DNA of 64,000 bases from Solidesulfovibrio carbinoliphilus subsp. oakridgensis (GTDB lineage: Bacteria > Desulfobacterota > Desulfovibrionia > Desulfovibrionales > Desulfovibrionaceae). Numbering within the stretch: the first letter of the stretch is position 1; each line of letters begins with the position of its first letter. The notes under the pieces are model-generated. The model was not told where the DNA came from and searched no databases. It saw only the letters and a list, made by a program, of their open reading frames with translations. Below, one piece after another: positions 1 through 64,000 of the stretch. Location: assembly GCF_000177215.2 (NCBI RefSeq), contig NZ_CM001368.1, positions 1,054,001-1,118,000 on the forward strand, read 5' to 3'. Made by a program: the position numbers and the translations under genes.

Positions 1-37
1 TGACATCCGAGAGCCGGGAGCCGAAAATGGTTCCAAT

Positions 38-1168
38 ATGCGACGCCGTTGGATTGTGTGCGCGACCGGTGGCCTCTTTGCTGTAGCGGTCGTGTTGCTT
101 TTGCTGGCCTATTTTCTTCCTTTCGGAAAAATCGTCTTCACCGATGCCGATGCATCGCTTTATACCCTGCTCTTGCGTCGGAAAATCGACATCGCCGAGC
201 GTATCCCAAGCCGAAAACTCCTTATATCCGGAGGATCTTCCAGTCTGGAAGGATTTCACGCCGAAGCCATCGAACAATCGCTCGGCATCCCATGCGTCAA
301 TTTTGCCGTGGGTGCCGGAGCCGGATATGACTTAATCCTTTATGAAACGGCCAAACGCCTGCATCCCGGGGACATGGTGCTCGTGGCTCCGGAATTCGAC
401 GTCTATCTGGCCGATCAGCCAAGCATCACCCCGCCCACGGCCCTGACATCCTACATGCTCGGATCGGATTTTTTCCGAACCCTGTCCGTCCCCGACTTGT
501 CCCGCTACATTTGGCTCCTTCCCTTCCCCCAGCTCGCGCAGTTCGCCTTTTCAGGAAAGGATGGGGCCGAGACAGCCCAATCGATCGATTTGGATCATAT
601 CCTCACCACCCATGGCGATGTGATCTATTCCGATCCTCCCGAGACATACCGCGAGGCGTTGAAAAAAAATCTCTCTCTCATAAAAGACTTGTACCCGCCG
701 CTGCTCTACGACTTTCAAGGAGTGAGTGACCTCAGGAAGAGAAGGTTCGATCAGGTGGTTACCTCCTTCATAGTCCATTGCCGCCAAAGAAATATTGACG
801 TCCTCTTCACCTATCCCAACAGCTATCGCTCGGATGCTCTCGATCCCGAAAAGATGACGTTATTGGGCGCGGCCATCAAAGCCTATTACGAGGAGAAGGG
901 GGTGCCCTTTCTGGGCGCGTTCGAAGATTCCCGCTTTCCCCTCGACTGCCTCAACGACACGTTTTACCACCTTAACGGCCAAGGCCGCCGTGTACGGACA
1001 GCCCGCCTGATCGAGGACCTGCGTCCGTTCGTACCGGCGGTTGGCGGCATCGCTTCCACGGTTTCCGGGCTCGGAAACGGCTTTCCGAAACGCAGGCCCT
1101 TGTTCTTTCAGGCTTCGTCCCCCCCTTCTGCCGACGTGGCTTCCAGGTTCCGGTTGGCCGGACCGTGA
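38..1168 (+). CDS. SGNH/GDSL-like membrane-anchored protein
   Basis: The 376-residue product has one N-terminal hydrophobic segment (about residues 10-29) and then a soluble domain, so it is probably anchored with the domain outside the membrane. GGSSS at residues 65-69 sits where SGNH hydrolases carry the nucleophile serine, and Asp307/His311 near the C-terminus can supply the block V Asp-His pair. Proteins of this type often accompany O-acylation systems of surface polysaccharides; that role is inferred, and genes upstream of the window would test it. The start at 38 has no close Shine-Dalgarno. Its last 61 bases overlap the 3' end of the convergent oxidoreductase gene, so the low-similarity tail from about residue 330 may be a read-through extension. 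Confidence 0.6.
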   Translation: MRRRWIVCATGGLFAVAVVLLLLAYFLPFGKIVFTDADASLYTLLLRRKIDIAERIPSRKLLISGGSSSLEGFHAEAIEQSLGIPCVNFAVGAGAGYDLILYETAKRLHPGDMVLVAPEFDVYLADQPSITPPTALTSYMLGSDFFRTLSVPDLSRYIWLLPFPQLAQFAFSGKDGAETAQSIDLDHILTTHGDVIYSDPPETYREALKKNLSLIKDLYPPLLYDFQGVSDLRKRRFDQVVTSFIVHCRQRNIDVLFTYPNSYRSDALDPEKMTLLGAAIKAYYEEKGVPFLGAFEDSRFPLDCLNDTFYHLNGQGRRVRTARLIEDLRPFVPAVGGIASTVSGLGNGFPKRRPLFFQASSPPSADVASRFRLAGP

Positions 1169-2673
1169 AGAACGCGGCCCGCCTCGTCGAAGCGCGAGCC
1201 GTGGCAGGGGCAGTCCCAGCTCTTTTCCCACGGATTCCAATGCACGATGCACTTCATATGCGTGCAGTTGGCCACCTGCCGGTGCAGGCCTCCGGCCGCA
1301 TCCCGCCACACAGCCTCCTTGCCCCACCCCTTCCGGACAACGGCCCCGGTGCCGGGTGCGATCCGGTCTTCGGTTGCGACCTCGCCCGGACTGATCCAGT
1401 CCAGGGTCTGCCGGGTCACGTTCAGATTCTCGCCAAGCCACCGGGCGATCCCGGCCCCGCCGTGGAACACCTGCCGGGCCGGGGAATAGAGTTCGGTCCA
1501 GGCATTGCTCCGGCCAAGGATCAGGTCGGAGAGCAGCATGCCGGCAATGGCCCCGTGGGTCAGGCCGTGGCCCGAGTCCCCCGTGGCGATGTAGACGTTG
1601 GCCTCGGTCGGATTTTTGCCGATGTAGCCCAGGCCGTCGAAGGTTTCCAGAACCTGGCCGGTCCAGCGAAAGGCCACCTGGCCCATCATGGGGAACCGTT
1701 TGCGGGCCCAGACCTCGAGCAGCTGGTACGGTTCGGGTCCGGGCGGCACCTGTCCGGTCTTGTGGTCTTCGCCGCCGACGACGAGGATGTCCGTCTCCCC
1801 CGCCGCTCCGTCCACGCCGGTCCCGAGTCGGACATAGTGGTAGGGATCGAGGGTGTCCCAATAGAGGCCCGGCGGCACGGCCCCCTTGGACACGGGCGCG
1901 CCGATGACGTAGGTGCTGTAGGCGGCCTGCTTGGTGTGGGGCAGGACCCGGTTGGTGACCGGCGTGTTGGTAGCGACGACAACGGCCCCGGCCGTGACCG
2001 TGCGGCCGCTTGTGGTCGTGACCCTGACCGGGCTGCCGCCAGCCACGTCCCGGACCCGCGTGCCAAAAAAGAGGCGTCCGCCACGGCGCTCCACGGCCTC
2101 GCCCAGGCCGGCCAGAAACTTGAGCGGGTGGAACTGGGCCTGCCGGGGAAAGATCAGGCACGGCCCGGTGTCAAAGGACGGCAGCGGGGCCCGGGGCAAA
2201 AGCGCCACGTCCACGAGGCCGGCCCGGTGGGCAGCGGCCAGTTCCTTGTCCAGGATATCGGACGCATCTGCGGGCGGCTTGAAAAGATAGCCGTCCACCC
2301 GGGTGAATTCGCAGGCAATGGCCTCTTCCAGGGCCACGGCCTCCAGCCTGTCGATGGCCGAGCCGTGGCTGGCGGCCGCAAGTCTGGCCTCCTTTTCGCC
2401 CCGCACCCGTTCGATGTATTCGAAGCGGTCGTCCAGGGCGCAGCTCAGGTGGGCCGAGGTGCGCCAAGTCAGGCTCTGCCGCCGTGGCGCATCATCGAGC
2501 ACGGCCACGGACCTGCCCTGCCGGACCAGCTCGTAAGCCGTCATCAGCCCGGCGACGCCCGCGCCGACGATGCATGCGTCCACGCGAAGATCCTCGGCCA
2601 GGGCGTCACGGAAGGGCATGTCGGCCGTGGCCATCCACAGGGAAGCACGCGGTTCCGGTTGGTCCTGCTGCAT
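1108..2673 (-). CDS. FAD-dependent oxidoreductase with C-terminal Rieske domain
   Basis: The 521-residue protein begins with a Rossmann FAD site (GAGVAG, residues 37-42) typical of DadA-like oxidoreductases. It ends with a Rieske [2Fe-2S] domain whose ligands are visible as Cys470-x-His472 and Cys488-x-x-His491. This pairing is the known family of FAD-dependent oxidoreductases fused to a Rieske domain, thought to pass electrons from an amine-like substrate to the cluster; the substrate is unknown. No membrane segment is seen, so it is cytoplasmic. It is transcribed toward the SGNH-like gene and overlaps its end by 61 bases. The family call is firm, the substrate open. Confidence 0.88.
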   Translation of the reverse strand: MQQDQPEPRASLWMATADMPFRDALAEDLRVDACIVGAGVAGLMTAYELVRQGRSVAVLDDAPRRQSLTWRTSAHLSCALDDRFEYIERVRGEKEARLAAASHGSAIDRLEAVALEEAIACEFTRVDGYLFKPPADASDILDKELAAAHRAGLVDVALLPRAPLPSFDTGPCLIFPRQAQFHPLKFLAGLGEAVERRGGRLFFGTRVRDVAGGSPVRVTTTSGRTVTAGAVVVATNTPVTNRVLPHTKQAAYSTYVIGAPVSKGAVPPGLYWDTLDPYHYVRLGTGVDGAAGETDILVVGGEDHKTGQVPPGPEPYQLLEVWARKRFPMMGQVAFRWTGQVLETFDGLGYIGKNPTEANVYIATGDSGHGLTHGAIAGMLLSDLILGRSNAWTELYSPARQVFHGGAGIARWLGENLNVTRQTLDWISPGEVATEDRIAPGTGAVVRKGWGKEAVWRDAAGGLHRQVANCTHMKCIVHWNPWEKSWDCPCHGSRFDEAGRVLHGPANRNLEATSAEGGDEA

Positions 2674-2932
2674 GGTCCTTGTCTCCTTGGCTTGCGCGGC
2701 CCGCCGGGAACGCCGGGCCGTCAGGGAAAAACTCCACCCTGTGCCCTACCAGAAACTTCGGCTTTCGGGAAAGAAAAAACGTATTTTGGCAAAGGACTCG
2801 GGCGACCACGCCCGGGCAAGACGGCTTTACAGGCCGGACCCCGGGGGCTAGAAATCATGGCAACCAAACCGGCGGCAGCGGCGCTGGCCCGCCAGCCGTC
2901 TTCCGGAAATTTCCAGCCCAAGGAGTGTCGCC

Positions 2933-3697
2933 ATGCGTGGGACCCGCACCCAGCACGATATCCTGTGCGCCATTGCCGAGGAAGTCTGCCTCCTGCCGGA
3001 CGCGCCGATCGGCGACGTGCTCACGGGCACGTGCCTGGCCGCCGTCAGGTCGCGGTTTTGCGGCCTGGCCTCCCTGGTCTCCCACATCGCCCCCGGCCTG
3101 CCCCGGACCGCGGCGCCGGCCGGGGACCTCCCGGCCACGGTCCATGCAGCCGCCGCACGGCTTTGCGATCCGGGCGTCTCCAACACCGACGCCGCCTCCC
3201 TGGCCATGGCCGCGGTCAATTCCCTGCTGCCGCCGCCGGCCGAGGACGCGACCATGCCCGGCCAGGAGCTCCTCCTGGCCAGGGGGAAAGGGAAAAACGT
3301 GGCCGTGGTCGGCCACTTCCCGTTCGTCGAGGCCCTGCGCACGGCCTGCGCCAAGCTGTGGGTGCTGGAAAAACGCCCCAGGCCCGGAGACACGGACGCG
3401 AGCCTGGCCGGTGAGATCCTGCCCCAGGCCGATCTGGTGGCCGTCACCGGCACCACGCTTTTAAACGGCACCCTGGCCGGGCTCCTCAGTTCCTGCCGCC
3501 CCGACGCCTTTGTGGTCATGCTTGGCCCGACCACGCCCTTTGCCCGGGCCCTTTTCGACTGCGGCATCGACGTCCTGGCCGGCTGCGACGTGCCCGACCC
3601 CGAAGCGGCGCTCGCCGGCATCCGGGCCGGCAAATGCTTCAAGGGACTCTCCGGCGTGCGCCAGATCGCCTGGGTGCGGCCGGGAGCGGCGGTCTGA
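2933..3697 (+). CDS. DUF364-type putative heavy-metal chelation protein
   Basis: The 254-residue product has a small N-terminal DUF4213-like part and a Rossmann-like DUF364 part (from about residue 120, starting KGKNVAVVGHFPF, with a later VTGTTLLNGT loop). Proteins of this family are annotated as putative heavy-metal chelation or nitrogenase-cofactor-like folds, and some bind metals or molybdopterin-like ligands; none has a settled reaction. Cysteines are scattered (for example in the DCGIDVLAGCDVP segment) but form no recognisable cluster. No operon partner is evident: the gene sits between a divergent oxidoreductase and a convergent nhaA. A Shine-Dalgarno (AAGGAG) lies just upstream of the ATG. 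The family is likely, the function unknown. Confidence 0.75.
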   Translation: MRGTRTQHDILCAIAEEVCLLPDAPIGDVLTGTCLAAVRSRFCGLASLVSHIAPGLPRTAAPAGDLPATVHAAAARLCDPGVSNTDAASLAMAAVNSLLPPPAEDATMPGQELLLARGKGKNVAVVGHFPFVEALRTACAKLWVLEKRPRPGDTDASLAGEILPQADLVAVTGTTLLNGTLAGLLSSCRPDAFVVMLGPTTPFARALFDCGIDVLAGCDVPDPEAALAGIRAGKCFKGLSGVRQIAWVRPGAAV

Positions 3698-3728
3698 GGC
3701 CCGGCCGCCTTCGGCCCCGGCGGCGCGC

Positions 3729-5120
3729 CTATTCCAGGTCCGGAGCCCGGGTCGGGGCGGCTTGCGCCGGGGTTGCCCCGTTCGTGCGGGTCGTGGCCAG
3801 CAGGACCAGATAGCCGAGGATGCCGGCCACGGTGGAGGCGGCGAGGATGGCCACCTTGGCTTGGCCGCCGAGGTCTCCGGCTTGGCCGAAGGCCAGATCC
3901 GCGATGAAGATGGACATGGTGAAGCCGATGCCCGCCAGACAGGCCACCCCGTAATACTGCCCAAGGCCGAGCCCGGCCGGCACGGATGCCAGCCGCAACC
4001 GGAACATGGCCAGGCAGGTGAGAAATATTCCCGCCTGCTTGCCCGCCACCAGCCCGACCATGATGCCGAGCGATACGGGTTCGCCAAGGACCATGCCGGT
4101 CCCGCCGCCAAGGCGCACCCCGGCGTTGGCCAGGGCAAAAAGCGGCATGATGCCGTAGGCCACCCAGGGATGGAGTCCGTGCTCCAGGCGGGGCAGGGGC
4201 GCGCCGGCCTTCTGACAGGCATGCTCCAGCGATTCGAGGGCCGCGATCTGGGCCGGGTTGGCCAAAAGCGGCCGGTCGGACGCCCGGGAGGACTCGAAGC
4301 GGTCGATCAGCCGGCGGGCATGGGCCGCGAAATCCTCGGGTCCGATGCGGGTGCGGGCCGGTATGGCCATGGCCGCCAGCACGCCGGCCACCGTGGCATG
4401 GACCCCGGATTTGAGGAAGGCCAGCCACAGGGCCGCGCCCAGGATGGCATAGACCGCGGGATGGCGCGCGCCCATGAAGTTGAGGAGCACCATGGCCGCA
4501 AAGATCCCGCCGCCCACGGCCAGGGCGGCCAGGGAGATGTCGCCGCTGTAAAAGACCGCGATGACCAGCACCGCGCCGATGTCGTCCACAATGGCGACCG
4601 CCGCCAGGAACACCTTGAGGCTGACCGGAATCCGGTCCCCGAGCAGGGACAGGATGCCAAGGGCAAAGGCGATGTCCGTGGCCATGGGGATGCCCCAGCC
4701 GGCAACCGACGGCAGGTCGTGGTTGAAAAGGGCGAAAAGGAGCGCCGGCGCGGCCATGCCGCCCGCGGCCGCGGCCACGGGCAGGGCCGCCTGCCCCGGC
4801 GAACTCAGCTCGCCGACCAGGATTTCCCGCTTGATCTCCAGGCCCACCATGAAAAAGAAGATGGCCATGAGCCCGTCGTTGATCCAGTGGTGCAGGCTTT
4901 TCGACAGGACCAGGTCCCCGAAGCCCAGGGATATCGGCGTCTCCCACAAGGCGAAATAGGACGGGGCATACGGGGAATTGGCCCAGGCCAGGGCGGCCAC
5001 GGTGCAGGCGATCAGCACCAGCCCGCCCGAGGACTGCACCTGGCTGAAGCGGATGAACGGGGCCAGGGCCAGCTCAAGGAGTGGCTTTACGGGCGCGTCG
5101 CGCCCGGCTCGGATTTCCAT
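3729..5120 (-). CDS. nhaA: Na+/H+ antiporter NhaA
   Basis: The 463-residue polytopic membrane protein matches NhaA, which exports Na+ in exchange for H+ to control pH and salt. The essential residues of the family are visible: the TDIAFALGIL segment with the Asp133 equivalent, the VDD pair (Asp163/Asp164 equivalents) in AIVDDIGAVL, and the Lys300 equivalent in GKQAGIFL. I chose the ATG at 5120 because AAGGAG precedes it by a normal spacing and the protein then starts as family members do; the longer upstream frame has no membrane character and looks non-coding. The C-terminal tail is alanine/threonine/proline-rich. It is a single gene, convergent with the DUF364 gene. Confidence 0.95.
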   Translation of the reverse strand: MEIRAGRDAPVKPLLELALAPFIRFSQVQSSGGLVLIACTVAALAWANSPYAPSYFALWETPISLGFGDLVLSKSLHHWINDGLMAIFFFMVGLEIKREILVGELSSPGQAALPVAAAAGGMAAPALLFALFNHDLPSVAGWGIPMATDIAFALGILSLLGDRIPVSLKVFLAAVAIVDDIGAVLVIAVFYSGDISLAALAVGGGIFAAMVLLNFMGARHPAVYAILGAALWLAFLKSGVHATVAGVLAAMAIPARTRIGPEDFAAHARRLIDRFESSRASDRPLLANPAQIAALESLEHACQKAGAPLPRLEHGLHPWVAYGIMPLFALANAGVRLGGGTGMVLGEPVSLGIMVGLVAGKQAGIFLTCLAMFRLRLASVPAGLGLGQYYGVACLAGIGFTMSIFIADLAFGQAGDLGGQAKVAILAASTVAGILGYLVLLATTRTNGATPAQAAPTRAPDLE

Positions 5121-5437
5121 GCATCTCCTTCCGGGGTTGCGCCCGCTCCGGGATGGAGACGGGGCGCCATGGGGACTCCCGGCCTTTTCCCGAGAAGGAA
5201 GAGGCCATGATGTCCGGCAGTGTAGGGGAATGCGCGCCGCGCTGCAACCCGGGAACGAACAACAGACAACGCCGACACGTCGCCGCCGTCCTCGCCGCCA
5301 GGGCCGGGAGAGACCGGCTGTCAGGTTTTTGCCCGCCTCTCCTTGTCCAATCCCGTCTCTTCGGCTATGAGGGATACCGTGGGGAAATCGGTTTTGCCCA
5401 TGCCTAAACGAGCAACCCCATTCCAAAGGGAGCCGCC
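5121..5437. other. 317-bp divergent intergenic region (nhaA / DUF3096)
   Basis: No credible protein gene is seen here. The left edge holds the nhaA Shine-Dalgarno, and the right part holds a sigma70-like candidate promoter and the AAAGGGAG ribosome site of the DUF3096 gene. I looked for a sodium-type leader structure upstream of nhaA and could not assign one by eye. Confidence 0.6.
5343..5371 (+). promoter_or_regulatory. Candidate sigma70 promoter for the DUF3096 gene
   Basis: TTGTCC (5343-5348) and TATGAG (5366-5371) are separated by 17 bases, about 67 bases upstream of the small gene. The match is reasonable for a GC-rich genome but is judged only by eye. Confidence 0.4.
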
Positions 5438-5581
5438 ATGCAGATATTTTTTTCACTGCAGCCCGTCATTGCCCTGATCGCCGGCATCCTGATCCTGGTC
5501 ATGCCGCGCCTGCTCAATTTCATCGTGGCCATCTACCTCATCATCATCGGCATCCTCGGCCTGACCCACGGCCGATTCTAA
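5438..5581 (+). CDS. DUF3096 small membrane protein (47 aa)
   Basis: This short reading frame encodes 47 residues that are almost entirely hydrophobic, with two helices around an MPRLLN turn (roughly residues 8-22 and 28-42). Size and pattern match the DUF3096 family of tiny bacterial membrane proteins, whose function is unknown. AAAGGGAG lies directly upstream of the ATG, and a candidate promoter and a downstream hairpin make it a self-contained unit. Its placement divergent from nhaA may be coincidental. Confidence 0.75.
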   Translation: MQIFFSLQPVIALIAGILILVMPRLLNFIVAIYLIIIGILGLTHGRF

Positions 5582-5638
5582 GCCCCGGGAAAGCGGAAAC
5601 GCCATAAATCCGCCTTTCCCGGAACAGGATTCCCTTTT

Positions 5639-5683
5639 CGCCCGGCAACGGGGCAGGCGGACCGCCCGCCCCGTTGCCGGGCG
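5639..5683. terminator. Long GC-rich hairpin between DUF3096 and dus genes
   Basis: Arms 5639-5654 and 5668-5683 pair perfectly over 16 bp, and the loop can fold further. No T-run follows on either strand, so it may be a repeat or a processing site instead of a standard terminator. Confidence 0.45.
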
Positions 5684-5720
5684 TTCCGGCTTGGGGTAAA
5701 GGCCGCCGAGGAATTTCCCC

Positions 5721-6710
5721 ATGCACCCGCTTCTCCCCTTTTCCCCGGACAGCCCGTGGCTGGCTCCACTGGCCGGATTCTCCGACCTGCCCTTCCGGCT
5801 GTTGTGCCGGGAGCTCGGCGCATGCGCGGCCGTGACCGAAATGGTCAGCGCCAAGGGCCTTTTTTACGACTCGAAAAACACCAGACGCCTCCTGGCCACA
5901 ACTCCCGCCGACGCGCCGCTGGCGGTCCAGCTCTTCGGGGCCGAACCCGAGTACCTCTTCCGGGCCGTGGCCAGCCTGGCCGGGGACGGCTACGCCCTTT
6001 TCGACCTCAACTGCGGCTGTTCCGTCCGCAAAGTCGTCAAAACCGGGGCCGGAGCGGCGCTTCTCGGCGACCCGGACCGGCTGGTGGACTGCGCCCGGGC
6101 CATGGCCCGGGCCGCCTTGCCGGGTCGGGTCGGGGTCAAGCTGCGGCTGGGGCCGAAACCGCCGTCCTTTGCCGCCCTGGATCTGGCCAGGCGTCTGGCC
6201 GACGCCGGCGTGGCCTGGCTGACCCTCCACCCCCGCCACGCCAGCCAGGGTTTTTCCGGCACCGCCGACCAGGAGGCCCTGGCCGCCTTTGTCGCGGCCT
6301 CGCCCCTGCCCGTCCTGGCCAGCGGCGACCTCCTGACCGCCGGGGACGCCGAGGCCTGCCTCACCCGGACCGGCGCGGCCGGGGTCATGTACGCCCGGGG
6401 CGCCCTGGCCGATCCCCGGGTGTTTGGCCGCCACGCCAACCTGATCCGGCAGACCCGGGGGCTCCCGGCCCTGCCCCTGCCCCGGCTTTGCGACGTCATC
6501 CGCCGCCACGCCGCCCTTTGCCGGGAATACGCCGACGACCGGCGGGCGCTTTTGCGGATGCGGACAGCCGTGCCCCGTTATTTGCGGGAGATGCCTGGCT
6601 GCCGCGCCTTGCGGGACAGGCTTTGCCACTGTACCTCCTGGAACGAGCTTGACGACATCATCGACGCGGCCGAGCGGTTCGCCGCCGACGCCGCCGGAGG
6701 CGACCTATGA
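5721..6710 (+). CDS. tRNA-dihydrouridine synthase (Dus family)
   Basis: The 329-residue TIM-barrel flavoenzyme reduces selected uridines of tRNA to dihydrouridine using FMN and NAD(P)H. The N-terminus PLAGFSDLPFR is the family signature. The catalytic cysteine is Cys100 in the NCGCSVRKV loop, followed by GAGAALL; the usual proline after this cysteine is a serine here. VKLRLG and the LHPRHASQGF segment (FMN and tRNA contacts) follow. Length fits DusB-like members. Its stop overlaps the ispH start by 4 bases (ATGA), so the two are translationally coupled. Which uridine is modified cannot be told from sequence alone. Confidence 0.92.
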   Translation: MHPLLPFSPDSPWLAPLAGFSDLPFRLLCRELGACAAVTEMVSAKGLFYDSKNTRRLLATTPADAPLAVQLFGAEPEYLFRAVASLAGDGYALFDLNCGCSVRKVVKTGAGAALLGDPDRLVDCARAMARAALPGRVGVKLRLGPKPPSFAALDLARRLADAGVAWLTLHPRHASQGFSGTADQEALAAFVAASPLPVLASGDLLTAGDAEACLTRTGAAGVMYARGALADPRVFGRHANLIRQTRGLPALPLPRLCDVIRRHAALCREYADDRRALLRMRTAVPRYLREMPGCRALRDRLCHCTSWNELDDIIDAAERFAADAAGGDL

Positions 6711-7576
6711 AACTGCTGCGCGCCCAGACGGCCGGCTTTTGCATGGGCGTGGATCTGGCCCTCAAAAAGCTGACCTCGCTCCTCGCGTCCCCGGACAACG
6801 CCGGCCAGGCCGGAAAAGACCGGCCGCTTTTGACCTTCGGCCCGATCATCCACAATCCGCAGGTGCTCGAGGAATACGCGGCCAAGGGCGTGCGCGTGGT
6901 CAACGACCCGGCCGACATCCCGGCCGGGGCCACGGTGGTCATCCGGGCCCACGGCATTCCCGAGCCCGTGCGGCAAGCCATCCTGGCCCGAAACGCCCAC
7001 CTGGTCGACGCCACCTGCCCCAAGGTGAAAAAGGCCCAGACGCTTATTTCCGGCCAGGCCAAACACGGCCGGGTCCTGCTCCTTTTCGGCGAAGAGGACC
7101 ATCCCGAGGTCAAGGGACTTTTAAGCTACGCCACGGCCGGGGCCCATGTCTTCGGTTCCATGGAGGAGCTGGAAAGCCTGGAGCTGCCTTTCGGGCCCAC
7201 CTATTTCCTGGCCGCCCAGACCACCCAGGACGAGCAGGAGTTCCTGCGCCTGCGCGACTACCTGCGAAGCCGGTTCGGCCAGGAGCTGACCGTGCTTTCC
7301 ACCATCTGCAACGCCACCATGAACCGGCAGCAGGAAGCCATGGATCTGGCCGCGCTGGTGGATTTCATGGTCGTGGTCGGCGGCCGGGAATCGGGCAACA
7401 CCCGGCGGCTGGCCCAGGTCGCCCGGGCCGCGGGCACCCCCTGCGTCCACGTCGAGACCGCAGACGAGCTTTCCCCGGACATGGTCGCGGGCAAGCACAC
7501 AATCGGCTTGACAGCGGGAGCTTCAACCCCCAAGAAAATAATCGACCGTGTGCAACAGGTGCTGGAAGCGCTCTAG
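6707..7576 (+). CDS. ispH: 4-hydroxy-3-methylbut-2-enyl diphosphate reductase
   Basis: IspH (LytB) carries out the last step of the MEP isoprenoid pathway, reducing HMBPP to IPP and DMAPP with a [4Fe-4S] cluster. All three cluster cysteines are present: Cys12 in AGFCMGV, Cys104 in ATCPKVKKA and Cys201 in TICNATMNRQ. The conserved GPIIHNPQV, RAHGI and GGRESGNTRRL segments are also seen. At 289 residues the length is normal. The start overlaps the dus stop in an ATGA, and cheV follows after 28 bases, so the three genes may share a transcript although their functions are unrelated. Confidence 0.96.
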   Translation: MKLLRAQTAGFCMGVDLALKKLTSLLASPDNAGQAGKDRPLLTFGPIIHNPQVLEEYAAKGVRVVNDPADIPAGATVVIRAHGIPEPVRQAILARNAHLVDATCPKVKKAQTLISGQAKHGRVLLLFGEEDHPEVKGLLSYATAGAHVFGSMEELESLELPFGPTYFLAAQTTQDEQEFLRLRDYLRSRFGQELTVLSTICNATMNRQQEAMDLAALVDFMVVVGGRESGNTRRLAQVARAAGTPCVHVETADELSPDMVAGKHTIGLTAGASTPKKIIDRVQQVLEAL

Positions 7577-7604
7577 CTCAAATGGCCGACACCCGGAGAC
7601 CCCC

Positions 7605-8594
7605 ATGGCCCATACCAATATCCTGCTCGAAGCCGGCACCAACGAATTGGAAATCGTCGAGTTCTACATTGACGAACCGGCTCCCTCCTCGTTTACCGCC
7701 GACGCCCCGGAAAAAACGGGCCAGTACCGGGGCTATTACGGGGTCAACGTGGCCAAGGTGCTGGAAATCATCCGCCTGCCCAAGGTGACGGGCATGCCGG
7801 AAGTCTCCCACCCGAGCGTGCTCGGAGCCTTCAATCTGCGCAACCACATCATTCCACTGGTCGATCTCAGCATCTGGCTCGACAAGGAACGCCAGGCTAC
7901 CGATTCGCCCAAGGTCATTGTCACGGAATTCAACAACGTGACCACTTCCTTTCTCGTCTCCGGCGTCACCCGCATCCACCGCATGAGCTGGGAGGCCGTG
8001 GAGCCGCCCAACCGCTACGTGTCCAAGATGAGCGGCGACTGCATCACCGGCGTGGTCAAACTCGAGGACCGGATCGTTTTCCTGCTCGATCTGGAAAAGA
8101 TCGTGGCCGATCTCAATCCCAACCTGGGCCTGCGCCTGGACATGAGCATCGAGTGGAGCACCACCAGCCGGTATCGGGCCCTGGTGGCCGACGATTCGGT
8201 GCTGGTGCGCGAAATGCTCAAGGACCTGCTGCAAAAGGCCGGCTTCGACGTGACGGCCGTGCAAAACGGCCGGGACGCCTGGGAACTGCTCCTGCAGATC
8301 AAGGGCAAAAGCGAGGACGAAAAGCGCCCCTTGAGCGACTACGTGCACGTCATGGTGGCGGACATCGAGATGCCGGCCATGGACGGGCACAACCTGACCA
8401 AGCGGATCAAGGAGGACCAGGTCCTCAAACACCTGCCGGTCATCCTGTTCTCGTCGCTTATCACCGACAAGCTGCGGCACAAGGGCGAGGCCGTGGGCGC
8501 CGACGACCAGATCTCCAAGCCCGACGTCAGCCAGCTGGCCATGCGGGCCAAGGCGCTTATCGAACAGAAGCTCGGCGCCAAGACCGCCGCCTGA
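7605..8594 (+). CDS. cheV: Chemotaxis coupling protein CheV (CheW-receiver)
   Basis: The 329-residue protein has an N-terminal CheW-like domain (about residues 10-165) and a C-terminal response-regulator receiver domain (about 185-320). The receiver has the acidic pair ADDS, phospho-acceptor Asp253 in VADIEMPAMDG and a conserved lysine in ISKPD. CheV proteins link chemoreceptors to the CheA kinase and are tuned by phosphorylation. I chose the ATG at 7605, since the frame upstream overlaps the end of ispH and has no similarity. No other che gene is adjacent; a chemoreceptor lies far away at 60 kb. Confidence 0.93.
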   Translation: MAHTNILLEAGTNELEIVEFYIDEPAPSSFTADAPEKTGQYRGYYGVNVAKVLEIIRLPKVTGMPEVSHPSVLGAFNLRNHIIPLVDLSIWLDKERQATDSPKVIVTEFNNVTTSFLVSGVTRIHRMSWEAVEPPNRYVSKMSGDCITGVVKLEDRIVFLLDLEKIVADLNPNLGLRLDMSIEWSTTSRYRALVADDSVLVREMLKDLLQKAGFDVTAVQNGRDAWELLLQIKGKSEDEKRPLSDYVHVMVADIEMPAMDGHNLTKRIKEDQVLKHLPVILFSSLITDKLRHKGEAVGADDQISKPDVSQLAMRAKALIEQKLGAKTAA

Positions 8595-8884
8595 TTTCCC
8601 GGACCCGCCCGCGGCCGTCCGGCATGCCCGGGGCTTCCGGAGACGGACGAAGACGACGGGTTGCGGGCCTGCGCCCTCGTGCGGACGCCGGCGTTCCCCC
8701 CCTTCATTTCGGGGACCTGTTTCCGCCCGCCCGGAACCTAATCGTTTTTTTGCCCTCCCGCCCTGTAACCGGGGCTGCCCGGCGGATGACAATCCTGTCG
8801 TGCTCCACGGCGGCCGTCAGGCGCCAGCCATCCGGCCGGACGGGCTAGGCGGACGCCACGACGGAGCCGGTAAGACGAAAAAAC

Positions 8885-10426
8885 ATGCCAACCGCTCCGC
8901 TTCCGGTTTTTTTCGACCCCGCCCAGGCCGTCCCCTCTTCCCTGGCCGCCTGGCGGCAGGCCTTTGCCGCCCTGCCGCCGGCCTGCTCCCGGCCTGTGGA
9001 ACTGTGGTTCGACCGGGGGGAACTGCCGCCCCTGGTCGAGGCCGTGCGCATCCCGGACCTTGCCGACGGGCGGGTGCGGCAACTGGCCGTCTTCTATCTG
9101 GCGGCGCTCATCAATAACGTCCTGTGCACCCGGGGGGCGGGACGGGTGAGCGTGGTTGCCGACACGATCGAGGCGGGGCGCGAGTTGACCTTCGCCCTCG
9201 AACGCCTGCTTTTGGGGCGTATCGACTCTTTTTCCAACATGTCCCTGGCTTTCCTCTACGGGCTCATCCGCCGGATCTTCGGCACGGACTTCGCCCTGGA
9301 CGCCGACCGGGATCGCGCCCAGGCCCTGCGGGACCGGCTGCGGTCGCAGGCATCCGAACCGCGCCTCCAGGCCGCTCCGCCGGGCCCCTGCGCCCCTGCC
9401 CGACCGGGCACAGTCCTGGCCATCAATGTCGGCCAGCACCTGACGAGCCTGGCTCTGGTCCGCTTCGACGCCGCCGGCGGCCACGAGGTCGCCGAACTCG
9501 TGCGCCGCGATACCTGGCCGGCCGGCGGCCGGCAGTGCCTGCCTGCCGCCTGGGACGGAATCTTCGCCGAGGCCCGCGCCGTTGCCGCGGCATCGGGCCG
9601 GCCCGTCGACGCCGTGGGGGTGAGCATCGCGGCCACGACCCTGGCCGGCGTCGTCCGCCCGGTGCCGGAGTTCGGGCTCTTCGCCGATTGCCCGCCCGAG
9701 GAGATCGACACCGCAAACGTCCTGCTCCGGCAGGCCTGCGGCCGGGCTTTCCCCGGCCTGCCCCTGGCCGTGGTCAACGACGGCGAGGCCCAGGCCCGTT
9801 TCGCCTTCCACCACAGCCATCCCCTGGCGACAGGAGCGGCCTTGCCCGGCGACATGCTCTCGCTTCGCCTCGGAGCCTGCCCGGCCGTCCACTGCCTGGA
9901 CGCCCGGGGGCGGCCGGTGGAGGGCCTCCACGAATACGGCTGGCTGGTCACGCGCTACGCGCCAAGCAAAGCGACCGGGAGCCTTTTTTCGACCATCCGC
10001 CTCTACCTCTCCCACTACGGCGTGGCCGCTGCGGCCCATGATCTCGGGCTCCTGGAACACTACCGGCTCCCCATCGAAGCCGCGATTCCGTTTTTCCACG
10101 ACGCCCTGGTCCGAAACGACAACCCGGCCGGGCTCGACGCGGCCCGGGTTTACGCCCTGCTCGGGGCCCACCTGGGCATGCTGGCCCATGAGCTCGACCG
10201 CAGCCGCCCCCTGGCCGCCATCCGCCTCCTCGGCTCGACGGCCAACAAGATCGACGCCGCGGCCTTTGCCGCCATGCAACGCGGCTTCTCCGGCTTCGCG
10301 GACCGGCACGGCCTGCCCCTAGGCGCCATCCGCCTGGACCTCCTGGAGGACGCCTCCTCCATCGCCGGCCTGGTCGGCGCGGCCCAGGCCGTTCTGTCCC
10401 AGGCCCCGGCCGAGGCCACGGCCTGA
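8885..10426 (+). CDS. Uncharacterised ASKHA/ROK-like protein
   Basis: The 513-residue protein has an N-terminal helical region (1-165) and a C-terminal part with the outline of the actin/hexokinase (ASKHA) fold seen in ROK kinases. The VLAINVGQHLTSLALV strand pair stands at the phosphate-1 position, VGVSIAATTLAG at the second, AVVNDGEAQARFA at the catalytic ND motif, and IRLLGSTANKI near the end. The usual D-x-G-G-T phosphate loop reads N-V-G-Q-H, so normal sugar phosphorylation is doubtful; it may bind nucleotide without turnover or act in regulation. No operon partner or substrate clue is present. Confidence 0.6.
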   Translation: MPTAPLPVFFDPAQAVPSSLAAWRQAFAALPPACSRPVELWFDRGELPPLVEAVRIPDLADGRVRQLAVFYLAALINNVLCTRGAGRVSVVADTIEAGRELTFALERLLLGRIDSFSNMSLAFLYGLIRRIFGTDFALDADRDRAQALRDRLRSQASEPRLQAAPPGPCAPARPGTVLAINVGQHLTSLALVRFDAAGGHEVAELVRRDTWPAGGRQCLPAAWDGIFAEARAVAAASGRPVDAVGVSIAATTLAGVVRPVPEFGLFADCPPEEIDTANVLLRQACGRAFPGLPLAVVNDGEAQARFAFHHSHPLATGAALPGDMLSLRLGACPAVHCLDARGRPVEGLHEYGWLVTRYAPSKATGSLFSTIRLYLSHYGVAAAAHDLGLLEHYRLPIEAAIPFFHDALVRNDNPAGLDAARVYALLGAHLGMLAHELDRSRPLAAIRLLGSTANKIDAAAFAAMQRGFSGFADRHGLPLGAIRLDLLEDASSIAGLVGAAQAVLSQAPAEATA

Positions 10427-10549
10427 CCGGGCCGGACGGGGTCTACTTGCCCCGCACCGGCCGGCCGCCCCTTTTGACACGATCCCGCCTTTGTGCTTAT
10501 CTCTACCGCTCTTTTTCGCGAAACTCGCATGCGCTTTGGAGGCGTTTTT

Positions 10550-11215
10550 ATGACTGATTTCACTTCGCCGCAGTCGGGCCGCAATTCCGCCAACGACGTC
10601 CCGACCCTGCTGCGGCTTCCGGTGCAATACTGGAAGCAGAGCCTGGCCGGGATTCTCGTGGTCCTGGCCGCGGCCGGAGGCTATGCCCTCTACGGCGTGT
10701 ACCAGAAAGGCCAGGTCGAAAAGGCCGAGAACGAGCTCGGGACCATCGTCACCACCAAGGCCGGGGCCGAGCGTCTGGCCGCCCTGGAGGGCCTGGCCAG
10801 GACCGCGCCGGCCGGCGCCAAGGACGGCATCCACCTGGAGATGGCCAAGACCGCCCAGGAGCTCGGTGATTTCGCCAAGGCGGCCGCCGCCTGGGAAGCC
10901 GTTTCCAAGAGCGCTCCGGCCGGCATGAAGACCGTGGCCGGCCTCGGGTATGCCACGGCCCTGTCCAAGTCCGGCCAGGACGCCAAGGCCGTGGAAGTGC
11001 TCGAAGGCCTGGCCGTGTCCGCGCCCAAGGCCTTCACCATGACCGTGGACCGCCAGCTCGCCACCACGGCCGAGGCCGCCGGCCAGTGGCAGAAAGCCCT
11101 GGCCGCCTACGAGCGGATGAAGACCGGCGGCAACGTGCAAAACGCCGGCTTCATCGACGCCCGGATCGCCGACATGAAAGCCAAGGCCGCGGCCGGCGCC
11201 AAGACCAACGGCTAG
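10550..11215 (+). CDS. Membrane-anchored TPR protein (YfgM-like)
   Basis: The 221-residue product has a cytoplasmic N-terminus, one transmembrane helix (about residues 29-50, SLAGILVVLAAAGGYALYGVY) and then a helical tetratricopeptide-like domain rich in alanine and lysine. This layout resembles YfgM, an envelope chaperone adaptor attached to the Sec translocon, but similar anchored TPR proteins are common. I chose the ATG at 10550 because TTTGGAGG precedes it; an earlier in-frame ATG at 10493 lacks such a site. It stands alone, with a strong hairpin following it. Confidence 0.65.
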   Translation: MTDFTSPQSGRNSANDVPTLLRLPVQYWKQSLAGILVVLAAAGGYALYGVYQKGQVEKAENELGTIVTTKAGAERLAALEGLARTAPAGAKDGIHLEMAKTAQELGDFAKAAAAWEAVSKSAPAGMKTVAGLGYATALSKSGQDAKAVEVLEGLAVSAPKAFTMTVDRQLATTAEAAGQWQKALAAYERMKTGGNVQNAGFIDARIADMKAKAAAGAKTNG

Positions 11216-11297
11216 GCTGCGTCCCGCCGCCGGGACAGGACGCGCTGTCCGAACGGACGGGACCAAAGCCCGGTCCGGCCAGCCATTGACGCACCCG

Positions 11298-11331
11298 CCC
11301 GGCGCGTCCGGGATCTTCCGGACGCGCCGGG
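11298..11331. terminator. 14-bp perfect hairpin between the TPR gene and iorA
   Basis: CCCGGCGCGTCCGG and its exact complement flank the 6-base loop GATCTT. It lies downstream of the TPR gene and would isolate the iorA operon. No clear U-run follows. Confidence 0.5.
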
Positions 11332-11344
11332 AAACCCTGACGCC

Positions 11345-11360
11345 GACGCCGATCGGCGTC
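11345..11360. promoter_or_regulatory. 16-bp perfect palindrome upstream of iorA
   Basis: GACGCCGATCGGCGTC is self-complementary and ends 23 bases before the iorA start codon. It could be an operator for the regulator encoded in the same operon; this is inference from position and symmetry. Confidence 0.35.
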
Positions 11361-11383
11361 CATCCTTTTGCCGGAGGTTTTTC

Positions 11384-13225
11384 GTGGGCAAGGAGCTTTT
11401 GACCGCAACGGCCGGCGAGACCCTGCTCTTGCTTGGCAACGAGGCCATCGCCCGGGGGGCCCTGGAGGGCGGGGTCCGGTTCGTGACCTGCTATCCCGGC
11501 ACGCCTTCCTCCGAAGTGCCGGACACCTTTTTCCGCCTGTCCGAAGGCGCACCCTATTATTTCGAATACTCGGTCAACGAGAAGGTCGCCCTGGAAGTGG
11601 GCGGCGGCGCGGCCCTGGCCGGGCTGCCGACCCTTGTGACCATGAAGCACGTGGGCGTCAACGTCGCGGCCGATCCGCTCATGACCCTGGCCTACGTCTC
11701 GGCCCCGGGCGGCCTGGTCCTCCTTTCGGCCGACGATCCGGGCTGCCATTCCTCGCAAAACGAGCAGGACAACCGCATCTACGCCCGCCTGGGCGGGCTT
11801 CCCTGTTTCGAGCCGGCCACGGCCCAGGAGTGCAAGGACATGGCCCGGGACGCCCTGGCCCTGTCGCGGCGCCTGGAAACCCCGGTCCTTTTGCGCACCA
11901 CCACCCGGGTCAACCACGTGCGCGGCCCCGTGACCGTGGGCGCGATGCCGCAGACAATCGAGGAAAAGCCCTTCGTCAAGGACCCGGCCCGGTTCGTGCC
12001 CCTGCCGGCCTCGGCCCGGGTCATGCACCCGAGGCTGCTCAAGGTCCTTGAAGCGGCACGGGCCGAAGCCGAGGCCTCGCCCTACAACACGGAGACCGGC
12101 GCCGGAGACGTGGGCTTTATAAGCTCCGGCGTGGCCCGCAACTACCTGGCCGACGTGCTGGAGGAAGACGGCCTCACCGGCACGGTCCGGGTCCTCGAGC
12201 TCGGTCTCACCTATCCCCTGCCGGAAGGCCGCATCGCCGCCTTCCTGGCCAAGTGCCGCACGGTGGTCATTGTCGAGGAACTCGAACCCGTCCTTGAGAC
12301 CGAAATCCGGGCACTGGCCCAGAAGCGCGGCATCGCGGTCGTCATCCTCGGCAAGGGCGAGCATCTGCCCCGCAACGGCGAGTTCTCCACCGCCAACGTC
12401 CGCCTGGCCGTCCACGCGGTCCTTGGCCGGGAGACCGCCGAGGCCGACACCCTGTCCGTGCCCGCCGATCTGCCGAAGCGGCCGCCGAACCTCTGCGCCG
12501 GCTGCCCCCACCGGGCCGCCTACTACGCCGTGCGCGAGGTCTACGGCGACACGGCCGTCTATTCCTCGGACATCGGCTGCTACACCCTGGGCTTTCTGCC
12601 GCCGTTTCGGGCCGCCGACTTTCTTCTGTGCATGGGCTCGTCGATTTCGACCGGGGCCGGCTTCGCCCGGGCCTCGGGCAAGCCGGTGGTGGCCTTCATC
12701 GGCGACTCGACCTTCTTCCACTCCGGCATCACGGGCCTGGTCGACGCCGTGGCCTACAACCACGACATCCTGATCGTGATCCTGGACAACCGGACCACGG
12801 CCATGACCGGCCACCAACCCAACCCCGGCGTCGACACCACCATCTTCGGGGAAAACCCCAATCCGGTGGACCTCATGGCCCTTATCCGGGCCTGCGGCAT
12901 CGAGCCGGTCAAGGTCAATCCGCTGAACCACAAGGCCACCGTGGCGGCGCTTACGGCCTTTTCCGAACAGCATGGTCCCCGCGTGCTCGTGGCCGAATAC
13001 CCCTGCCCGATCCACGCCCGACGCATGGGCCAGGCCAAAAAGACCCTGCCCGCCCGGGTGGCCGGCGATCCCGAGGCCTGCCTGGCCGTGCGCGACAACC
13101 TGGCCTGCCCGGCCTTTGCCATGGTCGACGGCGCCTTTTCCATCAATGCCGAACAGTGCGACGGCTGCATGTACTGCGTGCAGCTCTCCGCCGACATCAA
13201 GCCCGGCAAAAAGGAGGCGAGATGA
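11384..13225 (+). CDS. iorA: Indolepyruvate:ferredoxin oxidoreductase alpha subunit
   Basis: The 613-residue subunit oxidatively decarboxylates aryl pyruvates (from aromatic amino acids) to aryl-acetyl-CoA with ferredoxin as acceptor. The N-terminal pyrimidine-binding domain (GNEAIARGALEGG, YPGTPSSE), the central part and the TPP-binding domain (IGDSTFFHSGI then LDNRTTAMTG) are all clear. The C-terminal ferredoxin domain is degenerate: CDGCMYC and the cysteine of ACPAF remain, while the first CxxCxxC and the last cysteine are gone, which leaves ligands for one [4Fe-4S] cluster. The GTG start follows a GGAGG site. Its stop overlaps the iorB start. Confidence 0.94.
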   Translation: MGKELLTATAGETLLLLGNEAIARGALEGGVRFVTCYPGTPSSEVPDTFFRLSEGAPYYFEYSVNEKVALEVGGGAALAGLPTLVTMKHVGVNVAADPLMTLAYVSAPGGLVLLSADDPGCHSSQNEQDNRIYARLGGLPCFEPATAQECKDMARDALALSRRLETPVLLRTTTRVNHVRGPVTVGAMPQTIEEKPFVKDPARFVPLPASARVMHPRLLKVLEAARAEAEASPYNTETGAGDVGFISSGVARNYLADVLEEDGLTGTVRVLELGLTYPLPEGRIAAFLAKCRTVVIVEELEPVLETEIRALAQKRGIAVVILGKGEHLPRNGEFSTANVRLAVHAVLGRETAEADTLSVPADLPKRPPNLCAGCPHRAAYYAVREVYGDTAVYSSDIGCYTLGFLPPFRAADFLLCMGSSISTGAGFARASGKPVVAFIGDSTFFHSGITGLVDAVAYNHDILIVILDNRTTAMTGHQPNPGVDTTIFGENPNPVDLMALIRACGIEPVKVNPLNHKATVAALTAFSEQHGPRVLVAEYPCPIHARRMGQAKKTLPARVAGDPEACLAVRDNLACPAFAMVDGAFSINAEQCDGCMYCVQLSADIKPGKKEAR

Positions 13226-13833
13226 ACCGCGCCCGCGTCTTTTTAACCGGCGTCGGCGGCCAGGGCACCCTGACCGCGACCACGCTCTTGGCCCGCACCG
13301 CCCTTGACGCCGGATTGCCCGTCACCTCCGGCGAGATCCACGGCATGGCCCAGCGCGGCGGCGTGGTCGAATCCACGATTCTCATCGGCGGCTACAGGAG
13401 TCCGGTCATTGCCCCCGGCGAAGCCGACGTGCTGCTCGGGTTCGAGCTGCTCGAAACCCTGCGCGCCCTGCCGATGCTCAGGCGCGGCGGCGTGGTCGTC
13501 GGCAACAGCGAACAGGTCCAGCCGGTCGGGGTGTGCCTCGGCCGGGAGTGCTATCCGCCGCTCGATCAGGTGCTGGAGACGGCCAAGGGCTTTGCCGGCC
13601 GGGTGGTCCTGGTGCCGTGCATCAGCCTGGCCGAGCGGGCCGGCACGGCCAAGGCCGCCAACACGGTGCTGATCGGCGCGGCCGCGGCAGCAGGCGCCCT
13701 GCCCTTTGACGTGGCCGCCCTGGCCCGGTCCGTGGAAAAATACCTGAAGCCCCAGCTCGTGGCCCTGAACGTCAAGGCCCTCGAACTCGGGGCCGAGGCC
13801 GCCCGGGCGGCCCAAACGGGGCAGGCGGCGTGA
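13222..13833 (+). CDS. iorB: Indolepyruvate:ferredoxin oxidoreductase beta subunit
   Basis: The 203-residue product is the gamma-domain-like partner of IorA and belongs to the pyruvate/ketoisovalerate oxidoreductase gamma family. TGVGGQGTLTAT near the N-terminus and the EIHGMAQRGG segment (about residues 38-47) are diagnostic. Together the two subunits complete the CoA-dependent oxidation of indolepyruvate and related aryl pyruvates. An ATGA overlap with iorA and a GTGA overlap with the regulator downstream show a tightly coupled three-gene operon. Confidence 0.94.
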   Translation: MNRARVFLTGVGGQGTLTATTLLARTALDAGLPVTSGEIHGMAQRGGVVESTILIGGYRSPVIAPGEADVLLGFELLETLRALPMLRRGGVVVGNSEQVQPVGVCLGRECYPPLDQVLETAKGFAGRVVLVPCISLAERAGTAKAANTVLIGAAAAAGALPFDVAALARSVEKYLKPQLVALNVKALELGAEAARAAQTGQAA

Positions 13834-15461
13834 TCGACGCCTTGACGACTTCCTTTGACAGTGCCGGCCCGGCCTTCTACGGAGCCCTCGCGCGCATCGT
13901 GGCCGCGACGGGCCCGGGCCGGGCCGTGCGGCGGGGCCTCGAGAACGCGCTGACGATCCTCGTCGACGTCCTCGGCTACCGCCGGGCCTGCCTGGAGCTC
14001 CACGACCTGCCCCAGCCGGGCGCGCGCATCATCCTGTCCCACGGCAAGGAGCGCGGCCTCGACCACCTCTTCGGCCCGGCCCCGCTCTCGACCGGCCAGG
14101 TGATCGGCTCCAGGCGGTCCATGATCCTCCAGGACGTCAAAGACCACCCGGACTTCATCGGCCGGCCTCCCCAGGAGTTGGCCACCCTGTCCTACATCTG
14201 CGTGCCCGTGACCGTGCCGGACCCGGACGGACAGGTGGAGGATTTCCAGCCCGCCTCGCCGTCCGGCGTGGTCGGAGCCCTGAGTGTGGACCTGCCCAAG
14301 GCTCCGATGGTCTTTCTGGAGGCCCACCGGGAATTTCTGGCCGTGGTCGGCGGCGTCATCGGCAACGCGGCCCTGCGCCTTCGCGACGAACTGGCCCGGT
14401 CCAGGCGTCGGCCCGTCCAGGCGGCCCAGTCGTCCCAGACGGCGCCGGCCGCCCCCGCTCCGGGCGAGGGGCAGGAGCTGCCCGCGGCCACGGCCGAGGT
14501 GGCCATGCCCGTGGCCGTGTCCAAAAGCATGCGGCTGGTCCTGCGCCAGATCGCCCAGGCCGCCGATTCCGACGCGCCGGTGCTCCTTCGGGGCGAGGAA
14601 GGCACGGGCAAGGAGGCACTGGCCCTTTTCCTCCACAGCCAAAGCGGCCGCCGGGGCCGGCCATACCTGCGCCTGGGCTGCGCCGATTTGCCCAAGGAAA
14701 CGGCACTGGAAGCCCTTTTCGGCGTGCAAAAGGGCGAGCAGTCCAAGGCCACCCGGTCCAAGCGCGGCATCTTCGAACTGGGGCAAGGCGGCGTCGTCTT
14801 TCTCGACGACATCGAGGAACTGTCCCTCGACGCCCAGGGGCAGGTGCTGCGGGTGATCCAGGAAGGGACCGTGCAGCGGATCGGCAGCGACAAGTCCGTG
14901 CCGGTCGAGGCCCGGGTGGTGGCCGCCACCACGGCTTCGCTTGAGGACGCCATGGCCCGGGGAGAATTTCTCGAAGACCTCTACTACGCCCTTGGCGTCT
15001 TTGCCCTCTTTGTGCCGCCGCTTCGCGACCGGGTGGGCGACATCCTGCCCCTGGCCGAACGGTTCCTGGAAGAGTATTCCCGGCGCACGGGCAAGAGCGT
15101 GCGCCGCATCTCCACCCCGGCCATCGATCTCTTAAACCAGTACCACTGGCCCGGAAACGTCCGGGAACTGGCCAACTGCATGGACCGGGCCGCCACCTTG
15201 TGCGACGAGGCCGTCATCCGCACCTACCACCTGCCGCCGACGCTGCAGACCGGCGAGTCCTCGGGCACGGAACCCTCCCTGTCCTTTGGCGAGGCCGTGG
15301 CCACTTTCGAGCAGGAGCTTCTGGTCGAAGCCCTCAAAAAGGCCCGGGGCAACATGTATCAGGCGGCCCGGGACCTGCGCGAGAGCTACCGGGTGGTCAA
15401 TTACAAGGTCAAGAAATACGGCATCGATCCCAAGCGCTTCACTCCCGGCCGACGCGGCTAA
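13830..15461 (+). CDS. GAF-AAA+-Fis regulator of the NtrC family lacking GAFTGA
   Basis: The 543-residue protein has a GAF-like sensor domain (about residues 15-190), a sigma54-activator-type AAA+ domain (225-450) and a Fis-type helix-turn-helix (about 495-540). Walker A (GEEGTGKE), Walker B (VVFLDDIEEL) and the WPGNVREL segment are present. The loop that contacts sigma54, normally GAFTGA, reads GEQSKA at residues 302-307, so classical sigma54 activation is not expected. Regulators without this loop, such as TyrR, act at sigma70 promoters. GTG start overlapping iorB indicates that it controls this operon, perhaps in response to aromatic compounds. Confidence 0.85.
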   Translation: MIDALTTSFDSAGPAFYGALARIVAATGPGRAVRRGLENALTILVDVLGYRRACLELHDLPQPGARIILSHGKERGLDHLFGPAPLSTGQVIGSRRSMILQDVKDHPDFIGRPPQELATLSYICVPVTVPDPDGQVEDFQPASPSGVVGALSVDLPKAPMVFLEAHREFLAVVGGVIGNAALRLRDELARSRRRPVQAAQSSQTAPAAPAPGEGQELPAATAEVAMPVAVSKSMRLVLRQIAQAADSDAPVLLRGEEGTGKEALALFLHSQSGRRGRPYLRLGCADLPKETALEALFGVQKGEQSKATRSKRGIFELGQGGVVFLDDIEELSLDAQGQVLRVIQEGTVQRIGSDKSVPVEARVVAATTASLEDAMARGEFLEDLYYALGVFALFVPPLRDRVGDILPLAERFLEEYSRRTGKSVRRISTPAIDLLNQYHWPGNVRELANCMDRAATLCDEAVIRTYHLPPTLQTGESSGTEPSLSFGEAVATFEQELLVEALKKARGNMYQAARDLRESYRVVNYKVKKYGIDPKRFTPGRRG

Positions 15462-15539
15462 ACGCCCGAAAAAACGGTTTACCCGAAGCCCCCGGCCGCG
15501 TAAAAGAAATCGCCAATACATCTCCCCATCGGAGGGTTC

Positions 15540-17273
15540 ATGGCCAGCCTTGCCAGCCACGACTATTACCGCGACGACATGACCCAAATGCCGGCGCTCC
15601 GCTCCATCGCCCAGACCCTGTGCCTGGACAAACGCGTGCGCAAGGTGACGGCCGCCGAGGCTTACGCGCTGGCCAAAAGCCAGCACGACGTCATGGACAC
15701 GGACCTGCCGATCTATCCGCCGGCCGCCCGGCGCCTGGGGCTGCCCGAAGGCGCCACCGTGCTCAACAACTGCCACGGCCGCATCGTCGGCCGCACGGCC
15801 AAGGCCCGGCGGTTTTACACCCGCATGGAACCGACCGAGCGGCGCAAGGTGGAGGCGGACCTGCGCGAGGCGGTCTACGCCCTCCAACGCCACCCGCTGA
15901 TCAAGGCCGAAGCCATCCTCGGCCTCGACCCGGACCTCATGATCAAGGCCACCATCGTGACCACCGAGGACGACGCGGTCAACGTCTTCAACTGGCTGGC
16001 CAATTTCACGCCGTACGAGGAACTGGCCGAGGCCTACGCAAAGAGCCCGCGCCTGCCCATTCCCGACATCCTGGTGGTCGGCTTCAACCACTGGAAGACC
16101 ACCGACCCCTACTACCACAACGAAGGCGGCTCCCAACTGGCCCTGGTCGACGAGGACGCCAACGTCATCTTCAACCTCGGCATGCGCTATTTCGGGGAAC
16201 GCAAGAAAGGCACCCTGACCCTGGCCTGGACGTCCGGCATGCGTCTTGGCATGGCCGCCTGCCACGGCGGCATCAAGGAAATCGATTTTTCCGGCTGCCA
16301 GGCAAAGCGCGACCGGGACATGGGCAAACGCTCCATCGCCTTTTTCGGGCTTTCGGGCACGGGCAAGTCCTCGCACACCAATTCCCATGACAACGGCGGC
16401 ACCCTGCCCGCCGGGTTCTCCAAGGTGGTGCTCCACGACGACGCCTTCCAGATCGACTGCGCGGGCAAGGTCTGCCGGGTCTGGGAGCCGACCTTGTTCG
16501 ACAAGACCGATTCCCGGCCGCTCGGCCATCCGGACTGGCGGTACATGATTTCAACCATGAACCTGGCCTTGACCGAATCGGACGGCCAGATCCTGCCGCT
16601 CGGCCAGGACGTGCGCAATCCCAACGGCCGGGCCCTCATCGACCGGGATCTCCTCGGCACCTACGTCAACCGCTGTTCCTTCCCGGACGTCATGGTCTGG
16701 CTCATGAAGGACACCTGCCTGCCGCCGGTGGTCCGCTTCGCCGACAAGCGGCTGGCCGTGGCCATGGGGGCGTCGCTGATGACCCGGCGCAACCTGGCCG
16801 AGAACGTCAGCGAGGACGAGCTCAAAAAACTGGTGTTCGAGCCCTTTGCCAACCCCTTCCGGGTCTATGAGCTCTGGAAGGACGTGGAGGCGTTTTTGAA
16901 CGTCTTCGAGGCCGGGGCCGTGGGCTACGCCTTCAACTCCGTGGGCTTCTGGAAGACGTCGGACCGCGAAGTGCGCAAGATTCCGCTCCAGACCTCGCTC
17001 ACCCTCCAGACCGCCCTGCTCCTGGAGCAACTCGAGTGGGAGGAGTGGGACCTCCTGCCCGGGGCCCAGCTGCCGAAGCGGGAAAGCGTGGAACGCCTCC
17101 TGCCCGGCTATGCCGAAACCTACGACCCGGCCGCGGTCGAAAACCACGACCGCTACCTCGAAACCCTGCGCGACCGGTTCCACCAGCGCCGGGTGTTTCT
17201 GCAGAATTCCGACCTGCACCACCAGCCGGAACTGCTGATGGGGCTGGTCAACGCGCTTATGATCCGGGCCTAG
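15540..17273 (+). CDS. pckA: ATP-dependent phosphoenolpyruvate carboxykinase-like protein
   Basis: The 577-residue protein carries the PckA kinase loop GLSGTGKSS (about residues 277-285), an aspartate pair in LHDDAFQID for Mg-ATP, and a YFGERKKGTL segment matching the K213 region with a histidine soon after (ACHGG). ATP-type PEP carboxykinase converts oxaloacetate and ATP to PEP and CO2. Several stretches depart from well-studied enzymes, including the N-terminal substrate part and the region after the aspartate pair, so this is a divergent branch whose substrate should be confirmed. GGAGG precedes the ATG. No pathway partner is adjacent. Confidence 0.75.
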   Translation: MASLASHDYYRDDMTQMPALRSIAQTLCLDKRVRKVTAAEAYALAKSQHDVMDTDLPIYPPAARRLGLPEGATVLNNCHGRIVGRTAKARRFYTRMEPTERRKVEADLREAVYALQRHPLIKAEAILGLDPDLMIKATIVTTEDDAVNVFNWLANFTPYEELAEAYAKSPRLPIPDILVVGFNHWKTTDPYYHNEGGSQLALVDEDANVIFNLGMRYFGERKKGTLTLAWTSGMRLGMAACHGGIKEIDFSGCQAKRDRDMGKRSIAFFGLSGTGKSSHTNSHDNGGTLPAGFSKVVLHDDAFQIDCAGKVCRVWEPTLFDKTDSRPLGHPDWRYMISTMNLALTESDGQILPLGQDVRNPNGRALIDRDLLGTYVNRCSFPDVMVWLMKDTCLPPVVRFADKRLAVAMGASLMTRRNLAENVSEDELKKLVFEPFANPFRVYELWKDVEAFLNVFEAGAVGYAFNSVGFWKTSDREVRKIPLQTSLTLQTALLLEQLEWEEWDLLPGAQLPKRESVERLLPGYAETYDPAAVENHDRYLETLRDRFHQRRVFLQNSDLHHQPELLMGLVNALMIRA

Positions 17274-17416
17274 CGGCATCCCATGTCCACGGAATCCGGC
17301 CCCGTCTTTCAGCCTGTCCGGGCGTCCTCGCGTCACGTCGGGAACCGCGCCGCGGCGTCCGTCCGCCGGCTGCCGGCCTGCCCGGCCGGCAGCCGGCGCC
17401 GGGAGGGCCGGCCGTC

Positions 17417-17899
17417 ATGAGCCTGCGCACCATCCTCGGCGCCGTCGGCCTTGGGGCTTCGCTGCCTTTCATCATCTATCTCGTCTACCTGAGCCAGGCC
17501 AAGACCACGTCGCCCGACCAGATCATCTTCCTGGCCTTTGTCTTTTCCATCACCTTTCCGACGCTGATCCTCCTGTCCCTGGTCCTGTTCCGGAGCCTGA
17601 TCGTTCTTGCCGTGTCGCTGCCCGTCTATGCCGTGTGCGTCATCGCCGGCTACGCCCGGACGTTCATGGCCTTTCAGATCTTGTGCAACGGCAAGTTGAC
17701 CGAGTCCTTCAAGGACTGCCTCTATTTCAGCGTGTCGCTTTTCACCAACACCGGCTGCGCCGACTGCGCGCCGACCCAGAACCTGCGATTGCTGGCCGCC
17801 TCGGAAGCCTTTTTCGGCTACATCTCGCTCGGTGTCTTCACCGCCTGCCTGATCGTCATCCTGGTGCGGCTCATCACCACCAACAAGCTGCGCCCCTAG
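17417..17899 (+). CDS. Potassium-channel-like membrane protein with altered filter
   Basis: The 160-residue product has about four hydrophobic helices. The last two flank a pore-loop-like stretch (residues 100-119) that aligns with two-TM ion-channel pore domains. Where potassium channels read T-x-G-Y-G-D this protein has T-N-T-G-C-A-D (residues 110-116), followed by CAP and a closing helix resembling the inner helix. It may be a channel of different selectivity or a non-conducting relative. Three cysteines lie around the loop (107 to 117 region and upstream). The stop overlaps the stop of the convergent OsmC gene by four bases. Confidence 0.6.
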   Translation: MSLRTILGAVGLGASLPFIIYLVYLSQAKTTSPDQIIFLAFVFSITFPTLILLSLVLFRSLIVLAVSLPVYAVCVIAGYARTFMAFQILCNGKLTESFKDCLYFSVSLFTNTGCADCAPTQNLRLLAASEAFFGYISLGVFTACLIVILVRLITTNKLRP

Positions 17900-18276
17900 T
17901 CCTTCTCGACGACAACCAGCTGGCCCGCCAGGGTCTTTCGCACCGGGCAGGCCCTGGCCGCGCGCAAAAGCCTGGCCCGGGCGGTCTCGCTCAGGTCGCC
18001 GGTCAGGCGGATGTCGCAGGCAAAGACCGAGGTCCCGGCCTCGGGCCGCTCCAGGGTCACGGAAACCGTCACCTCTTCGAGCGGCAGCCGGTGGTGCCTG
18101 GCGTACATGGACAAGGTCATGGCCAGGCACGATCCCAGGGCCGCCTCCAAAAGCTCGTGGGGCCGGAAGCCGTCCCCCTCTCCTCCCTTGTCCGGAGGCG
18201 CATCGCAGGCTCCGGAAAACGTCCCGTTGGTGAATATCGTCCTATAAGGCCTCTCCTGGCTTTGGCATCTGATCAT
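17896..18276 (-). CDS. OsmC family peroxide/redox protein
   Basis: The 126-residue protein fits the OsmC/Ohr fold. A HELLEAALGSCLAMTL segment carries the first active-site cysteine (about residue 50), and ACPVRKTL carries the second (about residue 109). Such proteins reduce organic peroxides or related sulfur species with paired cysteines. It lies between a channel-like gene and an M16 peptidase gene on the same strand as the latter, but a strong terminator separates them, so it is probably transcribed alone. Confidence 0.88.
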   Translation of the reverse strand: MIRCQSQERPYRTIFTNGTFSGACDAPPDKGGEGDGFRPHELLEAALGSCLAMTLSMYARHHRLPLEEVTVSVTLERPEAGTSVFACDIRLTGDLSETARARLLRAARACPVRKTLAGQLVVVEKD

Positions 18277-18339
18277 GGGGGCGCTCCTCGCCTCCTTCCC
18301 CTTCTTACTTCAATCGCATCGACGGCGGCGGATTTCAAG

Positions 18340-18370
18340 AAAAAAGCCCCCGGGCCGGAACCCGGGGGCT
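18340..18370 (-). terminator. Rho-independent terminator of the M16 peptidase gene
   Basis: Read on the minus strand, GCCCCCGGG and CCCGGGGGC form a 9-bp stem with a 6-base loop, followed immediately by TTTTTT. It lies 26 bases past the peptidase stop. Confidence 0.9.
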
Positions 18371-18395
18371 TCGCACGTTCAAGGGACGGTCCTGC

Positions 18396-21044
18396 CTACG
18401 GCTCGACCTTCATGACATAGGCGGCTTCGGGCTTCAGGTATTTGCCGGCCAGCTCTTGCAGGTTCTCCGGGGTCAGGGCCTGGGCCGCCTCCACCACCCG
18501 GCGGTCGTGGTCCAAGGGCAGGCCAAGGGCCAGGGACTGGGCCGCCTCGCCGCTTCTGGCCTTGAGGCCTTGCCGCTCGCGGTAATAATCCCCTGACATG
18601 ACGTTTTTGCCCCGGCGCATCAGGTCGTCCGGCAGCGGGGTGTCGCGCAACTGTCCGGCCACGCGCCGAAACCCGTCCAGGGCGGCGTCGGCCTTGTCCG
18701 GGGAGGTGCCGATGTAAAAGGCCATGAACCCGGTATGCTCGGCCTGCCACAGAAACGAGGTCACGGAATAGCCGAGGCTCTCGCCCTCGCGGAGCTGGGA
18801 AAAAAGCAGCCCGCTTTGCCCGGCCAGCACGTCGTTTAAGAGCTCCAGGCCCGGGGTGTCCGGCGAGGTCAGGCCGGGCACGGGGAAAACCATCAGCAGG
18901 TGGGTCTGCTTGCGCTCGGCCAGGGTGACGGCTTGCTCGCGCTTTTCACCCCAGGTCGGCGTGGGAAAGGCAAAGGGCTTGGCCGGGCCGGTGGCCTTGG
19001 CCAGGGTGTCGGCCAGATGGCGCACCGCCGCCGCATCGAAATCGCCGCACACGGCCATGACCCAGGGCATGGTCCGCTGGGCCGCCCAGTAGCCGGCCAC
19101 GTCCTTGGGCGTGAAGGCCTTGACCGTGGCCGGTTCGCCAAGACGGGTGTAGGCGTAGGGCGTGTCGGTGAAAAGAAACGGGAACAGCTTGCGGAAGGCC
19201 AGCCCCATGGGCTGTTCCTCCTTGGCCTTGATGGCCGCAAGCTGGTCCTGGACCTGGCGGTCGACCTCGGTTTTGAGGAAGGCCGGATGCTGGAGCACAT
19301 CCGCGATAAGGCCGTAGAGGTCCTGCTGGAAGCGGTTCGGGAACTTGGCGCCGACACTGAAGGAGTCGCGGCCCGAACTGGCGGACAACGAGGCGGCCCG
19401 GTCGGACAGAAAATCCTCGATGGCGTTGGCCGACAGTTTGGCCGTGCCCGACGTGAGGCTGCCGGCCGCAAGCTCGGCCAACCCCTGCCGGTCCTTGGCC
19501 AGGAGCGCGTCGCCGCCGTTAAAGACCATGGACACGGACACGTAAGGCAGGGTCCGGTCCGGCAGGAAGACCAGGGTGTGGCCGCCGCCGAGATCCACAA
19601 CCTCGGGCGCGGCCACCTCGCCGGAAGCGGCTTCCGGGCCTTTCTCGGCCGACCGGGCGTCGGCCTTTGGCGCGGGCCAGATCCGGGCGGCCATGTCGCC
19701 AAGCTCCTTGGCCGTGACCGTCGCCTCGTCGGCCTGGGGTGCGATGGCCGCGGTCAGCATCCGCTCGGGCCGAAGCGTGGCCTCGATGATGGCCCCGAGG
19801 GCCTTCTGGTCAACCAGCCGCACGGACCGCAGGTAGTTGGCCTCGCCGTCCGGGTCGTAGCCGTAGAACCGGAAATAGCCGGCCTTCATGGCCAGGCCCG
19901 ACAAGGTCTCCTTGGCCTGGTAGAGGCCGTCCTCGAGATTCAGCTTCACCCGCTCGATTTCGTGGTCCGTAAACGCCGTGCCCCTGAGCCTGGCCAGTTC
20001 GGACAAAAGGCCCTGCCAGAAAGCGGCCACGTTCCTGGCATCCAACGTGGCATCGATCAGGAAAAGGCCCCCCCGCTCCAGGGTCAGGGACGAACAGGAG
20101 ATGTCGTCCACGAGCTTCTTGTCGTACTTGAAGGTCCGGTAGAGCCGGCTCGTCTCGTCCCCGGCCAAAAGGCCGGAGAGGACCTCGAGGCCGGCCTCGT
20201 CCGCGCCGCGAAGGCCGGCCGTCGGAAAGGCGACTTGCAAACGCACCTTGTTCCACTGCCCGTACTCCACCTTGACCGCCGGCCCGGCCGCGGCGCCGAC
20301 CGGCTGGGCATAGGGCAGGGGCGGCGTCAGGGGCCGGTCGTTTTGCAGGCCGCCGAAAAGGGCCTGGGCCTCTTTTTCCACGGCCTCGGCCTGGATCTTG
20401 CCAACCACGACGAGGAGCATGGATTGGGGTTGGTAGCGCTCCTTGACGTAGCCGCGCAGGTCCTCGGACGTGAAGGCGGAGACCGTTTCCGGAAACCCGA
20501 TGATGGGCCAGCCGTAGGCGAGTCCCGGCCAGGCCATGGCCTGGGTCAGCTGGAAAAGCCGGTTGTCGGGGCTGTCCTTGCCCCGGGCCAGTTCCGATAA
20601 CACCACCTGGCGTTCGGCATCGAGCTCCCCGGGCACGAATCTGGCCCCGAAGATCATGTCCGAGATGGCGTCCAAGCCGAGTTTCCATCGGTCGGCCGGC
20701 AGGTCCACCCGGAAAACGGTGCTGTCGAAACTCGTGGAGGCATTCAGCTCCCCGCCGGCCCCCTCGATGTCCGACGCCACCTGCCCGGCCTGCCGCTTCT
20801 GGGTGGACTTGAACACCATGTGTTCGAGCAGGTGGCTCAGGCCCGCCTGCCGGGCCGTCTCGTAGCCCGAGCCGGCGTGGACGAACAGGCGCACCGCGAC
20901 CAGGGGAAACCGGTTGTCCTCGATGGTCATGACGGTCAGGCCGTTGGCCAGCCGGACCACCTTGGGCGGATTGGCCGCGAATACCGGGGAAACAACCAAA
21001 ACCGCAAGCAAGGCGGCAAGGGGCACCATCATGGGCCAACGCAT
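18396..21044 (-). CDS. M16 family zinc metallopeptidase (double module)
   Basis: The 882-residue protein contains two M16 modules, as in pitrilysin-type and PqqL-like peptidases. The first module has the inverted zinc motif HLLEH (near residue 65) and is the catalytic half; the second half, from about residue 450, lacks it and forms the other side of the chamber. The N-terminus MRWPMMVPLAALLAVLVV ending in SPVFA is a signal peptide, so it acts outside the inner membrane. I chose the ATG at 21044 because AAGGAG precedes it and the signal peptide then starts properly. The gene is followed by a clear terminator. Confidence 0.93.
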   Translation of the reverse strand: MRWPMMVPLAALLAVLVVSPVFAANPPKVVRLANGLTVMTIEDNRFPLVAVRLFVHAGSGYETARQAGLSHLLEHMVFKSTQKRQAGQVASDIEGAGGELNASTSFDSTVFRVDLPADRWKLGLDAISDMIFGARFVPGELDAERQVVLSELARGKDSPDNRLFQLTQAMAWPGLAYGWPIIGFPETVSAFTSEDLRGYVKERYQPQSMLLVVVGKIQAEAVEKEAQALFGGLQNDRPLTPPLPYAQPVGAAAGPAVKVEYGQWNKVRLQVAFPTAGLRGADEAGLEVLSGLLAGDETSRLYRTFKYDKKLVDDISCSSLTLERGGLFLIDATLDARNVAAFWQGLLSELARLRGTAFTDHEIERVKLNLEDGLYQAKETLSGLAMKAGYFRFYGYDPDGEANYLRSVRLVDQKALGAIIEATLRPERMLTAAIAPQADEATVTAKELGDMAARIWPAPKADARSAEKGPEAASGEVAAPEVVDLGGGHTLVFLPDRTLPYVSVSMVFNGGDALLAKDRQGLAELAAGSLTSGTAKLSANAIEDFLSDRAASLSASSGRDSFSVGAKFPNRFQQDLYGLIADVLQHPAFLKTEVDRQVQDQLAAIKAKEEQPMGLAFRKLFPFLFTDTPYAYTRLGEPATVKAFTPKDVAGYWAAQRTMPWVMAVCGDFDAAAVRHLADTLAKATGPAKPFAFPTPTWGEKREQAVTLAERKQTHLLMVFPVPGLTSPDTPGLELLNDVLAGQSGLLFSQLREGESLGYSVTSFLWQAEHTGFMAFYIGTSPDKADAALDGFRRVAGQLRDTPLPDDLMRRGKNVMSGDYYRERQGLKARSGEAAQSLALGLPLDHDRRVVEAAQALTPENLQELAGKYLKPEAAYVMKVEP

Positions 21045-21152
21045 CGGGCAACTCCTTTGCTGGTTCGCCGGCGGGCCGCATGACAATCATCCCCGGCCGG
21101 ACGCAAGAACGGAACCTAGGGCATTCGGGAAAGAACGGAACTTAATTCTGGT

Positions 21153-23708
21153 TCATCTTTCGGCGGGAAAAGGAGTTTCCCCCCCGGCGAAGGCGACCCC
21201 GACCTTGGTCATTCCATAAAGACCCCGGACGAGATGCGGACAGACCGCCTCGGCCAGCCGCAGCGGGCTGACGTAGGTTTCGGCAAACGAACAGGTAAAG
21301 CGGACCGTGACCGGCGGCGCGATGTCCAGGGCCACGATCAAAGGCCGGGCGTCCAGGGTGCGCGGACCTTTTTTCGACTCCCAGGTCACGGGAAAGGTCC
21401 CGGACCGGGCGAAGTCGCGCCAGTGTTCCAGGCAATCGGACGCCTGTTCGACCGGCACAACCAGCTCGAAGGTCTCGAAGACCGGCTGGGCCACCTTCTT
21501 GCCGGGCGGCAGTGCCTCGACCCCGGCCACGGCCAGGCCCTCGGGCAGGTTCGGCCCGAGCCGGGCAGCGAATTCCTCGGCCGCGATGGGCTCGCGCAGA
21601 AAAAGGGCCATCCACTCGGCCCGGCTCGACACCCCGACCGGCAGGGCCCGGCCGAAGGACAGCTGGGGCAGCGGATGGTAGCCGGCGGAAAAGCTGGGCC
21701 TCAGCCCGGCCCGGCGCAGGGACCGTTCGAAGACCCGGCCGAGTTCGAGCTGGCTCAGGTAGACGGCGCTGCCGGTTTTGGAAAACCACAGCCGCAGATG
21801 GGCGGCCTTGCGGGTCAGGTCTTCCCGGGGCGGGGCCGGGGGCGCGGCCACGGCTTCGTGCTCGCGCTCGGAACGGTTGAGGCGCGGCCGGATTTCGAGG
21901 CCCCCGGCCGCGGCAAGGACGGTCTTGCGGCCTTCATGGCCGCACACGCCGCAGCCCGTGCAGTCGCCGAAACGGCAATCCCCGGTCAGGCGGCCCGAAA
22001 GGGCCTTGTCCCGCTCCCGGCGCAGGTAGCCGGCGGAAACGCCGCAGGAAAGATGGTCCCAGGGGAGCGGCGCGTCCGGGTCCCGGGCGGCCAGCCAGGC
22101 GGCCGGTTCGAGGCCTGCCGTCTCGAAGATCCGCAGCCACGGAGCCAGATCGAACCGATCGACCCAGGAGCAAAAGAGTGCCCCTTCCCGATAGCCGGCC
22201 TCGACCAGGGGGGCCAGTTCCCGGCCGGCCCGGGAAAAAACACCCTCCAGAAAGCTCATCTCCGGCTCGTGCCACCGGAGGGTCAGCCGCCGGTCGGAAG
22301 AAAAGAGGTCGCGCAAGAGTCCCACCCGCTGCCGGATCTGGTCCAGGGTGATCTGCGCCTCCCACTGGAATGGCGTGTGGGGTTTGGGCACGAAGGGCGA
22401 GATGGCGGCCGTGACCTGCAGCCGCTTGGTGCCGGGCGGGGCCTGGGCCAACACCCTTTTGGCCAGTTCGAAGATGCCGCGCACGTCCTCTTCGGTCTCG
22501 GTCGGCAGCCCGATCATGAAGTAGAGCTTGACCTGCTGCCAGCCCCTGGCAAAGAGCCGGCGGGCGTGGTCCAGGATGTCGTCCTCGGTGATGCCCTTGT
22601 TGATCACGTCGCGCAGGCGTTGGGTGGCGGCTTCCGGGGCCATGGTCGCGCCGGTGCGGCGGATGCCGGCCATCATGGACAGGATGGAGTCCGAAAGCGT
22701 GCCGGCCCGCAAGGACGGCAGGGACACGGCCACCTGCTCCCGGCGGCACCGGTCGATGCTCTGGGCGAAAAGGCTTTCCAGGGCCGAGAAATCGCCCGTG
22801 GACAGGGACAGGAACGACAGTTCCTCGTAGCCGGTGCGGCTTAAGCCCTCGGCCACGAGCTTTTCGAGGGTGGGCAGGCTCCGTTCCCGGACCGGCCGGT
22901 AGACCATGCCGGCGTGGCAGAAACGGCAGCCCCGGGTGCAGCCCCGGGCGATCTCCACGGACAGGCGGTCATGCACGGCCTGGGCATAGGGCACCACCTG
23001 GCAGCCCGGAAAGGGCGCGTCGTCGAGGTCGGCCACCACGGCCTTGGTCACCAGCTCGTAGCCCGGCACCAGGGGTATGACCGCGCCGTCCGGCCCGATG
23101 TCGAAAAATTCCGGAATATAGACGCCGGGGATGGCCGTCAGACGCAAGAGGCGCTCACGCCGGGAAAGGCCCTCGGCCTTGGCCGCGGCCACGGCCTCCA
23201 GGACCGCGACCAGCGCCTCTTCGCCGTCGCCAAGGACCATGGCGTCGAAAAAGGGGGCCACGGGTTCGGCATTGAAGGCGCAGCCGCCGCCGGCGATGAC
23301 CAGCGGCCCGCCCTCGCCCCGCTCCCGTGCCCGAAACGGCAGGCCGGCCAGGTCGAGCATGTAGAGGACGTTGGTGTAGCAGAGCTCATGGGTCAGGTGG
23401 AAGGCCAGCACGTCGCAGGCGGCCAGCGGCGTGTCGGACTCGAGCGTGCAAAGGGGGGCTTTACGCTCCCGCAGCATGGCGGCCGCCTCGTCGGACGGGG
23501 TGAAGACCCGTTCGGCGGCCAGACCCGGCACGCGGTTGACACATTCGTAGAGGATGCGCCCGCCGACATAGGACATGCCGACCTCGTAGTAGTCCGGGAA
23601 GGCCAGGGCGGCCCTGGCCCGGACTTCGGACGGATCCTTGGCGGCCCGGCCCCATTCGGCGCCAAGATACTGGGTGGGCTTTTGCAGCCAGGGAACGAGC
23701 TCGCGCAT
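21153..23708 (-). CDS. Radical SAM protein fused to a DUF2344 domain
   Basis: The 851-residue protein has a B12-binding-like N-terminal region, then a radical SAM domain with CTRGCRFC (about residue 258) holding the [4Fe-4S] cluster, and a C-terminal DUF2344 domain (from about residue 630). Between them lies a cysteine-rich linker (CRFGDCTGCGVCGH). This is the TIGR03960-type protein joined to its usual separate partner TIGR03936 in one chain. It is often found near ribosome- or RNA-related genes, but its reaction is unknown. Start codon ATG at 23708; no operon partner. Confidence 0.88.
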   Translation of the reverse strand: MRELVPWLQKPTQYLGAEWGRAAKDPSEVRARAALAFPDYYEVGMSYVGGRILYECVNRVPGLAAERVFTPSDEAAAMLRERKAPLCTLESDTPLAACDVLAFHLTHELCYTNVLYMLDLAGLPFRARERGEGGPLVIAGGGCAFNAEPVAPFFDAMVLGDGEEALVAVLEAVAAAKAEGLSRRERLLRLTAIPGVYIPEFFDIGPDGAVIPLVPGYELVTKAVVADLDDAPFPGCQVVPYAQAVHDRLSVEIARGCTRGCRFCHAGMVYRPVRERSLPTLEKLVAEGLSRTGYEELSFLSLSTGDFSALESLFAQSIDRCRREQVAVSLPSLRAGTLSDSILSMMAGIRRTGATMAPEAATQRLRDVINKGITEDDILDHARRLFARGWQQVKLYFMIGLPTETEEDVRGIFELAKRVLAQAPPGTKRLQVTAAISPFVPKPHTPFQWEAQITLDQIRQRVGLLRDLFSSDRRLTLRWHEPEMSFLEGVFSRAGRELAPLVEAGYREGALFCSWVDRFDLAPWLRIFETAGLEPAAWLAARDPDAPLPWDHLSCGVSAGYLRRERDKALSGRLTGDCRFGDCTGCGVCGHEGRKTVLAAAGGLEIRPRLNRSEREHEAVAAPPAPPREDLTRKAAHLRLWFSKTGSAVYLSQLELGRVFERSLRRAGLRPSFSAGYHPLPQLSFGRALPVGVSSRAEWMALFLREPIAAEEFAARLGPNLPEGLAVAGVEALPPGKKVAQPVFETFELVVPVEQASDCLEHWRDFARSGTFPVTWESKKGPRTLDARPLIVALDIAPPVTVRFTCSFAETYVSPLRLAEAVCPHLVRGLYGMTKVGVAFAGGETPFPAER

Positions 23709-23772
23709 GGATGTCTCCGGCCGCCATGGCCAAAGCCAGGAGGTCGGGCCGGGGCGGTATGGTGTGGTTGGT

Positions 23773-23817
23773 GAAAAAAGGACAGGTCCCCGCCCGGCCG
23801 GTCGACCGGGGGGGACC
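23773..23817 (-). terminator. Probable terminator after the 114-aa gene
   Basis: On the minus strand GGTCCCCCCCGG pairs with CCGGGCGGGGACC (one bulge), followed shortly by TTTTTT. It lies between the 114-residue gene and the radical SAM gene. Confidence 0.7.
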
Positions 23818-23831
23818 CTTCTTGCCTGGAA

Positions 23832-24176
23832 CTATTTCTTGAGGAGATTCGAGATGTTGCCCTTGCCGGCTAGGTTGGACAGAGTCTTCAGATCGCCGGT
23901 GGTCGAGAGCGTCAGGTTGCTTGTGGCTTCGAGGTAGCGGGTCTTGAGTTCGTCGGGGAACTTCTTGAACTGGTAGAGGACGTGGGCAAGATCGATTTCG
24001 CCGCCGACCTCGGTCTCGAAGGGGTAGCCGAAGGGCAGAAGCAGCATCTGCACGCCCTGCTGGGAGGGAATGGTCTGCAAAAGGGCCACGTCGGTCAGCT
24101 TGCCGGCTTCCTCGTCCCATTTGCCGAGGACGGTTTCGCCGTTTATGAGTTTCACGAGGCGGATGTCGTAAGCCAT
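23832..24176 (-). CDS. Conserved hypothetical protein, possible Sm-like fold
   Basis: The 114-residue protein is soluble. Its N-terminal 60 residues alternate short strands (IRLVKLINGETVLGKW, then LTDVALLQTI, VQMLLLPFGYPF) in a way reminiscent of Sm-like beta barrels. The rest is helical and rich in lysine and leucine. I do not recognise a named family. GGAGAA precedes the ATG at 24176, and a terminator follows, so it is a separate transcription unit. An RNA- or protein-binding role would be guesswork. Confidence 0.6.
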   Translation of the reverse strand: MAYDIRLVKLINGETVLGKWDEEAGKLTDVALLQTIPSQQGVQMLLLPFGYPFETEVGGEIDLAHVLYQFKKFPDELKTRYLEATSNLTLSTTGDLKTLSNLAGKGNISNLLKK

Positions 24177-24257
24177 GTGTCGTTCTCCTTGGTGGTTGGC
24201 GGCGCGAGCGCCGGCCCCATCAGCTAGATATCGGGTCCGGCCGTGTCAAGGCCGGGA

Positions 24258-25349
24258 CTATTCGTTGTAGTCGAAAACCGTGAACCCCTGGCTCTTGCAC
24301 AGGGCGTCCCGCTCGGCTTCGCGCAGGTCGGCGCGCACCATCTCGGCCACCATCTGCTCGATGGTGATGCGCGGCTGCCAGCCCAGGCGTTCCCGGGCCT
24401 TGGTCGGATCGCCAAGGAGCGTCTCCACCTCGGTCGGCCGGAAATAGCGCGGGTCCACGGCCACCAGGCACTGGCCGGTTTCGGCGTGGTAGGCCTTCTC
24501 CTGGTCCCCTTCCCCTTCGAAACGCAGCGGAATGCCAAGCTCGGTCGCGGCCATGTTGATGAAATCGCGCACCGAATACTGGCGGCCCGTGGCGATGACG
24601 AAATCCTCGGGCCCGTCCTGCTGGAGCATGAGCCACTGCATCTCGACATAGTCCTTGGCATGACCCCAGTCGCGAAGGGCGGAGAGGTTGCCGAGGTAGA
24701 GGCAGTCCTGGAGCCCGAGCTTGATGCGGGCCATGGCCCGGGTGATCTTTCTGGTCACGAAGGTCTCGCCGCGAAGCGGCGACTCGTGGTTGAAAAGGAT
24801 GCCGTTGCAGGCATACATGCCGTAGGCTTCGCGATAGTTGACCGTGATCCAGTAGGCGTAGAGCTTGGCCACGGCATAGGGGCTGCGCGGATAAAACGGC
24901 GTCTTCTCGGTCTGCGGAATTTCCACCACCTTGCCGAAAAGCTCCGAGGTCGAGGCCTGGTAGAACCGGGTCTGCTGCTCCAGGCCCACGATGCGGATGG
25001 CCTCGAGCAGGCGCAGGGTGCCAAGAGCATCCACGTCGGCCGTGTATTCCGGCGTCTCGAAGGAGACCTTGACGTGGCTCTGGGCGGCCAGGTTGTAGAC
25101 CTCGTCCGGCCGGACCTCCTGCATGATGCGGATCAGGTTGGTGGAGTCGGACAGGTCGCCGTAGTGCAGGACCAGCTTGCGTCCGGTGTCGTGGGGATCG
25201 CGGTAGAGGTGGTCGATGCGCTGGGTGTTGAAAAGCGAGGCCCGGCGCTTGATGCCGTGGACCTCGTAGCCCTTTTGCAGCAGCAGTTCGGCCAGATAGG
25301 CCCCATCCTGGCCGGTGATCCCGGTGATGAGGGCGACTTTGCTCTTCAT
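24258..25349 (-). CDS. gmd: GDP-mannose 4,6-dehydratase
   Basis: The 363-residue short-chain dehydrogenase converts GDP-mannose to GDP-4-keto-6-deoxymannose, the branch point to GDP-fucose, GDP-rhamnose or GDP-perosamine. Visible features are the NADP-binding [10 protein letters not shown], the catalytic STSELFGK (Thr and Glu) and [10 protein letters not shown] (Tyr and Lys), and [15 protein letters not shown], which is diagnostic of GMD. Length is normal. Its start overlaps the stop of the paralogous gene upstream by 4 bases, so both are made together. The product probably feeds the polysaccharide locus at 30-40 kb. Confidence 0.96.
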
Positions 25350-26326
25350 GAAGCGGTATTCTCCCGTAGCGGTTGGCCCAGTTCGTGGGCGACCATGGCC
25401 CGCGCCACCTCGGCCGGACCCAGGGTCGCCTTCCAGCCGAGCAGGCTCGCGGCCTTGGCCGGATCGGCCCGGCTGACGGCGATGTCGGACGGCCGGAAAA
25501 GGGTTTTATCCACGTCGACGTGGTCGCGCCAGTCGAGGCCGGCGGCGGCGAAGGTCTCGGCCGTGAATTCCTTCAAGGTGATGGTCGTGCCGGTGGCGAT
25601 GACGAAATCCTCGGGCGCGTCCCGCTGGAGCATGCGCCACATGGCTTCCACGTACTGCGGGGCATAGCCCCAGTCGCGGGCCACGTCGATATTGCCGAGC
25701 GACAGGCGCTCGGACGATCCCTTGGCGATGCGACAGGCGGCGGAGACGATCTTCCGGGTGACGAAACGCGGCGGCCGCAGCGGCGACTCGTGGTTGAAAA
25801 GGATGCCCGAGCAGGCGAAAAGATTGTAGGCCTCGCGGTAGTTGGCCACCTCGAAGTGGGCGGCCGCCTTGGCCACGGCGTAGGGGCTTCGGGGCGAAAA
25901 GGGCGTGGCTTCGGTGGCCGGCTCCCCGCCGGTGTCGCCGAAGCAGTCGCTGGAGGAGGCGTTGTAGAGCCTGACCGGGGCTCCGAGAAACCGCACGGCT
26001 TCCAAGAGATTGAGCGTTCCCACGCCGATGGACAGAAAGGTTTCCACCGGCTGGTCAAAGGACAGGCCTACCGACGACTGGCCGGCCAGGTGGTAGATCT
26101 CGTCGGGCCGGATCTTGGTCAGGACCGTCAACACGCTGCGAAAATCCGTCAGGGTCACGGAATGCAGCGACACGGCCTCGCGGATGCCAAGGGTGGTCAG
26201 ATTGCGAAACGAGGCCATCTGGGCGTCGCGCGAGGTCCCGGCCACCTCGTAGCCTTTTTCCAGGAGCAATCGGGCCAGATAGGCTCCGTCCTGGCCGGAA
26301 ACCCCGAAAATAAGCGCTTTTTTCAT
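25346..26326 (-). CDS. GMD-family paralogue (second dehydratase or GDP-ketohexose reductase)
   Basis: The 326-residue protein shares the GMD outline: [22 protein letters not shown] and [15 protein letters not shown]. The catalytic segment reads [10 protein letters not shown] where GMD has STSEL, so the active-site Glu is replaced by Asp and the Thr by Ser. It may be the reductase acting after GMD (Rmd-like), or a dehydratase with another nucleotide sugar. It is translationally coupled to gmd (ATGA). The ATG at 26326 lacks a clear Shine-Dalgarno; a TTG start at 26359 is the alternative. Confidence 0.75.
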
Positions 26327-26368
26327 GTGGATGGTATCCAAGGAGACGGTACCGGGCAACGCGGCAGA

Positions 26369-26872
26369 TTAGGGGTTTCCACAACCGTCGTCAACCATGC
26401 CGGGCGGGCCGGCGGCCGCGGCCGGTCCGTCGGACTTGCGGCAGGCGGCGCAGATGCCGTCGATACGGACCTCCACCCCGGCCACGTCCATGCCGCAGCA
26501 TTGGGCCAGGGCCGCCACGTCGACCGCCTCTTCGGCGGCCGGCAGGCACTCCATGCGGCCGCAACGCAGGCAATAGGCGTGGCAGTGGGTCCGGCTGGAA
26601 AAGCGGGGGCCCAGGCAGTAGCGGAAGGCCCGGTCGCCGGAACTATGGCGATGGGCCAGCCCCTTCTCCACAAAGAGGTCGAGGATGCGGTAGAGCGTGA
26701 CCTTGTTGGCCGGCCTCCTGGCCCGGACCCGGGCCAGGATGTCGGCGGCGGCCAGGGCCCGGCCCTCCCGGGCCAGGACATCGGCCACGCACAGCCGAAG
26801 CGCGGTCGGCTCGATGCCGGCCCGGGCCAGCACGGCCGCCGTTTGCCCGCTTTCCAAAGCCTCGCCGGCCAT
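26369..26872 (-). CDS. zur: Fur-family repressor, probably Zur
   Basis: The 167-residue protein has a winged-helix DNA-binding domain (KVTLYRILDLFVEKGL, about residues 56-72) and a dimerisation/metal domain. CLRCGRMEC and CAACRK provide the structural zinc cysteines of Fur proteins; RTHCHAYC holds the histidines of the sensing site. It is the last gene of the znu operon, 3 bases after znuB, which makes zinc (Zur) by far the likeliest regulator type. It would bind the palindrome in the znuA promoter and repress the operon when zinc is ample. The C-terminal tail is glycine/alanine-rich. Confidence 0.85.
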   Translation of the reverse strand: MAGEALESGQTAAVLARAGIEPTALRLCVADVLAREGRALAAADILARVRARRPANKVTLYRILDLFVEKGLAHRHSSGDRAFRYCLGPRFSSRTHCHAYCLRCGRMECLPAAEEAVDVAALAQCCGMDVAGVEVRIDGICAACRKSDGPAAAAGPPGMVDDGCGNP

Positions 26873-26875
26873 GCC

Positions 26876-27691
26876 TTACGCTCCCTGCCGCCGGTGGCGG
26901 CTGCCCGCAACCAGGGACAGGCCGAAGGTGGCGGCGGCCACGGCGATGATGGCCGCGCCCGAGGTCAGGTTGAACCGATAGGCCAGGAGCAGCCCGGCCA
27001 GACAGAAAAAGACGTTTAAAAGCGCGGCCCAGGCCATGGCCCGGCCAAGCGAGGCGGCCCGGCGCACGGCCAGGCTCGGGGCCACGGACAGGAGTGCGAT
27101 GACCAGGATCAGGCCGGCCACCCGGATAAGGAGAACCACCGTGACGGCGGCCAGGGCGGTGAGCAAGTAGTGCAGAAACCGGACAGGGGCCCCACGCACG
27201 GCCGCGAACTCCCGGTCAAAGGCCATGGCCACAAAGCCGTTGTAGTGGCGAAGCGTCACCGCCACCAGCAGCACGGCCAGCCCGGCCAGGGCGTAGAGGT
27301 CGGCGACCGGCACCGTGATGATGCTGCCAAAAAGGTAGCTCATGAGGTCCGGCTTGTAGCCCGGCGACAGGTCGAGCAGGATGATGCCGAAGGCCATGCC
27401 GGCCGCCCACAGGACGCCGATGACCGTGTCCGTGTCCTCGACCCGGCGCAGGGTCACGGCCGCCATGAGAAGGGCCGCGGCCACGGTGAAGGCGACCGTC
27501 ACGGGCAAGACGGGCAGAGCCAGGAAATAGGCCAGCCCCACCCCGCCGTAGGCGGCGTGGGCCGCGCCGCCGGCCAGAAAGACCATGCGGTTGGCCACGA
27601 CCAGCGTTCCCATCACGCCGCAGCAGACGGCGGCCAGAAGCGCGGCAAGCACCGCATGCTGCATGAAAGGCAAGGCCAAATCCTCGATCAT
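26876..27691 (-). CDS. znuB: Zinc/manganese ABC transporter permease ZnuB
   Basis: The 271-residue polytopic membrane protein of the ABC-3 family has about eight hydrophobic helices. GAAHAAYGGVGLAY (about residues 41-54) and the AVLLVAVTLRHYNG region are typical of metal-uptake permeases. It forms the channel with ZnuC as ATPase and ZnuA delivering the ion. Its ATG overlaps the znuC stop by 4 bases and zur follows after 3 bases. Confidence 0.94.
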   Translation of the reverse strand: MIEDLALPFMQHAVLAALLAAVCCGVMGTLVVANRMVFLAGGAAHAAYGGVGLAYFLALPVLPVTVAFTVAAALLMAAVTLRRVEDTDTVIGVLWAAGMAFGIILLDLSPGYKPDLMSYLFGSIITVPVADLYALAGLAVLLVAVTLRHYNGFVAMAFDREFAAVRGAPVRFLHYLLTALAAVTVVLLIRVAGLILVIALLSVAPSLAVRRAASLGRAMAWAALLNVFFCLAGLLLAYRFNLTSGAAIIAVAAATFGLSLVAGSRHRRQGA

Positions 27692-28479
27692 CGGGTCTCC
27701 AACGGCGACAGGCCGGCCAGGTCGGGCGGCATCCGGCGCAAATAGGCGTCCAGCGGACAGGTGTGGCGGTGGACGCCGTAGAGGAGGTCCACCATCTCCT
27801 GGGTCAGTCGCGGCTCCGGCGAATAGGCCAGCCGGCCGTTGACGCAGGCGACCGCCGTCACCCCGGCGGCCAGGATGCTCATGTCGTGGCTGACGACCAG
27901 GGAGGTGACGCCCTGGCCGATGCGGGAAAGGACCTCATACAGGCAAAACTTGCCCTGGGGGTCGATGTTGGCCGTGGGTTCGTCCAGGATCAAAAGCGCC
28001 GGGTCGGAAACCAGGGCCCGGGCGATGAGCGTGCGCTGCTTCTGGCCGCCGGACAATTCGCAAAACCGCCGGCCGGCGAGCGGCAGCATCTCCACCTGGT
28101 CGAGGGCCGCCTCGGCCTGCCGGATCGATTCCCGGGAGTGGCGAAATCCGTGCCGGCCCGGGGCGATAAGGCCCATCAGCGCCACCTCGCGCACCAGGAT
28201 CGGCAGGTCCTTGCGCTCGGCCATCCCTTCCAGCCGCTGGGGCACGTAGCCGATGCGGGAGCTGTTGCGGCCCGGCTCCTCGTCAAAGACCCGGATGGTG
28301 CCCGTGGTTGGACGCAGGATGCCGAGGAGGAGCTTTAGAAACGTGGTCTTGCCCCCGCCGTTGGGGCCGAGCACGGCCAGACGCTGGCCCTCGGCCACGG
28401 CCAGGGAAATGTCCGAAAGGACATCCTGGCCGTTGTAGGCAAACGTCAGGTCGCAGATATCGATCACGGGCGGCGTCAC
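27688..28479 (-). CDS. znuC: Zinc ABC transporter ATP-binding protein ZnuC
   Basis: The 263-residue ATPase has Walker A GPNGGGKTT, signature LSGGQKQR, Walker B LLILDEPTAN and the switch histidine in LVVSHDMS. It powers the metal importer with ZnuB and ZnuA. The C-terminus (HRHTCPLDAYLRR) carries a few His/Cys residues but no obvious metal site. Both ends overlap neighbouring genes by 4 bases. Confidence 0.95.
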   Translation of the reverse strand: MTPPVIDICDLTFAYNGQDVLSDISLAVAEGQRLAVLGPNGGGKTTFLKLLLGILRPTTGTIRVFDEEPGRNSSRIGYVPQRLEGMAERKDLPILVREVALMGLIAPGRHGFRHSRESIRQAEAALDQVEMLPLAGRRFCELSGGQKQRTLIARALVSDPALLILDEPTANIDPQGKFCLYEVLSRIGQGVTSLVVSHDMSILAAGVTAVACVNGRLAYSPEPRLTQEMVDLLYGVHRHTCPLDAYLRRMPPDLAGLSPLETR

Positions 28480-29408
28480 TTGCCCTCCGGCCGGCCGGCC
28501 ATTCCCTCACGCAGGGCCTTGGCCGCGGCGAGCAGGTTGCCCGGCCAGTCCTCGGCCAGGGGATCGAGAGCCGCCACCTTGCCGCCGATGGCCTGGGCAA
28601 TGGTCTCGGCCTGCCGGGCGCTCATCTGGGGCTGCACGAATATCACCTTCACGCCATCCTCTTTCGCTTCCCGGACCAAGGCGGCCAGGGCCTTCGGCCC
28701 GGGCTCGCGGCCGAGCTGTTCGATGGGCTCCTGGACCAGCCCGTAATCCCGGGCGAAATACCCCCATGACGGATGAAACACCATGAATTTGTGCTCTCCC
28801 GCCGGCAGATCGGCGAACATCTTGCGGATATCGGCGTCCAGGGCGTCGCAGGAGGCGGCGAAACGGTCGTAGCCGGCCTTGTAGGCGGTCGCTCCGTCCG
28901 GATCGGCGGCGGCCAGACCGTCGCGCATGGACGCGGCCAGCACCTTGGCCAGCGCGGGCGAGAGCCAGACATGGGGATCGGGTTCGCCGGCCTCGTGATG
29001 GCGCCCTTCCTCGTGGCCCGCCCCGTGGCTGTCGGCTACCCCTGCCTCATGGTCATGGTCATGGGCCATCATGGGGATTTTCTCGATGGCCGCGTCGGTC
29101 TGGACGATGGCCATCTTCGGGTTGGTGGCGGCGAACCGGGGCAGCCAGGCTTTTTCGAAGTCCATGCCCACGCTGAAGTAGACGGACGCCCGGCCGAGAT
29201 CGGCCAGTTGCCTGGGCTTTGGCTCGTAGGTATGGGCGTCGGCCCCGGCCGGGACCATGACCAGCACGTCGGCCCGGTCGCCGGCGACCTGCCGGAGGAT
29301 ATAGGCCTGGGGGGCGATGCTGACCGCGGCCAGGATTTTGGCCTGGGCCGGCCCGGCCAGCCCGAGGACGAGGAGCGTGGCTCCCAGTAGCAATGACATC
29401 CGTTTCAT
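28476..29408 (-). CDS. znuA: Zinc-binding periplasmic protein ZnuA
   Basis: The 310-residue protein starts with a signal peptide (MKRMSLLLGATLLVLGLAG ending PAQA) and belongs to the cluster A-I metal-binding proteins. A histidine-rich loop, roughly residues 114-139 (HDHDHE, HGAGHE and similar), is typical of zinc-specific members and buffers the ion. Conserved ligand segments DAHTYEPKP, DPHVWLSP and VFHPSWGYF follow. I chose the ATG at 29408 for its AAGGAG site and signal peptide. It opens the operon znuA-znuC-znuB-zur, and its promoter holds a palindrome likely bound by Zur. Confidence 0.95.
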   Translation of the reverse strand: MKRMSLLLGATLLVLGLAGPAQAKILAAVSIAPQAYILRQVAGDRADVLVMVPAGADAHTYEPKPRQLADLGRASVYFSVGMDFEKAWLPRFAATNPKMAIVQTDAAIEKIPMMAHDHDHEAGVADSHGAGHEEGRHHEAGEPDPHVWLSPALAKVLAASMRDGLAAADPDGATAYKAGYDRFAASCDALDADIRKMFADLPAGEHKFMVFHPSWGYFARDYGLVQEPIEQLGREPGPKALAALVREAKEDGVKVIFVQPQMSARQAETIAQAIGGKVAALDPLAEDWPGNLLAAAKALREGMAGRPEGK

Positions 29409-29449
29409 GGCTGCTCCTTTTGGCCCGCGTCGGACGCACGGGCGAAGGC

Positions 29450-29478
29450 AATGCAACAGAGTTGCACGGCGAAGTCAA
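29450..29478 (-). promoter_or_regulatory. znuA: Candidate znuA promoter
   Basis: On the minus strand TTGACT (29478-29473) and TGCATT (29455-29450) are 17 bases apart and 42 bases upstream of the znuA ATG. Confidence 0.55.
29452..29466. promoter_or_regulatory. Putative Zur operator in the znuA promoter
   Basis: TGCAAC-AGA-GTTGCA is a perfect 6-3-6 palindrome that spans part of the -10 hexamer and the spacer of the candidate znuA promoter, where a bound repressor would block RNA polymerase. The operon encodes its own Fur-family repressor, so a Zur site is the natural reading. Confidence 0.65.
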
Positions 29479-29657
29479 GTCCCGCCGCGAACCCATGTCC
29501 TGGACCGAAAAAGGCTTGCGGCACGCGGCAATCCCCTCTACCGCTTGGGACCGGGGCACAAAGGCCGGCACCGCCCCTGCGGACGGACCGCCGCCGGCCC
29601 TTTCCCCAAAGCGCCTTCGGGTCCGCTTGCACCCCTGTGGCGACCGCGTTTCCGTCT

Positions 29658-29680
29658 GACGGTCCGACTGTCGGACCGTC
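29658..29680. repeat. Inverted repeat GACGGTCCGA-CTG-TCGGACCGTC
   Basis: A perfect 10-3-10 inverted repeat with no following T-run; its role is unknown. Confidence 0.6.
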
Positions 29681-29773
29681 CACATTCGGCCGCCCCGCTC
29701 CTCCCAACCTGGCCCCTCCTCGGTGACGGGGCCGTCAGGAGACGTCGCGCCATGCCCAGAGCGATTTCCCGTG

Positions 29774-29792
29774 GCTTGACCGCCGGTCAAGC
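29774..29792. repeat. Inverted repeat GCTTGACCG-C-CGGTCAAGC
   Basis: A perfect 9-1-9 inverted repeat about 20-35 bases upstream of the cysteine-cluster frame. It could be an operator or a hairpin; function unknown. Confidence 0.6.
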
Positions 29793-29810
29793 AGCCTGTC
29801 TGCTTGCGTC

Positions 29811-30062
29811 CTGAGTTCGCTCCCCTGCGTCGGGTGCGGCTGGTGCTGCCTGGCCGACCCGTGCGTGGAGTCGCACATTCTTTACGGCTACTTGAAACGC
29901 TGCCCCGACCTCTATTGGCACGGTCCGAGCGGACAATACCGCTGCCGCCTGGCCGAAGATCCGGTCAGGAGCGAACGGATGCGCTTTCTACTGGGTGTGG
30001 GACACGGCTGCTGCGCACCGCTCAATGGGTGGCGGGAGGATGTGAAGGAGCGGGAAGAATGA
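29811..30062 (+). CDS. Cysteine-cluster protein without a canonical start codon
   Basis: The frame encodes a short cysteine-rich protein with CVGCGWCC followed by C four residues later (C-x2-C-x2-CC-x4-C), and then single or paired cysteines in RCPDLY, YRCRL and HGCCAP. This pattern resembles YkgJ-type zinc/iron cluster proteins. The frame is open from 29727, but no ATG, GTG or TTG precedes the first cluster; the first is a GTG at 29865, beyond it. A CTG at 29811 would give a plausible N-terminus. Otherwise a frameshift joins it to the ATG frame at 29752-29814. It may be a gene with a rare start, a damaged copy or a sequence error. Confidence 0.5.
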   Translation: MSSLPCVGCGWCCLADPCVESHILYGYLKRCPDLYWHGPSGQYRCRLAEDPVRSERMRFLLGVGHGCCAPLNGWREDVKEREE

Positions 30063-30075
30063 AAGATGCCTTGGC

Positions 30076-30098
30076 GGCCGGGGGGATCACCCCCGGCC
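30076..30098. repeat. GC-rich palindromic element, copy 1
   Basis: GGCCGGGGG and CCCCCGGCC form a 9-bp stem around a short GATCA-type loop, between two convergent genes. It resembles the elements near 34.9 and 42.4 kb and may act as a bidirectional terminator. Confidence 0.55.
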
Positions 30099-30116
30099 CC
30101 CCTGGATGGGCGGCGG

Positions 30117-31286
30117 CTATTTCTCATGCGACAGGTTGGCGAGAGGGGGCAGGGTAAGAACGGTGGCGTAGGCGTCGAGCACGATCCGGGCCGTCTTTTC
30201 CCATGAAAAAAGTCCGGCCCGGGCCAGGGACCTGGCCCGCAAGGCCTCTCGTAAAGCCGGGTCGGCCGCAACGGCGGCCATGGCCCGGGCCAGGCCGGTC
30301 ACGTCCTGCGGATCGACCAGAATCGCCGCGTCGCCGGCCACTTCCGGCAGGGACGTAGCGTTGGAGCAGACGACCGCCGCCCCAAGGCTCATGGCCTCGA
30401 GTACCGGCAGGCCGAATCCCTCGAAGAGCGACGGATAGAGGAAGGCGAAGCATTCGCCGTAGAGCCAGGCCAGTTCGGCGTCAGTGACGTAGCCCGTGAA
30501 GACGAGATGGTCGGCGATGCCGAGTTCCTTGACCGTCCGGGCCACGTCGTCCATGAGCCAGCCCTTGCCGCCGGCCAGGACCAGCGGCATGTCCCCGCCC
30601 GTGTCCCGCCGCCAGGCGGCATAGGCCGCGAAAAGCCGTTCGTGGTTTTTCCGGGGCTCGATGGTGCCGACGCAGAGCCAAAAATTTCCCGGCGTAACGT
30701 CGGCCAGCCCCTTGGGCCGCTCTCGCGGCGAACCGGACCCGAACCGGCTGGCCAGAGGCGCCACAACCGTCCGGTTTCGCGGGAACTTCGGGAAAACCCT
30801 CAGGAAGTGGTTGAGGGAATAGTCCGAGATGGAAACCACGAAATCGGCCAGGGTCGCGGCCCGAAAGAGGCCGTCGAAGCAGCCGGTGCGGTTGGCCTCG
30901 GTGGTCCAGGCCGGGTTGTCGAGAAACGACAGGTCGTAGAGGGTATAGACCAGTTTTGCCCGGGACAGGCCGGCCGGGCAGAAAAAATTGTTGGCGTGGA
31001 CGATGTCCGGGCTGCCGAGCCGGATTTCGAAGTCCGGCGGCGGCTGGCGGAAAAACCGCTTCTGGGACCAGAAGCGGCAAAAGGTCGGGCCCAGGCGAAA
31101 CCGGCGGCCAGCCGGACGCAGGCAGGCCCGGGGACGCGGCTCCCGGAAAAAATCGCCAAAGGCCGGATAGAGGACGTAGTCGTTTTCCCGATCCACCACC
31201 GCCAGGGCGGCGAGCAGGCCGGCCGCGAAATAGCCGCACCCCGCCTTGCCGGCCCCGGTCTGGGACACGTCGAAGCCGATCCTCAT
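30117..31286 (-). CDS. Glycosyltransferase family 4
   Basis: The 389-residue GT-B enzyme has an N-terminal acceptor half (MRIGFDVSQTGAGKAGCGYF) and a C-terminal nucleotide-sugar half. The latter contains VGTIEPRKNHERLF, FLYPSLFEGFGLPVLEAM and the E-x7-E-like region. It transfers a sugar (often mannose or rhamnose in this family) to a growing glycan on the cytoplasmic face. The start overlaps the stop of the upstream family 2 enzyme by 4 bases, so it is the last gene of the polysaccharide run. Linkage and sugar cannot be read from sequence. Confidence 0.9.
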   Translation of the reverse strand: MRIGFDVSQTGAGKAGCGYFAAGLLAALAVVDRENDYVLYPAFGDFFREPRPRACLRPAGRRFRLGPTFCRFWSQKRFFRQPPPDFEIRLGSPDIVHANNFFCPAGLSRAKLVYTLYDLSFLDNPAWTTEANRTGCFDGLFRAATLADFVVSISDYSLNHFLRVFPKFPRNRTVVAPLASRFGSGSPRERPKGLADVTPGNFWLCVGTIEPRKNHERLFAAYAAWRRDTGGDMPLVLAGGKGWLMDDVARTVKELGIADHLVFTGYVTDAELAWLYGECFAFLYPSLFEGFGLPVLEAMSLGAAVVCSNATSLPEVAGDAAILVDPQDVTGLARAMAAVAADPALREALRARSLARAGLFSWEKTARIVLDAYATVLTLPPLANLSHEK

Positions 31287-32173
31287 GCCGCCCCGCCCGG
31301 CCGGATGAGGCCGCGTGTCAGCCACGAGGCCGTGGTGCGCCAGAGCACCGGGGAAACGTCCCGGTTCCAGCGCCACGAGGCCCGAAGGGCGGCCAGGGCC
31401 ACGGCCGGGGTGAAAAAGGGGCTCGCCTCGCCAAGCTTCCACCGCTCCCGCACCAGGACATGGGCGTAGTTGCACAGCCACCGGTCCGGAGCCCGGCCGA
31501 AGGTGGCCACCATCATGTCGTTTATCTCGGCATGGACCGTGACCTTGGCCCCGGATGTCTTGGTCTCGGGATAAAACCGCGAACCGGCCAGCTTTTGCGG
31601 CAGACAGGCGAAGACCGCCCCGCCCTTGGCCAGGCGCAGCCAGAACTCGTAGTCCAGGGTGTACTGCCAGCGCAGGTCGAGAGCCCCAAGCCGCTCCACC
31701 ACCCGCCGCCGGAAAAAGGCGGCCGGCTGGCAGATGATGCACTGGTCCTTGAGACGCGACAGGCTGAACGGTTCGGCCGGATAGGGTTCGATGACCGCGT
31801 CGTCCACGTCGATGTGGTCGGCCGCGCCGTAGACCACGTCCACCTCGGGCCGATTCGCAAAAACCTCAAGCACCGCTTGAAAGGCGCCCGGATAGTAGAC
31901 GTCGTCGGAATTGATCCAGGCAATGACCTCGCCGGAAGTGGCGGCGATGCCCTTGTTGACCGCGTCGGGCTGGCCCTTGTCCCGCTCGGACCGGAAGCGC
32001 AGCCGGTTGCCGTAGCCTTCAAGCACGGCCACGGTTTCGTCCGTGCTGCCGCCGTCCATGACCACGTATTCCAGGTCGGCGATACCTTGGGACAGGACGC
32101 TTTGGATGGTGCGGCCGATGAACCGTCCCTGGTTGTAGGACGGCGTGACCACGCTGACGCTAGGCATCGCCAT
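31283..32173 (-). CDS. Glycosyltransferase family 2
   Basis: The 296-residue protein is a GT-A enzyme. SVVTPSYNQGRFIGRTI opens the Rossmann fold, VVMDGGSTDET gives the nucleotide-binding aspartate, and WINSDD holds the DxD-like metal site. The C-terminal part continues as in WcaA-like enzymes. It overlaps the upstream gene by 14 bases and the downstream family 4 gene by 4, so the three enzymes are co-translated. GGAGG precedes the ATG at 32173; an internal ATG at 32167 is the alternative. Confidence 0.9.
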   Translation of the reverse strand: MAMPSVSVVTPSYNQGRFIGRTIQSVLSQGIADLEYVVMDGGSTDETVAVLEGYGNRLRFRSERDKGQPDAVNKGIAATSGEVIAWINSDDVYYPGAFQAVLEVFANRPEVDVVYGAADHIDVDDAVIEPYPAEPFSLSRLKDQCIICQPAAFFRRRVVERLGALDLRWQYTLDYEFWLRLAKGGAVFACLPQKLAGSRFYPETKTSGAKVTVHAEINDMMVATFGRAPDRWLCNYAHVLVRERWKLGEASPFFTPAVALAALRASWRWNRDVSPVLWRTTASWLTRGLIRPGGAA

Positions 32174-34739
32174 GGCCGGCCTCCGCGTAGCGCAGGTCCA
32201 CGTCGCGGGCCCCGTCGGTCAGGCGCAGCTCCCGGCACCGCACGGACAGCGTGCGCCGGTCCGCGCCCGGGCCCTGGGCGTCGCCGCGCCGGGCACCGTC
32301 AAAAAAGAATTCCACATACCCGCCGCCCGGCGGCAGATCTGGCGCGAAAGTCGCGGCCTTGCCCCTGGTGAGCGTCACCGGCTTGCCCCAGGGCTTGCCG
32401 CAGACGAACGTCGCCACCGTCACCCTGCCGGCCGGGCCCTCGGCCGGCAGGGCGAATGCGGCCCGCAGCCACTGCCGTTGGGCGGCCGGGCCAAAGGCGG
32501 CGAAAAGCCTGGCCCCGCACCAGCCGTCGGCGTAGAGCCCGCGCACGGCCGTGCTCTGGGACACCGGCCGGGCCAGCACCTCCTCGAAGACGCCAAGGTA
32601 CTTGCGGGCCATGTCCTCAGGCCCGCCAAAGGCGGCCAGCCGCTCCCGGCCCCGGGCCACCAACTCCCCGGCCAGCCCGGGCGTATCCAGCAGCCGGCTG
32701 ACGGCGGCCACGATGTCGTCCGGCCGGCGGGGGTCGAAATAGAGGGCCGCGTCGCCGCCGACCTCGGGCAGGCTGGTGACGTCGGAGCAGACGATCGGCG
32801 TGCCAACGGCCATGGCCTCGACCAGCGGCATGCCGAACCCTTCGAAAAGCGAGGGAAAGACCAGCGCCGTGGCCCCGGTCAGAAGGGCCGCCAGCTCGGC
32901 GTCGGCCACGTAGCCGGCAAAGACCACCCGGCCCTCCAGGCCAAGGCGGGCCACGGCCTCGCCAAGTTCGCGACGAAGGCCGGTGTCCGCCCCGGTCAGG
33001 ACCAGCCGCAACCGCGTGTCCGGACGGTCGGCCGCCAGCATGCCAAAGGCGGTCAAGAGCATGCGGTGGTTTTTGTGGGGCCAGAAATTGGCCGGATAAA
33101 GAAGGTATCCGTCCTCGTCCAGGCCAAGCCGATCCCGCACGGCGGCCACGGCCGCCTCCGACGCCCGCTCCAGGCGGCGCGGCAGGGCGATGTGGATGGT
33201 GGCCGTGCGCCCGGCCGGCACGTTGCCCTGTTCGAGCACGGTCCGCCGGGCGAAGTCCGAGATGCAGACCAGCCGCTCGGAGAGGCTGGCCGCGGTCAGA
33301 AACGTCCGCTCCCGGCCGGCCTCCTCGCCCGGGGAGAAAAACTGCGGATAGTAGGCGTATTGCAGGTCGTAGACGACCGACACGGCCGGCACGTCCGGGT
33401 GGTGGAAATACGGCATGGTAAAGGGGCAGAAAAGCAGATCCACGGGCCGCCCCTTCCAGTGCGACAGCCCCTGCCCGCGCCCGAGGGAGGCGGCCCGGAC
33501 CCGCTCGACATTAGGCGCGTCGAGGTGGGCCAGCTCATCGAAGGCCGCGTCGGACACGAGGCAGACGAACCGCCAGTCCGGCCGCATGGCCCGCAGGGCC
33601 TGGACGAGCAGGATGGTCATGAGCTTGGCCCCGCCGTTGTCGCCGCCCGGCAGGACCGGCGTCAGGTCCACGGCGACCAGGATGTCCGCCCCCGCCTCCC
33701 GGGCCGCGACCGGCTTTCGCCCGCCCCGCTCCCGGAGCACGTATTTGACGAGCTTGTTGTGGAACCAGGCGATGCGGCCGACGCGCAAGAGCACTTTGTT
33801 GACGAACCCCGGCAGCCGGCCCTCGCTCACCCAGCCCGATGCCGTCTCGCGGATCACCCCTTCCAGGCCCCCGGCGTCGGTCGCGGCGGCACCGCAAAGT
33901 TTTTCGGCTTGTCTCTCGGCCGCCTCGGCTCGGTCGGCGAGGTCGAGCAGGGCCAGGGCCAGGCGGCCGTCCGGCGTGCGGGAGAGGGCCTCGGCCACGG
34001 CCTGGCTCCCGTGATCCGGGATGGGCTGCCGGCCGGCCACGAAGAGCATGTCGTAGGGGAAAAGCGGCGTCTCGAACCGGAACCGGTCCATGCCGGCAAA
34101 GGCGAAAAGCTCCCGCACCGCCTGTTCGCTGTAGAGATAGAGATGCTCGGCCGGCAAAAGCATGCGCACGAACGGATCGCCATCCGCCACCAGCCGTTCA
34201 TGGGTCGTGCCGGCCGGAAAACGCGGGGTCTGGACAAAGACCACCCCGCCCGGGGCCAGCAGCCGCATCACCCGGCGAAGGCTCCCGACCGGATCGGGCA
34301 GGTGCTCCAGCACGTCCATGAGGACCACGGCGGCAAGGCTCCCGGGTGTTATGTCCTGCTCTTCCAGCGGCCCGGCCAGGACCTCCAGGCCGAAGGTGCG
34401 GCCGGCAAACCCGGCCAGGGTGGCGTCGAATTCGAGGCCCCGAGCTCCGAACCCGGCCCGCCGCAGGAGGGCCGTGAAACCGCCGTGGGTGCAGCCGAGT
34501 TCCAGCACGTCGCCGGGCGGCAGGCAGGCCCGCAGAAAATACCGCAGCCAGGAGACGCATCGTTCCGACAGGTCGAGCCTCGACCGGATATCGAGGGACG
34601 GCTGGCCGGGGGCGGCCTCCTGGTGGCCATAGCCCCTGGCCGTCTCTTCCCGGGAAACCAGCGTGCCGCAGGCCGGGCACAGCATGTACGCCTCGGAAAA
34701 AGGCTCCAGCCCGCCCGTCCCGCACCAACATTGCCGCAT
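32160..34739 (-). CDS. Methyltransferase-glycosyltransferase fusion
   Basis: The 859-residue protein has three parts. An N-terminal zinc-ribbon-like segment (CWC and CPAC cysteines, residues 4-25) leads into a class I SAM methyltransferase (VLELGCTHGGF, about residue 73; DVLEHLPDP). A linker follows, and then a C-terminal family 4 glycosyltransferase (LYPANFWPHKNHRML and FPSLFEGFGMPLVEAM). Such fusions occur in O-antigen loci, where methylation can cap or mark the chain end. I start at 34739 because AAGGAG precedes it; the longer frame upstream passes through a palindrome. It is the first gene after wzt on this strand. Confidence 0.88.
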   Translation of the reverse strand: MRQCWCGTGGLEPFSEAYMLCPACGTLVSREETARGYGHQEAAPGQPSLDIRSRLDLSERCVSWLRYFLRACLPPGDVLELGCTHGGFTALLRRAGFGARGLEFDATLAGFAGRTFGLEVLAGPLEEQDITPGSLAAVVLMDVLEHLPDPVGSLRRVMRLLAPGGVVFVQTPRFPAGTTHERLVADGDPFVRMLLPAEHLYLYSEQAVRELFAFAGMDRFRFETPLFPYDMLFVAGRQPIPDHGSQAVAEALSRTPDGRLALALLDLADRAEAAERQAEKLCGAAATDAGGLEGVIRETASGWVSEGRLPGFVNKVLLRVGRIAWFHNKLVKYVLRERGGRKPVAAREAGADILVAVDLTPVLPGGDNGGAKLMTILLVQALRAMRPDWRFVCLVSDAAFDELAHLDAPNVERVRAASLGRGQGLSHWKGRPVDLLFCPFTMPYFHHPDVPAVSVVYDLQYAYYPQFFSPGEEAGRERTFLTAASLSERLVCISDFARRTVLEQGNVPAGRTATIHIALPRRLERASEAAVAAVRDRLGLDEDGYLLYPANFWPHKNHRMLLTAFGMLAADRPDTRLRLVLTGADTGLRRELGEAVARLGLEGRVVFAGYVADAELAALLTGATALVFPSLFEGFGMPLVEAMAVGTPIVCSDVTSLPEVGGDAALYFDPRRPDDIVAAVSRLLDTPGLAGELVARGRERLAAFGGPEDMARKYLGVFEEVLARPVSQSTAVRGLYADGWCGARLFAAFGPAAQRQWLRAAFALPAEGPAGRVTVATFVCGKPWGKPVTLTRGKAATFAPDLPPGGGYVEFFFDGARRGDAQGPGADRRTLSVRCRELRLTDGARDVDLRYAEAGHGDA

Positions 34740-34769
34740 GGCGACTCCTTGCGGGGAGGGAACGAGGAA

Positions 34770-34815
34770 CCGGGGGAGGGAACCCCTTTTTGCAAAAAGG
34801 GGTTCCCTCCCCCGG
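34770..34815. repeat. 46-bp perfect palindrome
   Basis: Two 23-base arms (starting CCGGGGGAGGG and ending CCTCCCCCGG) are exactly complementary with no loop, centred at TG/CA. It lies between wzt and the methyltransferase-glycosyltransferase gene. In RNA it would form a stable hairpin that could end or attenuate transcription, or stabilise the mRNA segment. Confidence 0.85.
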
Positions 34816-34887
34816 ACCCCCACCCTCCCCAAAAACGCTTAACGGGGGAATCGGTAAAACGGTCCCGTCATAAAAAATGTGTGTCCG

Positions 34888-36342
34888 TTATCGTTGCAGG
34901 GGTCCGGGGGGATCATCCCCCCGGCGGGACGCGGGGCGGAGCCCCGCATCTTGTCCGTAGAGCCGCATGACCGCCTGGCCGGGGAGGTTGGCGACGCCGT
35001 GGTGGGTGAGTTGGACCGGACTGGTGTCGCGGCTGCGGAAGGTGACCATGAAATCCCCGGCCCGGGTCAGGATGGAAATGACGGTGGTGCGGCTGTCGAG
35101 CTCCTGGTGGGTCAGGCTGGCCCGGCGGTGGAAGTCCGCCACGCCCATGGCCTCGAAGCCGAGGTTGAAGGTGTATTCGCCCGGGGCCAGGTCGAGCTTG
35201 ACGTCAAAGCGCACCCGGAGGCTCGATCCGGCCGGCACGGCGGTCGGGTGGTCGCAGTCGAATTGCAGGGTGTTCTTGCCAAATACGATGACGCGCTTGT
35301 CGTTGACGAGTTCGACCCCGGCCACGGCCACCTCGATGTCGTGGGCAACGGCGTAGCGGCAGAAAATGGAGACGGTTTCGCCCTGCTCGAAGGCCCGGCA
35401 GGCCTGGCCCGAGGCGTCGCACACGGCCACATGGGTGCAGGCCGCCCAGTCGTTGGCGGCCACGGCAACGGCCGAGAGGTCGAGAAAGGCGTCGACAGCC
35501 GGCCAGAAGCCCTCGGCCGCGTCCTCGGACGGCAAATCCAGGCCCGGGGCCGCCTCGCCCGGGGCCTTTGGCGCAAAGCCGCTGTCGCCGACCATGTAGC
35601 GCTTGACGGCCGCGGCCGCGTCGCCAAGGAAGGCGACCTTGCCCCGTTCGATCAAAAGGGCACGGTGGCAGAACTGGGCCACGTCGTTCATGGCGTGGGA
35701 AACGAGGACCACCACCGTGCCGCGCGAAAGCAGCCCGTCCAGGCGCTGGTAGCACTTCTGGCGGAAAAAGACGTCCCCGACGGCCAGCGCCTCGTCGATG
35801 ATGAGCACGTCCGGTTCCAGGCTCGTGGTCACGGCAAAGGCCAGGCGCAGGAACATGCCGCTCGAATAGGTCTTGACCGGCTGGTCGAAGTGCGGCCCGA
35901 TGTCGGCAAAGGCCGCGATGTCGTCCATCTTGGCTTCCACCGTGGCCCGGGGGATGCCGAGGACGGCGGCGTTGACGTAGACGTTTTGCCGGCCCGTGAA
36001 TTCCGGCTTGAAGCCCGAGCCGAGTTCAAGAAGCGCGGTCGTGCGCTCGGGCAGGACCACCTCGCCGCCGGTCGGCTCCAGGACCCCGGCCAGGATCTGC
36101 AGAAGCGTCGATTTCCCGGCCCCGTTCTTGCCAATGATGCCGAAAGCCTCGCCGGGCATGACCGTAAAGGAAATGTCGCGCAGGGCCCAGTGTTCCCGGT
36201 AAAGCGGTTTGCCGCCGGGCAACAGGAGCTGGCGCAGCCGGTCCTGGGGCCGGTTGTAAAGCTCGTACATCTTGGAGACGCCCCGGGCGCAAATGACCGG
36301 AGCGGCCATGGGGGGGGCGGCGACGTCAGACGGCATCGGCAA
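34888..36342 (-). CDS. wzt: Polysaccharide ABC exporter ATPase Wzt with cargo-binding domain
   Basis: The 484-residue protein has an N-terminal ABC ATPase of the O-antigen/teichoic acid type (Walker A GKNGAGKSTLL, signature YSSGMFLRLAF, Walker B DVLIIDEALAVGD). It also has a C-terminal beta-sandwich domain (about residues 260-450). In E. coli O8/O9a this domain recognises the modified end of the polymer before export. The last residues (about RPASRRGDDPPGPLQR) are encoded by a GC-rich palindromic repeat, so the original stop was probably lost and the tail added. It overlaps the wzm gene by 17 bases. Confidence 0.94.
   Translation of the reverse strand: MPMPSDVAAPPMAAPVICARGVSKMYELYNRPQDRLRQLLLPGGKPLYREHWALRDISFTVMPGEAFGIIGKNGAGKSTLLQILAGVLEPTGGEVVLPERTTALLELGSGFKPEFTGRQNVYVNAAVLGIPRATVEAKMDDIAAFADIGPHFDQPVKTYSSGMFLRLAFAVTTSLEPDVLIIDEALAVGDVFFRQKCYQRLDGLLSRGTVVVLVSHAMNDVAQFCHRALLIERGKVAFLGDAAAAVKRYMVGDSGFAPKAPGEAAPGLDLPSEDAAEGFWPAVDAFLDLSAVAVAANDWAACTHVAVCDASGQACRAFEQGETVSIFCRYAVAHDIEVAVAGVELVNDKRVIVFGKNTLQFDCDHPTAVPAGSSLRVRFDVKLDLAPGEYTFNLGFEAMGVADFHRRASLTHQELDSRTTVISILTRAGDFMVTFRSRDTSPVQLTHHGVANLPGQAVMRLYGQDAGLRPASRRGDDPPGPLQR
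34904..34947. repeat. GC-rich palindromic element, copy 2 (inside the end of wzt)
   Basis: Two hairpins occur in tandem: CCGGGGGGA/TCCCCCCGG (34904-34924, loop TCA) and GCGGGGC/GCCCCGC (34931-34947, loop GGA). Copies of this type are widespread in GC-rich bacteria. Here it supplies the last codons of wzt. Confidence 0.7.
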
Positions 36343-37207
36343 AAAGCCTCTTGGCGCTGGCGAAAAAGGTGTAGCCGGCCAGCATGACCACGGCCGAGGC
36401 CACAGTGACCCAGGCCAGGGCGGCCCAGTCGGGCGTCTGGCCCCAGATGATGGTGCGGCGCAGGTGGTCGACCACGGGATGGAGCGGGTTTATGGCCAGG
36501 AGCCGGCGGTAGGGCTCGGGCACGGCGGAAAGGGGATAGAGGATCGGGGTGGCGAAGAAATAGAGCTGCACCGCCACGCCGACGATATTGCCGAGGTCCT
36601 TCAAGAAGACGCCGATCGGGGCCAGAAACCAGCAGACCCCGAGGGTCAACATGCAAAGGGGCACATAAGCCAGGGGCGCGAAGACCACGGTCCAGGACAG
36701 GGACCCCGTGGTCAAAAGGACGCCAAGGGCCACCAGGGCCAGGCTGACCAGCGATTCCAGGGCCCCGGCGCACAGGATGCCGACCGGCAGGATCTCCAGG
36801 GGAAAAAGGACTTTTTTGATGAAATTGACGTTTTCCGAGAGCAGCCTCGGCGTGCGGTTGACGCACCCGGCAAAGACCTCGAACACGGCCAGGCCCGTGA
36901 AAAGGATCAGGGCGTAGCCCATGACCCCGCCCTGGCCGCCGCCGGCCCAGGTCGGCTTGAAGACGACGGAGAAAACGAAGGTGTAGACGGCCAGCGTGGC
37001 CAGGGGCGACACCAGCCCCCAGAGAAGCCCGAGCTGGGCCCCGTGGTAGCGGGAAAGAAACTCGATACGGGCAAAGGTGGCCAGGATCTCCCGGCGACGC
37101 CAAAAGTGGCGGGCAAAGGCCACGGGCGAGAGCCCGGCCAGGAGACCGGACCAGAACGATCCGACCCGGGGCCGCCTGACGACCATGACGTGTGGTGATG
37201 CCTGCAT
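36326..37207 (-). CDS. wzm: Polysaccharide ABC exporter permease Wzm
   Basis: The 293-residue ABC-2-type membrane protein has about six hydrophobic helices. An amphipathic N-terminal region (ARIEFLSRYHGAQLGLLW) and the NPLHPVVDHLR segment near the C-terminus are both typical of O-antigen and capsule exporters such as Wzm/KpsM. With Wzt it moves the finished, lipid-linked polymer across the inner membrane. The start is uncertain: ATG at 37207 (used) or at 37186, neither with a strong Shine-Dalgarno. It overlaps wzt by 17 bases and is divergent from the double glycosyltransferase gene. Confidence 0.92.
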   Translation of the reverse strand: MQASPHVMVVRRPRVGSFWSGLLAGLSPVAFARHFWRRREILATFARIEFLSRYHGAQLGLLWGLVSPLATLAVYTFVFSVVFKPTWAGGGQGGVMGYALILFTGLAVFEVFAGCVNRTPRLLSENVNFIKKVLFPLEILPVGILCAGALESLVSLALVALGVLLTTGSLSWTVVFAPLAYVPLCMLTLGVCWFLAPIGVFLKDLGNIVGVAVQLYFFATPILYPLSAVPEPYRRLLAINPLHPVVDHLRRTIIWGQTPDWAALAWVTVASAVVMLAGYTFFASAKRLFADAV

Positions 37208-37319
37208 GGAGCCGGTTGCATATTCGATCGAATTAACGCATGTCAACGCATCCGCCGAAAGGTCCAGCCTCAAACCCGACCGCAACGGCACCGATCGACA
37301 CCCTTTTGGACGCTTTCCC

Positions 37320-39314
37320 ATGCGCATCACCATCGACGCCAGCTCCCTTTCCCATCCCCGGCGCACCGGCATCGGCCGGTGCCTGGAATCGATCCTGCCG
37401 CACCTGGCCGCCCTGGCCCGGGGCCGCGACGCCATCGTGCTGGTCTCGGGCAGTCCCATTGTCAACGCCACAGCCCGGGCCCTGCTCGACCAGGGGCTTG
37501 TCGACGCCGAAACCGTGTGCACGCCCTCGCTCTACGTTTGGCAGCAGGCCGGCATGGCCGGACAGCTCAAAAAGATCGACCCGGCCGTCCACTACGCGCC
37601 GGACGGCCTGCTCCCCATCGGCTTTGTCGGCCGCTCAGTCGGCGTGGTCAACGACATCCTGTGGAAACGCCTGCCCGAGACCCTGCCCTGGCATATCCGG
37701 CTGGTCTTCGCCCTGCGCCAGAAGGCGAGCCTTGGCCGGCTGACCATCCCGCTGACCCTTTCGGAATTCACCCGGCGGGAGCTGATCCGGGCCTACGGGC
37801 CCATGGCCACCCGGGTGCGGCCGACGGAACTTTGCGCGGCGGACCTGTCGCGGTTTCGGCCGCTTGTCCCGGAAGACGCTCCGGCGCTGGAGGCTTTCCG
37901 GTCCCGCCACGGCCTGCCGGAAGGCTATGTCCTGGCGGTCGGCAATCTGATGGCCCACAAGAACCTGGGCGCGGCCGTGCGGGCCGTGGCCAGGCTGGGC
38001 CGGCGGGCGTCGGGCCCGAGGCTGCGGCTGGCCGTCATCGGCCACGGCGACCCGGCGGCCGTGGCCGCGCTCCTCCCCCCGGACGCGGACCCGGCGGATT
38101 TCGTCTGCCTGGGCTACCTTTCCGACGACGATGTGGGTCTGGCCTACCGGGGAGCGGCGGCCTTCGTCTTTCCGTCGCGCTACGAGGGGTTCGGGCTGCC
38201 GCTCCTCGAGGCTATGGCCAGCGGCGTGCCTGTGGCCTACGCCGACGCGGCTTCGCTGCCCGAGGCGGCGGGCCTGGCCGGCCTGCCCTTTCCGGCCGAC
38301 GACGATGCGGCCCTGGCCGATATCCTCACGCGCCTTGCGGCCGACGAAAGGCTCCGCGCCCGCCAGGTCGCCCTTGGCCTCGACCGGGCCAGGGACTTTT
38401 CCTGGGAAGCCTGCGCCGGGAACGTCTACGCGGCCCTGACCGAAGCCTCGGGCACCCCGCCCCTTCGCCTGCCAAAAGTGACCATCGTCACCCCGTCCTA
38501 CAACCAGGCCGGGTACCTGCCCCGGACCTTGGCCAGCGTGGCCGGCCAGAAAGGCGTGGCCGTGGAGCACATCGTGCTCGACGGCGGCTCCACCGACGGC
38601 ACGACCGAGGTCCTGCGGGAGTGGGACGACAGGCTGGCCTTCTGGCGTTCGGCCCCGGACGCGGGCCAGACGGCCGCCCTGGCCGAAGGCTTTGCCTTGG
38701 CCACGGGCGAGGTTATGGGCTGGCTCAATTCCGACGATTTCCTGTGGGACGAGACGGCCCTGGCCGCCGTGGCCGAGGCCTTTGCCCGGCACCCCGAGGC
38801 GGTCATGGTCACGGGCGACACGGTCCTGACCGACGCCGACGGCCAGCCGGTCATGATCGACATGGTGCTGGCTCCCTCGGCCCGGCAGATGCGCCACACC
38901 ATGGCCGTGCCCCAGCAGTCGACCTTTTTCCGGCGCTCGGCCTATCTCGATGCCGGCGGCATGGACCCGTCGTTCGCCTACTGCATGGACTTCGATCTCT
39001 TCGAGCGCCTGAGCCGCCACGGCGCGATCGTGCGCATCCCCAAGGTCCTGGCCGCCTTTCGCCTCCATCCGGCCGCCAAGACCGCCACCTGGCAGGCGGT
39101 CTTTCGCACCGACGTCCTGGCCTGCCAGCACCGCCACGGCCAGGGGCTCTTCCACGAACTGGCCATCAAGCTCGTGACCCTGGAGGTCCGCCTCGGCTCC
39201 GTCCTGGCCCAACTCGGAGCCCTGCTCAAAGGCCGCCGGCTCCCCACCCAGATCAATGCCCGGATCGAACCGCTTCGGGCCTATGCCCGCAAAAAGCACG
39301 GCCTGGCCGGTTGA
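37320..39314 (+). CDS. Double glycosyltransferase (family 4 fused to family 2)
   Basis: The 664-residue protein joins a GT-B family 4 enzyme (residues 1-380; IDASSLSHPRRTGIGRCL, FVFPSRYEGFGLPLLEAM) to a GT-A family 2 enzyme (from about 385; VTIVTPSYNQAGYLPRTL, LDGGSTDGT, WLNSDD). Two active sites in one chain suggest two successive or alternating additions, as in bifunctional chain-extending enzymes. The stop is one base from the next gene's start, so the two are coupled. Polymerising activity is inferred from architecture only. Confidence 0.9.
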   Translation: MRITIDASSLSHPRRTGIGRCLESILPHLAALARGRDAIVLVSGSPIVNATARALLDQGLVDAETVCTPSLYVWQQAGMAGQLKKIDPAVHYAPDGLLPIGFVGRSVGVVNDILWKRLPETLPWHIRLVFALRQKASLGRLTIPLTLSEFTRRELIRAYGPMATRVRPTELCAADLSRFRPLVPEDAPALEAFRSRHGLPEGYVLAVGNLMAHKNLGAAVRAVARLGRRASGPRLRLAVIGHGDPAAVAALLPPDADPADFVCLGYLSDDDVGLAYRGAAAFVFPSRYEGFGLPLLEAMASGVPVAYADAASLPEAAGLAGLPFPADDDAALADILTRLAADERLRARQVALGLDRARDFSWEACAGNVYAALTEASGTPPLRLPKVTIVTPSYNQAGYLPRTLASVAGQKGVAVEHIVLDGGSTDGTTEVLREWDDRLAFWRSAPDAGQTAALAEGFALATGEVMGWLNSDDFLWDETALAAVAEAFARHPEAVMVTGDTVLTDADGQPVMIDMVLAPSARQMRHTMAVPQQSTFFRRSAYLDAGGMDPSFAYCMDFDLFERLSRHGAIVRIPKVLAAFRLHPAAKTATWQAVFRTDVLACQHRHGQGLFHELAIKLVTLEVRLGSVLAQLGALLKGRRLPTQINARIEPLRAYARKKHGLAG

Positions 39315-39315
39315 C

Positions 39316-40422
39316 ATGCGCATCGCCGTAAGCGCCCGCACCCTCGATTACCCCTCCGGCGGCCCCAAAGAATATCTGATCGGGCTGGTCAACGCCTTGC
39401 TTACCATCGGCGGCCATGAACTGGTCCTCTACTATTCCCGGGCCGACCACCTGGGCACCTTTCCGGGGGCCACGGAAAACGTGCTTCCCGTTCGCAACCG
39501 GCTCCTCTTCGACTGGCTGGCCCTGCCCCTGGCCCTTCGCCGGGCGCGGCCGGACGTGGCCTTTTTCCCGTCGTCCAACATGCCGCCCGGCATTCCCTGC
39601 CCGGCCGTGGTGGCCATGCTCGACCTCGGCTATTTCCACCCCACCCTTCGCATGTATAAAACAGCCGACACCTGCTACATGCGCCGGGCCATCCGCTACA
39701 GCGCCCGGCGGGCCGAGCGGATCGTGGCCATCTCCGAGCACACCCGGCGCGACGTCCTGCGCCTGACCCGGGCCCGGCCCGAAAACGTGTCCGTCACCCC
39801 GCTTTCCTGCGACCCGATCTACAAGCGCCCGGTTTCCCCGGACGCGGTGGCCTCCTTTCGCCGCGACCACCGTCTCAGCCGGGACTTCATCCTCTACGCC
39901 GGCAACATCTCGCCGCGAAAAAACCTGTCCGTGCTCCTGGCCGCCTTTGCCAAGGTGCGGGGCGCCCTCGATTGCGACCTGGCCGTGACCGGCGGCCTGG
40001 CCTGGAACCAGGATTTCGAAGCCGACGTGGCCCGGCTCGGGCTTGCCGGCCGGGTCAGGCGGCTTGGACACATTGCCCGCGACGACATGCCGCTGCTCTA
40101 CCGGGCCGCCTCGGCCCTGGCCTTTCCGTCGCGCTTCGAAGGCTTCGGCCTGCCGGTCCTGGAGGCGCAGGCCTGCGGCACGCCGGTCGTCTGCGCCGAC
40201 GCCACCTCGCTCCCCGAAGCGGCCGGGAAGGGTGCCCTGCTCGTCGATCCGACCGATACCGAGGCCTGGGCCGCGGCCCTTGCCCGGGTCACCACGGACA
40301 CGGCCCTTCGTCGAACCCTCATTGCCGCCGGCCGGGCCAACGAGGCCCATTTCACCTGGGAAAAGACCGCCCGCCTGACGCTTGCCGCCCTGGAAGCCGC
40401 CGCCGGGGCCCCCGGCCGTTGA
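39316..40422 (+). CDS. Glycosyltransferase family 4
   Basis: The 368-residue GT-B enzyme begins MRIAVSARTLDYPSGG and shows the family 4 C-terminal features ILYAGNISPRKNLSVLL and FPSRFEGFGLPVLEAQ. It is probably mannosyl- or rhamnosyl-transferring, given the gmd genes nearby, though this is inferred. TGACATG joins it to the upstream double enzyme, and an AT-rich region follows it. It closes the plus-strand half of the polysaccharide locus. Confidence 0.9.
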   Translation: MRIAVSARTLDYPSGGPKEYLIGLVNALLTIGGHELVLYYSRADHLGTFPGATENVLPVRNRLLFDWLALPLALRRARPDVAFFPSSNMPPGIPCPAVVAMLDLGYFHPTLRMYKTADTCYMRRAIRYSARRAERIVAISEHTRRDVLRLTRARPENVSVTPLSCDPIYKRPVSPDAVASFRRDHRLSRDFILYAGNISPRKNLSVLLAAFAKVRGALDCDLAVTGGLAWNQDFEADVARLGLAGRVRRLGHIARDDMPLLYRAASALAFPSRFEGFGLPVLEAQACGTPVVCADATSLPEAAGKGALLVDPTDTEAWAAALARVTTDTALRRTLIAAGRANEAHFTWEKTARLTLAALEAAAGAPGR

Positions 40423-40475
40423 CCCCTCCCCTGCCGTCTCCCGCCCTTTGTCCGCGTTTCTCCCTGGGCCAGGGA

Positions 40476-40504
40476 TTGCGGTCCTTTTTGATTCACGGTA
40501 TGAA
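40476..40504 (+). promoter_or_regulatory. Candidate promoter for the CoA-disulfide-reductase-like gene
   Basis: TTGCGG (40476-40481) and TATGAA (40499-40504) are 17 bases apart, within an unusually AT-rich patch (TATGAATTATAT), about 80 bases before the gene. Confidence 0.35.
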
Positions 40505-40586
40505 TTATATCGGAATACGCACACACTCCCACGGCCGCCCAGGCGGCCTATTCGGTTCTTGAAACACCAGGACGGAGGGAACATCC

Positions 40587-42284
40587 ATGACCAGGAAGCA
40601 CATCGTCGTCATCGGCGGCACGGCCGCCGGACCCAAGGCCGCCTCCCGGGCCAAACGGCTCGATCCCGAGGCCGAAGTCACGCTCTTGCAAAAGGCCCCG
40701 GAACTGTCCATGGCCTCCTGCGGCTATCCGTATTTCGTGGCCGGTTCGGTGGCCGACCGCAGCGCCTTGCTGGCCACTCCGGCCGGCGTGGTCCGCGATC
40801 CGGCCTTTTTCGCCGGGGCCAAGGGCATCGCGGCCCTGGTCGGCACCGAAGCCACAGCCATCGACCGGCAGGCCAAAACCGTGTCGTGGCAGCGCCCGGC
40901 CACCGGGGAAACCGGCCACCTGCCCTATGACAAGCTGATCCTGGCCACCGGCTCCGTTCCCAAGGTGCCGCCCATTCCGGGCCGGGAACTGGCCGGCGTG
41001 GCCACCCTGTCGAGCCTGGCCGACGCCGACGGGCTTCGCGCCCTGGCCGGCACCCACAAGGGTGGCAAGGCCGTCATCGTCGGCGGCGGGCTGATCGGCA
41101 TGGAGACCTGCGAGGCCCTCGTCGCCGCCGGCCTGGACGTGACGGTGGTCGAGGCCCTGCCGGGAATCCTCATGGGCTTTCTGGATCCGGAGCTGGCCCT
41201 CTTGGTCGAAAACCACGCCAAATCCAAGGGCGCGGCCATCCTGACCGGCGTCGGCATCGCGGCCATCCTTGGCACGGACGGCAAGGTGACCGGCGTCCGT
41301 CTGGCCGACGGCCGGGAACTGCCATGCTCGCTGGTGGTCCTCTCCATCGGCGTGGCCCCCAACGTGGCCCTGGCCAAGGCCGCCGGGCTGGAGCTTGGAC
41401 CCACCGGCGCCGTCGCCACCGACGCCCACATGCGCACCTCCGATCCGGACATCTACGCGGTCGGGGACTGCGTGGAGGTGAAAAACCGGCTGACCGGCCG
41501 GCCCATGCTCGCGCCGTTCGGCGACCTGGCCAACCTGGAAGGACGGGTGGCCGGCGAGAACGCGGTCCTTGGCGACACGGCCACTTTTCCCGGCAGCATC
41601 GGCAGCGGCATCTGCAAGGTCTTCGATTTCGCCGCCGCGGCTACGGGCCTGTCCGAACGCCGGGCCCGGGAGGCCGGGTTCGACGTGGTGACGGCCGTAA
41701 ACGCCGGGCCGGACAGGCCCGGGTTCATGGGGGCCAAGCCCCTGGTCTCCAAGCTCATCGCCGAGGCCACGACCGGCCGCATCCTGGGGTTTGCCTGTGT
41801 GGGCCCGGGCAACGTCAACCGGCAGGCGGCCGAGATGGCCATGGCCATCCTCGGGGACCTCACCATCGACGATGTGGCCACGGCCGACCTGCCCTACGCC
41901 CCGCCCTATTCCCTGGCCGTGGACCACGCCATCGCCACGGCCCACGTCCTGCAGAACAAGCTGCGCGGGCTCATGCGCGGCGCTTCGAGCCTGGCGGTCA
42001 AGGAGCGCCTGGACGCCGGGGAAACGCCGTTTCTGCTCGATGTGCGCGGACCCAAGGAGTTCGAGGAAATGCGGCTTGGGCTCGGGGAGACGCTCATTCC
42101 GCTTGGGCAGCTCAGAAAGCGCCTGGGCGACCTGCCGGCCGACAAGAGCGCGCCCATCGTCGCCTACTGCAAGGTCTCTATGCGCGGCTACGAGGCCCAG
42201 CGCGTGCTGGAAGCCCACGGCTACGACAACGTGACGGTCCTGGAAGGCGGCCTGGCCGCCTGGCCGTTCGGGCTGGAGAAGTAA
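40587..42284 (+). CDS. CoA-disulfide-reductase-like flavoprotein with rhodanese tail
   Basis: The 565-residue protein is a pyridine nucleotide-disulfide oxidoreductase: FAD site VIGGTAAGPKAA, redox cysteine in MASCGYPYFVAG (the CoADR type, single cysteine), and NAD site VIVGGGLIGMETCEAL. A C-terminal rhodanese domain (from about residue 470) has active-site loop YCKVSMRGY. Proteins of this layout reduce CoA disulfide, CoA persulfide or polysulfide, fitting sulfur handling in a sulfate reducer. Final rhodanese residues differ from the classic CRSGxR loop. Length is normal and it seems to be a single gene. Confidence 0.9.
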   Translation: MTRKHIVVIGGTAAGPKAASRAKRLDPEAEVTLLQKAPELSMASCGYPYFVAGSVADRSALLATPAGVVRDPAFFAGAKGIAALVGTEATAIDRQAKTVSWQRPATGETGHLPYDKLILATGSVPKVPPIPGRELAGVATLSSLADADGLRALAGTHKGGKAVIVGGGLIGMETCEALVAAGLDVTVVEALPGILMGFLDPELALLVENHAKSKGAAILTGVGIAAILGTDGKVTGVRLADGRELPCSLVVLSIGVAPNVALAKAAGLELGPTGAVATDAHMRTSDPDIYAVGDCVEVKNRLTGRPMLAPFGDLANLEGRVAGENAVLGDTATFPGSIGSGICKVFDFAAAATGLSERRAREAGFDVVTAVNAGPDRPGFMGAKPLVSKLIAEATTGRILGFACVGPGNVNRQAAEMAMAILGDLTIDDVATADLPYAPPYSLAVDHAIATAHVLQNKLRGLMRGASSLAVKERLDAGETPFLLDVRGPKEFEEMRLGLGETLIPLGQLRKRLGDLPADKSAPIVAYCKVSMRGYEAQRVLEAHGYDNVTVLEGGLAAWPFGLEK

Positions 42285-42431
42285 GGGGTCACGGCGCGGC
42301 CCCGGGCGGGACAATGCCCGCCGCCGCAAACGGGTGCTGGTCAAGATCATCGGCGAATAGTTTCCCCTGCCGGGGAGGACAGCGCTTTCATACCGCCGAC
42401 CCGGCACCCAATCTCCCCCCTTCCAGGGGGT

Positions 42432-42458
42432 CCGGGGGGGCTGGAAAATCCCCCCCGG
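42432..42458. repeat. GC-rich palindromic element, copy 3
   Basis: CCGGGGGGG and CCCCCCCGG pair over 9 bp around a 9-base loop, just past the decarboxylase stop. It could end transcription from both converging genes. Confidence 0.55.
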
Positions 42459-42479
42459 CCGCCGGAGGCATCTTTTTCT

Positions 42480-44132
42480 TTATTTATTCCCGTACAGCGT
42501 CTTGATCGATTCGCCGAGCTTCTGGGCCAGGGGCGAGGCGGCCATCCTGTCCATGACCACTTCCACGTAGGCGCCGGTGCCGCAGGACTCGGCCTTGGAG
42601 AGCGCCTCTTCCAGTTCGCGGTTGGTGGTGACCTTGGCCGTGTACCAGTCGGGCATGCCGAAGGCGGCCGGCAGTTGCGTGTAGTTCCAGGGGGCCAGGT
42701 CGTTGTACGAACTCATGGGGTCCTTGCACAGGAGCCGCTCGATCAGATAGCCGTCGTTGTTGAGGCAAAAGACGATAGGTTTGAGGCCGTAGCGCCCGAA
42801 CTGGCCAAGCTCCTGGACGGTCATCTGGTGGGAGCCCTCTCCGGTGAAAAGGAGCGTGCGCCGGTCGGGCGCGGCCATGGCCGCGCCAAAGGCGGCCGGC
42901 GTGGCCCAGCCGATGGCCCCCCACAGGGTCTGGTTGAAAAATTCCGCACCCGCCGGCATCCGGGCGAACCCGAGGCCCATGGAGACCGTGCCGGTCTCGG
43001 CCACGACGATGTCGCCCTCGCGCAAGAACTTTTCCCAACGCGGATAGAGGTAGTCCGGGGTGATGGCCTCGTCCGGTCCGCCCTTGGGCTCGCCAAGGCC
43101 CTTGGGACGGGGAACGGCGCCCCCGGGTTTGGGCGAAAGGACGCGGGCCAGGCCCGTCAGCACGTCGCGCATCTCGACCTCGCGGAAAGTGGCGTGGCCG
43201 ACCCGCACCTCGTGCTGCATGACCGCGACCATCCGCCTGGAATCGATCTTGGCGGTAAAGGCGCCGGTGTTGAAATCGCTCCAGAGCGCCCCGAGGTTCA
43301 GCACACAGTCGCACCCTTCCACGAAATCGCGGACCTCGGGGTTCATGATCCGGCCGTCGTAGAGGCCGACGTAGCCGGGCAAGGTCTCGTCGAGGGCGGT
43401 CTTGTCCATGAACATGGTGGCAAAGGGCAGCCCCGTGCGGGCAAGCAGGTCCGTGGCCAGGGGCCGCAACCCGAGCCGGGCGATGAGGTAGCCGGCCAGG
43501 ACCACGGCCGAACCGGCGGCATCGACCTTTTCGGCAATGGCCTCGATGGCCGCGGCCAGGATTTCGGGATCGCTCTGGGGCGCCTCGGGGACGCAGACCG
43601 GTTCCCCGGCCAGGGGCGCGTCGGCGTGGTCCTGGGGAATGGCCAGGTAGACGGGCCTGTTGCGCGTGAGCGCCGCTTCGAGGACGCGCTCGATCTGGCA
43701 GGCCGCGTTTTCGGCCGTCAAGACGGCGCTCGCCGCCACCACCGGCTTGGTCATGTCGGCGTAGGCGTCGAACTCGCCGGTGCCAAGGGTATGGTGCACG
43801 ATCCGCCTGGCCCGCTGGGTGGAAACGCCCGGCATGCCGACCAGATGGATGACCGGCAGGTGTTCGGTGTAGGCCCCGGCCACGCCGCAAAGGGCGGACA
43901 GCTCGCCCACGCCGTAGGTGGTGCAAAGGGCCGCCCGGCCCTTGATCCGGGCGTAGCCGTCGGCGGCGTAGGCGGCATTCAGTTCGTTGCAGCAGCCGAC
44001 CCACCGGATATCCGGATCGTTGTCCACGGCGTCGTTTAGGGCAAAAGAAAAGTCACCGGGCACGCCGAAAACGTCGGTGATGCCGATCTGCTTCAGGCGC
44101 TCCATCAGGCGTTCGAGAACCGTCACGACCAT
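42480..44132 (-). CDS. Pyruvate/indolepyruvate decarboxylase-type TPP enzyme
   Basis: The 550-residue enzyme decarboxylates a 2-oxo acid to an aldehyde with TPP and Mg. Features of the decarboxylase branch are the catalytic Glu in CCNELNAAYAADGYAR (about residue 50), the histidine pair in RRIVHHTLGTG and the TPP motif GEGSHQMTVQEL ending in NNDGY. Pyruvate and indolepyruvate decarboxylases cannot be told apart by eye. If it acts on indolepyruvate it would compete with IorAB. GGAGAGGGGGA precedes the ATG at 44132. No alcohol dehydrogenase is adjacent. Confidence 0.88.
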   Translation of the reverse strand: MVVTVLERLMERLKQIGITDVFGVPGDFSFALNDAVDNDPDIRWVGCCNELNAAYAADGYARIKGRAALCTTYGVGELSALCGVAGAYTEHLPVIHLVGMPGVSTQRARRIVHHTLGTGEFDAYADMTKPVVAASAVLTAENAACQIERVLEAALTRNRPVYLAIPQDHADAPLAGEPVCVPEAPQSDPEILAAAIEAIAEKVDAAGSAVVLAGYLIARLGLRPLATDLLARTGLPFATMFMDKTALDETLPGYVGLYDGRIMNPEVRDFVEGCDCVLNLGALWSDFNTGAFTAKIDSRRMVAVMQHEVRVGHATFREVEMRDVLTGLARVLSPKPGGAVPRPKGLGEPKGGPDEAITPDYLYPRWEKFLREGDIVVAETGTVSMGLGFARMPAGAEFFNQTLWGAIGWATPAAFGAAMAAPDRRTLLFTGEGSHQMTVQELGQFGRYGLKPIVFCLNNDGYLIERLLCKDPMSSYNDLAPWNYTQLPAAFGMPDWYTAKVTTNRELEEALSKAESCGTGAYVEVVMDRMAASPLAQKLGESIKTLYGNK

Positions 44133-44216
44133 GGCTTCCCCCTCTCCCTCTATTTTTCCAGCACAACCAGCAAACCATGATCGGAAAGGCGCGTCAAGAC
44201 AGCGGGATGCGGGATG

Positions 44217-46826
44217 TCAGGCGAAAAGGGCCCGGCGTCGGGCGGCGGCCCGGGTCACGGCCTGGCCAAGGGCCGCCATGTCCACGGGTTTGGGCAGGTA
44301 GTCGTCCATGCCGCAGGCCAGATAGCGTTCCTGGTCGCCGTCCATGGCGTGGGCGGTCACGGCGATGATGGGGATTTCCGGATCGAGGCCGGGCCGCTCC
44401 CGGCGGCGGATGCGGCGGGTGGCCTCGTCGCCGCTCAGGCGCGGCATCTGGATGTCCATGAGGACCACGTCGAAGTCGCCGCCGTCGAGGACATCGAGGG
44501 CCACGTCCCCATCCTCCACGGCCTCGGCCGTAAACCCGAGTTTTTCGAGCATGGAGACCGTGGCCATGCGGTTTATGGCGTCGTCCTCGACCACCAGCAC
44601 CCGGACCGGGGTGGCGGCGTCGATCGGTTGGCGCGCGACCGGCCCTCCCTCGGCCACCGGGGCCTCGGCCTCGACGCAGCGGATGGAAAAGGTGAAGTCC
44701 GTGCCTTTGCCCGGTTCGCTTTCCACGGTGATATGGCCGTCAAGCAGGCCGATCAGACGCTTGACGATGCCAAGCCCAAGGCCCGTGCCGCCGAACTTGC
44801 GGGTGAGCGACCCGTCGATTTGGGTGAACGGATCGAAGATCTCGTCCATCCGTTCCTCGGGGATACCGATTCCGGTATCGCGGACCGTAAAAAGCAGGTG
44901 CAGGGTCCCGCCGCGGCGCGAGGCGGGGACGATGGACAGCCGGACCACGCCCCAGGAGGTGAATTTGACGGCGTTGCCAAGGACATTGAACAGGATCTGG
45001 CGCAGCCTGGCGGCATCGGTGGCCACAAAGGGCGGCACGGCGTCGGACACCTCGGAGAAAAGGGAGATGCCCTTCTTGCCGCATTCCGGGGAAAGCATGC
45101 CGCACACGTCCGTGACCACGGCCCGGATGTCGCAGGCGTCCTGGCACAGGGCCACCCGGCCGGCGTCGATGAGGCTGAAGTCCAGGATGTCGGCCAGCAC
45201 CTTGACCAGTCCCCGGCCGCAGGTCAGGGCCGTGGCCACGCTGGCGGCGTCCTCTTCGGACAGGGGCGACATTTCGAGCAGCTGGAGCATGCCGAGGACG
45301 CCGTTTAAGGGCGTTCGGACTTCGTGGCTGATGTTGGCCAGGAATTCGCTTTTGACCTTGCTTGCGGTCTCGGCCTCGGCCATGGCCTGGCGCAGGTTGC
45401 TTTCGGTGCGTTTCTGGGCCGTCACGTCGAAAAGGACGCCGTCGAAGACCACGCCCCCCTCCGGCGCCTGTCGCGACGCGGCCCGAAACTGGCACCAGCG
45501 CACCGATCCGTCCCCGGCCCGCATCCGGGCCTGGACGTCGAGGGCGGCGCGGCCGGCCGCGGCTTCGACTTCCGCCCGGCGAAAGGCCTCCCGGTCCGCC
45601 GCCTCGATCCGATCGAAAAGGAGCCCGGCATTCTCGAGGACCCTGGCCGCCGGCAGGTCGAAGAGGCGCTCCACGCCCTGGCTCATGGAAAGGAAACGGC
45701 GGCCGCCGTCCGGACGCACCTCCAGGCAGTAGATCACGCCGTCGGGCAGATTGTCGCCAAGGCCGCGCAACAGGGCCTCGCGTTCCAGGAGCGCGGTCTC
45801 GTCCTTTTTGCGCTCGGTCACGTCGCGGTAGATCTCCAGCCGGACCCGCCGGCCGCCCAGGGTGAAAAAACCGGTCTTGACCGAAACGTCGCGCACCGCC
45901 CCGTCCCGGGTGACCAGGCGCGTCTCCCAGACCAGGGACCGCCGGCCATCGGCGTACCGGGCCTCGACCGGCGTGGCCTGTCCCGCCTCCGGCGTTGCGA
46001 GAAGCAGGCTCGCCGGGGTGCGGCCGACCAGTTCCTCACACTCATAGCCCCACTCGGCCGTGACCGCGAGATTGCAGTCCAGGATGCGGCCCGAATCCTC
46101 GGCCACGAGCAAAATGACATCCATGCCCTGGTCGAAAAGCGACCGGTACTTGCCCTCGCTCTCGGCCAGGGCCTGCTCGGCCTTGCGCCGCCTGGCCCCG
46201 GCCATGGCCAGGCTGCCCCCCAGCACGGCCAAGAACAGGAGCCAGACGAAAAAAAGCAGGTTGTTCGCCCGGTCCTGCCGCCCGGATATGGAGGCGCCCT
46301 GGCGCCCGATAGCCTCGCTCAGGGAATCGGCCGCGTTTTCCAGGGCCGCGAAGGCGGCCTGGAATTCCAGGCGCTGCCGGTTCCGGTTTCCGGCCTCGCC
46401 GGTCAGGCTTTGCCGGGCCAGCCCCTCGAAGGACCGAATGCCCTGCCGGTAGGCCGCAAGCGCGGCCGCCACGTCGGGCATCCCCTCCCCCAGGGGCAAG
46501 CCTTCGTCCGCAGACAGCACCTTGGCGGCATCGTCCACGCGAAGGGCGGCCTGCTCGAACAGGGCTTCCGCGTCGGCCAAGGGAACGGTGGCTTCGCCCG
46601 CCAGGTGGCGCTCCAGGACCACGTATCCCCTGACCACGTCGCCCCGGGCCAGGCGCAGGGTGTCGAGCAGGCGCGGGTAGACCTCGAAATGCGTCCGCCA
46701 GGAGACGTTGGTCCACCACAGAAGCAGGCCCGAGAGCAGGGCCACCGCGACCATGGCGTAGAGGTGCAGGTCGATCCAACCGAGGGTTCCCAGGGATTGC
46801 CGCCTGGCCTGTCCGGCTGCGGGCAT
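44217..46826 (-). CDS. Hybrid sensor histidine kinase (PAS-PAS-HK-receiver)
   Basis: The 869-residue protein has two N-terminal membrane helices around a periplasmic helical part of about 140 residues, two PAS-like domains, and a HisKA domain with the phosphorylated histidine in NISHEVRTPLNG. A GHKL ATPase (DTGIGIPEERM, FGGTGLGLGIVKRL) and a C-terminal receiver with aspartate in VVLMDIQMPRL follow. It is one base after the solute-binding-protein gene, so the pair is co-translated. The two together resemble BvgS/EvgS, in which the binding domain is part of the kinase. No HTH output is encoded nearby. Confidence 0.9.
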   Translation of the reverse strand: MPAAGQARRQSLGTLGWIDLHLYAMVAVALLSGLLLWWTNVSWRTHFEVYPRLLDTLRLARGDVVRGYVVLERHLAGEATVPLADAEALFEQAALRVDDAAKVLSADEGLPLGEGMPDVAAALAAYRQGIRSFEGLARQSLTGEAGNRNRQRLEFQAAFAALENAADSLSEAIGRQGASISGRQDRANNLLFFVWLLFLAVLGGSLAMAGARRRKAEQALAESEGKYRSLFDQGMDVILLVAEDSGRILDCNLAVTAEWGYECEELVGRTPASLLLATPEAGQATPVEARYADGRRSLVWETRLVTRDGAVRDVSVKTGFFTLGGRRVRLEIYRDVTERKKDETALLEREALLRGLGDNLPDGVIYCLEVRPDGGRRFLSMSQGVERLFDLPAARVLENAGLLFDRIEAADREAFRRAEVEAAAGRAALDVQARMRAGDGSVRWCQFRAASRQAPEGGVVFDGVLFDVTAQKRTESNLRQAMAEAETASKVKSEFLANISHEVRTPLNGVLGMLQLLEMSPLSEEDAASVATALTCGRGLVKVLADILDFSLIDAGRVALCQDACDIRAVVTDVCGMLSPECGKKGISLFSEVSDAVPPFVATDAARLRQILFNVLGNAVKFTSWGVVRLSIVPASRRGGTLHLLFTVRDTGIGIPEERMDEIFDPFTQIDGSLTRKFGGTGLGLGIVKRLIGLLDGHITVESEPGKGTDFTFSIRCVEAEAPVAEGGPVARQPIDAATPVRVLVVEDDAINRMATVSMLEKLGFTAEAVEDGDVALDVLDGGDFDVVLMDIQMPRLSGDEATRRIRRRERPGLDPEIPIIAVTAHAMDGDQERYLACGMDDYLPKPVDMAALGQAVTRAAARRRALFA

Positions 46827-46827
46827 C

Positions 46828-47664
46828 TTAGTGGCTCCAGCCCGGCAGGGCCTCGGGGCCGAAGCCGAAGGGAGAAACGGCGCGCCGGTGCTGCGGGGAC
46901 CCGATATACCGGCGCAGGGCGGCGTTGACCGCCTCGGCCAGGGGCCGGTCCTGGGGACGGAAGGCGAAGGCGCTTTCCCTGATAGTCGCGTCCGGCGGTT
47001 CGCGGAAGGGCGCGGCCTGTTCGACCTCGCCCGCCGTCTCGCCGGCCAGCCAGGCGACCGTGGGCGCGGACAGGGCCAGGCAATCGGCCCGGCCGGAACC
47101 GACGGCCGAAAGCCCGGCGGCCGGATCCGGCACCACGAACAGCCGTTGGGCCGGTTTTCCCAGGCGGACCAGGGCGGCCTGTTCCACCGAACCGTCCAGA
47201 ACCGCCGCCGTGACCTCCGCTCGGGCCGCCACGTCCTCGTAGGAAAAAAGGGAAAAAGGATTGCCGTGACGCACGAGCAGGCCCGGCCGCACCTGGCAAA
47301 AGGGCAAGGAAAAAAGGACCTGGGCCGAACGCTCGGGCGTGATGAAGAGCCCATTGGCCAACATGTCGACCTGGCCGTCCAGGAGCGCGGGAATGGCCCG
47401 GCCGAAATCCAGGAGCACCCAGCGGACGGCGGTCACGCCCATGGCGTCGAACACGGCCTTGGCGATCTCCGGCGCCTCGCCCGTGACCTTGCCGTCGCTT
47501 GTGCGATACGAATACGGCGGTTCGCTCGAATAGCCGATCCGCAATGCGCCGCCGGACCAGACCGGAGCCGGCGCGTTTCTGCCCTCCCGGACATAGAGCA
47601 GGCCCCACAGGCCTGCCGCGGCCACAAGGAGGGTAACGGCCACATAGCCCAGAATTCTTCGCAT
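46828..47664 (-). CDS. Family 3 solute-binding protein linked to the histidine kinase
   Basis: The 278-residue protein has an N-terminal membrane helix (MRRILGYVAVTLLVAAAGLW) and a periplasmic domain with IGYSSEPPYSYRTSDGKVTG, as in amino-acid binding proteins and BvgS sensor domains. The helix looks more like an anchor than a cleaved signal. No ABC permease is nearby. Coupling to the kinase gene (TAAGATG) suggests that it is the detecting half of the system. I chose the ATG at 47664 because the hydrophobic segment then starts the protein. Confidence 0.82.
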   Translation of the reverse strand: MRRILGYVAVTLLVAAAGLWGLLYVREGRNAPAPVWSGGALRIGYSSEPPYSYRTSDGKVTGEAPEIAKAVFDAMGVTAVRWVLLDFGRAIPALLDGQVDMLANGLFITPERSAQVLFSLPFCQVRPGLLVRHGNPFSLFSYEDVAARAEVTAAVLDGSVEQAALVRLGKPAQRLFVVPDPAAGLSAVGSGRADCLALSAPTVAWLAGETAGEVEQAAPFREPPDATIRESAFAFRPQDRPLAEAVNAALRRYIGSPQHRRAVSPFGFGPEALPGWSH

Positions 47665-47888
47665 GGCCTGTCCCGGTTGCCGGTTCCACAACGCGACAGA
47701 CGCCGTCCGGACCGCCGCCACGGCCATTCCCCGTTCTCGGAAAGGACACCGCCGGACGGGACCCGAGGCAGTGGCACACCGCTGCACGGCGTTTCGAAAA
47801 AGAAGACGCTCGTCGCTTTTTCCCTACACCCATGCGCCAGTAATGGCAACGAATCTTCGATATCGCCATCCCTTTTCCAAAAGGCGCA

Positions 47889-47917
47889 TGGACAGGCAAG
47901 CAGTCATGTTTTATAAA
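47889..47917 (+). promoter_or_regulatory. Promoter of the ThiS/MoaD-like gene
   Basis: TGGACA (47889-47894) and TATAAA (47912-47917) are 17 bases apart and each matches the sigma70 consensus in 5 of 6 positions. The -10 lies inside the palindrome TGTTTTATAAAACA (47907-47920). Confidence 0.6.
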
Positions 47918-47955
47918 ACAGGGAAAAGCGATCCACGCGCATCAAGGACCACGCC

Positions 47956-48183
47956 ATGCCCATAGAACTCAACTGCTTCGCCACCCTGGCTCCCCTGACC
48001 CCTCCCAACTCCGGGGCCTTCCCGATCACGGCAGGAGAAACCGTGGCCAGTCTCGTCGACCGTCTCGGCATCCCGCGCGACGAGGTAAAAATCGTCTTCG
48101 TCAACGGCGTGACGTCGGACCTTGCCCGGCCACTGGCCGACGGCGACCGGGTGGGCATTTTCCCGCCTGTCGGCGGCGGATGA
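47956..48183 (+). CDS. ThiS/MoaD-family sulfur-carrier protein
   Basis: The 75-residue protein has a beta-grasp ubiquitin-like fold and ends in GGG, exposing the di-glycine that is thiocarboxylated by an E1-like enzyme. This family delivers sulfur for molybdopterin (MoaD), thiazole (ThiS) or other thio-compounds. Which of these applies is unclear because no ThiF, MoaE or thiazole genes lie nearby. The DNA frame carries no membrane or signal segment. A well-matched promoter precedes it, and the fabI operon converges on it. Confidence 0.85.
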   Translation: MPIELNCFATLAPLTPPNSGAFPITAGETVASLVDRLGIPRDEVKIVFVNGVTSDLARPLADGDRVGIFPPVGGG

Positions 48184-48289
48184 CCCGGGCGGAAAAATCC
48201 GCCCCCCGCTCCCAGACGCAACCCTGATCCGGCAAACGACGGAAGGATCCGTCCTCGCCCGGGTCGGCGCGTGCCGGCGCGTCCCGCGT

Positions 48290-49054
48290 CTAGACGCCCA
48301 TGATGTTGTAGCCGGAATCGACGAAGATCACCTCGCCCGTGGTGCCGGACGACAGGTCCGAGGCCAGGTAGAGGGCGCAGCCGCCGATGTCGGAAAGCGT
48401 GATGTTGCGGCCAAGCGGCGAGCGGTTCTCGATGGTTTCGAGGATGGTGCGAAAGCCGCTTATGGCCGAGGCGGCCATGGTCTTGACCGGACCGGCGCTG
48501 ATGGCATTTATGCGCACCCCCGACTGGCCGAGGTCGACCGCCAGGTAGCGCACGCTGGCTTCCAGGGCGGACTTGGCCACGCCCATGGCGTTGTAGTTGG
48601 CGACCACCCGGCCCGAACCGTAGTAGCTGAGCGTCATGACCGAGGCGCCGGAGACGAAAAGCGGCTCGAAGGCCCGGCACAGGGCCACCAGGGAATAGGC
48701 CGACACGTCGAGTGCCACCCGGAAGCCTTCGCGGCTGGTGTCGATGAACCGGCCGGCCAGATCCTCGCGGTTGGCGTAGGCGATGGAGTGGACCAGGCAG
48801 TCCACCGTGCCCCATTTCTCCCGCACCAGCCCGGCCGCCCGGGCGATCTCCTCGTCGCTGGTCACGTTGCAGGCAAAGACGAAGTCCGCGCCAAGATTCT
48901 CCGCAATGGGTTCGATCCGCTTGCGGATGGGTTCGGCGGCGTAGCCAAGGGCCAGGGAGGCCCCCTCGTCGCGCAGGGATTTGGCAATGCCGTAGGCGAT
49001 GCTGCGCTCGTTGACCACCCCGAAGACCAGTGCCTTTTTGCCGCGCATCAACAT
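48290..49054 (-). CDS. fabI: Enoyl-[acyl-carrier-protein] reductase FabI
   Basis: The 254-residue short-chain dehydrogenase reduces enoyl-ACP in the last step of fatty-acid elongation with NADH. Family features are VFGVVNERSIAYGIAKSL near the N-terminus, the catalytic Tyr and Lys in NYNAMGVAKSALE, and an earlier tyrosine in YYGSGRVV. It starts 14 bases after the TetR-family gene, and the run begins with a rhodanese and a MauE-like protein. Lipid repair after redox stress is one guess for this grouping. Confidence 0.96.
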   Translation of the reverse strand: MLMRGKKALVFGVVNERSIAYGIAKSLRDEGASLALGYAAEPIRKRIEPIAENLGADFVFACNVTSDEEIARAAGLVREKWGTVDCLVHSIAYANREDLAGRFIDTSREGFRVALDVSAYSLVALCRAFEPLFVSGASVMTLSYYGSGRVVANYNAMGVAKSALEASVRYLAVDLGQSGVRINAISAGPVKTMAASAISGFRTILETIENRSPLGRNITLSDIGGCALYLASDLSSGTTGEVIFVDSGYNIMGV

Positions 49055-49068
49055 GGCGTCCTCCCGTG

Positions 49069-49704
49069 TCAGCGCCCCTCGGCCTCGCGCAGGATGCCGG
49101 CCAGGATGAGGTCCAGCACCCGGTCCACGCGTTCCCGGTCGGCGTCGTCATACAGGTTCAGTCCGCCGAAGACCCCGCTTTGGCGGGACCGCACGGACAG
49201 GAACATGGCCGCCCCGCCAAGCACGGCGACCACGGCGGTGAGGTCCAGGGATTCCGGGACCTCGCCGGTGACGTTCTCGAAAAATTCCAGGGCCGCCCGC
49301 ACCCGGGGATATTCCAGGAGCCGGGTGAAGCGGTTGCGGCACATGAGTTCCCAGGCCAGGATGTCAAGGGTGCGGGGCCGGGCCAGGAGCCCCCGGATGG
49401 TGGCCTTGAAAAAGTGGGAAAGCTGGGCCTTGGGCGGCAGGGAGGCGAAACGGTCGGCCACGTCGTCGCGGAGCTCGGCCACGGTCGGCCAGAAGGTGGA
49501 ACTCTGGCCGAAAGCCGTGACCATGTCGTCGAGGTCCTGGAAGTGGCGCAGCACCACCGCCCGATCAAGGCCCGCCGCCTTGGCCACGGCCTCGAGGGAC
49601 AGCCCGTCGAAGCCCTCCCTGGCGAGCAGGTCGCCCAGGGCCTCCAGCAGCCGCTGGCGCACCGTGCGCGGCTTGCCGATAGGGATGATTTTCACCCCGG
49701 ACAT
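49069..49704 (-). CDS. TetR family transcriptional regulator
   Basis: The 211-residue protein has an N-terminal helix-turn-helix (LEALGDLLAREGFDGLSLEAVAKAAGL, about residues 20-46, with RAVVLRHF) and an all-helical ligand domain. TetR proteins typically repress their own operon until a small ligand binds; a lipid-like ligand would fit the following fabI. It lies 10 bases after the mauE-like gene. No palindromic site is visible between them, so the operator is likely upstream of the rhodanese gene. Confidence 0.9.
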   Translation of the reverse strand: MSGVKIIPIGKPRTVRQRLLEALGDLLAREGFDGLSLEAVAKAAGLDRAVVLRHFQDLDDMVTAFGQSSTFWPTVAELRDDVADRFASLPPKAQLSHFFKATIRGLLARPRTLDILAWELMCRNRFTRLLEYPRVRAALEFFENVTGEVPESLDLTAVVAVLGGAAMFLSVRSRQSGVFGGLNLYDDADRERVDRVLDLILAGILREAEGR

Positions 49705-49714
49705 GGGGCCTGCC

Positions 49715-50134
49715 TCACGCGCGCCTGGCCCGCACGAAACTGTCCACGGCCACCAAAAGAGCCAGGGCCAGGATGGAGCCGTCGCGGAAGAACGTGGCCG
49801 GAGAAATGGCGTCCTCGGCCTTGGTGGTGAAACAGCCGCACTGGGTGCTTATGCCCTTGTGCCAGGCCCAGGCCATGGCCGAGAGAAAGACGGCCATCAT
49901 GAGGCAGGCGGTCAGGCTCGCCCCGCGCGACAAAAAGCCGGTTACGAGGCTCATGCCGACGACCACCTCGATCCAGGGCAGGACCAGGGCCACGCCGTAG
50001 ATCAGCATGTCGGGGAGAATCTGGTAGTTGCGGATGATCTTGGCAAACGCGGCCGGATCGACGATCTTGTCCCAGGCCGCGGCCAGGAAGATGCAACCCA
50101 GAACCATACGGGCGATGACGCCGAGGATTTTCAC
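49715..50134 (-). CDS. MauE/DoxX-like redox membrane protein
   Basis: The 139-residue product has four hydrophobic helices. It carries QCGCF (about residue 97), the Cys-x-Cys that marks MauE-type proteins, which help disulfide chemistry outside the membrane with a thioredoxin-like partner. The GTG start at 50134 overlaps the stop of the rhodanese gene by 4 bases and follows GGAGC. A membrane-anchored rhodanese as the partner suggests joint handling of periplasmic thiol or sulfane sulfur. The family is likely; the reaction is inferred. Confidence 0.8.
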   Translation of the reverse strand: MKILGVIARMVLGCIFLAAAWDKIVDPAAFAKIIRNYQILPDMLIYGVALVLPWIEVVVGMSLVTGFLSRGASLTACLMMAVFLSAMAWAWHKGISTQCGCFTTKAEDAISPATFFRDGSILALALLVAVDSFVRARRA

Positions 50135-50637
50135 GCTCCGCCCTCCGTGGGGCCGCCAGCGGCCAGCCAACCGTCGAAACCGTCGGAGACGACCGTGACG
50201 TAGGGGAATCCGGCCGTGCGCAGGGCGTCGCCGAGTTCCTTGCTCTTGTCGCACAGGATGCCGCCGCAGTAGATCACCAGCCGATCGTCGGGAGAAAGGC
50301 CCAGGGCCTTGGTCGCGGCGTCCAGGTCGCCGTACATGGCCTCCTGGGGCAGGTTTTTCGCCCCGGCCACGCGCCGTTCGGCATATTCCCCGGCTGTGCG
50401 GGCGTCGATGAAAACCACGCCCGGCTTGCCGCGAAGGGTCAGGGCGGCGTTGGCGTCCACGGTTTCAAGGCCCCGCCGCAGGGCTTCGCGCCGGTCCAGG
50501 GCCGCGAAGTCGGCCACCCAGGGCAAAGGCTCTTCCCGGGCCATGTTCATGGCCACGGACAAACCCGCCCCAAGCAGGCAGATGACCACCAGCTCCAGCC
50601 AGAGGGGCGGCAGCCGCCGCACCGTACCCTGCGCCAT
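50131..50637 (-). CDS. Membrane-anchored rhodanese
   Basis: The 168-residue protein has an N-terminal membrane helix (about residues 12-30, LWLELVVICLLGAGLSVAMN) and an external rhodanese domain with active-site Cys in YCGGILCDKS. This loop is longer than the usual CxxGxR and carries a second cysteine, so it may use two thiols. It belongs with the MauE-like protein downstream. AAGGCGGGAA before the ATG at 50637 supports this start. It heads the operon rhodanese-mauE-tetR-fabI. Confidence 0.85.
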   Translation of the reverse strand: MAQGTVRRLPPLWLELVVICLLGAGLSVAMNMAREEPLPWVADFAALDRREALRRGLETVDANAALTLRGKPGVVFIDARTAGEYAERRVAGAKNLPQEAMYGDLDAATKALGLSPDDRLVIYCGGILCDKSKELGDALRTAGFPYVTVVSDGFDGWLAAGGPTEGGA

Positions 50638-50648
50638 ACGTTCCCGCC

Positions 50649-50678
50649 TTGACAAGATTTCCCCGCCTCGCGCATATG
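50649..50678 (+). promoter_or_regulatory. Candidate promoter in the rhodanese divergent region
   Basis: TTGACA at 50649-50654 is followed by an AT-rich CATATG (50673-50678, spacing 18), about 70 bases before the rhodanese-ferritin gene. Confidence 0.45.
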
Positions 50679-50748
50679 CTTTGGGCAGGCTGGCCGTTTC
50701 CTATCCTACCCGCCGGCCAAAGCGCAACCCGTAACCCCGGAGACGCCC

Positions 50749-51591
50749 ATGTCCGACGCCGCCGACCCGGCTCTCGTCCAAAACGCCTCGGCCGAGGAGG
50801 TCCGGGCCCTGCTCGACAAAACGCCCCAGGGAGGCCTCACCCTGCTCGATGTCCGCATGGAACCCGAATACGAGGAATTCCACCTGCCCGGCGCGACCCT
50901 TTCCCCGCTGCCCGACCTGGCCGACACCCTGGAGGCCCTGGACAGGAAGAAACCGGTGGTGGTCTACTGCCGGGGCGGCAAGCGCAGCGCCGCGGCCGCG
51001 AAAATCCTGTCCGGCGCGGGATTTCCAAACGTGGTCAACATGCTCGGCGGGGCATTGGCCTGGCAGGGCGCGGCCGCAACCGGGCCGCCTGACACCGGCA
51101 TGACACTCCTTGACGGCACGGAAACGCCCCGCCAGATCCTGCTCGCCGCCCTTGGCATGGAAGCGGCGCTCGGCGCCTTTTACGGCAAGCTGGGGCAAGC
51201 CGCGGCCGATGCCGCAACCCGCGACGTGTTCGTCCGGCTGGCCGGCTTCGAGGAGCGCCACCTGCACCATGTGCACGGCCTCTACCGCAAGGCCACGGGG
51301 GACAAAAGCGAGCTGGCGGCGCTGCTCTCCGGCGTGTCGCCCGAACTGGAGGGCGGCCTGCCCGGCGAAGCCTTCCTGGCCCAGCTCGGCGGCGAACCCG
51401 ATGCGCCGGGCGAGGCCCTGGAGCTGGCCGCCTCGGTCGAGGCGCAGGCCCTGGACCTCTATTCCCGGCTGGCCGGACAGGCCAAAGACCCCGAATCCGC
51501 CGCGCTTTTCACGACACTGGCCCAGGAGGAAAAAAGCCACCTGCGCGCCGTGTCCAACCTCATGAACCGCCTCGCCACAATCAGCGAATAG
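50749..51591 (+). CDS. Rhodanese fused to a ferritin-like domain
   Basis: The 280-residue protein has an N-terminal rhodanese domain (residues 13-105; active site YCRGGKRSAAA) and a C-terminal rubrerythrin/ferritin-like four-helix bundle (about 120-275). Glutamates and histidines in GFEERHLHHVH and AQEEKSHLRAV are suited to a di-iron site. Such fusions are seen in anaerobes and link sulfane sulfur to peroxide or oxygen defence. No rubredoxin domain is present. It is divergent from the membrane rhodanese operon and followed by two small membrane-protein genes. Confidence 0.88.
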   Translation: MSDAADPALVQNASAEEVRALLDKTPQGGLTLLDVRMEPEYEEFHLPGATLSPLPDLADTLEALDRKKPVVVYCRGGKRSAAAAKILSGAGFPNVVNMLGGALAWQGAAATGPPDTGMTLLDGTETPRQILLAALGMEAALGAFYGKLGQAAADAATRDVFVRLAGFEERHLHHVHGLYRKATGDKSELAALLSGVSPELEGGLPGEAFLAQLGGEPDAPGEALELAASVEAQALDLYSRLAGQAKDPESAALFTTLAQEEKSHLRAVSNLMNRLATISE

Positions 51592-51599
51592 GAGCACCC

Positions 51600-52007
51600 A
51601 TGCAACCCGTCAATTTCCTCATGAATATCCTCTGGCTCATTCTCGGCGGTCTCTGGATGGGCATCGGCTGGTACCTGGCCGGGGTCGTCATGGCCATCAC
51701 CATCATCGGCCTGCCCTGGACCCGGGCCTGCTTCGTGCTCGGCAACCTGTCGTTCTGGCCCTTTGGCAAGGAAGTGGTGGACCGCCGCCACGTCTCCGGC
51801 GAAGACCTCGGCACCGGCCCGCTGGGCTTTCTCGGCAACATCATCTGGTTCGTCCTGGCCGGGGTCTGGCTGGCCATCGGGCACCTCACGGCCGCGGTGG
51901 CCAATTTCGTGACCATCATCGGTATCCCTTTCGCCCTCCAGCACCTGAAACTCGCCCTCCTGGCCCTGGCCCCCATCGGCAAGACCGTGGTGGACAAATC
52001 GTACTGA
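51600..52007 (+). CDS. YccF-family inner membrane protein
   Basis: The 135-residue product has two internally similar halves, each with a WLxxGGLWMG/FVLAGVWLAIG-type helix pair and an ITIIGLPWTRACF or VTIIGIPFALQHL turn, matching the YccF (DUF307) duplication. Function is unknown. It follows the rhodanese-ferritin gene by 8 bases and precedes a YdcZ-like gene by 13, so the three form an operon. Confidence 0.88.
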   Translation: MQPVNFLMNILWLILGGLWMGIGWYLAGVVMAITIIGLPWTRACFVLGNLSFWPFGKEVVDRRHVSGEDLGTGPLGFLGNIIWFVLAGVWLAIGHLTAAVANFVTIIGIPFALQHLKLALLALAPIGKTVVDKSY

Positions 52008-52020
52008 GCCGGAAACCGCC

Positions 52021-52461
52021 ATGCAAACGGCCTACCTCGTCCTGGCGCTGGCCGCCGGCATGTTCATGCCGGTGCAGGCCGGCATCAATTCCAAGCTCGC
52101 CGGCCTCGTGGACGGGGCCATCGCGGCGGCCTTCATCTCGTTTCTGGTCGGCACCCTGGCCCTTGGCTGCGTCCTTGCCGCCCTGGGCCAGGGCGTGCCC
52201 GTCTCCCGGGCCTGGCCGGCCGGGCCGTGGTGGTACTGGATCGGCGGGTCGCTCGGCGCTTTTTTCGTCACGGCCACCGTCATCCTGGCCCCGCGCATCG
52301 GGGCCGGGGCCATGGTGGCCCTGACGCTGGCCGGACAGGTGGCCGCCTCCATGGCCCTCGACCACTTCGGCCTGCTCGGCTTCCCCCACATCCCCTTCGA
52401 CCTGAAGCGGCTGGCCGGGTCCGTGCTGCTGTTGGCCGGGGTCTATCTGATTCGATTCTGA
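52021..52461 (+). CDS. YdcZ/DUF606-type DMT transporter
   Basis: The 146-residue protein has about five hydrophobic helices and the PVQAGINSKLA motif (about residues 18-28) of the YdcZ (DUF606) branch of drug/metabolite transporters. Family members usually act as homodimers of five helices. The substrate is unknown. Its end overlaps the end of the convergent acyltransferase gene by 19 bases. Confidence 0.85.
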   Translation: MQTAYLVLALAAGMFMPVQAGINSKLAGLVDGAIAAAFISFLVGTLALGCVLAALGQGVPVSRAWPAGPWWYWIGGSLGAFFVTATVILAPRIGAGAMVALTLAGQVAASMALDHFGLLGFPHIPFDLKRLAGSVLLLAGVYLIRF

Positions 52462-53600
52462 AGGCGGATTCCCCCCGCCGCCACCGCTTTCCCCGGCTTG
52501 CGCGCCCCCAGGGCGGCGGCGGTTACGCGTTCCAGGAGCCAAGCCCCCATGAGGCTGGCCGCGCCGGCGGCCATGGCCTCGAGCGCGAACCGCGCCCATG
52601 GGGCCAGACCAGCCGTGGCCGGACCGCAGAAACTCAGGAGAGGCTGGTGGCAGAGATAGACGCCGTAGGACAGCAGGGAAAAACGCCTGACCCAGGCCCA
52701 GGCTCCCGCAGCCGCCATGCACGGCAGGCGGAAGAGCACGGCGAACACGGCCAGACTCCAGACCGCCCCGCTCATGTGCCCAAGCGACGGCGCGCCGGGC
52801 ACGACGCCGGAAAGGAAGGCGGCCAGGCAACCACCGGCCAGGAACAGCGCCAGCCCCCGGCCAAACGGCCAGCCCGGGCCGGCCTGCTCCCGGTAAGCCT
52901 GGGCCATCCACAGGCCGCACAAAAATTCCGGCAGCCGCGGTGGCAGGTTGAAGGTCCACAGGAAGGCGAACGTGTCCCAGCCGGTCCCGGGCGCGGCCGC
53001 CCCCCTGGCCTTGATCCAGACCGTGACCGGCCACATGGCCGCCGCCGAGACCAGACACCAGCCGGCCGGGCCCAGGCCCGGACGGCGGACCAGACGCACC
53101 AGCCAGGGAAAGACCAGCGTGAACTGGACGAGCAGCCCGAGCCACCAGGAGGCGGCCATGTTGCCGTAAAACGGCCCGGTCCAGAAGGGATCCAGGAACA
53201 GGAGGTGGGAGGCCACCCCCGTGGCCAGGCCCCGCCAGTCCGACAGCCGGAAGACGGCCGCCGAGACGGCGGTCAGGACCAGCACGGCCAAAGCGTACTG
53301 CGGGTAAAGCCGCCACAGCCGCTTGCGCACGTAAGGACCGAAGGCCGGGGGCGGGACGGGCGCGGGGCCGAAAAAAGGCAGGCCCATCAAAAACGCGGTC
53401 ATGACGTTGAAAACGACCACGCCCAGGGACATGGACCGGAAGGCCGCGTCCAGGAGCGTGCCCTGCCAGGCCCGGCCGAGTTCCGGGAGCCCGAGCCACA
53501 GGTGGTGGCAAAAGATGGCGGCCATGGCCAGGGAGCGGATGGCATGCAGTTGGGCGATCTCGCCCGTGCGTCCGCCCTCCGGCCGCGCCGGCCCGGTCAC
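52443..53600 (-). CDS. Acyltransferase family 3 membrane protein
   Basis: The 385-residue protein has about ten hydrophobic helices and a histidine near the N-terminus in IFCHHLWLGL, typical of acyltransferase 3 proteins that O-acylate surface polysaccharides or lipids. GVYLCHQPLLS near the C-terminus also fits. The start is a GTG at 53600 that overlaps the tautomerase stop by 4 bases. A role in decorating the exported polysaccharide is possible, given the locus 12 kb away, but unproven. Confidence 0.85.
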   Translation of the reverse strand: MTGPARPEGGRTGEIAQLHAIRSLAMAAIFCHHLWLGLPELGRAWQGTLLDAAFRSMSLGVVVFNVMTAFLMGLPFFGPAPVPPPAFGPYVRKRLWRLYPQYALAVLVLTAVSAAVFRLSDWRGLATGVASHLLFLDPFWTGPFYGNMAASWWLGLLVQFTLVFPWLVRLVRRPGLGPAGWCLVSAAAMWPVTVWIKARGAAAPGTGWDTFAFLWTFNLPPRLPEFLCGLWMAQAYREQAGPGWPFGRGLALFLAGGCLAAFLSGVVPGAPSLGHMSGAVWSLAVFAVLFRLPCMAAAGAWAWVRRFSLLSYGVYLCHQPLLSFCGPATAGLAPWARFALEAMAAGAASLMGAWLLERVTAAALGARKPGKAVAAGGIRLQNRIR

Positions 53601-53809
53601 GAGCCCTTTCGCTCGCGGTTGCGGCGGACCGTGACGGTTTCGCCGCCGATGCCCCAGTTGTCGGTCTCCACTTCTTCGATGAGGACGAAAGTGGTCTGGG
53701 GATTTTTGCCCATGACGTCGCGCAGGAGGTTGGTCACGCCTTCGATGACGTGGGCTTTCTGTTCCGGGGTGACTCCGTCGCGGGTGATCTTGATATTGAC
53801 GAACGGCAT
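53597..53809 (-). CDS. 4-oxalocrotonate tautomerase family protein
   Basis: The 70-residue protein begins MPFVNIKITRDGVTPEQK; after removal of Met the catalytic Pro1 is exposed. Arg residues in the C-terminal half (for example near VRRNRERKG) may bind substrate. Family members tautomerise small 2-oxo acids. GGAG precedes the ATG at 53809. It is coupled to the acyltransferase gene by a 4-base overlap, though no common pathway is obvious. Confidence 0.9.
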   Translation of the reverse strand: MPFVNIKITRDGVTPEQKAHVIEGVTNLLRDVMGKNPQTTFVLIEEVETDNWGIGGETVTVRRNRERKGS

Positions 53810-53860
53810 GGCGGCTCCTTGGGCTCAAACGTTGGTCGCGATGCGGCCATACTAGCCAAG

Positions 53861-53891
53861 GGCCCGCTCCCAGTCCAGGAGCGGGCCTTTT
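53861..53891 (+). terminator. Hairpin with T-run between tautomerase and hydrolase genes
   Basis: GGCCCGCTCC and GGAGCGGGCC form a perfect 10-bp stem with a 7-base loop, followed on the plus strand by TTTT. Both neighbouring genes run on the minus strand, where no T-run follows, so its strand of action is unclear. Confidence 0.55.
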
Positions 53892-53945
53892 GTCGCGCCG
53901 CCCGGGCGGCGGAGAGTCGGAAGCCGGCCCGGCCGGCAATAGGGA

Positions 53946-54983
53946 TCAGTTCCCGCCGACGGGCCAGAGGATGGCGGCCTGGGCGGCCTCGGGACGCGGC
54001 AGGATCACCTCGCCGTTGCCGAGCTGCGAATACAGGACCCGCATGAGCCGGCCGGCCGAATCCAGGTAGGCGGTCAGGGTGAAGGGAACGGCCGTTCCGC
54101 GGACCTTGGCCACCAGCGGATTGACCGCCATGAAGCGCAGGTCCTGGAAGGTGAGCGTCGTCCCTTCCGGACTCGTGGCCGTGGAGATGACCGGAAAATC
54201 GGTGAACCAGACGTACTGGGCGAAGACCGGGGCCGCCTGGCCGAGGGCCTCCAGTTCCGCCGGCGCGGCCTTCCGGTAGCGCCGTTCGGGCAGGAGTGTC
54301 CCGGGCGAGGAAAGGTCCATGCCGGTCAGCACGTATTCGTCCCCCTCGTCGGCCACGATCTTCCACCACAAGGGCGCAAAGGCGTCGGGCTGGGCGTGGA
54401 TGGCCTTGACGTCCTGGCCCTGGGCGGCGAGAAGCGTGCCGGCCCGGCCGGCCACGTAGTGCCCGACACCGAACCCGAGCGCCGGCCAGGCCAGCATCAC
54501 GGCCAGTCCGGCCACGGCCAAGCCCTTTCGCGCGCCGGGCCGCACAACCCCGGCCACGGCCAGTCCGACCAGGGCCAGGGTATAGACCGGGTCAATGATG
54601 TAGACCGAGGGAAAGGACACCCGCATGTCGGAAAAGGGCAGGAAAAGCCCGGTCCCGTAAGAAGTTATACAGTCGAGAAAAAGGTGGGAAAGGGCGCAGA
54701 TATAAAATAGGATGAAAAACCGGCCCGCGCCGGCCTCACGCCACAGCCGGTGCGCCACCAGGGCCAGAAGCCAGGCCAGGAGCGCGCAGCCGAGCAGGGA
54801 ATGGGTCAGGCCCCGGTGGTAGCGCATGTAGGCTTCCGGGCCGAAAAATGTAACGATATTATCGAGATCAGGCATCCAGGCGGCAAAGGCGGCCAAGGGG
54901 ACAAGGGCCCGGCCGGCCGGAAAGCGGTCCTTGGCGGCCTGACCGATGAGCACGCCGGCGGCAACATGGGTAACAGGGTCCAT
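53946..54983 (-). CDS. Membrane-bound metal-dependent hydrolase (DUF457/YdjM-like)
   Basis: The 345-residue protein starts MDPVTHVAAGVLIGQ and shows WMPDLDNIVTFFG and RGLTHSLLG, the conserved aspartate/histidine segments of the YdjM-type metal-dependent hydrolases, followed by LSHLFLDCITSYGTG. About six helices occupy the first 180 residues, and the last 160 form a soluble domain. The substrate is unknown. GGAGG precedes the ATG at 54983. It is divergent from the S1-domain gene. Confidence 0.88.
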   Translation of the reverse strand: MDPVTHVAAGVLIGQAAKDRFPAGRALVPLAAFAAWMPDLDNIVTFFGPEAYMRYHRGLTHSLLGCALLAWLLALVAHRLWREAGAGRFFILFYICALSHLFLDCITSYGTGLFLPFSDMRVSFPSVYIIDPVYTLALVGLAVAGVVRPGARKGLAVAGLAVMLAWPALGFGVGHYVAGRAGTLLAAQGQDVKAIHAQPDAFAPLWWKIVADEGDEYVLTGMDLSSPGTLLPERRYRKAAPAELEALGQAAPVFAQYVWFTDFPVISTATSPEGTTLTFQDLRFMAVNPLVAKVRGTAVPFTLTAYLDSAGRLMRVLYSQLGNGEVILPRPEAAQAAILWPVGGN

Positions 54984-55041
54984 CGATCCTCCGAAAACGG
55001 GTTCAGGGCGAGGTTTTCGTAGGATAGGGCCTTTTTCGCAT

Positions 55042-55069
55042 TTGACAAGGATCACCGCTGCGCTACAGT
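55042..55069 (+). promoter_or_regulatory. Candidate promoter for the S1-domain gene
   Basis: TTGACA (55042-55047) and TACAGT (55064-55069) are separated by 16 bases, about 50 bases before the ATG. Confidence 0.5.
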
Positions 55070-55117
55070 GCGCCCCGGCGCGTTCGCGCCCAAATCACCC
55101 CTTCTTTCGGAGCGATC

Positions 55118-56641
55118 ATGGCAGACAAGTCGCCGGACACCAAAGACATGCCGGCCGAGGGCGAATTCGCCGCGCTCATGGAGGCCTCCCTGGCCGAACG
55201 TGGCGGCGAGATCAGCGTTGGAGACCGCATCACCGGACCCGTCATCGCCGTAACGGACACCACTGTCGTGGTGGACACCGGCACCAAACTTGACGGGGTG
55301 GCGGATAAATCCGAATTCCTGGACGAAAACGGCGCGCTGACCATCAGCGAAGGCGAGGCCGTCACCCTCTATGTCGTGTCCGTACGCGGCGACGAGGTGG
55401 CCCTGTCCAAGGCCCTGACCGGCCAGGGCGGCGCCGAGGCGTTGCTCGCGGCCTTCGAGGCCGGCGTTCCCGTGGAAGGCAAGGTCACGGCCTCGCGCAA
55501 GGGCGGCTTCGACGTGGAGATCCTCCACCGACGGGCCTTTTGTCCGGTCAGCCAGATCGATCTGGCCTTTACCGACAATCCCGAAGTCCACGTCGGCCAG
55601 ACCTACACCTTTCTGATCACCACCTTTGAACGCGACGGCAAAAACATCGTGGTTTCCCGGCGCAAGCTCCAGGAGCAGGAACGGGCCGAATCCGAACTGC
55701 GCTTCCTGGAGTCGGTCAACCCCGGGGACGTCATCCCGGCCGTGGTCACCCGCTTCGCCGCCTTTGGCGCGTTCGTGGAAGTGGCCCCGGGCCTCGAGGG
55801 ACTCGTCCACCTGTCCGAGCTGTCCTGGTCCCGGGCCGAAAAGGCCGAGGACGCCGTGGATCTCGGCCAGGCTGTCACGGTCAAGGTCCTGTCGTTTGAC
55901 CGCGACAAGAAGGGCCGGCCGCGCATCTCCCTTTCCATCAAGCAGGCCGGCCCCGATCCCTGGGACACCGTGGGCGAAAAATTCGCCGCCGGGGACAGGG
56001 TCGAAGGCAAGGTCACGCGCCTGGCCGATTTCGGCGCCTTTGTCGAGATCGCGCCCGGCATCGAGGGCCTCATTCACGTGAGCGAAATGAGCCACGTGCG
56101 CCGCATTGCCAAGCCGTCCGACGTGGTCAGCCCCGGCGAGACGGTGACCGTCGCCGTCAAGGACGTGGACCTGTCCAAGCGCCGGATATCGCTCAGCCTC
56201 AAGGAAGTCGCCGGCGACCCCTGGGCCGCCGTGTCCGACACCTTCGCCATCGGCTCGACCGTGGAAGGGACCGTGGAGAACCGCCAGCAGTACGGGCTCT
56301 TTATCAACCTGGCCCCCGGGGTGACCGGCCTTCTTCCGGCCTCCAAGCTCCGCGATGCCCTGGAGCCGGCCCCCTACGAAAAGGTCTCCTCCGGAGATAC
56401 GGTTTCCGTGGTGGTTTCCGAGATCGACACGGAAAAGCGCAAGATGACGCTGGCGCCCGTCGGCGGGACCAAGGAACGCGAATTCACGCGGGACCGCGGC
56501 GAGTATCGGGACCGCGACCGGGATAACAACGACTGGAAACAGTACGCGAAAAAGGAAAAGCAGACTGCCCAGGCTTCGGGCGGCGGACTTGGCCTTTTGG
56601 GCGAAAAGCTCCAGGAAGCCCTGTCCAGAAAGAAAGGCTGA
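55118..56641 (+). CDS. Multi-S1-domain RNA-binding protein (ribosomal S1-like)
   Basis: The 507-residue protein is built of five S1 RNA-binding domains beginning near residues 28, 115, 202, 290 and 378. The third and fourth have the best consensus (FGAFVEVAPGLEGLVH and FGAFVEIAPGIEGLIH). A charged tail (EREFTRDRGEYRDRDRD) and a final helix follow. It resembles ribosomal protein S1, which recruits mRNA to the 30S subunit, but with fewer domains than the usual six; a second S1 gene elsewhere in the genome would settle the role. An own promoter is likely. Confidence 0.88.
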   Translation: MADKSPDTKDMPAEGEFAALMEASLAERGGEISVGDRITGPVIAVTDTTVVVDTGTKLDGVADKSEFLDENGALTISEGEAVTLYVVSVRGDEVALSKALTGQGGAEALLAAFEAGVPVEGKVTASRKGGFDVEILHRRAFCPVSQIDLAFTDNPEVHVGQTYTFLITTFERDGKNIVVSRRKLQEQERAESELRFLESVNPGDVIPAVVTRFAAFGAFVEVAPGLEGLVHLSELSWSRAEKAEDAVDLGQAVTVKVLSFDRDKKGRPRISLSIKQAGPDPWDTVGEKFAAGDRVEGKVTRLADFGAFVEIAPGIEGLIHVSEMSHVRRIAKPSDVVSPGETVTVAVKDVDLSKRRISLSLKEVAGDPWAAVSDTFAIGSTVEGTVENRQQYGLFINLAPGVTGLLPASKLRDALEPAPYEKVSSGDTVSVVVSEIDTEKRKMTLAPVGGTKEREFTRDRGEYRDRDRDNNDWKQYAKKEKQTAQASGGGLGLLGEKLQEALSRKKG

Positions 56642-56804
56642 TCCATCTCGCCGACCGGGACTCCCCGGCCGTAGCCGCAGGCGGCCCTCCCTCCGACCCG
56701 ATCCGGCCGGGGACGGGGGGCCGCTTGCCTTTTCCGGGCCCTGTCCGCCCAACCGCCCCGACCGGCCGCCGGTCGGGACCACTGCCAGCCTTCAAGGAGG
56801 TTTC

Positions 56805-58490
<1,686 letters not shown>

Positions 58491-58802
58491 TCCAGCCGCC
58501 GCCACGCCGGCCCCCGGTCCGGCGTCCGGTTCCCGGACCCGAAAGCCGCTTGCCCCGCCGCAGGCGGCTTTTGCGTTTGCGGCCCAGGCCGTCGGCTTCG
58601 GGCCAGCCTTCCGGAGAAACCGGCATTGACACCACCTCCGAAAAGCAAGAGGTTGCGACCATACCAGGGCCCCTGCCCGCTCCTTTTCGGGGAAATTCCC
58701 CGCTCCAGGCCGAGATGGCCGGCAATGGGCGGACAGACAGCAAGACGACGGCAGCGGGTCCATGCTCCAGGACGACGGTTTCACCAAACAAGGAGTCTTC
58801 CC
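58491..58802. other. 312-bp intergenic region with the ettA terminator
   Basis: It holds the ettA terminator near 58542-58572 and the AAGGAG site of the aldo/keto reductase at its right end. No other gene, promoter pair or RNA gene could be recognised in between. Confidence 0.6.
58542..58572 (+). terminator. Terminator of ettA
   Basis: AAAGCCGCTTGC and GCAGGCGGCTTT form a 12-bp stem (one G-T pair) around CCCGCC, ending in a short T-run. Confidence 0.75.
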
Positions 58803-59834
58803 ATGGAACTACGGCAACTTGGACGCAGCGGCCTCTGGGTTCCGGCGCTGAGCTTCGGCACGGGGACCTTCGGGGGCAGCAACGAGTTTTTCAAGAAATG
58901 GGGCCAGACCGATGTCGAGGAGGCCACGCGCCTGGTGGACATCTGCCTGGAGGCCGGAGTCAATTTCTTCGACACGGCCAACACCTATTCCGAAGGCAAC
59001 TCGGAAATCATCCTTGGCAAGGCCCTGGCCGGCAGGCGGGACAAGGCCATCGTTTCGACCAAGGCCACCTTTCCCATGGGCGAGGGGCCCAACAACCGGG
59101 GCTCGTCCCGCCGCCACCTGCTCAAGGCCTGTGAGGACAGCCTGACGCGGCTCGGCACCGACTCCATCGACCTCTATTTCATGCACGGCTTCGACGCCCA
59201 CACCCCGGTGGAGGAGACCCTGCGCGCCCTGGACGACCTCATAACGGCCGGCAAGATCCGCTACATCGGCTGCTCCAACTTCTCGGGCTGGCACCTCATG
59301 AAATCCCTGGCCGTGTCCGAGAAATACGGCCTGGCCCGCTACGTGGCCTACCAGGGCAACTATTCGCTGGTCGGCCGCGACTACGAATGGGAGCTCATGC
59401 CCCTTGGCCTGGACCAGGGCGTCGGGCTCATGGTCTGGAGCCCGCTTGGCTGGGGCCGGCTGACCGGCAGGATCCGGCGGGGCCAGCCCCTGCCCGAGGG
59501 ACGCATCAAATCCGGCGGCGCCGAAGGCGGCCCCCTGGTCGAGGAGGAATACCTCTTCACAGTGGTCGACGCCCTGGACGAGGTGGCCGCCGAGACCGGC
59601 AAAACCGTGCCGCAGGTCGCCCTCAACTGGCTGTTGCAGCGCCCGACCGTGGCCAACATCGTGGTCGGGGCCAGAAACGAGGAGCAACTCCGGCAGAACC
59701 TGGGGGCGGTCGGTTGGAACCTGACGCCCGAGCAGGTGGCGAAGCTCGACACCGCCAGTCACCGCCAGCCCGCCTACCCCTACTGGCACCAGATGGGCTT
59801 TGACACCATCAACCCCAAGCCCGTGGCCTGGTGA
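58803..59834 (+). CDS. Aldo/keto reductase
   Basis: The 343-residue TIM-barrel NADPH enzyme has the catalytic tetrad of the family: Asp and Tyr in FFDTANTYSEGNSE, Lys in AIVSTKATF and His in LYFMHGFDAHTP. The C-terminal cofactor site includes IVVGARNEEQLRQNL. It is of the YghZ/potassium-channel-beta-like kind, reducing small aldehydes; the substrate is unknown. AAGGAG precedes the ATG at 58803. It appears monocistronic. Confidence 0.92.
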   Translation: MELRQLGRSGLWVPALSFGTGTFGGSNEFFKKWGQTDVEEATRLVDICLEAGVNFFDTANTYSEGNSEIILGKALAGRRDKAIVSTKATFPMGEGPNNRGSSRRHLLKACEDSLTRLGTDSIDLYFMHGFDAHTPVEETLRALDDLITAGKIRYIGCSNFSGWHLMKSLAVSEKYGLARYVAYQGNYSLVGRDYEWELMPLGLDQGVGLMVWSPLGWGRLTGRIRRGQPLPEGRIKSGGAEGGPLVEEEYLFTVVDALDEVAAETGKTVPQVALNWLLQRPTVANIVVGARNEEQLRQNLGAVGWNLTPEQVAKLDTASHRQPAYPYWHQMGFDTINPKPVAW

Positions 59835-59949
59835 TCGCACCCGACCCGGGACGGTCCGGTGGCGGAACCCTTGCGGCCGGGCACGGCCTCCCCTGCCCGG
59901 CCCTCCAGCAGGTCGTTGCGGCGATATTTTCCCTTGCCCTTTGCCGGGA

Positions 59950-59992
59950 CTCCGTCTATTTGATATTTAAAATCAATATCAAGTAGACGGAG
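59950..59992 (+). promoter_or_regulatory. Hairpin that covers the chemoreceptor ribosome-binding site
   Basis: CTCCGTCTA (59950-59958) pairs with TAGACGGAG (59984-59992), T59959 with G59983 as a wobble, and TTGATATT (59960-59967) with AATATCAA (59975-59982). This gives an 18-bp stem with a 7-base loop. The right arm contains the GGAG Shine-Dalgarno 5 bases before the ATG. The AT-rich upper stem is out of character for this genome. Confidence 0.7.
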
Positions 59993-59997
59993 CTCCC

Positions 59998-61758
59998 ATG
60001 CCAACCACCGTTCTTCCCGAGGCTCGCCCCTCCCTCCCCTTCATGGCCGGCGCCCTGCTCGTCAGCCTGGCCGTCTGCGCCGTGGCGGCCTGGCGGCTTG
60101 GCCAGGCCGATCCGGCCCCCTGGATCGGGCTTTCGGCCGTGGGCCTTGGCTGGGCCACCCTGGCCGCGGCCATGGCCTATCTCGCCCGGCGCATCCTCCT
60201 GCCGGCGACGCGCCGGGCCACGGTCTCGGAAAAAACGCTGGCCGCCCTGGAATCCGGCAGCCTGGTGCAGCCGGGCAATCCCTCGCCGGTCCTGGCCGTC
60301 TATAGGACCGCCTTTCTGGACAGCAAAAACGCGGTCGGCACCATGGCCGCCCATGCCGGAACCATGCTGGAGGACGCCCGGGACCTCAGCCGGGCCTGCA
60401 ACGAGGGAGCGGCGCGCGGCCGGCACATCGGCGACGCCACGGCCGAACTGGCCCTGCGCCTGGACGCCATCACCGGGGCGGCCAAGGCCGGGGGACGCCA
60501 CATCGACGGCATCGCCGCGTCCATGGACCTGATGCGCCAGGCCAGCCGGGAAATCGCCGGCACCCTCGAGCGCACCCGGACCGAAGCCGATATCGTGGCC
60601 GACGCGGCCCGGATCAATGCCGGCCGCATCGAAGCCCTGGGCAAACTGGCCGGGCGCAGCGCCACGGGCATCCACGAGGTGGCCGAGGCCATCGAAGCGG
60701 TCCGGGAAAAGGGGCAGGCCCTTGACGGAGACATGCGGGCCCTTGACGCCGAAGTCCTGGCCATCGGCTCGGTCATGGGCATCATTTCCGACATCGCCGA
60801 CCAGACCAACCTGCTGGCCCTCAATGCCGCCATCGAGGCGGCCCGGGCCGGCGAATCGGGCCGGGGCTTCGCGGTGGTGGCCGACGAGGTCCGAAAGCTC
60901 GCGGAAAAGACCATGGCCGCCACCCGGCAGGTCGGGCAGTCCATCGCCGGCATCCAGCGCCTCTCGAGCCAGGGCATCCAGTCCATGGCCGAATCCGAGG
61001 CGGCCATTGCCGTGACCGTGGATCTGGCCCGGGAGCAGATCGCGGCCATCGACGGCATGGTCGGGACCATGGGCGAGGCCGGCCGGGAAGTCGCGACCAT
61101 CACGGCCGTCATGGAAAAGCTCAAGGACGTGGTGCACACCGCCTCGGCCGCGGCCGAGGAACAGGCCCAGGCTTCGGCGGAAATCACGGACAACCTGGAG
61201 CGGTCGGCGACCGAGTTGCACGCGGTCAACGAGGATGTGGCTGCCTGCCTGGAGTCGCTTCGCGACGTCGGAGCCGACGTCATGGGCATGAGCCGCAACC
61301 TCGGCGACATCGGCGCGGCCTCGCTCCAGATGCGGGCCGCTGCCGGCGAGCTGGCCGCCATGGCCAAGGCCCGGGCCGAGGGGCTGGCCCGCTACGACAC
61401 GGGCACCCCGCCCTTTGACATCGGCGCGGTCAAGGCCATGCACCTGGCCTGGCGGAGCCGGCTCGAATCCGTGATCGAGGGCCACACCCGGCTGGCCGTC
61501 TCCCAGGTGGACAACCACCACCAGTGCGCCTTTGGCCAATGGTACGACGCCGCGGCCAGGGAAGGGCTCGGCGGCCAGACGCTTTTCCGGGAAGTGGGAC
61601 GCCGCCACGCCCGGGTCCACGACCTGGCCCGGGAAATCGTGGACCTGGTGGCCCACGGCCGGCGAGAACGGCTCGGCGCGGCCATGGCCGCCTTTGACCG
61701 GGAACGGACAGATCTTTTCACGGCCCTGGACGCCCTCTACAGGGACATGAGCCGCTAG
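59998..61758 (+). CDS. Methyl-accepting chemotaxis protein with CZB domain
   Basis: The 586-residue chemoreceptor has two N-terminal membrane helices (about residues 16-35 and 44-63) with almost no periplasmic loop, then a long cytoplasmic coiled coil. The signalling tip is [20 protein letters not shown], and a C-terminal chemoreceptor zinc-binding domain (from about 480) has [11 protein letters not shown] and RRHARVHDL. The missing outer domain means it senses something inside the cell; CZB domains bind zinc and respond to redox or metal signals. Its Shine-Dalgarno is sequestered in a hairpin. Confidence 0.93.
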
Positions 61759-61888
61759 GCCGGGAAGAGCGGTGGAAGACCCGTCCCGAACACGATCCGG
61801 GACATGGGGAGACAGGAACGGAAAAAAGGAAATGCGGCCTCCCCTGGCCGGCTCCGCCGGCGGCAGGGAAGGAACGGGGGAGGGAATG

Positions 61889-63448
61889 CTAGAAGCGGTT
61901 TTTCACCCGCTGCACGGCCACCAGGGATTCGAGATTGAATTTTTTCACCCGGTAGCCCATCTGGCGGGGGGTGATGCCGAGTTCCCGGGCCGCCTTGTGC
62001 TGGATGCCGCCGCTGCGGCGAAGCGCGTCGATGATGACGGACTTTTCCAGGCTTTTGAGCGACGGCGAGCCTTCGCCGCCGTCCCGCCCGGCCTCGAAAC
62101 CCTCGTCCCGGGACTGCATGGTCAGGTACGGGCGGATAAGATCCGCGTCGATGCGCTCGTTTTCGGCCAGGATGACCAGCCGTTCGACCAGGTTTTCCAT
62201 CTCCCGGACATTGCCCGGCCAGTCGTATTCCTTGAGGATGGCCAGGGCCTCGGTGGAGAAGGTCAACTTTCTGGCGTATTCCTTGGAAACCTTGTTGAGG
62301 AAATGGATGAGCAGGCTCTGAATGTCCTCCTTGCGGTCCCGAAGGGGCGGGGCCTGCAAGGGAAAGACGTTCAGGCGGTAGTAGAGGTCGGGCCGAAACG
62401 AGCCCTCCTCGGCCAGAGTGGCCAGGTCCTTGTTGGTGGCGGCCAGGATCCGCACATCCACCTGCCGGGTCTTGTTGCTGCCAAGCCGCTCGAATTCCCG
62501 GTCCTGGAGCACGCGCAGGAGCTTGGCCTGGAGGCCAAGGGGCAGTTCGCCGATCTCGTCCAGGAAAAGTGTGCCCTTGTGCGCGTCCTCGAACCGGCCG
62601 GGCTTGGTCTGGTCGGCCCCGGTGAAGGCCCCCTTCTCGTAGCCGAACAGTTCCGATTCCAGGAGGTTTTCCGGGATCGAGGCGCAGTTGACCTTGATGA
62701 AGGGATAGTCCTTGCGCTCGGACAGGTCGTGGATGATGCGGCCGATGAGCGTCTTGCCGGTGCCGGATTCGCCAAGGAGGAGCACGGTGGCCCTGGTCGG
62801 GGCGACCTTTTCGATCTGCCGCTGGACCTCCTGCATGGCCAGGCTCTTGCCGACGATGTAAAGTCCGCGCGTTTCCTGGGAAAGCTTGAATTTGAGCGTG
62901 ACGTTTTCGCGCTTTAAGTCCTGGACCTTGGCCTCGTACTTCTGGTTCAGGCTCATGAACTGGGCAATGAGCGTGGCCACGACGGTCAAAAAGGCCACGT
63001 CCTCTTCGTAGGACACCTCGTCCCCGAAAAGCCGGTCCACGTTCAGGACGCCGATGGCCTGGCCGTGGAGGATGATGGGCACGCCGACAAAGGAGATGCG
63101 GTCCCGCTCGATCTTGCGCGACCGGGTCTTGTCCAGGAAAAGTGGCTCCTCGCGGATGTCCGGCACCACGTAGGGCGAGGCGGTCTGGAAGATGAGGCCC
63201 GTGACGCCCTCGTCCAGGCCGTAGACGCCCCGGCGCTTCTCCTCGGCTGAAAGGCCCTGGGAGACGCTGATGACGAGCTTGCCCGTGGAGCGGTCGACCA
63301 GGGTGATGGTGGCCCGCTTCATGGAGAGGGTCTCGGCCAAAATACGCAAAATATCCTGCAGCGACTGCTCCAGATCAAGAGCCTTGTCGATGATGCCGCT
63401 TATGGCCTGGAGGCAGGAGAGCTGGAGATTTAGCGTTTTTGAAGCCAT
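61889..63448 (-). CDS. NifA-type sigma54-dependent activator
   Basis: The 519-residue protein has a GAF domain (about residues 20-165), an AAA+ sigma54-activation domain (195-420) and a Fis-type helix-turn-helix (about 478-510). Walker A is GESGTGKT, the sigma54-contact loop GAFTGA is intact, and LFLDEIGEL is Walker B. This makes it a functional bacterial enhancer-binding protein in contrast to the regulator in the iorAB operon. NifA or a nif-like regulator is the closest type, but no nif genes are present here. Its start overlaps argH by 19 bases. Confidence 0.9.
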
Positions 63449-64000
63449 CGGGAGAGTTCCGCCATCTGGGTGGTCACAGATTCGGGACCCGTGCCGCCGG
63501 GTCCGTTGCGTCGGGCCACGGCTGTTTCATACCGCAGGGCTTCGAAAACGTCGTCGCCCATGGCCGGGGAAAATACAAGCAATTCATCAAGCGTCAATTG
63601 CTCGAGGGCCTTGCCCTGGGACTCGGCATAGGCCACCGCCCGGCCAGTGATGTGGTGGGCCTCCCGGAAGGGCACGCCCTTGGCCGCCAGGTAGTCGGCC
63701 AGTTCCGTGGCGTTCAGAAAGCCCTGGGCAAGGGCTTCGCGCATCCGGTCCGGCCGGAAGGCCAGCTCGCCGAGCATGCCGGCCATGACCCGAAGCGAGG
63801 CCCGGACCGTGTCGTCGGCGTCGAAAAAGGGTTCCTTGTCTTCCTGCAAGTCGCGGTTGTAGGTCAGGGGCAGGCCCTTGACCACGGTCAACATGCCCAT
63901 GAGCGACCCGTAGACCCGGCCGACCCGGCCGCGCATCAGTTCGGCGGCGTCGGGATTTTTCTTCTGGGGCATGATGCTCGATCCGGTGGCGTAGGCGTCG
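63430..64000 (-). CDS. argH: Argininosuccinate lyase, C-terminal part
   Basis: The visible 189 residues begin in the signature loop [12 protein letters not shown], whose flexible serine is the catalytic acid of argininosuccinate lyase, and run to the natural stop. The enzyme splits argininosuccinate into arginine and fumarate. The N-terminal part lies beyond the window. [13 protein letters not shown] and the following helices match the lyase superfamily. The last 19 bases overlap the start of the NifA-type gene, so they are probably co-transcribed. Confidence 0.95.

Follow-up and report, generated by a model that had tools for sequence, protein, structure and literature searches.

We propose, with moderate confidence, that the regulator encoded beside iorAB in Solidesulfovibrio carbinoliphilus is an ATP-binding, probably non-hydrolysing protein that acts independently of sigma54 and is ligand-gated at sigma70 promoters, with amtB as a candidate target and repression as the likeliest mode. 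The analysis covered a 64-kb window, by which we mean the whole stretch of DNA, and coordinates are window positions. The operon comprises the following features.

10474..10502, + strand: operon promoter, conserved sigma70-type (TTGACA, 17-bp spacer, TTATCT), from comparison of upstream regions
10550..11215, + strand: TPR_21-like protein in the DVU1952-type position, first gene of the operon, from profile search and synteny
11384..13225, + strand: iorA, indolepyruvate:ferredoxin oxidoreductase alpha subunit, 683 bits, above the curated cut-off
13222..13833, + strand: iorB, indolepyruvate oxidoreductase beta subunit, from profile searches and synteny
13830..15461, + strand: regulator gene, NifA-like GAF - AAA (PF00158) - lid - Fis HTH, DVU1949 orthologue, from the ORF and profile searches

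Domain organization and orthology of the regulator

The regulator ORF begins with a GTG start that overlaps the iorB stop and encodes a product of 543 aa, LFGVQKGEQSKATRSKRGIFEL. Its domains and active-site positions are as follows.

13938..14363, + strand: GAF domain, residues 37-178 (Pfam, 25.7 bits)
14592..14615, + strand: Walker A, GEEGTGKE, residues 255-262, identical in all clade members (alignment)
14676..14678, + strand: conserved switch Asn replaced by Gly283, LRLGC versus xxxNC (alignment)
14733..14750, + strand: GEQSKA in place of the GAFTGA L1 loop, residues 302-307 (alignment)
14793..14810, + strand: Walker B, VVFLDD, residues 322-327, catalytic Glu changed to Asp, FLDD versus FLDE (alignment)
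14970..14990, + strand: both arginine fingers replaced, by Leu381 and Ala387, FREDLYYR to FLEDLYYA (alignment)
15297..15419, + strand: Fis-type HTH, residues 490-530 (Pfam, orthologue alignment)

The PF00158 AAA domain scored 163.8 bits in Pfam. The GAF match of the S. carbinoliphilus member lies under the Pfam cut-off of 28.6 bits, and GAF was detected in all 27 aligned regulator members. The domain search found no ACT or PAS match, GAF being the sole sensor domain found. NifA proteins, which share the GAF sensor, are the best whole-length relatives (TIGR01817, 302 bits; 9qq6_C in the structure library, profile positions 5-509). However, NifA is a true sigma54 activator, and the window protein, which lacks GAFTGA and falls below the NifA equivalog cut-off of 529 bits, cannot be called a NifA. 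In the AlphaFold model (mean pLDDT 81) the AAA fold is retained, with a TM of about 0.9 to the NtrC1 and FleQ domains.

The gene order (TPR gene - iorA - iorB - regulator), the sequence and the tree agree, which identifies the regulator as an orthologue of DVU1949 of Desulfovibrio vulgaris Hildenborough. The regulator fits the DVU1949 orthologue group by its monophyly, by operon synteny and by the identity of the HTH, with Nitratidesulfovibrio relatives standing in for DVU1949 itself, and the order GAF-AAA-HTH is also shared. The recognition helix is identical in the DVU1949 orthologues read here. Kazakov et al. (2015, PMC4641369) entered DVU1949 with GAFTGA, noted iorAB co-transcription in four genomes and predicted a sigma54 regulon of nine operons under the label nitrogen metabolism and transport; their analysis turned up no conserved sigma54 promoter near the gene of the regulator. 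Unlike DVU1949 as listed there, the window protein is without the loop and four catalytic residues. Judged from sequence, the regulator is a one-component NifA-like GAF-AAA-HTH protein, the Solidesulfovibrio orthologue of DVU1949, linked to nitrogen metabolism.

Loss of the sigma54 machinery

Alignment placed GEQSKA exactly at the GAFTGA position, as an equal-length substitution with no deletion. The first-pass annotation had described this replacement at residues 302-307, which both the alignment and a control of 32 paralogues confirmed; its nucleotide span of 14730-14750 had the right end and a start one codon early. It had also listed Walker A, Walker B and the Fis-type HTH as remaining. 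Walker A and the HTH are indeed kept, but Walker B reads FLDD, not FLDE. Of the parts expected in a functional bacterial enhancer-binding protein (bEBP), the window protein has the PF00158 domain with its Walker A. It lacks the GAFTGA loop (GExSKx or similar throughout the clade) and the catalytic residues, with DD in Walker B, Gly283, Leu381 and Ala387 at the respective positions. What the Walker B Glu, the Asn and the finger do in the ATP cycle is summarized in PMC7175178.

The other PF00158-type matches of the same genome served as a control. GAFTGA or a mild variant was present in 31 of 32, and Walker B DE with the second Arg finger was likewise kept in 31 of 32, so the loss of the active site is not a genome-wide trait. 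Another degenerate PF00158 paralogue, L308 (G000:C1:2374913-2375752), is 29% identical, with GAFTGA and finger absent, Walker A reading GEPGSGRA and Walker B reading LEE. RpoN was present in 24/24 genomes tested, so sigma54 itself has not been lost.

With the loop, the catalytic Glu and both Arg fingers gone, and with an operon promoter of sigma70 type that has no -24/-12 site, the regulators of this clade should be unable to remodel sigma54 polymerase and activate sigma54 promoters, a prediction that is well supported.

Orthologues and evolution of the loss

The degenerate active site was found in all Solidesulfovibrio orthologues examined, in Fundidesulfovibrio and in the related lineages L016, L037 and L038, and this group formed one clade in the regulator tree (support 100/100). 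Its 17 orthologues, 13 of them in the genus, come from independent assemblies and carry the same change, which excludes a sequencing error as the cause of GEQSKA. The possibility raised earlier, that all close orthologues carry GAFTGA, was thus not borne out (17/17 without it). The suggested search among orthologues for loss of the loop gave a divided picture: outside the 17-member clade, the other Desulfovibrionales orthologues examined and the outgroup rows keep GAFTGA (once GSFTGA), DE and the fingers, except for a second clade. The latter, consisting of Mailhella/Bilophila and relatives (L073-L091, L094; support 100/100), has loops of GAFLGA, GAFPGA or GAFHGA, mostly DA or similar for DE, and the first Arg finger lost in most members.

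By itself, the regulator tree allows one common loss for both degenerate clades (AU p 0.29). In the tree of iorA, which is linked in the same operon, the Bilophila-type rows fall with Nitratidesulfovibrio, and a joint degenerate clade is rejected (AU p 6e-6). This test covers the Bilophila-type rows, Mailhella proper having no linked iorA, and for these rows a single loss is rejected. Because the iorA tree rejects the joint clade, the GAFTGA machinery was likely lost twice, separately, in the two clades.

Within Solidesulfovibrio, dN/dS rose from 0.04 in the HTH to 0.11 in the lid, 0.18 in GAF and 0.28 in the AAA core; in intact orthologues the values were 0.15 for the AAA core and 0.38 for GAF, from more divergent pairs with less reliable dS. 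The HTH stretch, SYRVVNYKVKKYGID, is strongly conserved across intact and degenerate clades. Between clades the HTH was 74% identical versus 48% for the AAA core, and all three groups of orthologues share the recognition region SYR[VI][VI]NYKVKK. The replaced loop is basic and itself conserved, with 66% identity in distant pairs versus 58% for the AAA core.

These values bear on whether the gene is simply decaying, its AAA domain under relaxed selection and the protein on its way out. The higher dN/dS of the AAA core than in intact orthologues and the drift of catalytic positions inside the clade would fit, but the ORF is kept in every genome, all domains are under purifying selection, the HTH is nearly frozen and Walker A is identical throughout, and we regard decay as very improbable.

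The iorAB operon and its promoter

A TTTTGAC[AC] element, followed after about 17 bp by a TTA/TAG-type -10, was found upstream of the TPR gene in nearly every genome. A sigma54 (-24/-12) site was found at the operon promoter in no clade, intact or degenerate (best score 11.2 of a possible 20.5), and a sigma54 promoter for the TPR-iorAB operon was ruled out. In most intact and Mailhella genomes the promoter spacer holds a TTGACA-N4-TGT[CA]A-type inverted repeat, and in the degenerate clade the second operator half-site is gone.

From the genomes compared, the linkage to iorAB predates the loss of the loop. The first-pass annotation had held that the coupling to an indolepyruvate oxidoreductase, together with the missing loop, makes a TyrR-like aromatic sensor a testable idea. 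Such a sensor would bind an aromatic amino acid or indolepyruvate through its N-terminal domain and repress or activate iorAB at a sigma70 promoter. The shared operon, its sigma70-type promoter and the absent loop do recall E. coli TyrR, a PF00158 regulator that likewise has no GAFTGA and acts at sigma70 promoters. However, the TyrR loop was lost by small deletions (PMC3162934) and that of the window protein by substitution, and the sensor domains differ, with a NifA-type GAF here and no ACT or PAS. The TyrR equivalog model gave 223 bits against a cut-off of 576, less than the 302 bits of the NifA model. The TyrR box TGTAAA-N6-TTTACA had three 3-mismatch matches in the 64-kb window (chance mean 2.2) and none near the operon. 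Moreover, GAFTGA-bearing orthologues have the linkage as well and Mailhella keeps the TPR gene and the regulator without iorAB, so the linkage is a poor guide to the lost loop. Adding the lost operator half-site and the ties of the orthologue to nitrogen genes (PMC4641369), we consider an aromatic sensor unlikely. Of the earlier interpretation, sigma54 independence held up, by the residue losses and the sigma70-type operon promoter, and the aromatic sensor did not.

Several features near the operon were also recorded. A hairpin, GACGCC...GGCGTC, lies at 11339-11360 just 5' of the iorA ribosome site, with a similar form in other Solidesulfovibrio loci, and is possibly an attenuator or processing site. 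A 513-aa ORF (8885-10426) with zero Pfam or NCBIfam matches occurs upstream in Solidesulfovibrio loci only, at 46-51% identity among Solidesulfovibrio, where its neighbours mostly show 70-93%. Directly 3' of the regulator, a PEPCK-ATP-like gene (15540-17273; weak Pfam match, 32.5 bits) is present in Solidesulfovibrio and L037 only, at 82-93% identity.

The amtB promoter and the candidate operator

A sigma54 site (score of at least 13; shuffle rate 0.5%) was found at type A amtB in 9/13 intact-clade loci versus 0/11 degenerate-clade loci (Fisher p 0.0006, the loci not being phylogenetically independent, since the degenerate clade is one evolutionary event). The remaining 4/13 intact-clade loci are likewise without the site, so that loss at the promoter is not strictly tied to loss of the loop. 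Two Mailhella amtB genes of type A keep the site.

Comparison of the amtB upstream regions of six Solidesulfovibrio species showed, as their longest conserved blocks, the candidate operator TTGCAAAAATGTCAA, with few changes, and ACAAAAACGTTA. The former is followed by TAG/TAA at fixed spacing and the latter lies beside the ribosome site near the start. The candidate operator, TTGACATTTTTGCAA, spans the -35 and spacer of a sigma70-like amtB promoter whose -10 is weak. The strict operator pattern had one match in the 4.2-Mb genome, at G000:C1:3767832-3767847 upstream of amtB (L125, L268); this match adjoins a divergent response-regulator gene. We infer that the regulator still reads TTGACA-N4-TGYMAA and that amtB is the best candidate target, an assignment drawn from motif similarity and gene context, such that another protein could own the putative operator.

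Allowing 3 mismatches, the genome-wide operator search exceeded the reversed control in 6/6 genomes (36 versus 8 in the genome of the window, and just 23 versus 18 in G004). The matches were scattered or within genes, and so were not taken to define a regulon. One recurrent match, TTGACGATTTTGCAA, turned out to belong to the coding sequence of a HIT-family-like protein, and an operator at glnA was unconvincing in the degenerate clade.

Discussion

In the ancestor of the Solidesulfovibrio/Fundidesulfovibrio clade, replacement of the loop, the switch Asn, the catalytic Glu and both arginine fingers would have ended sigma54 activation, with Walker A and the DNA-reading helix retained. The kept Walker A with the residues for hydrolysis lost suggests ATP as a structural ligand, most likely bound without useful hydrolysis, the AAA fold serving assembly. 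DNA binding at sigma70 promoters may be gated by GAF. Because GAF is of NifA type and the context nitrogen-related, nitrogen or carbon status is favoured over aromatic amino acids as the signal, and repression of amtB, relieved by such a signal, would be the likeliest mode.

A nearly frozen HTH and an operator across the -35 leave two main possibilities, a repressor sitting on the promoter and an activator working with sigma70. The latter would follow Rhodobacter capsulatus NtrC, an ATP-bound oligomer on the -35 recruiting the housekeeping polymerase with ATP binding but no hydrolysis. R. capsulatus and Caulobacter NtrC, both nitrogen regulators, are precedents for the same pattern of a kept Walker A and a lost sigma54 contact (PMC10274813), and the weak amtB promoter and the basic, conserved loop also fit. 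The operator over the -35 and spacer, however, is in a classical repressor position. The repressor is favoured, and activation seems possible but doubtful. A point against the favoured reading is that the operator at the regulator's own operon promoter is not intact in the degenerate clade.

It is also conceivable that inactive AAA subunits mix into the ring of an intact bEBP, poisoning or tuning it. The retained AAA fold and Walker A, the lost catalytic residues and the 31 intact paralogues in the genome would allow this, but the HTH is the most constrained domain, which suggests DNA binding, and the closest paralogues are just about 35-44% identical; such an anti-activator is, if anything, a shade less likely than the aromatic sensor.

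Other bEBP relatives without GAFTGA that control sigma70 promoters are TyrR, DhaR, HupR, VpsR and the NtrC proteins of Rhodobacter and Caulobacter (PMC3162934, PMC10274813). Unlike the window protein, these NtrC proteins lost the loop by deletion and have receiver domains, and Caulobacter NtrC still requires its Walker A and B residues (PMC10274813). In the literature searched we found no prior report of GAFTGA loss in the DVU1949 orthologue group. New here are the loss by substitution with the whole catalytic set collapsed, its likely occurrence on two separate occasions beside sister lineages that stayed intact, and the matching change at the amtB promoter. A bolder version, to which we give only tentative credence, is that the sigma54 ATPase cycle was dropped twice by substitution with DNA specificity kept, that amtB passed from sigma54 to sigma70 with the same operator, and that the basic loop GE[RQ]SKATRSKRG newly came to contact DNA or the housekeeping polymerase.

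bEBPs are often called sigma54 activators from one Pfam domain alone, and the sigma54 regulon predicted in D. vulgaris should not be transferred to Solidesulfovibrio. Judging by this clade, a group of orthologues may move from sigma54 to sigma54-independent control and still keep its operon and DNA-reading helix. Separate losses beside intact sisters, with rpoN present, would offer a natural experiment for telling the parts of the AAA domain that serve sigma54 from those used in DNA binding and signalling.
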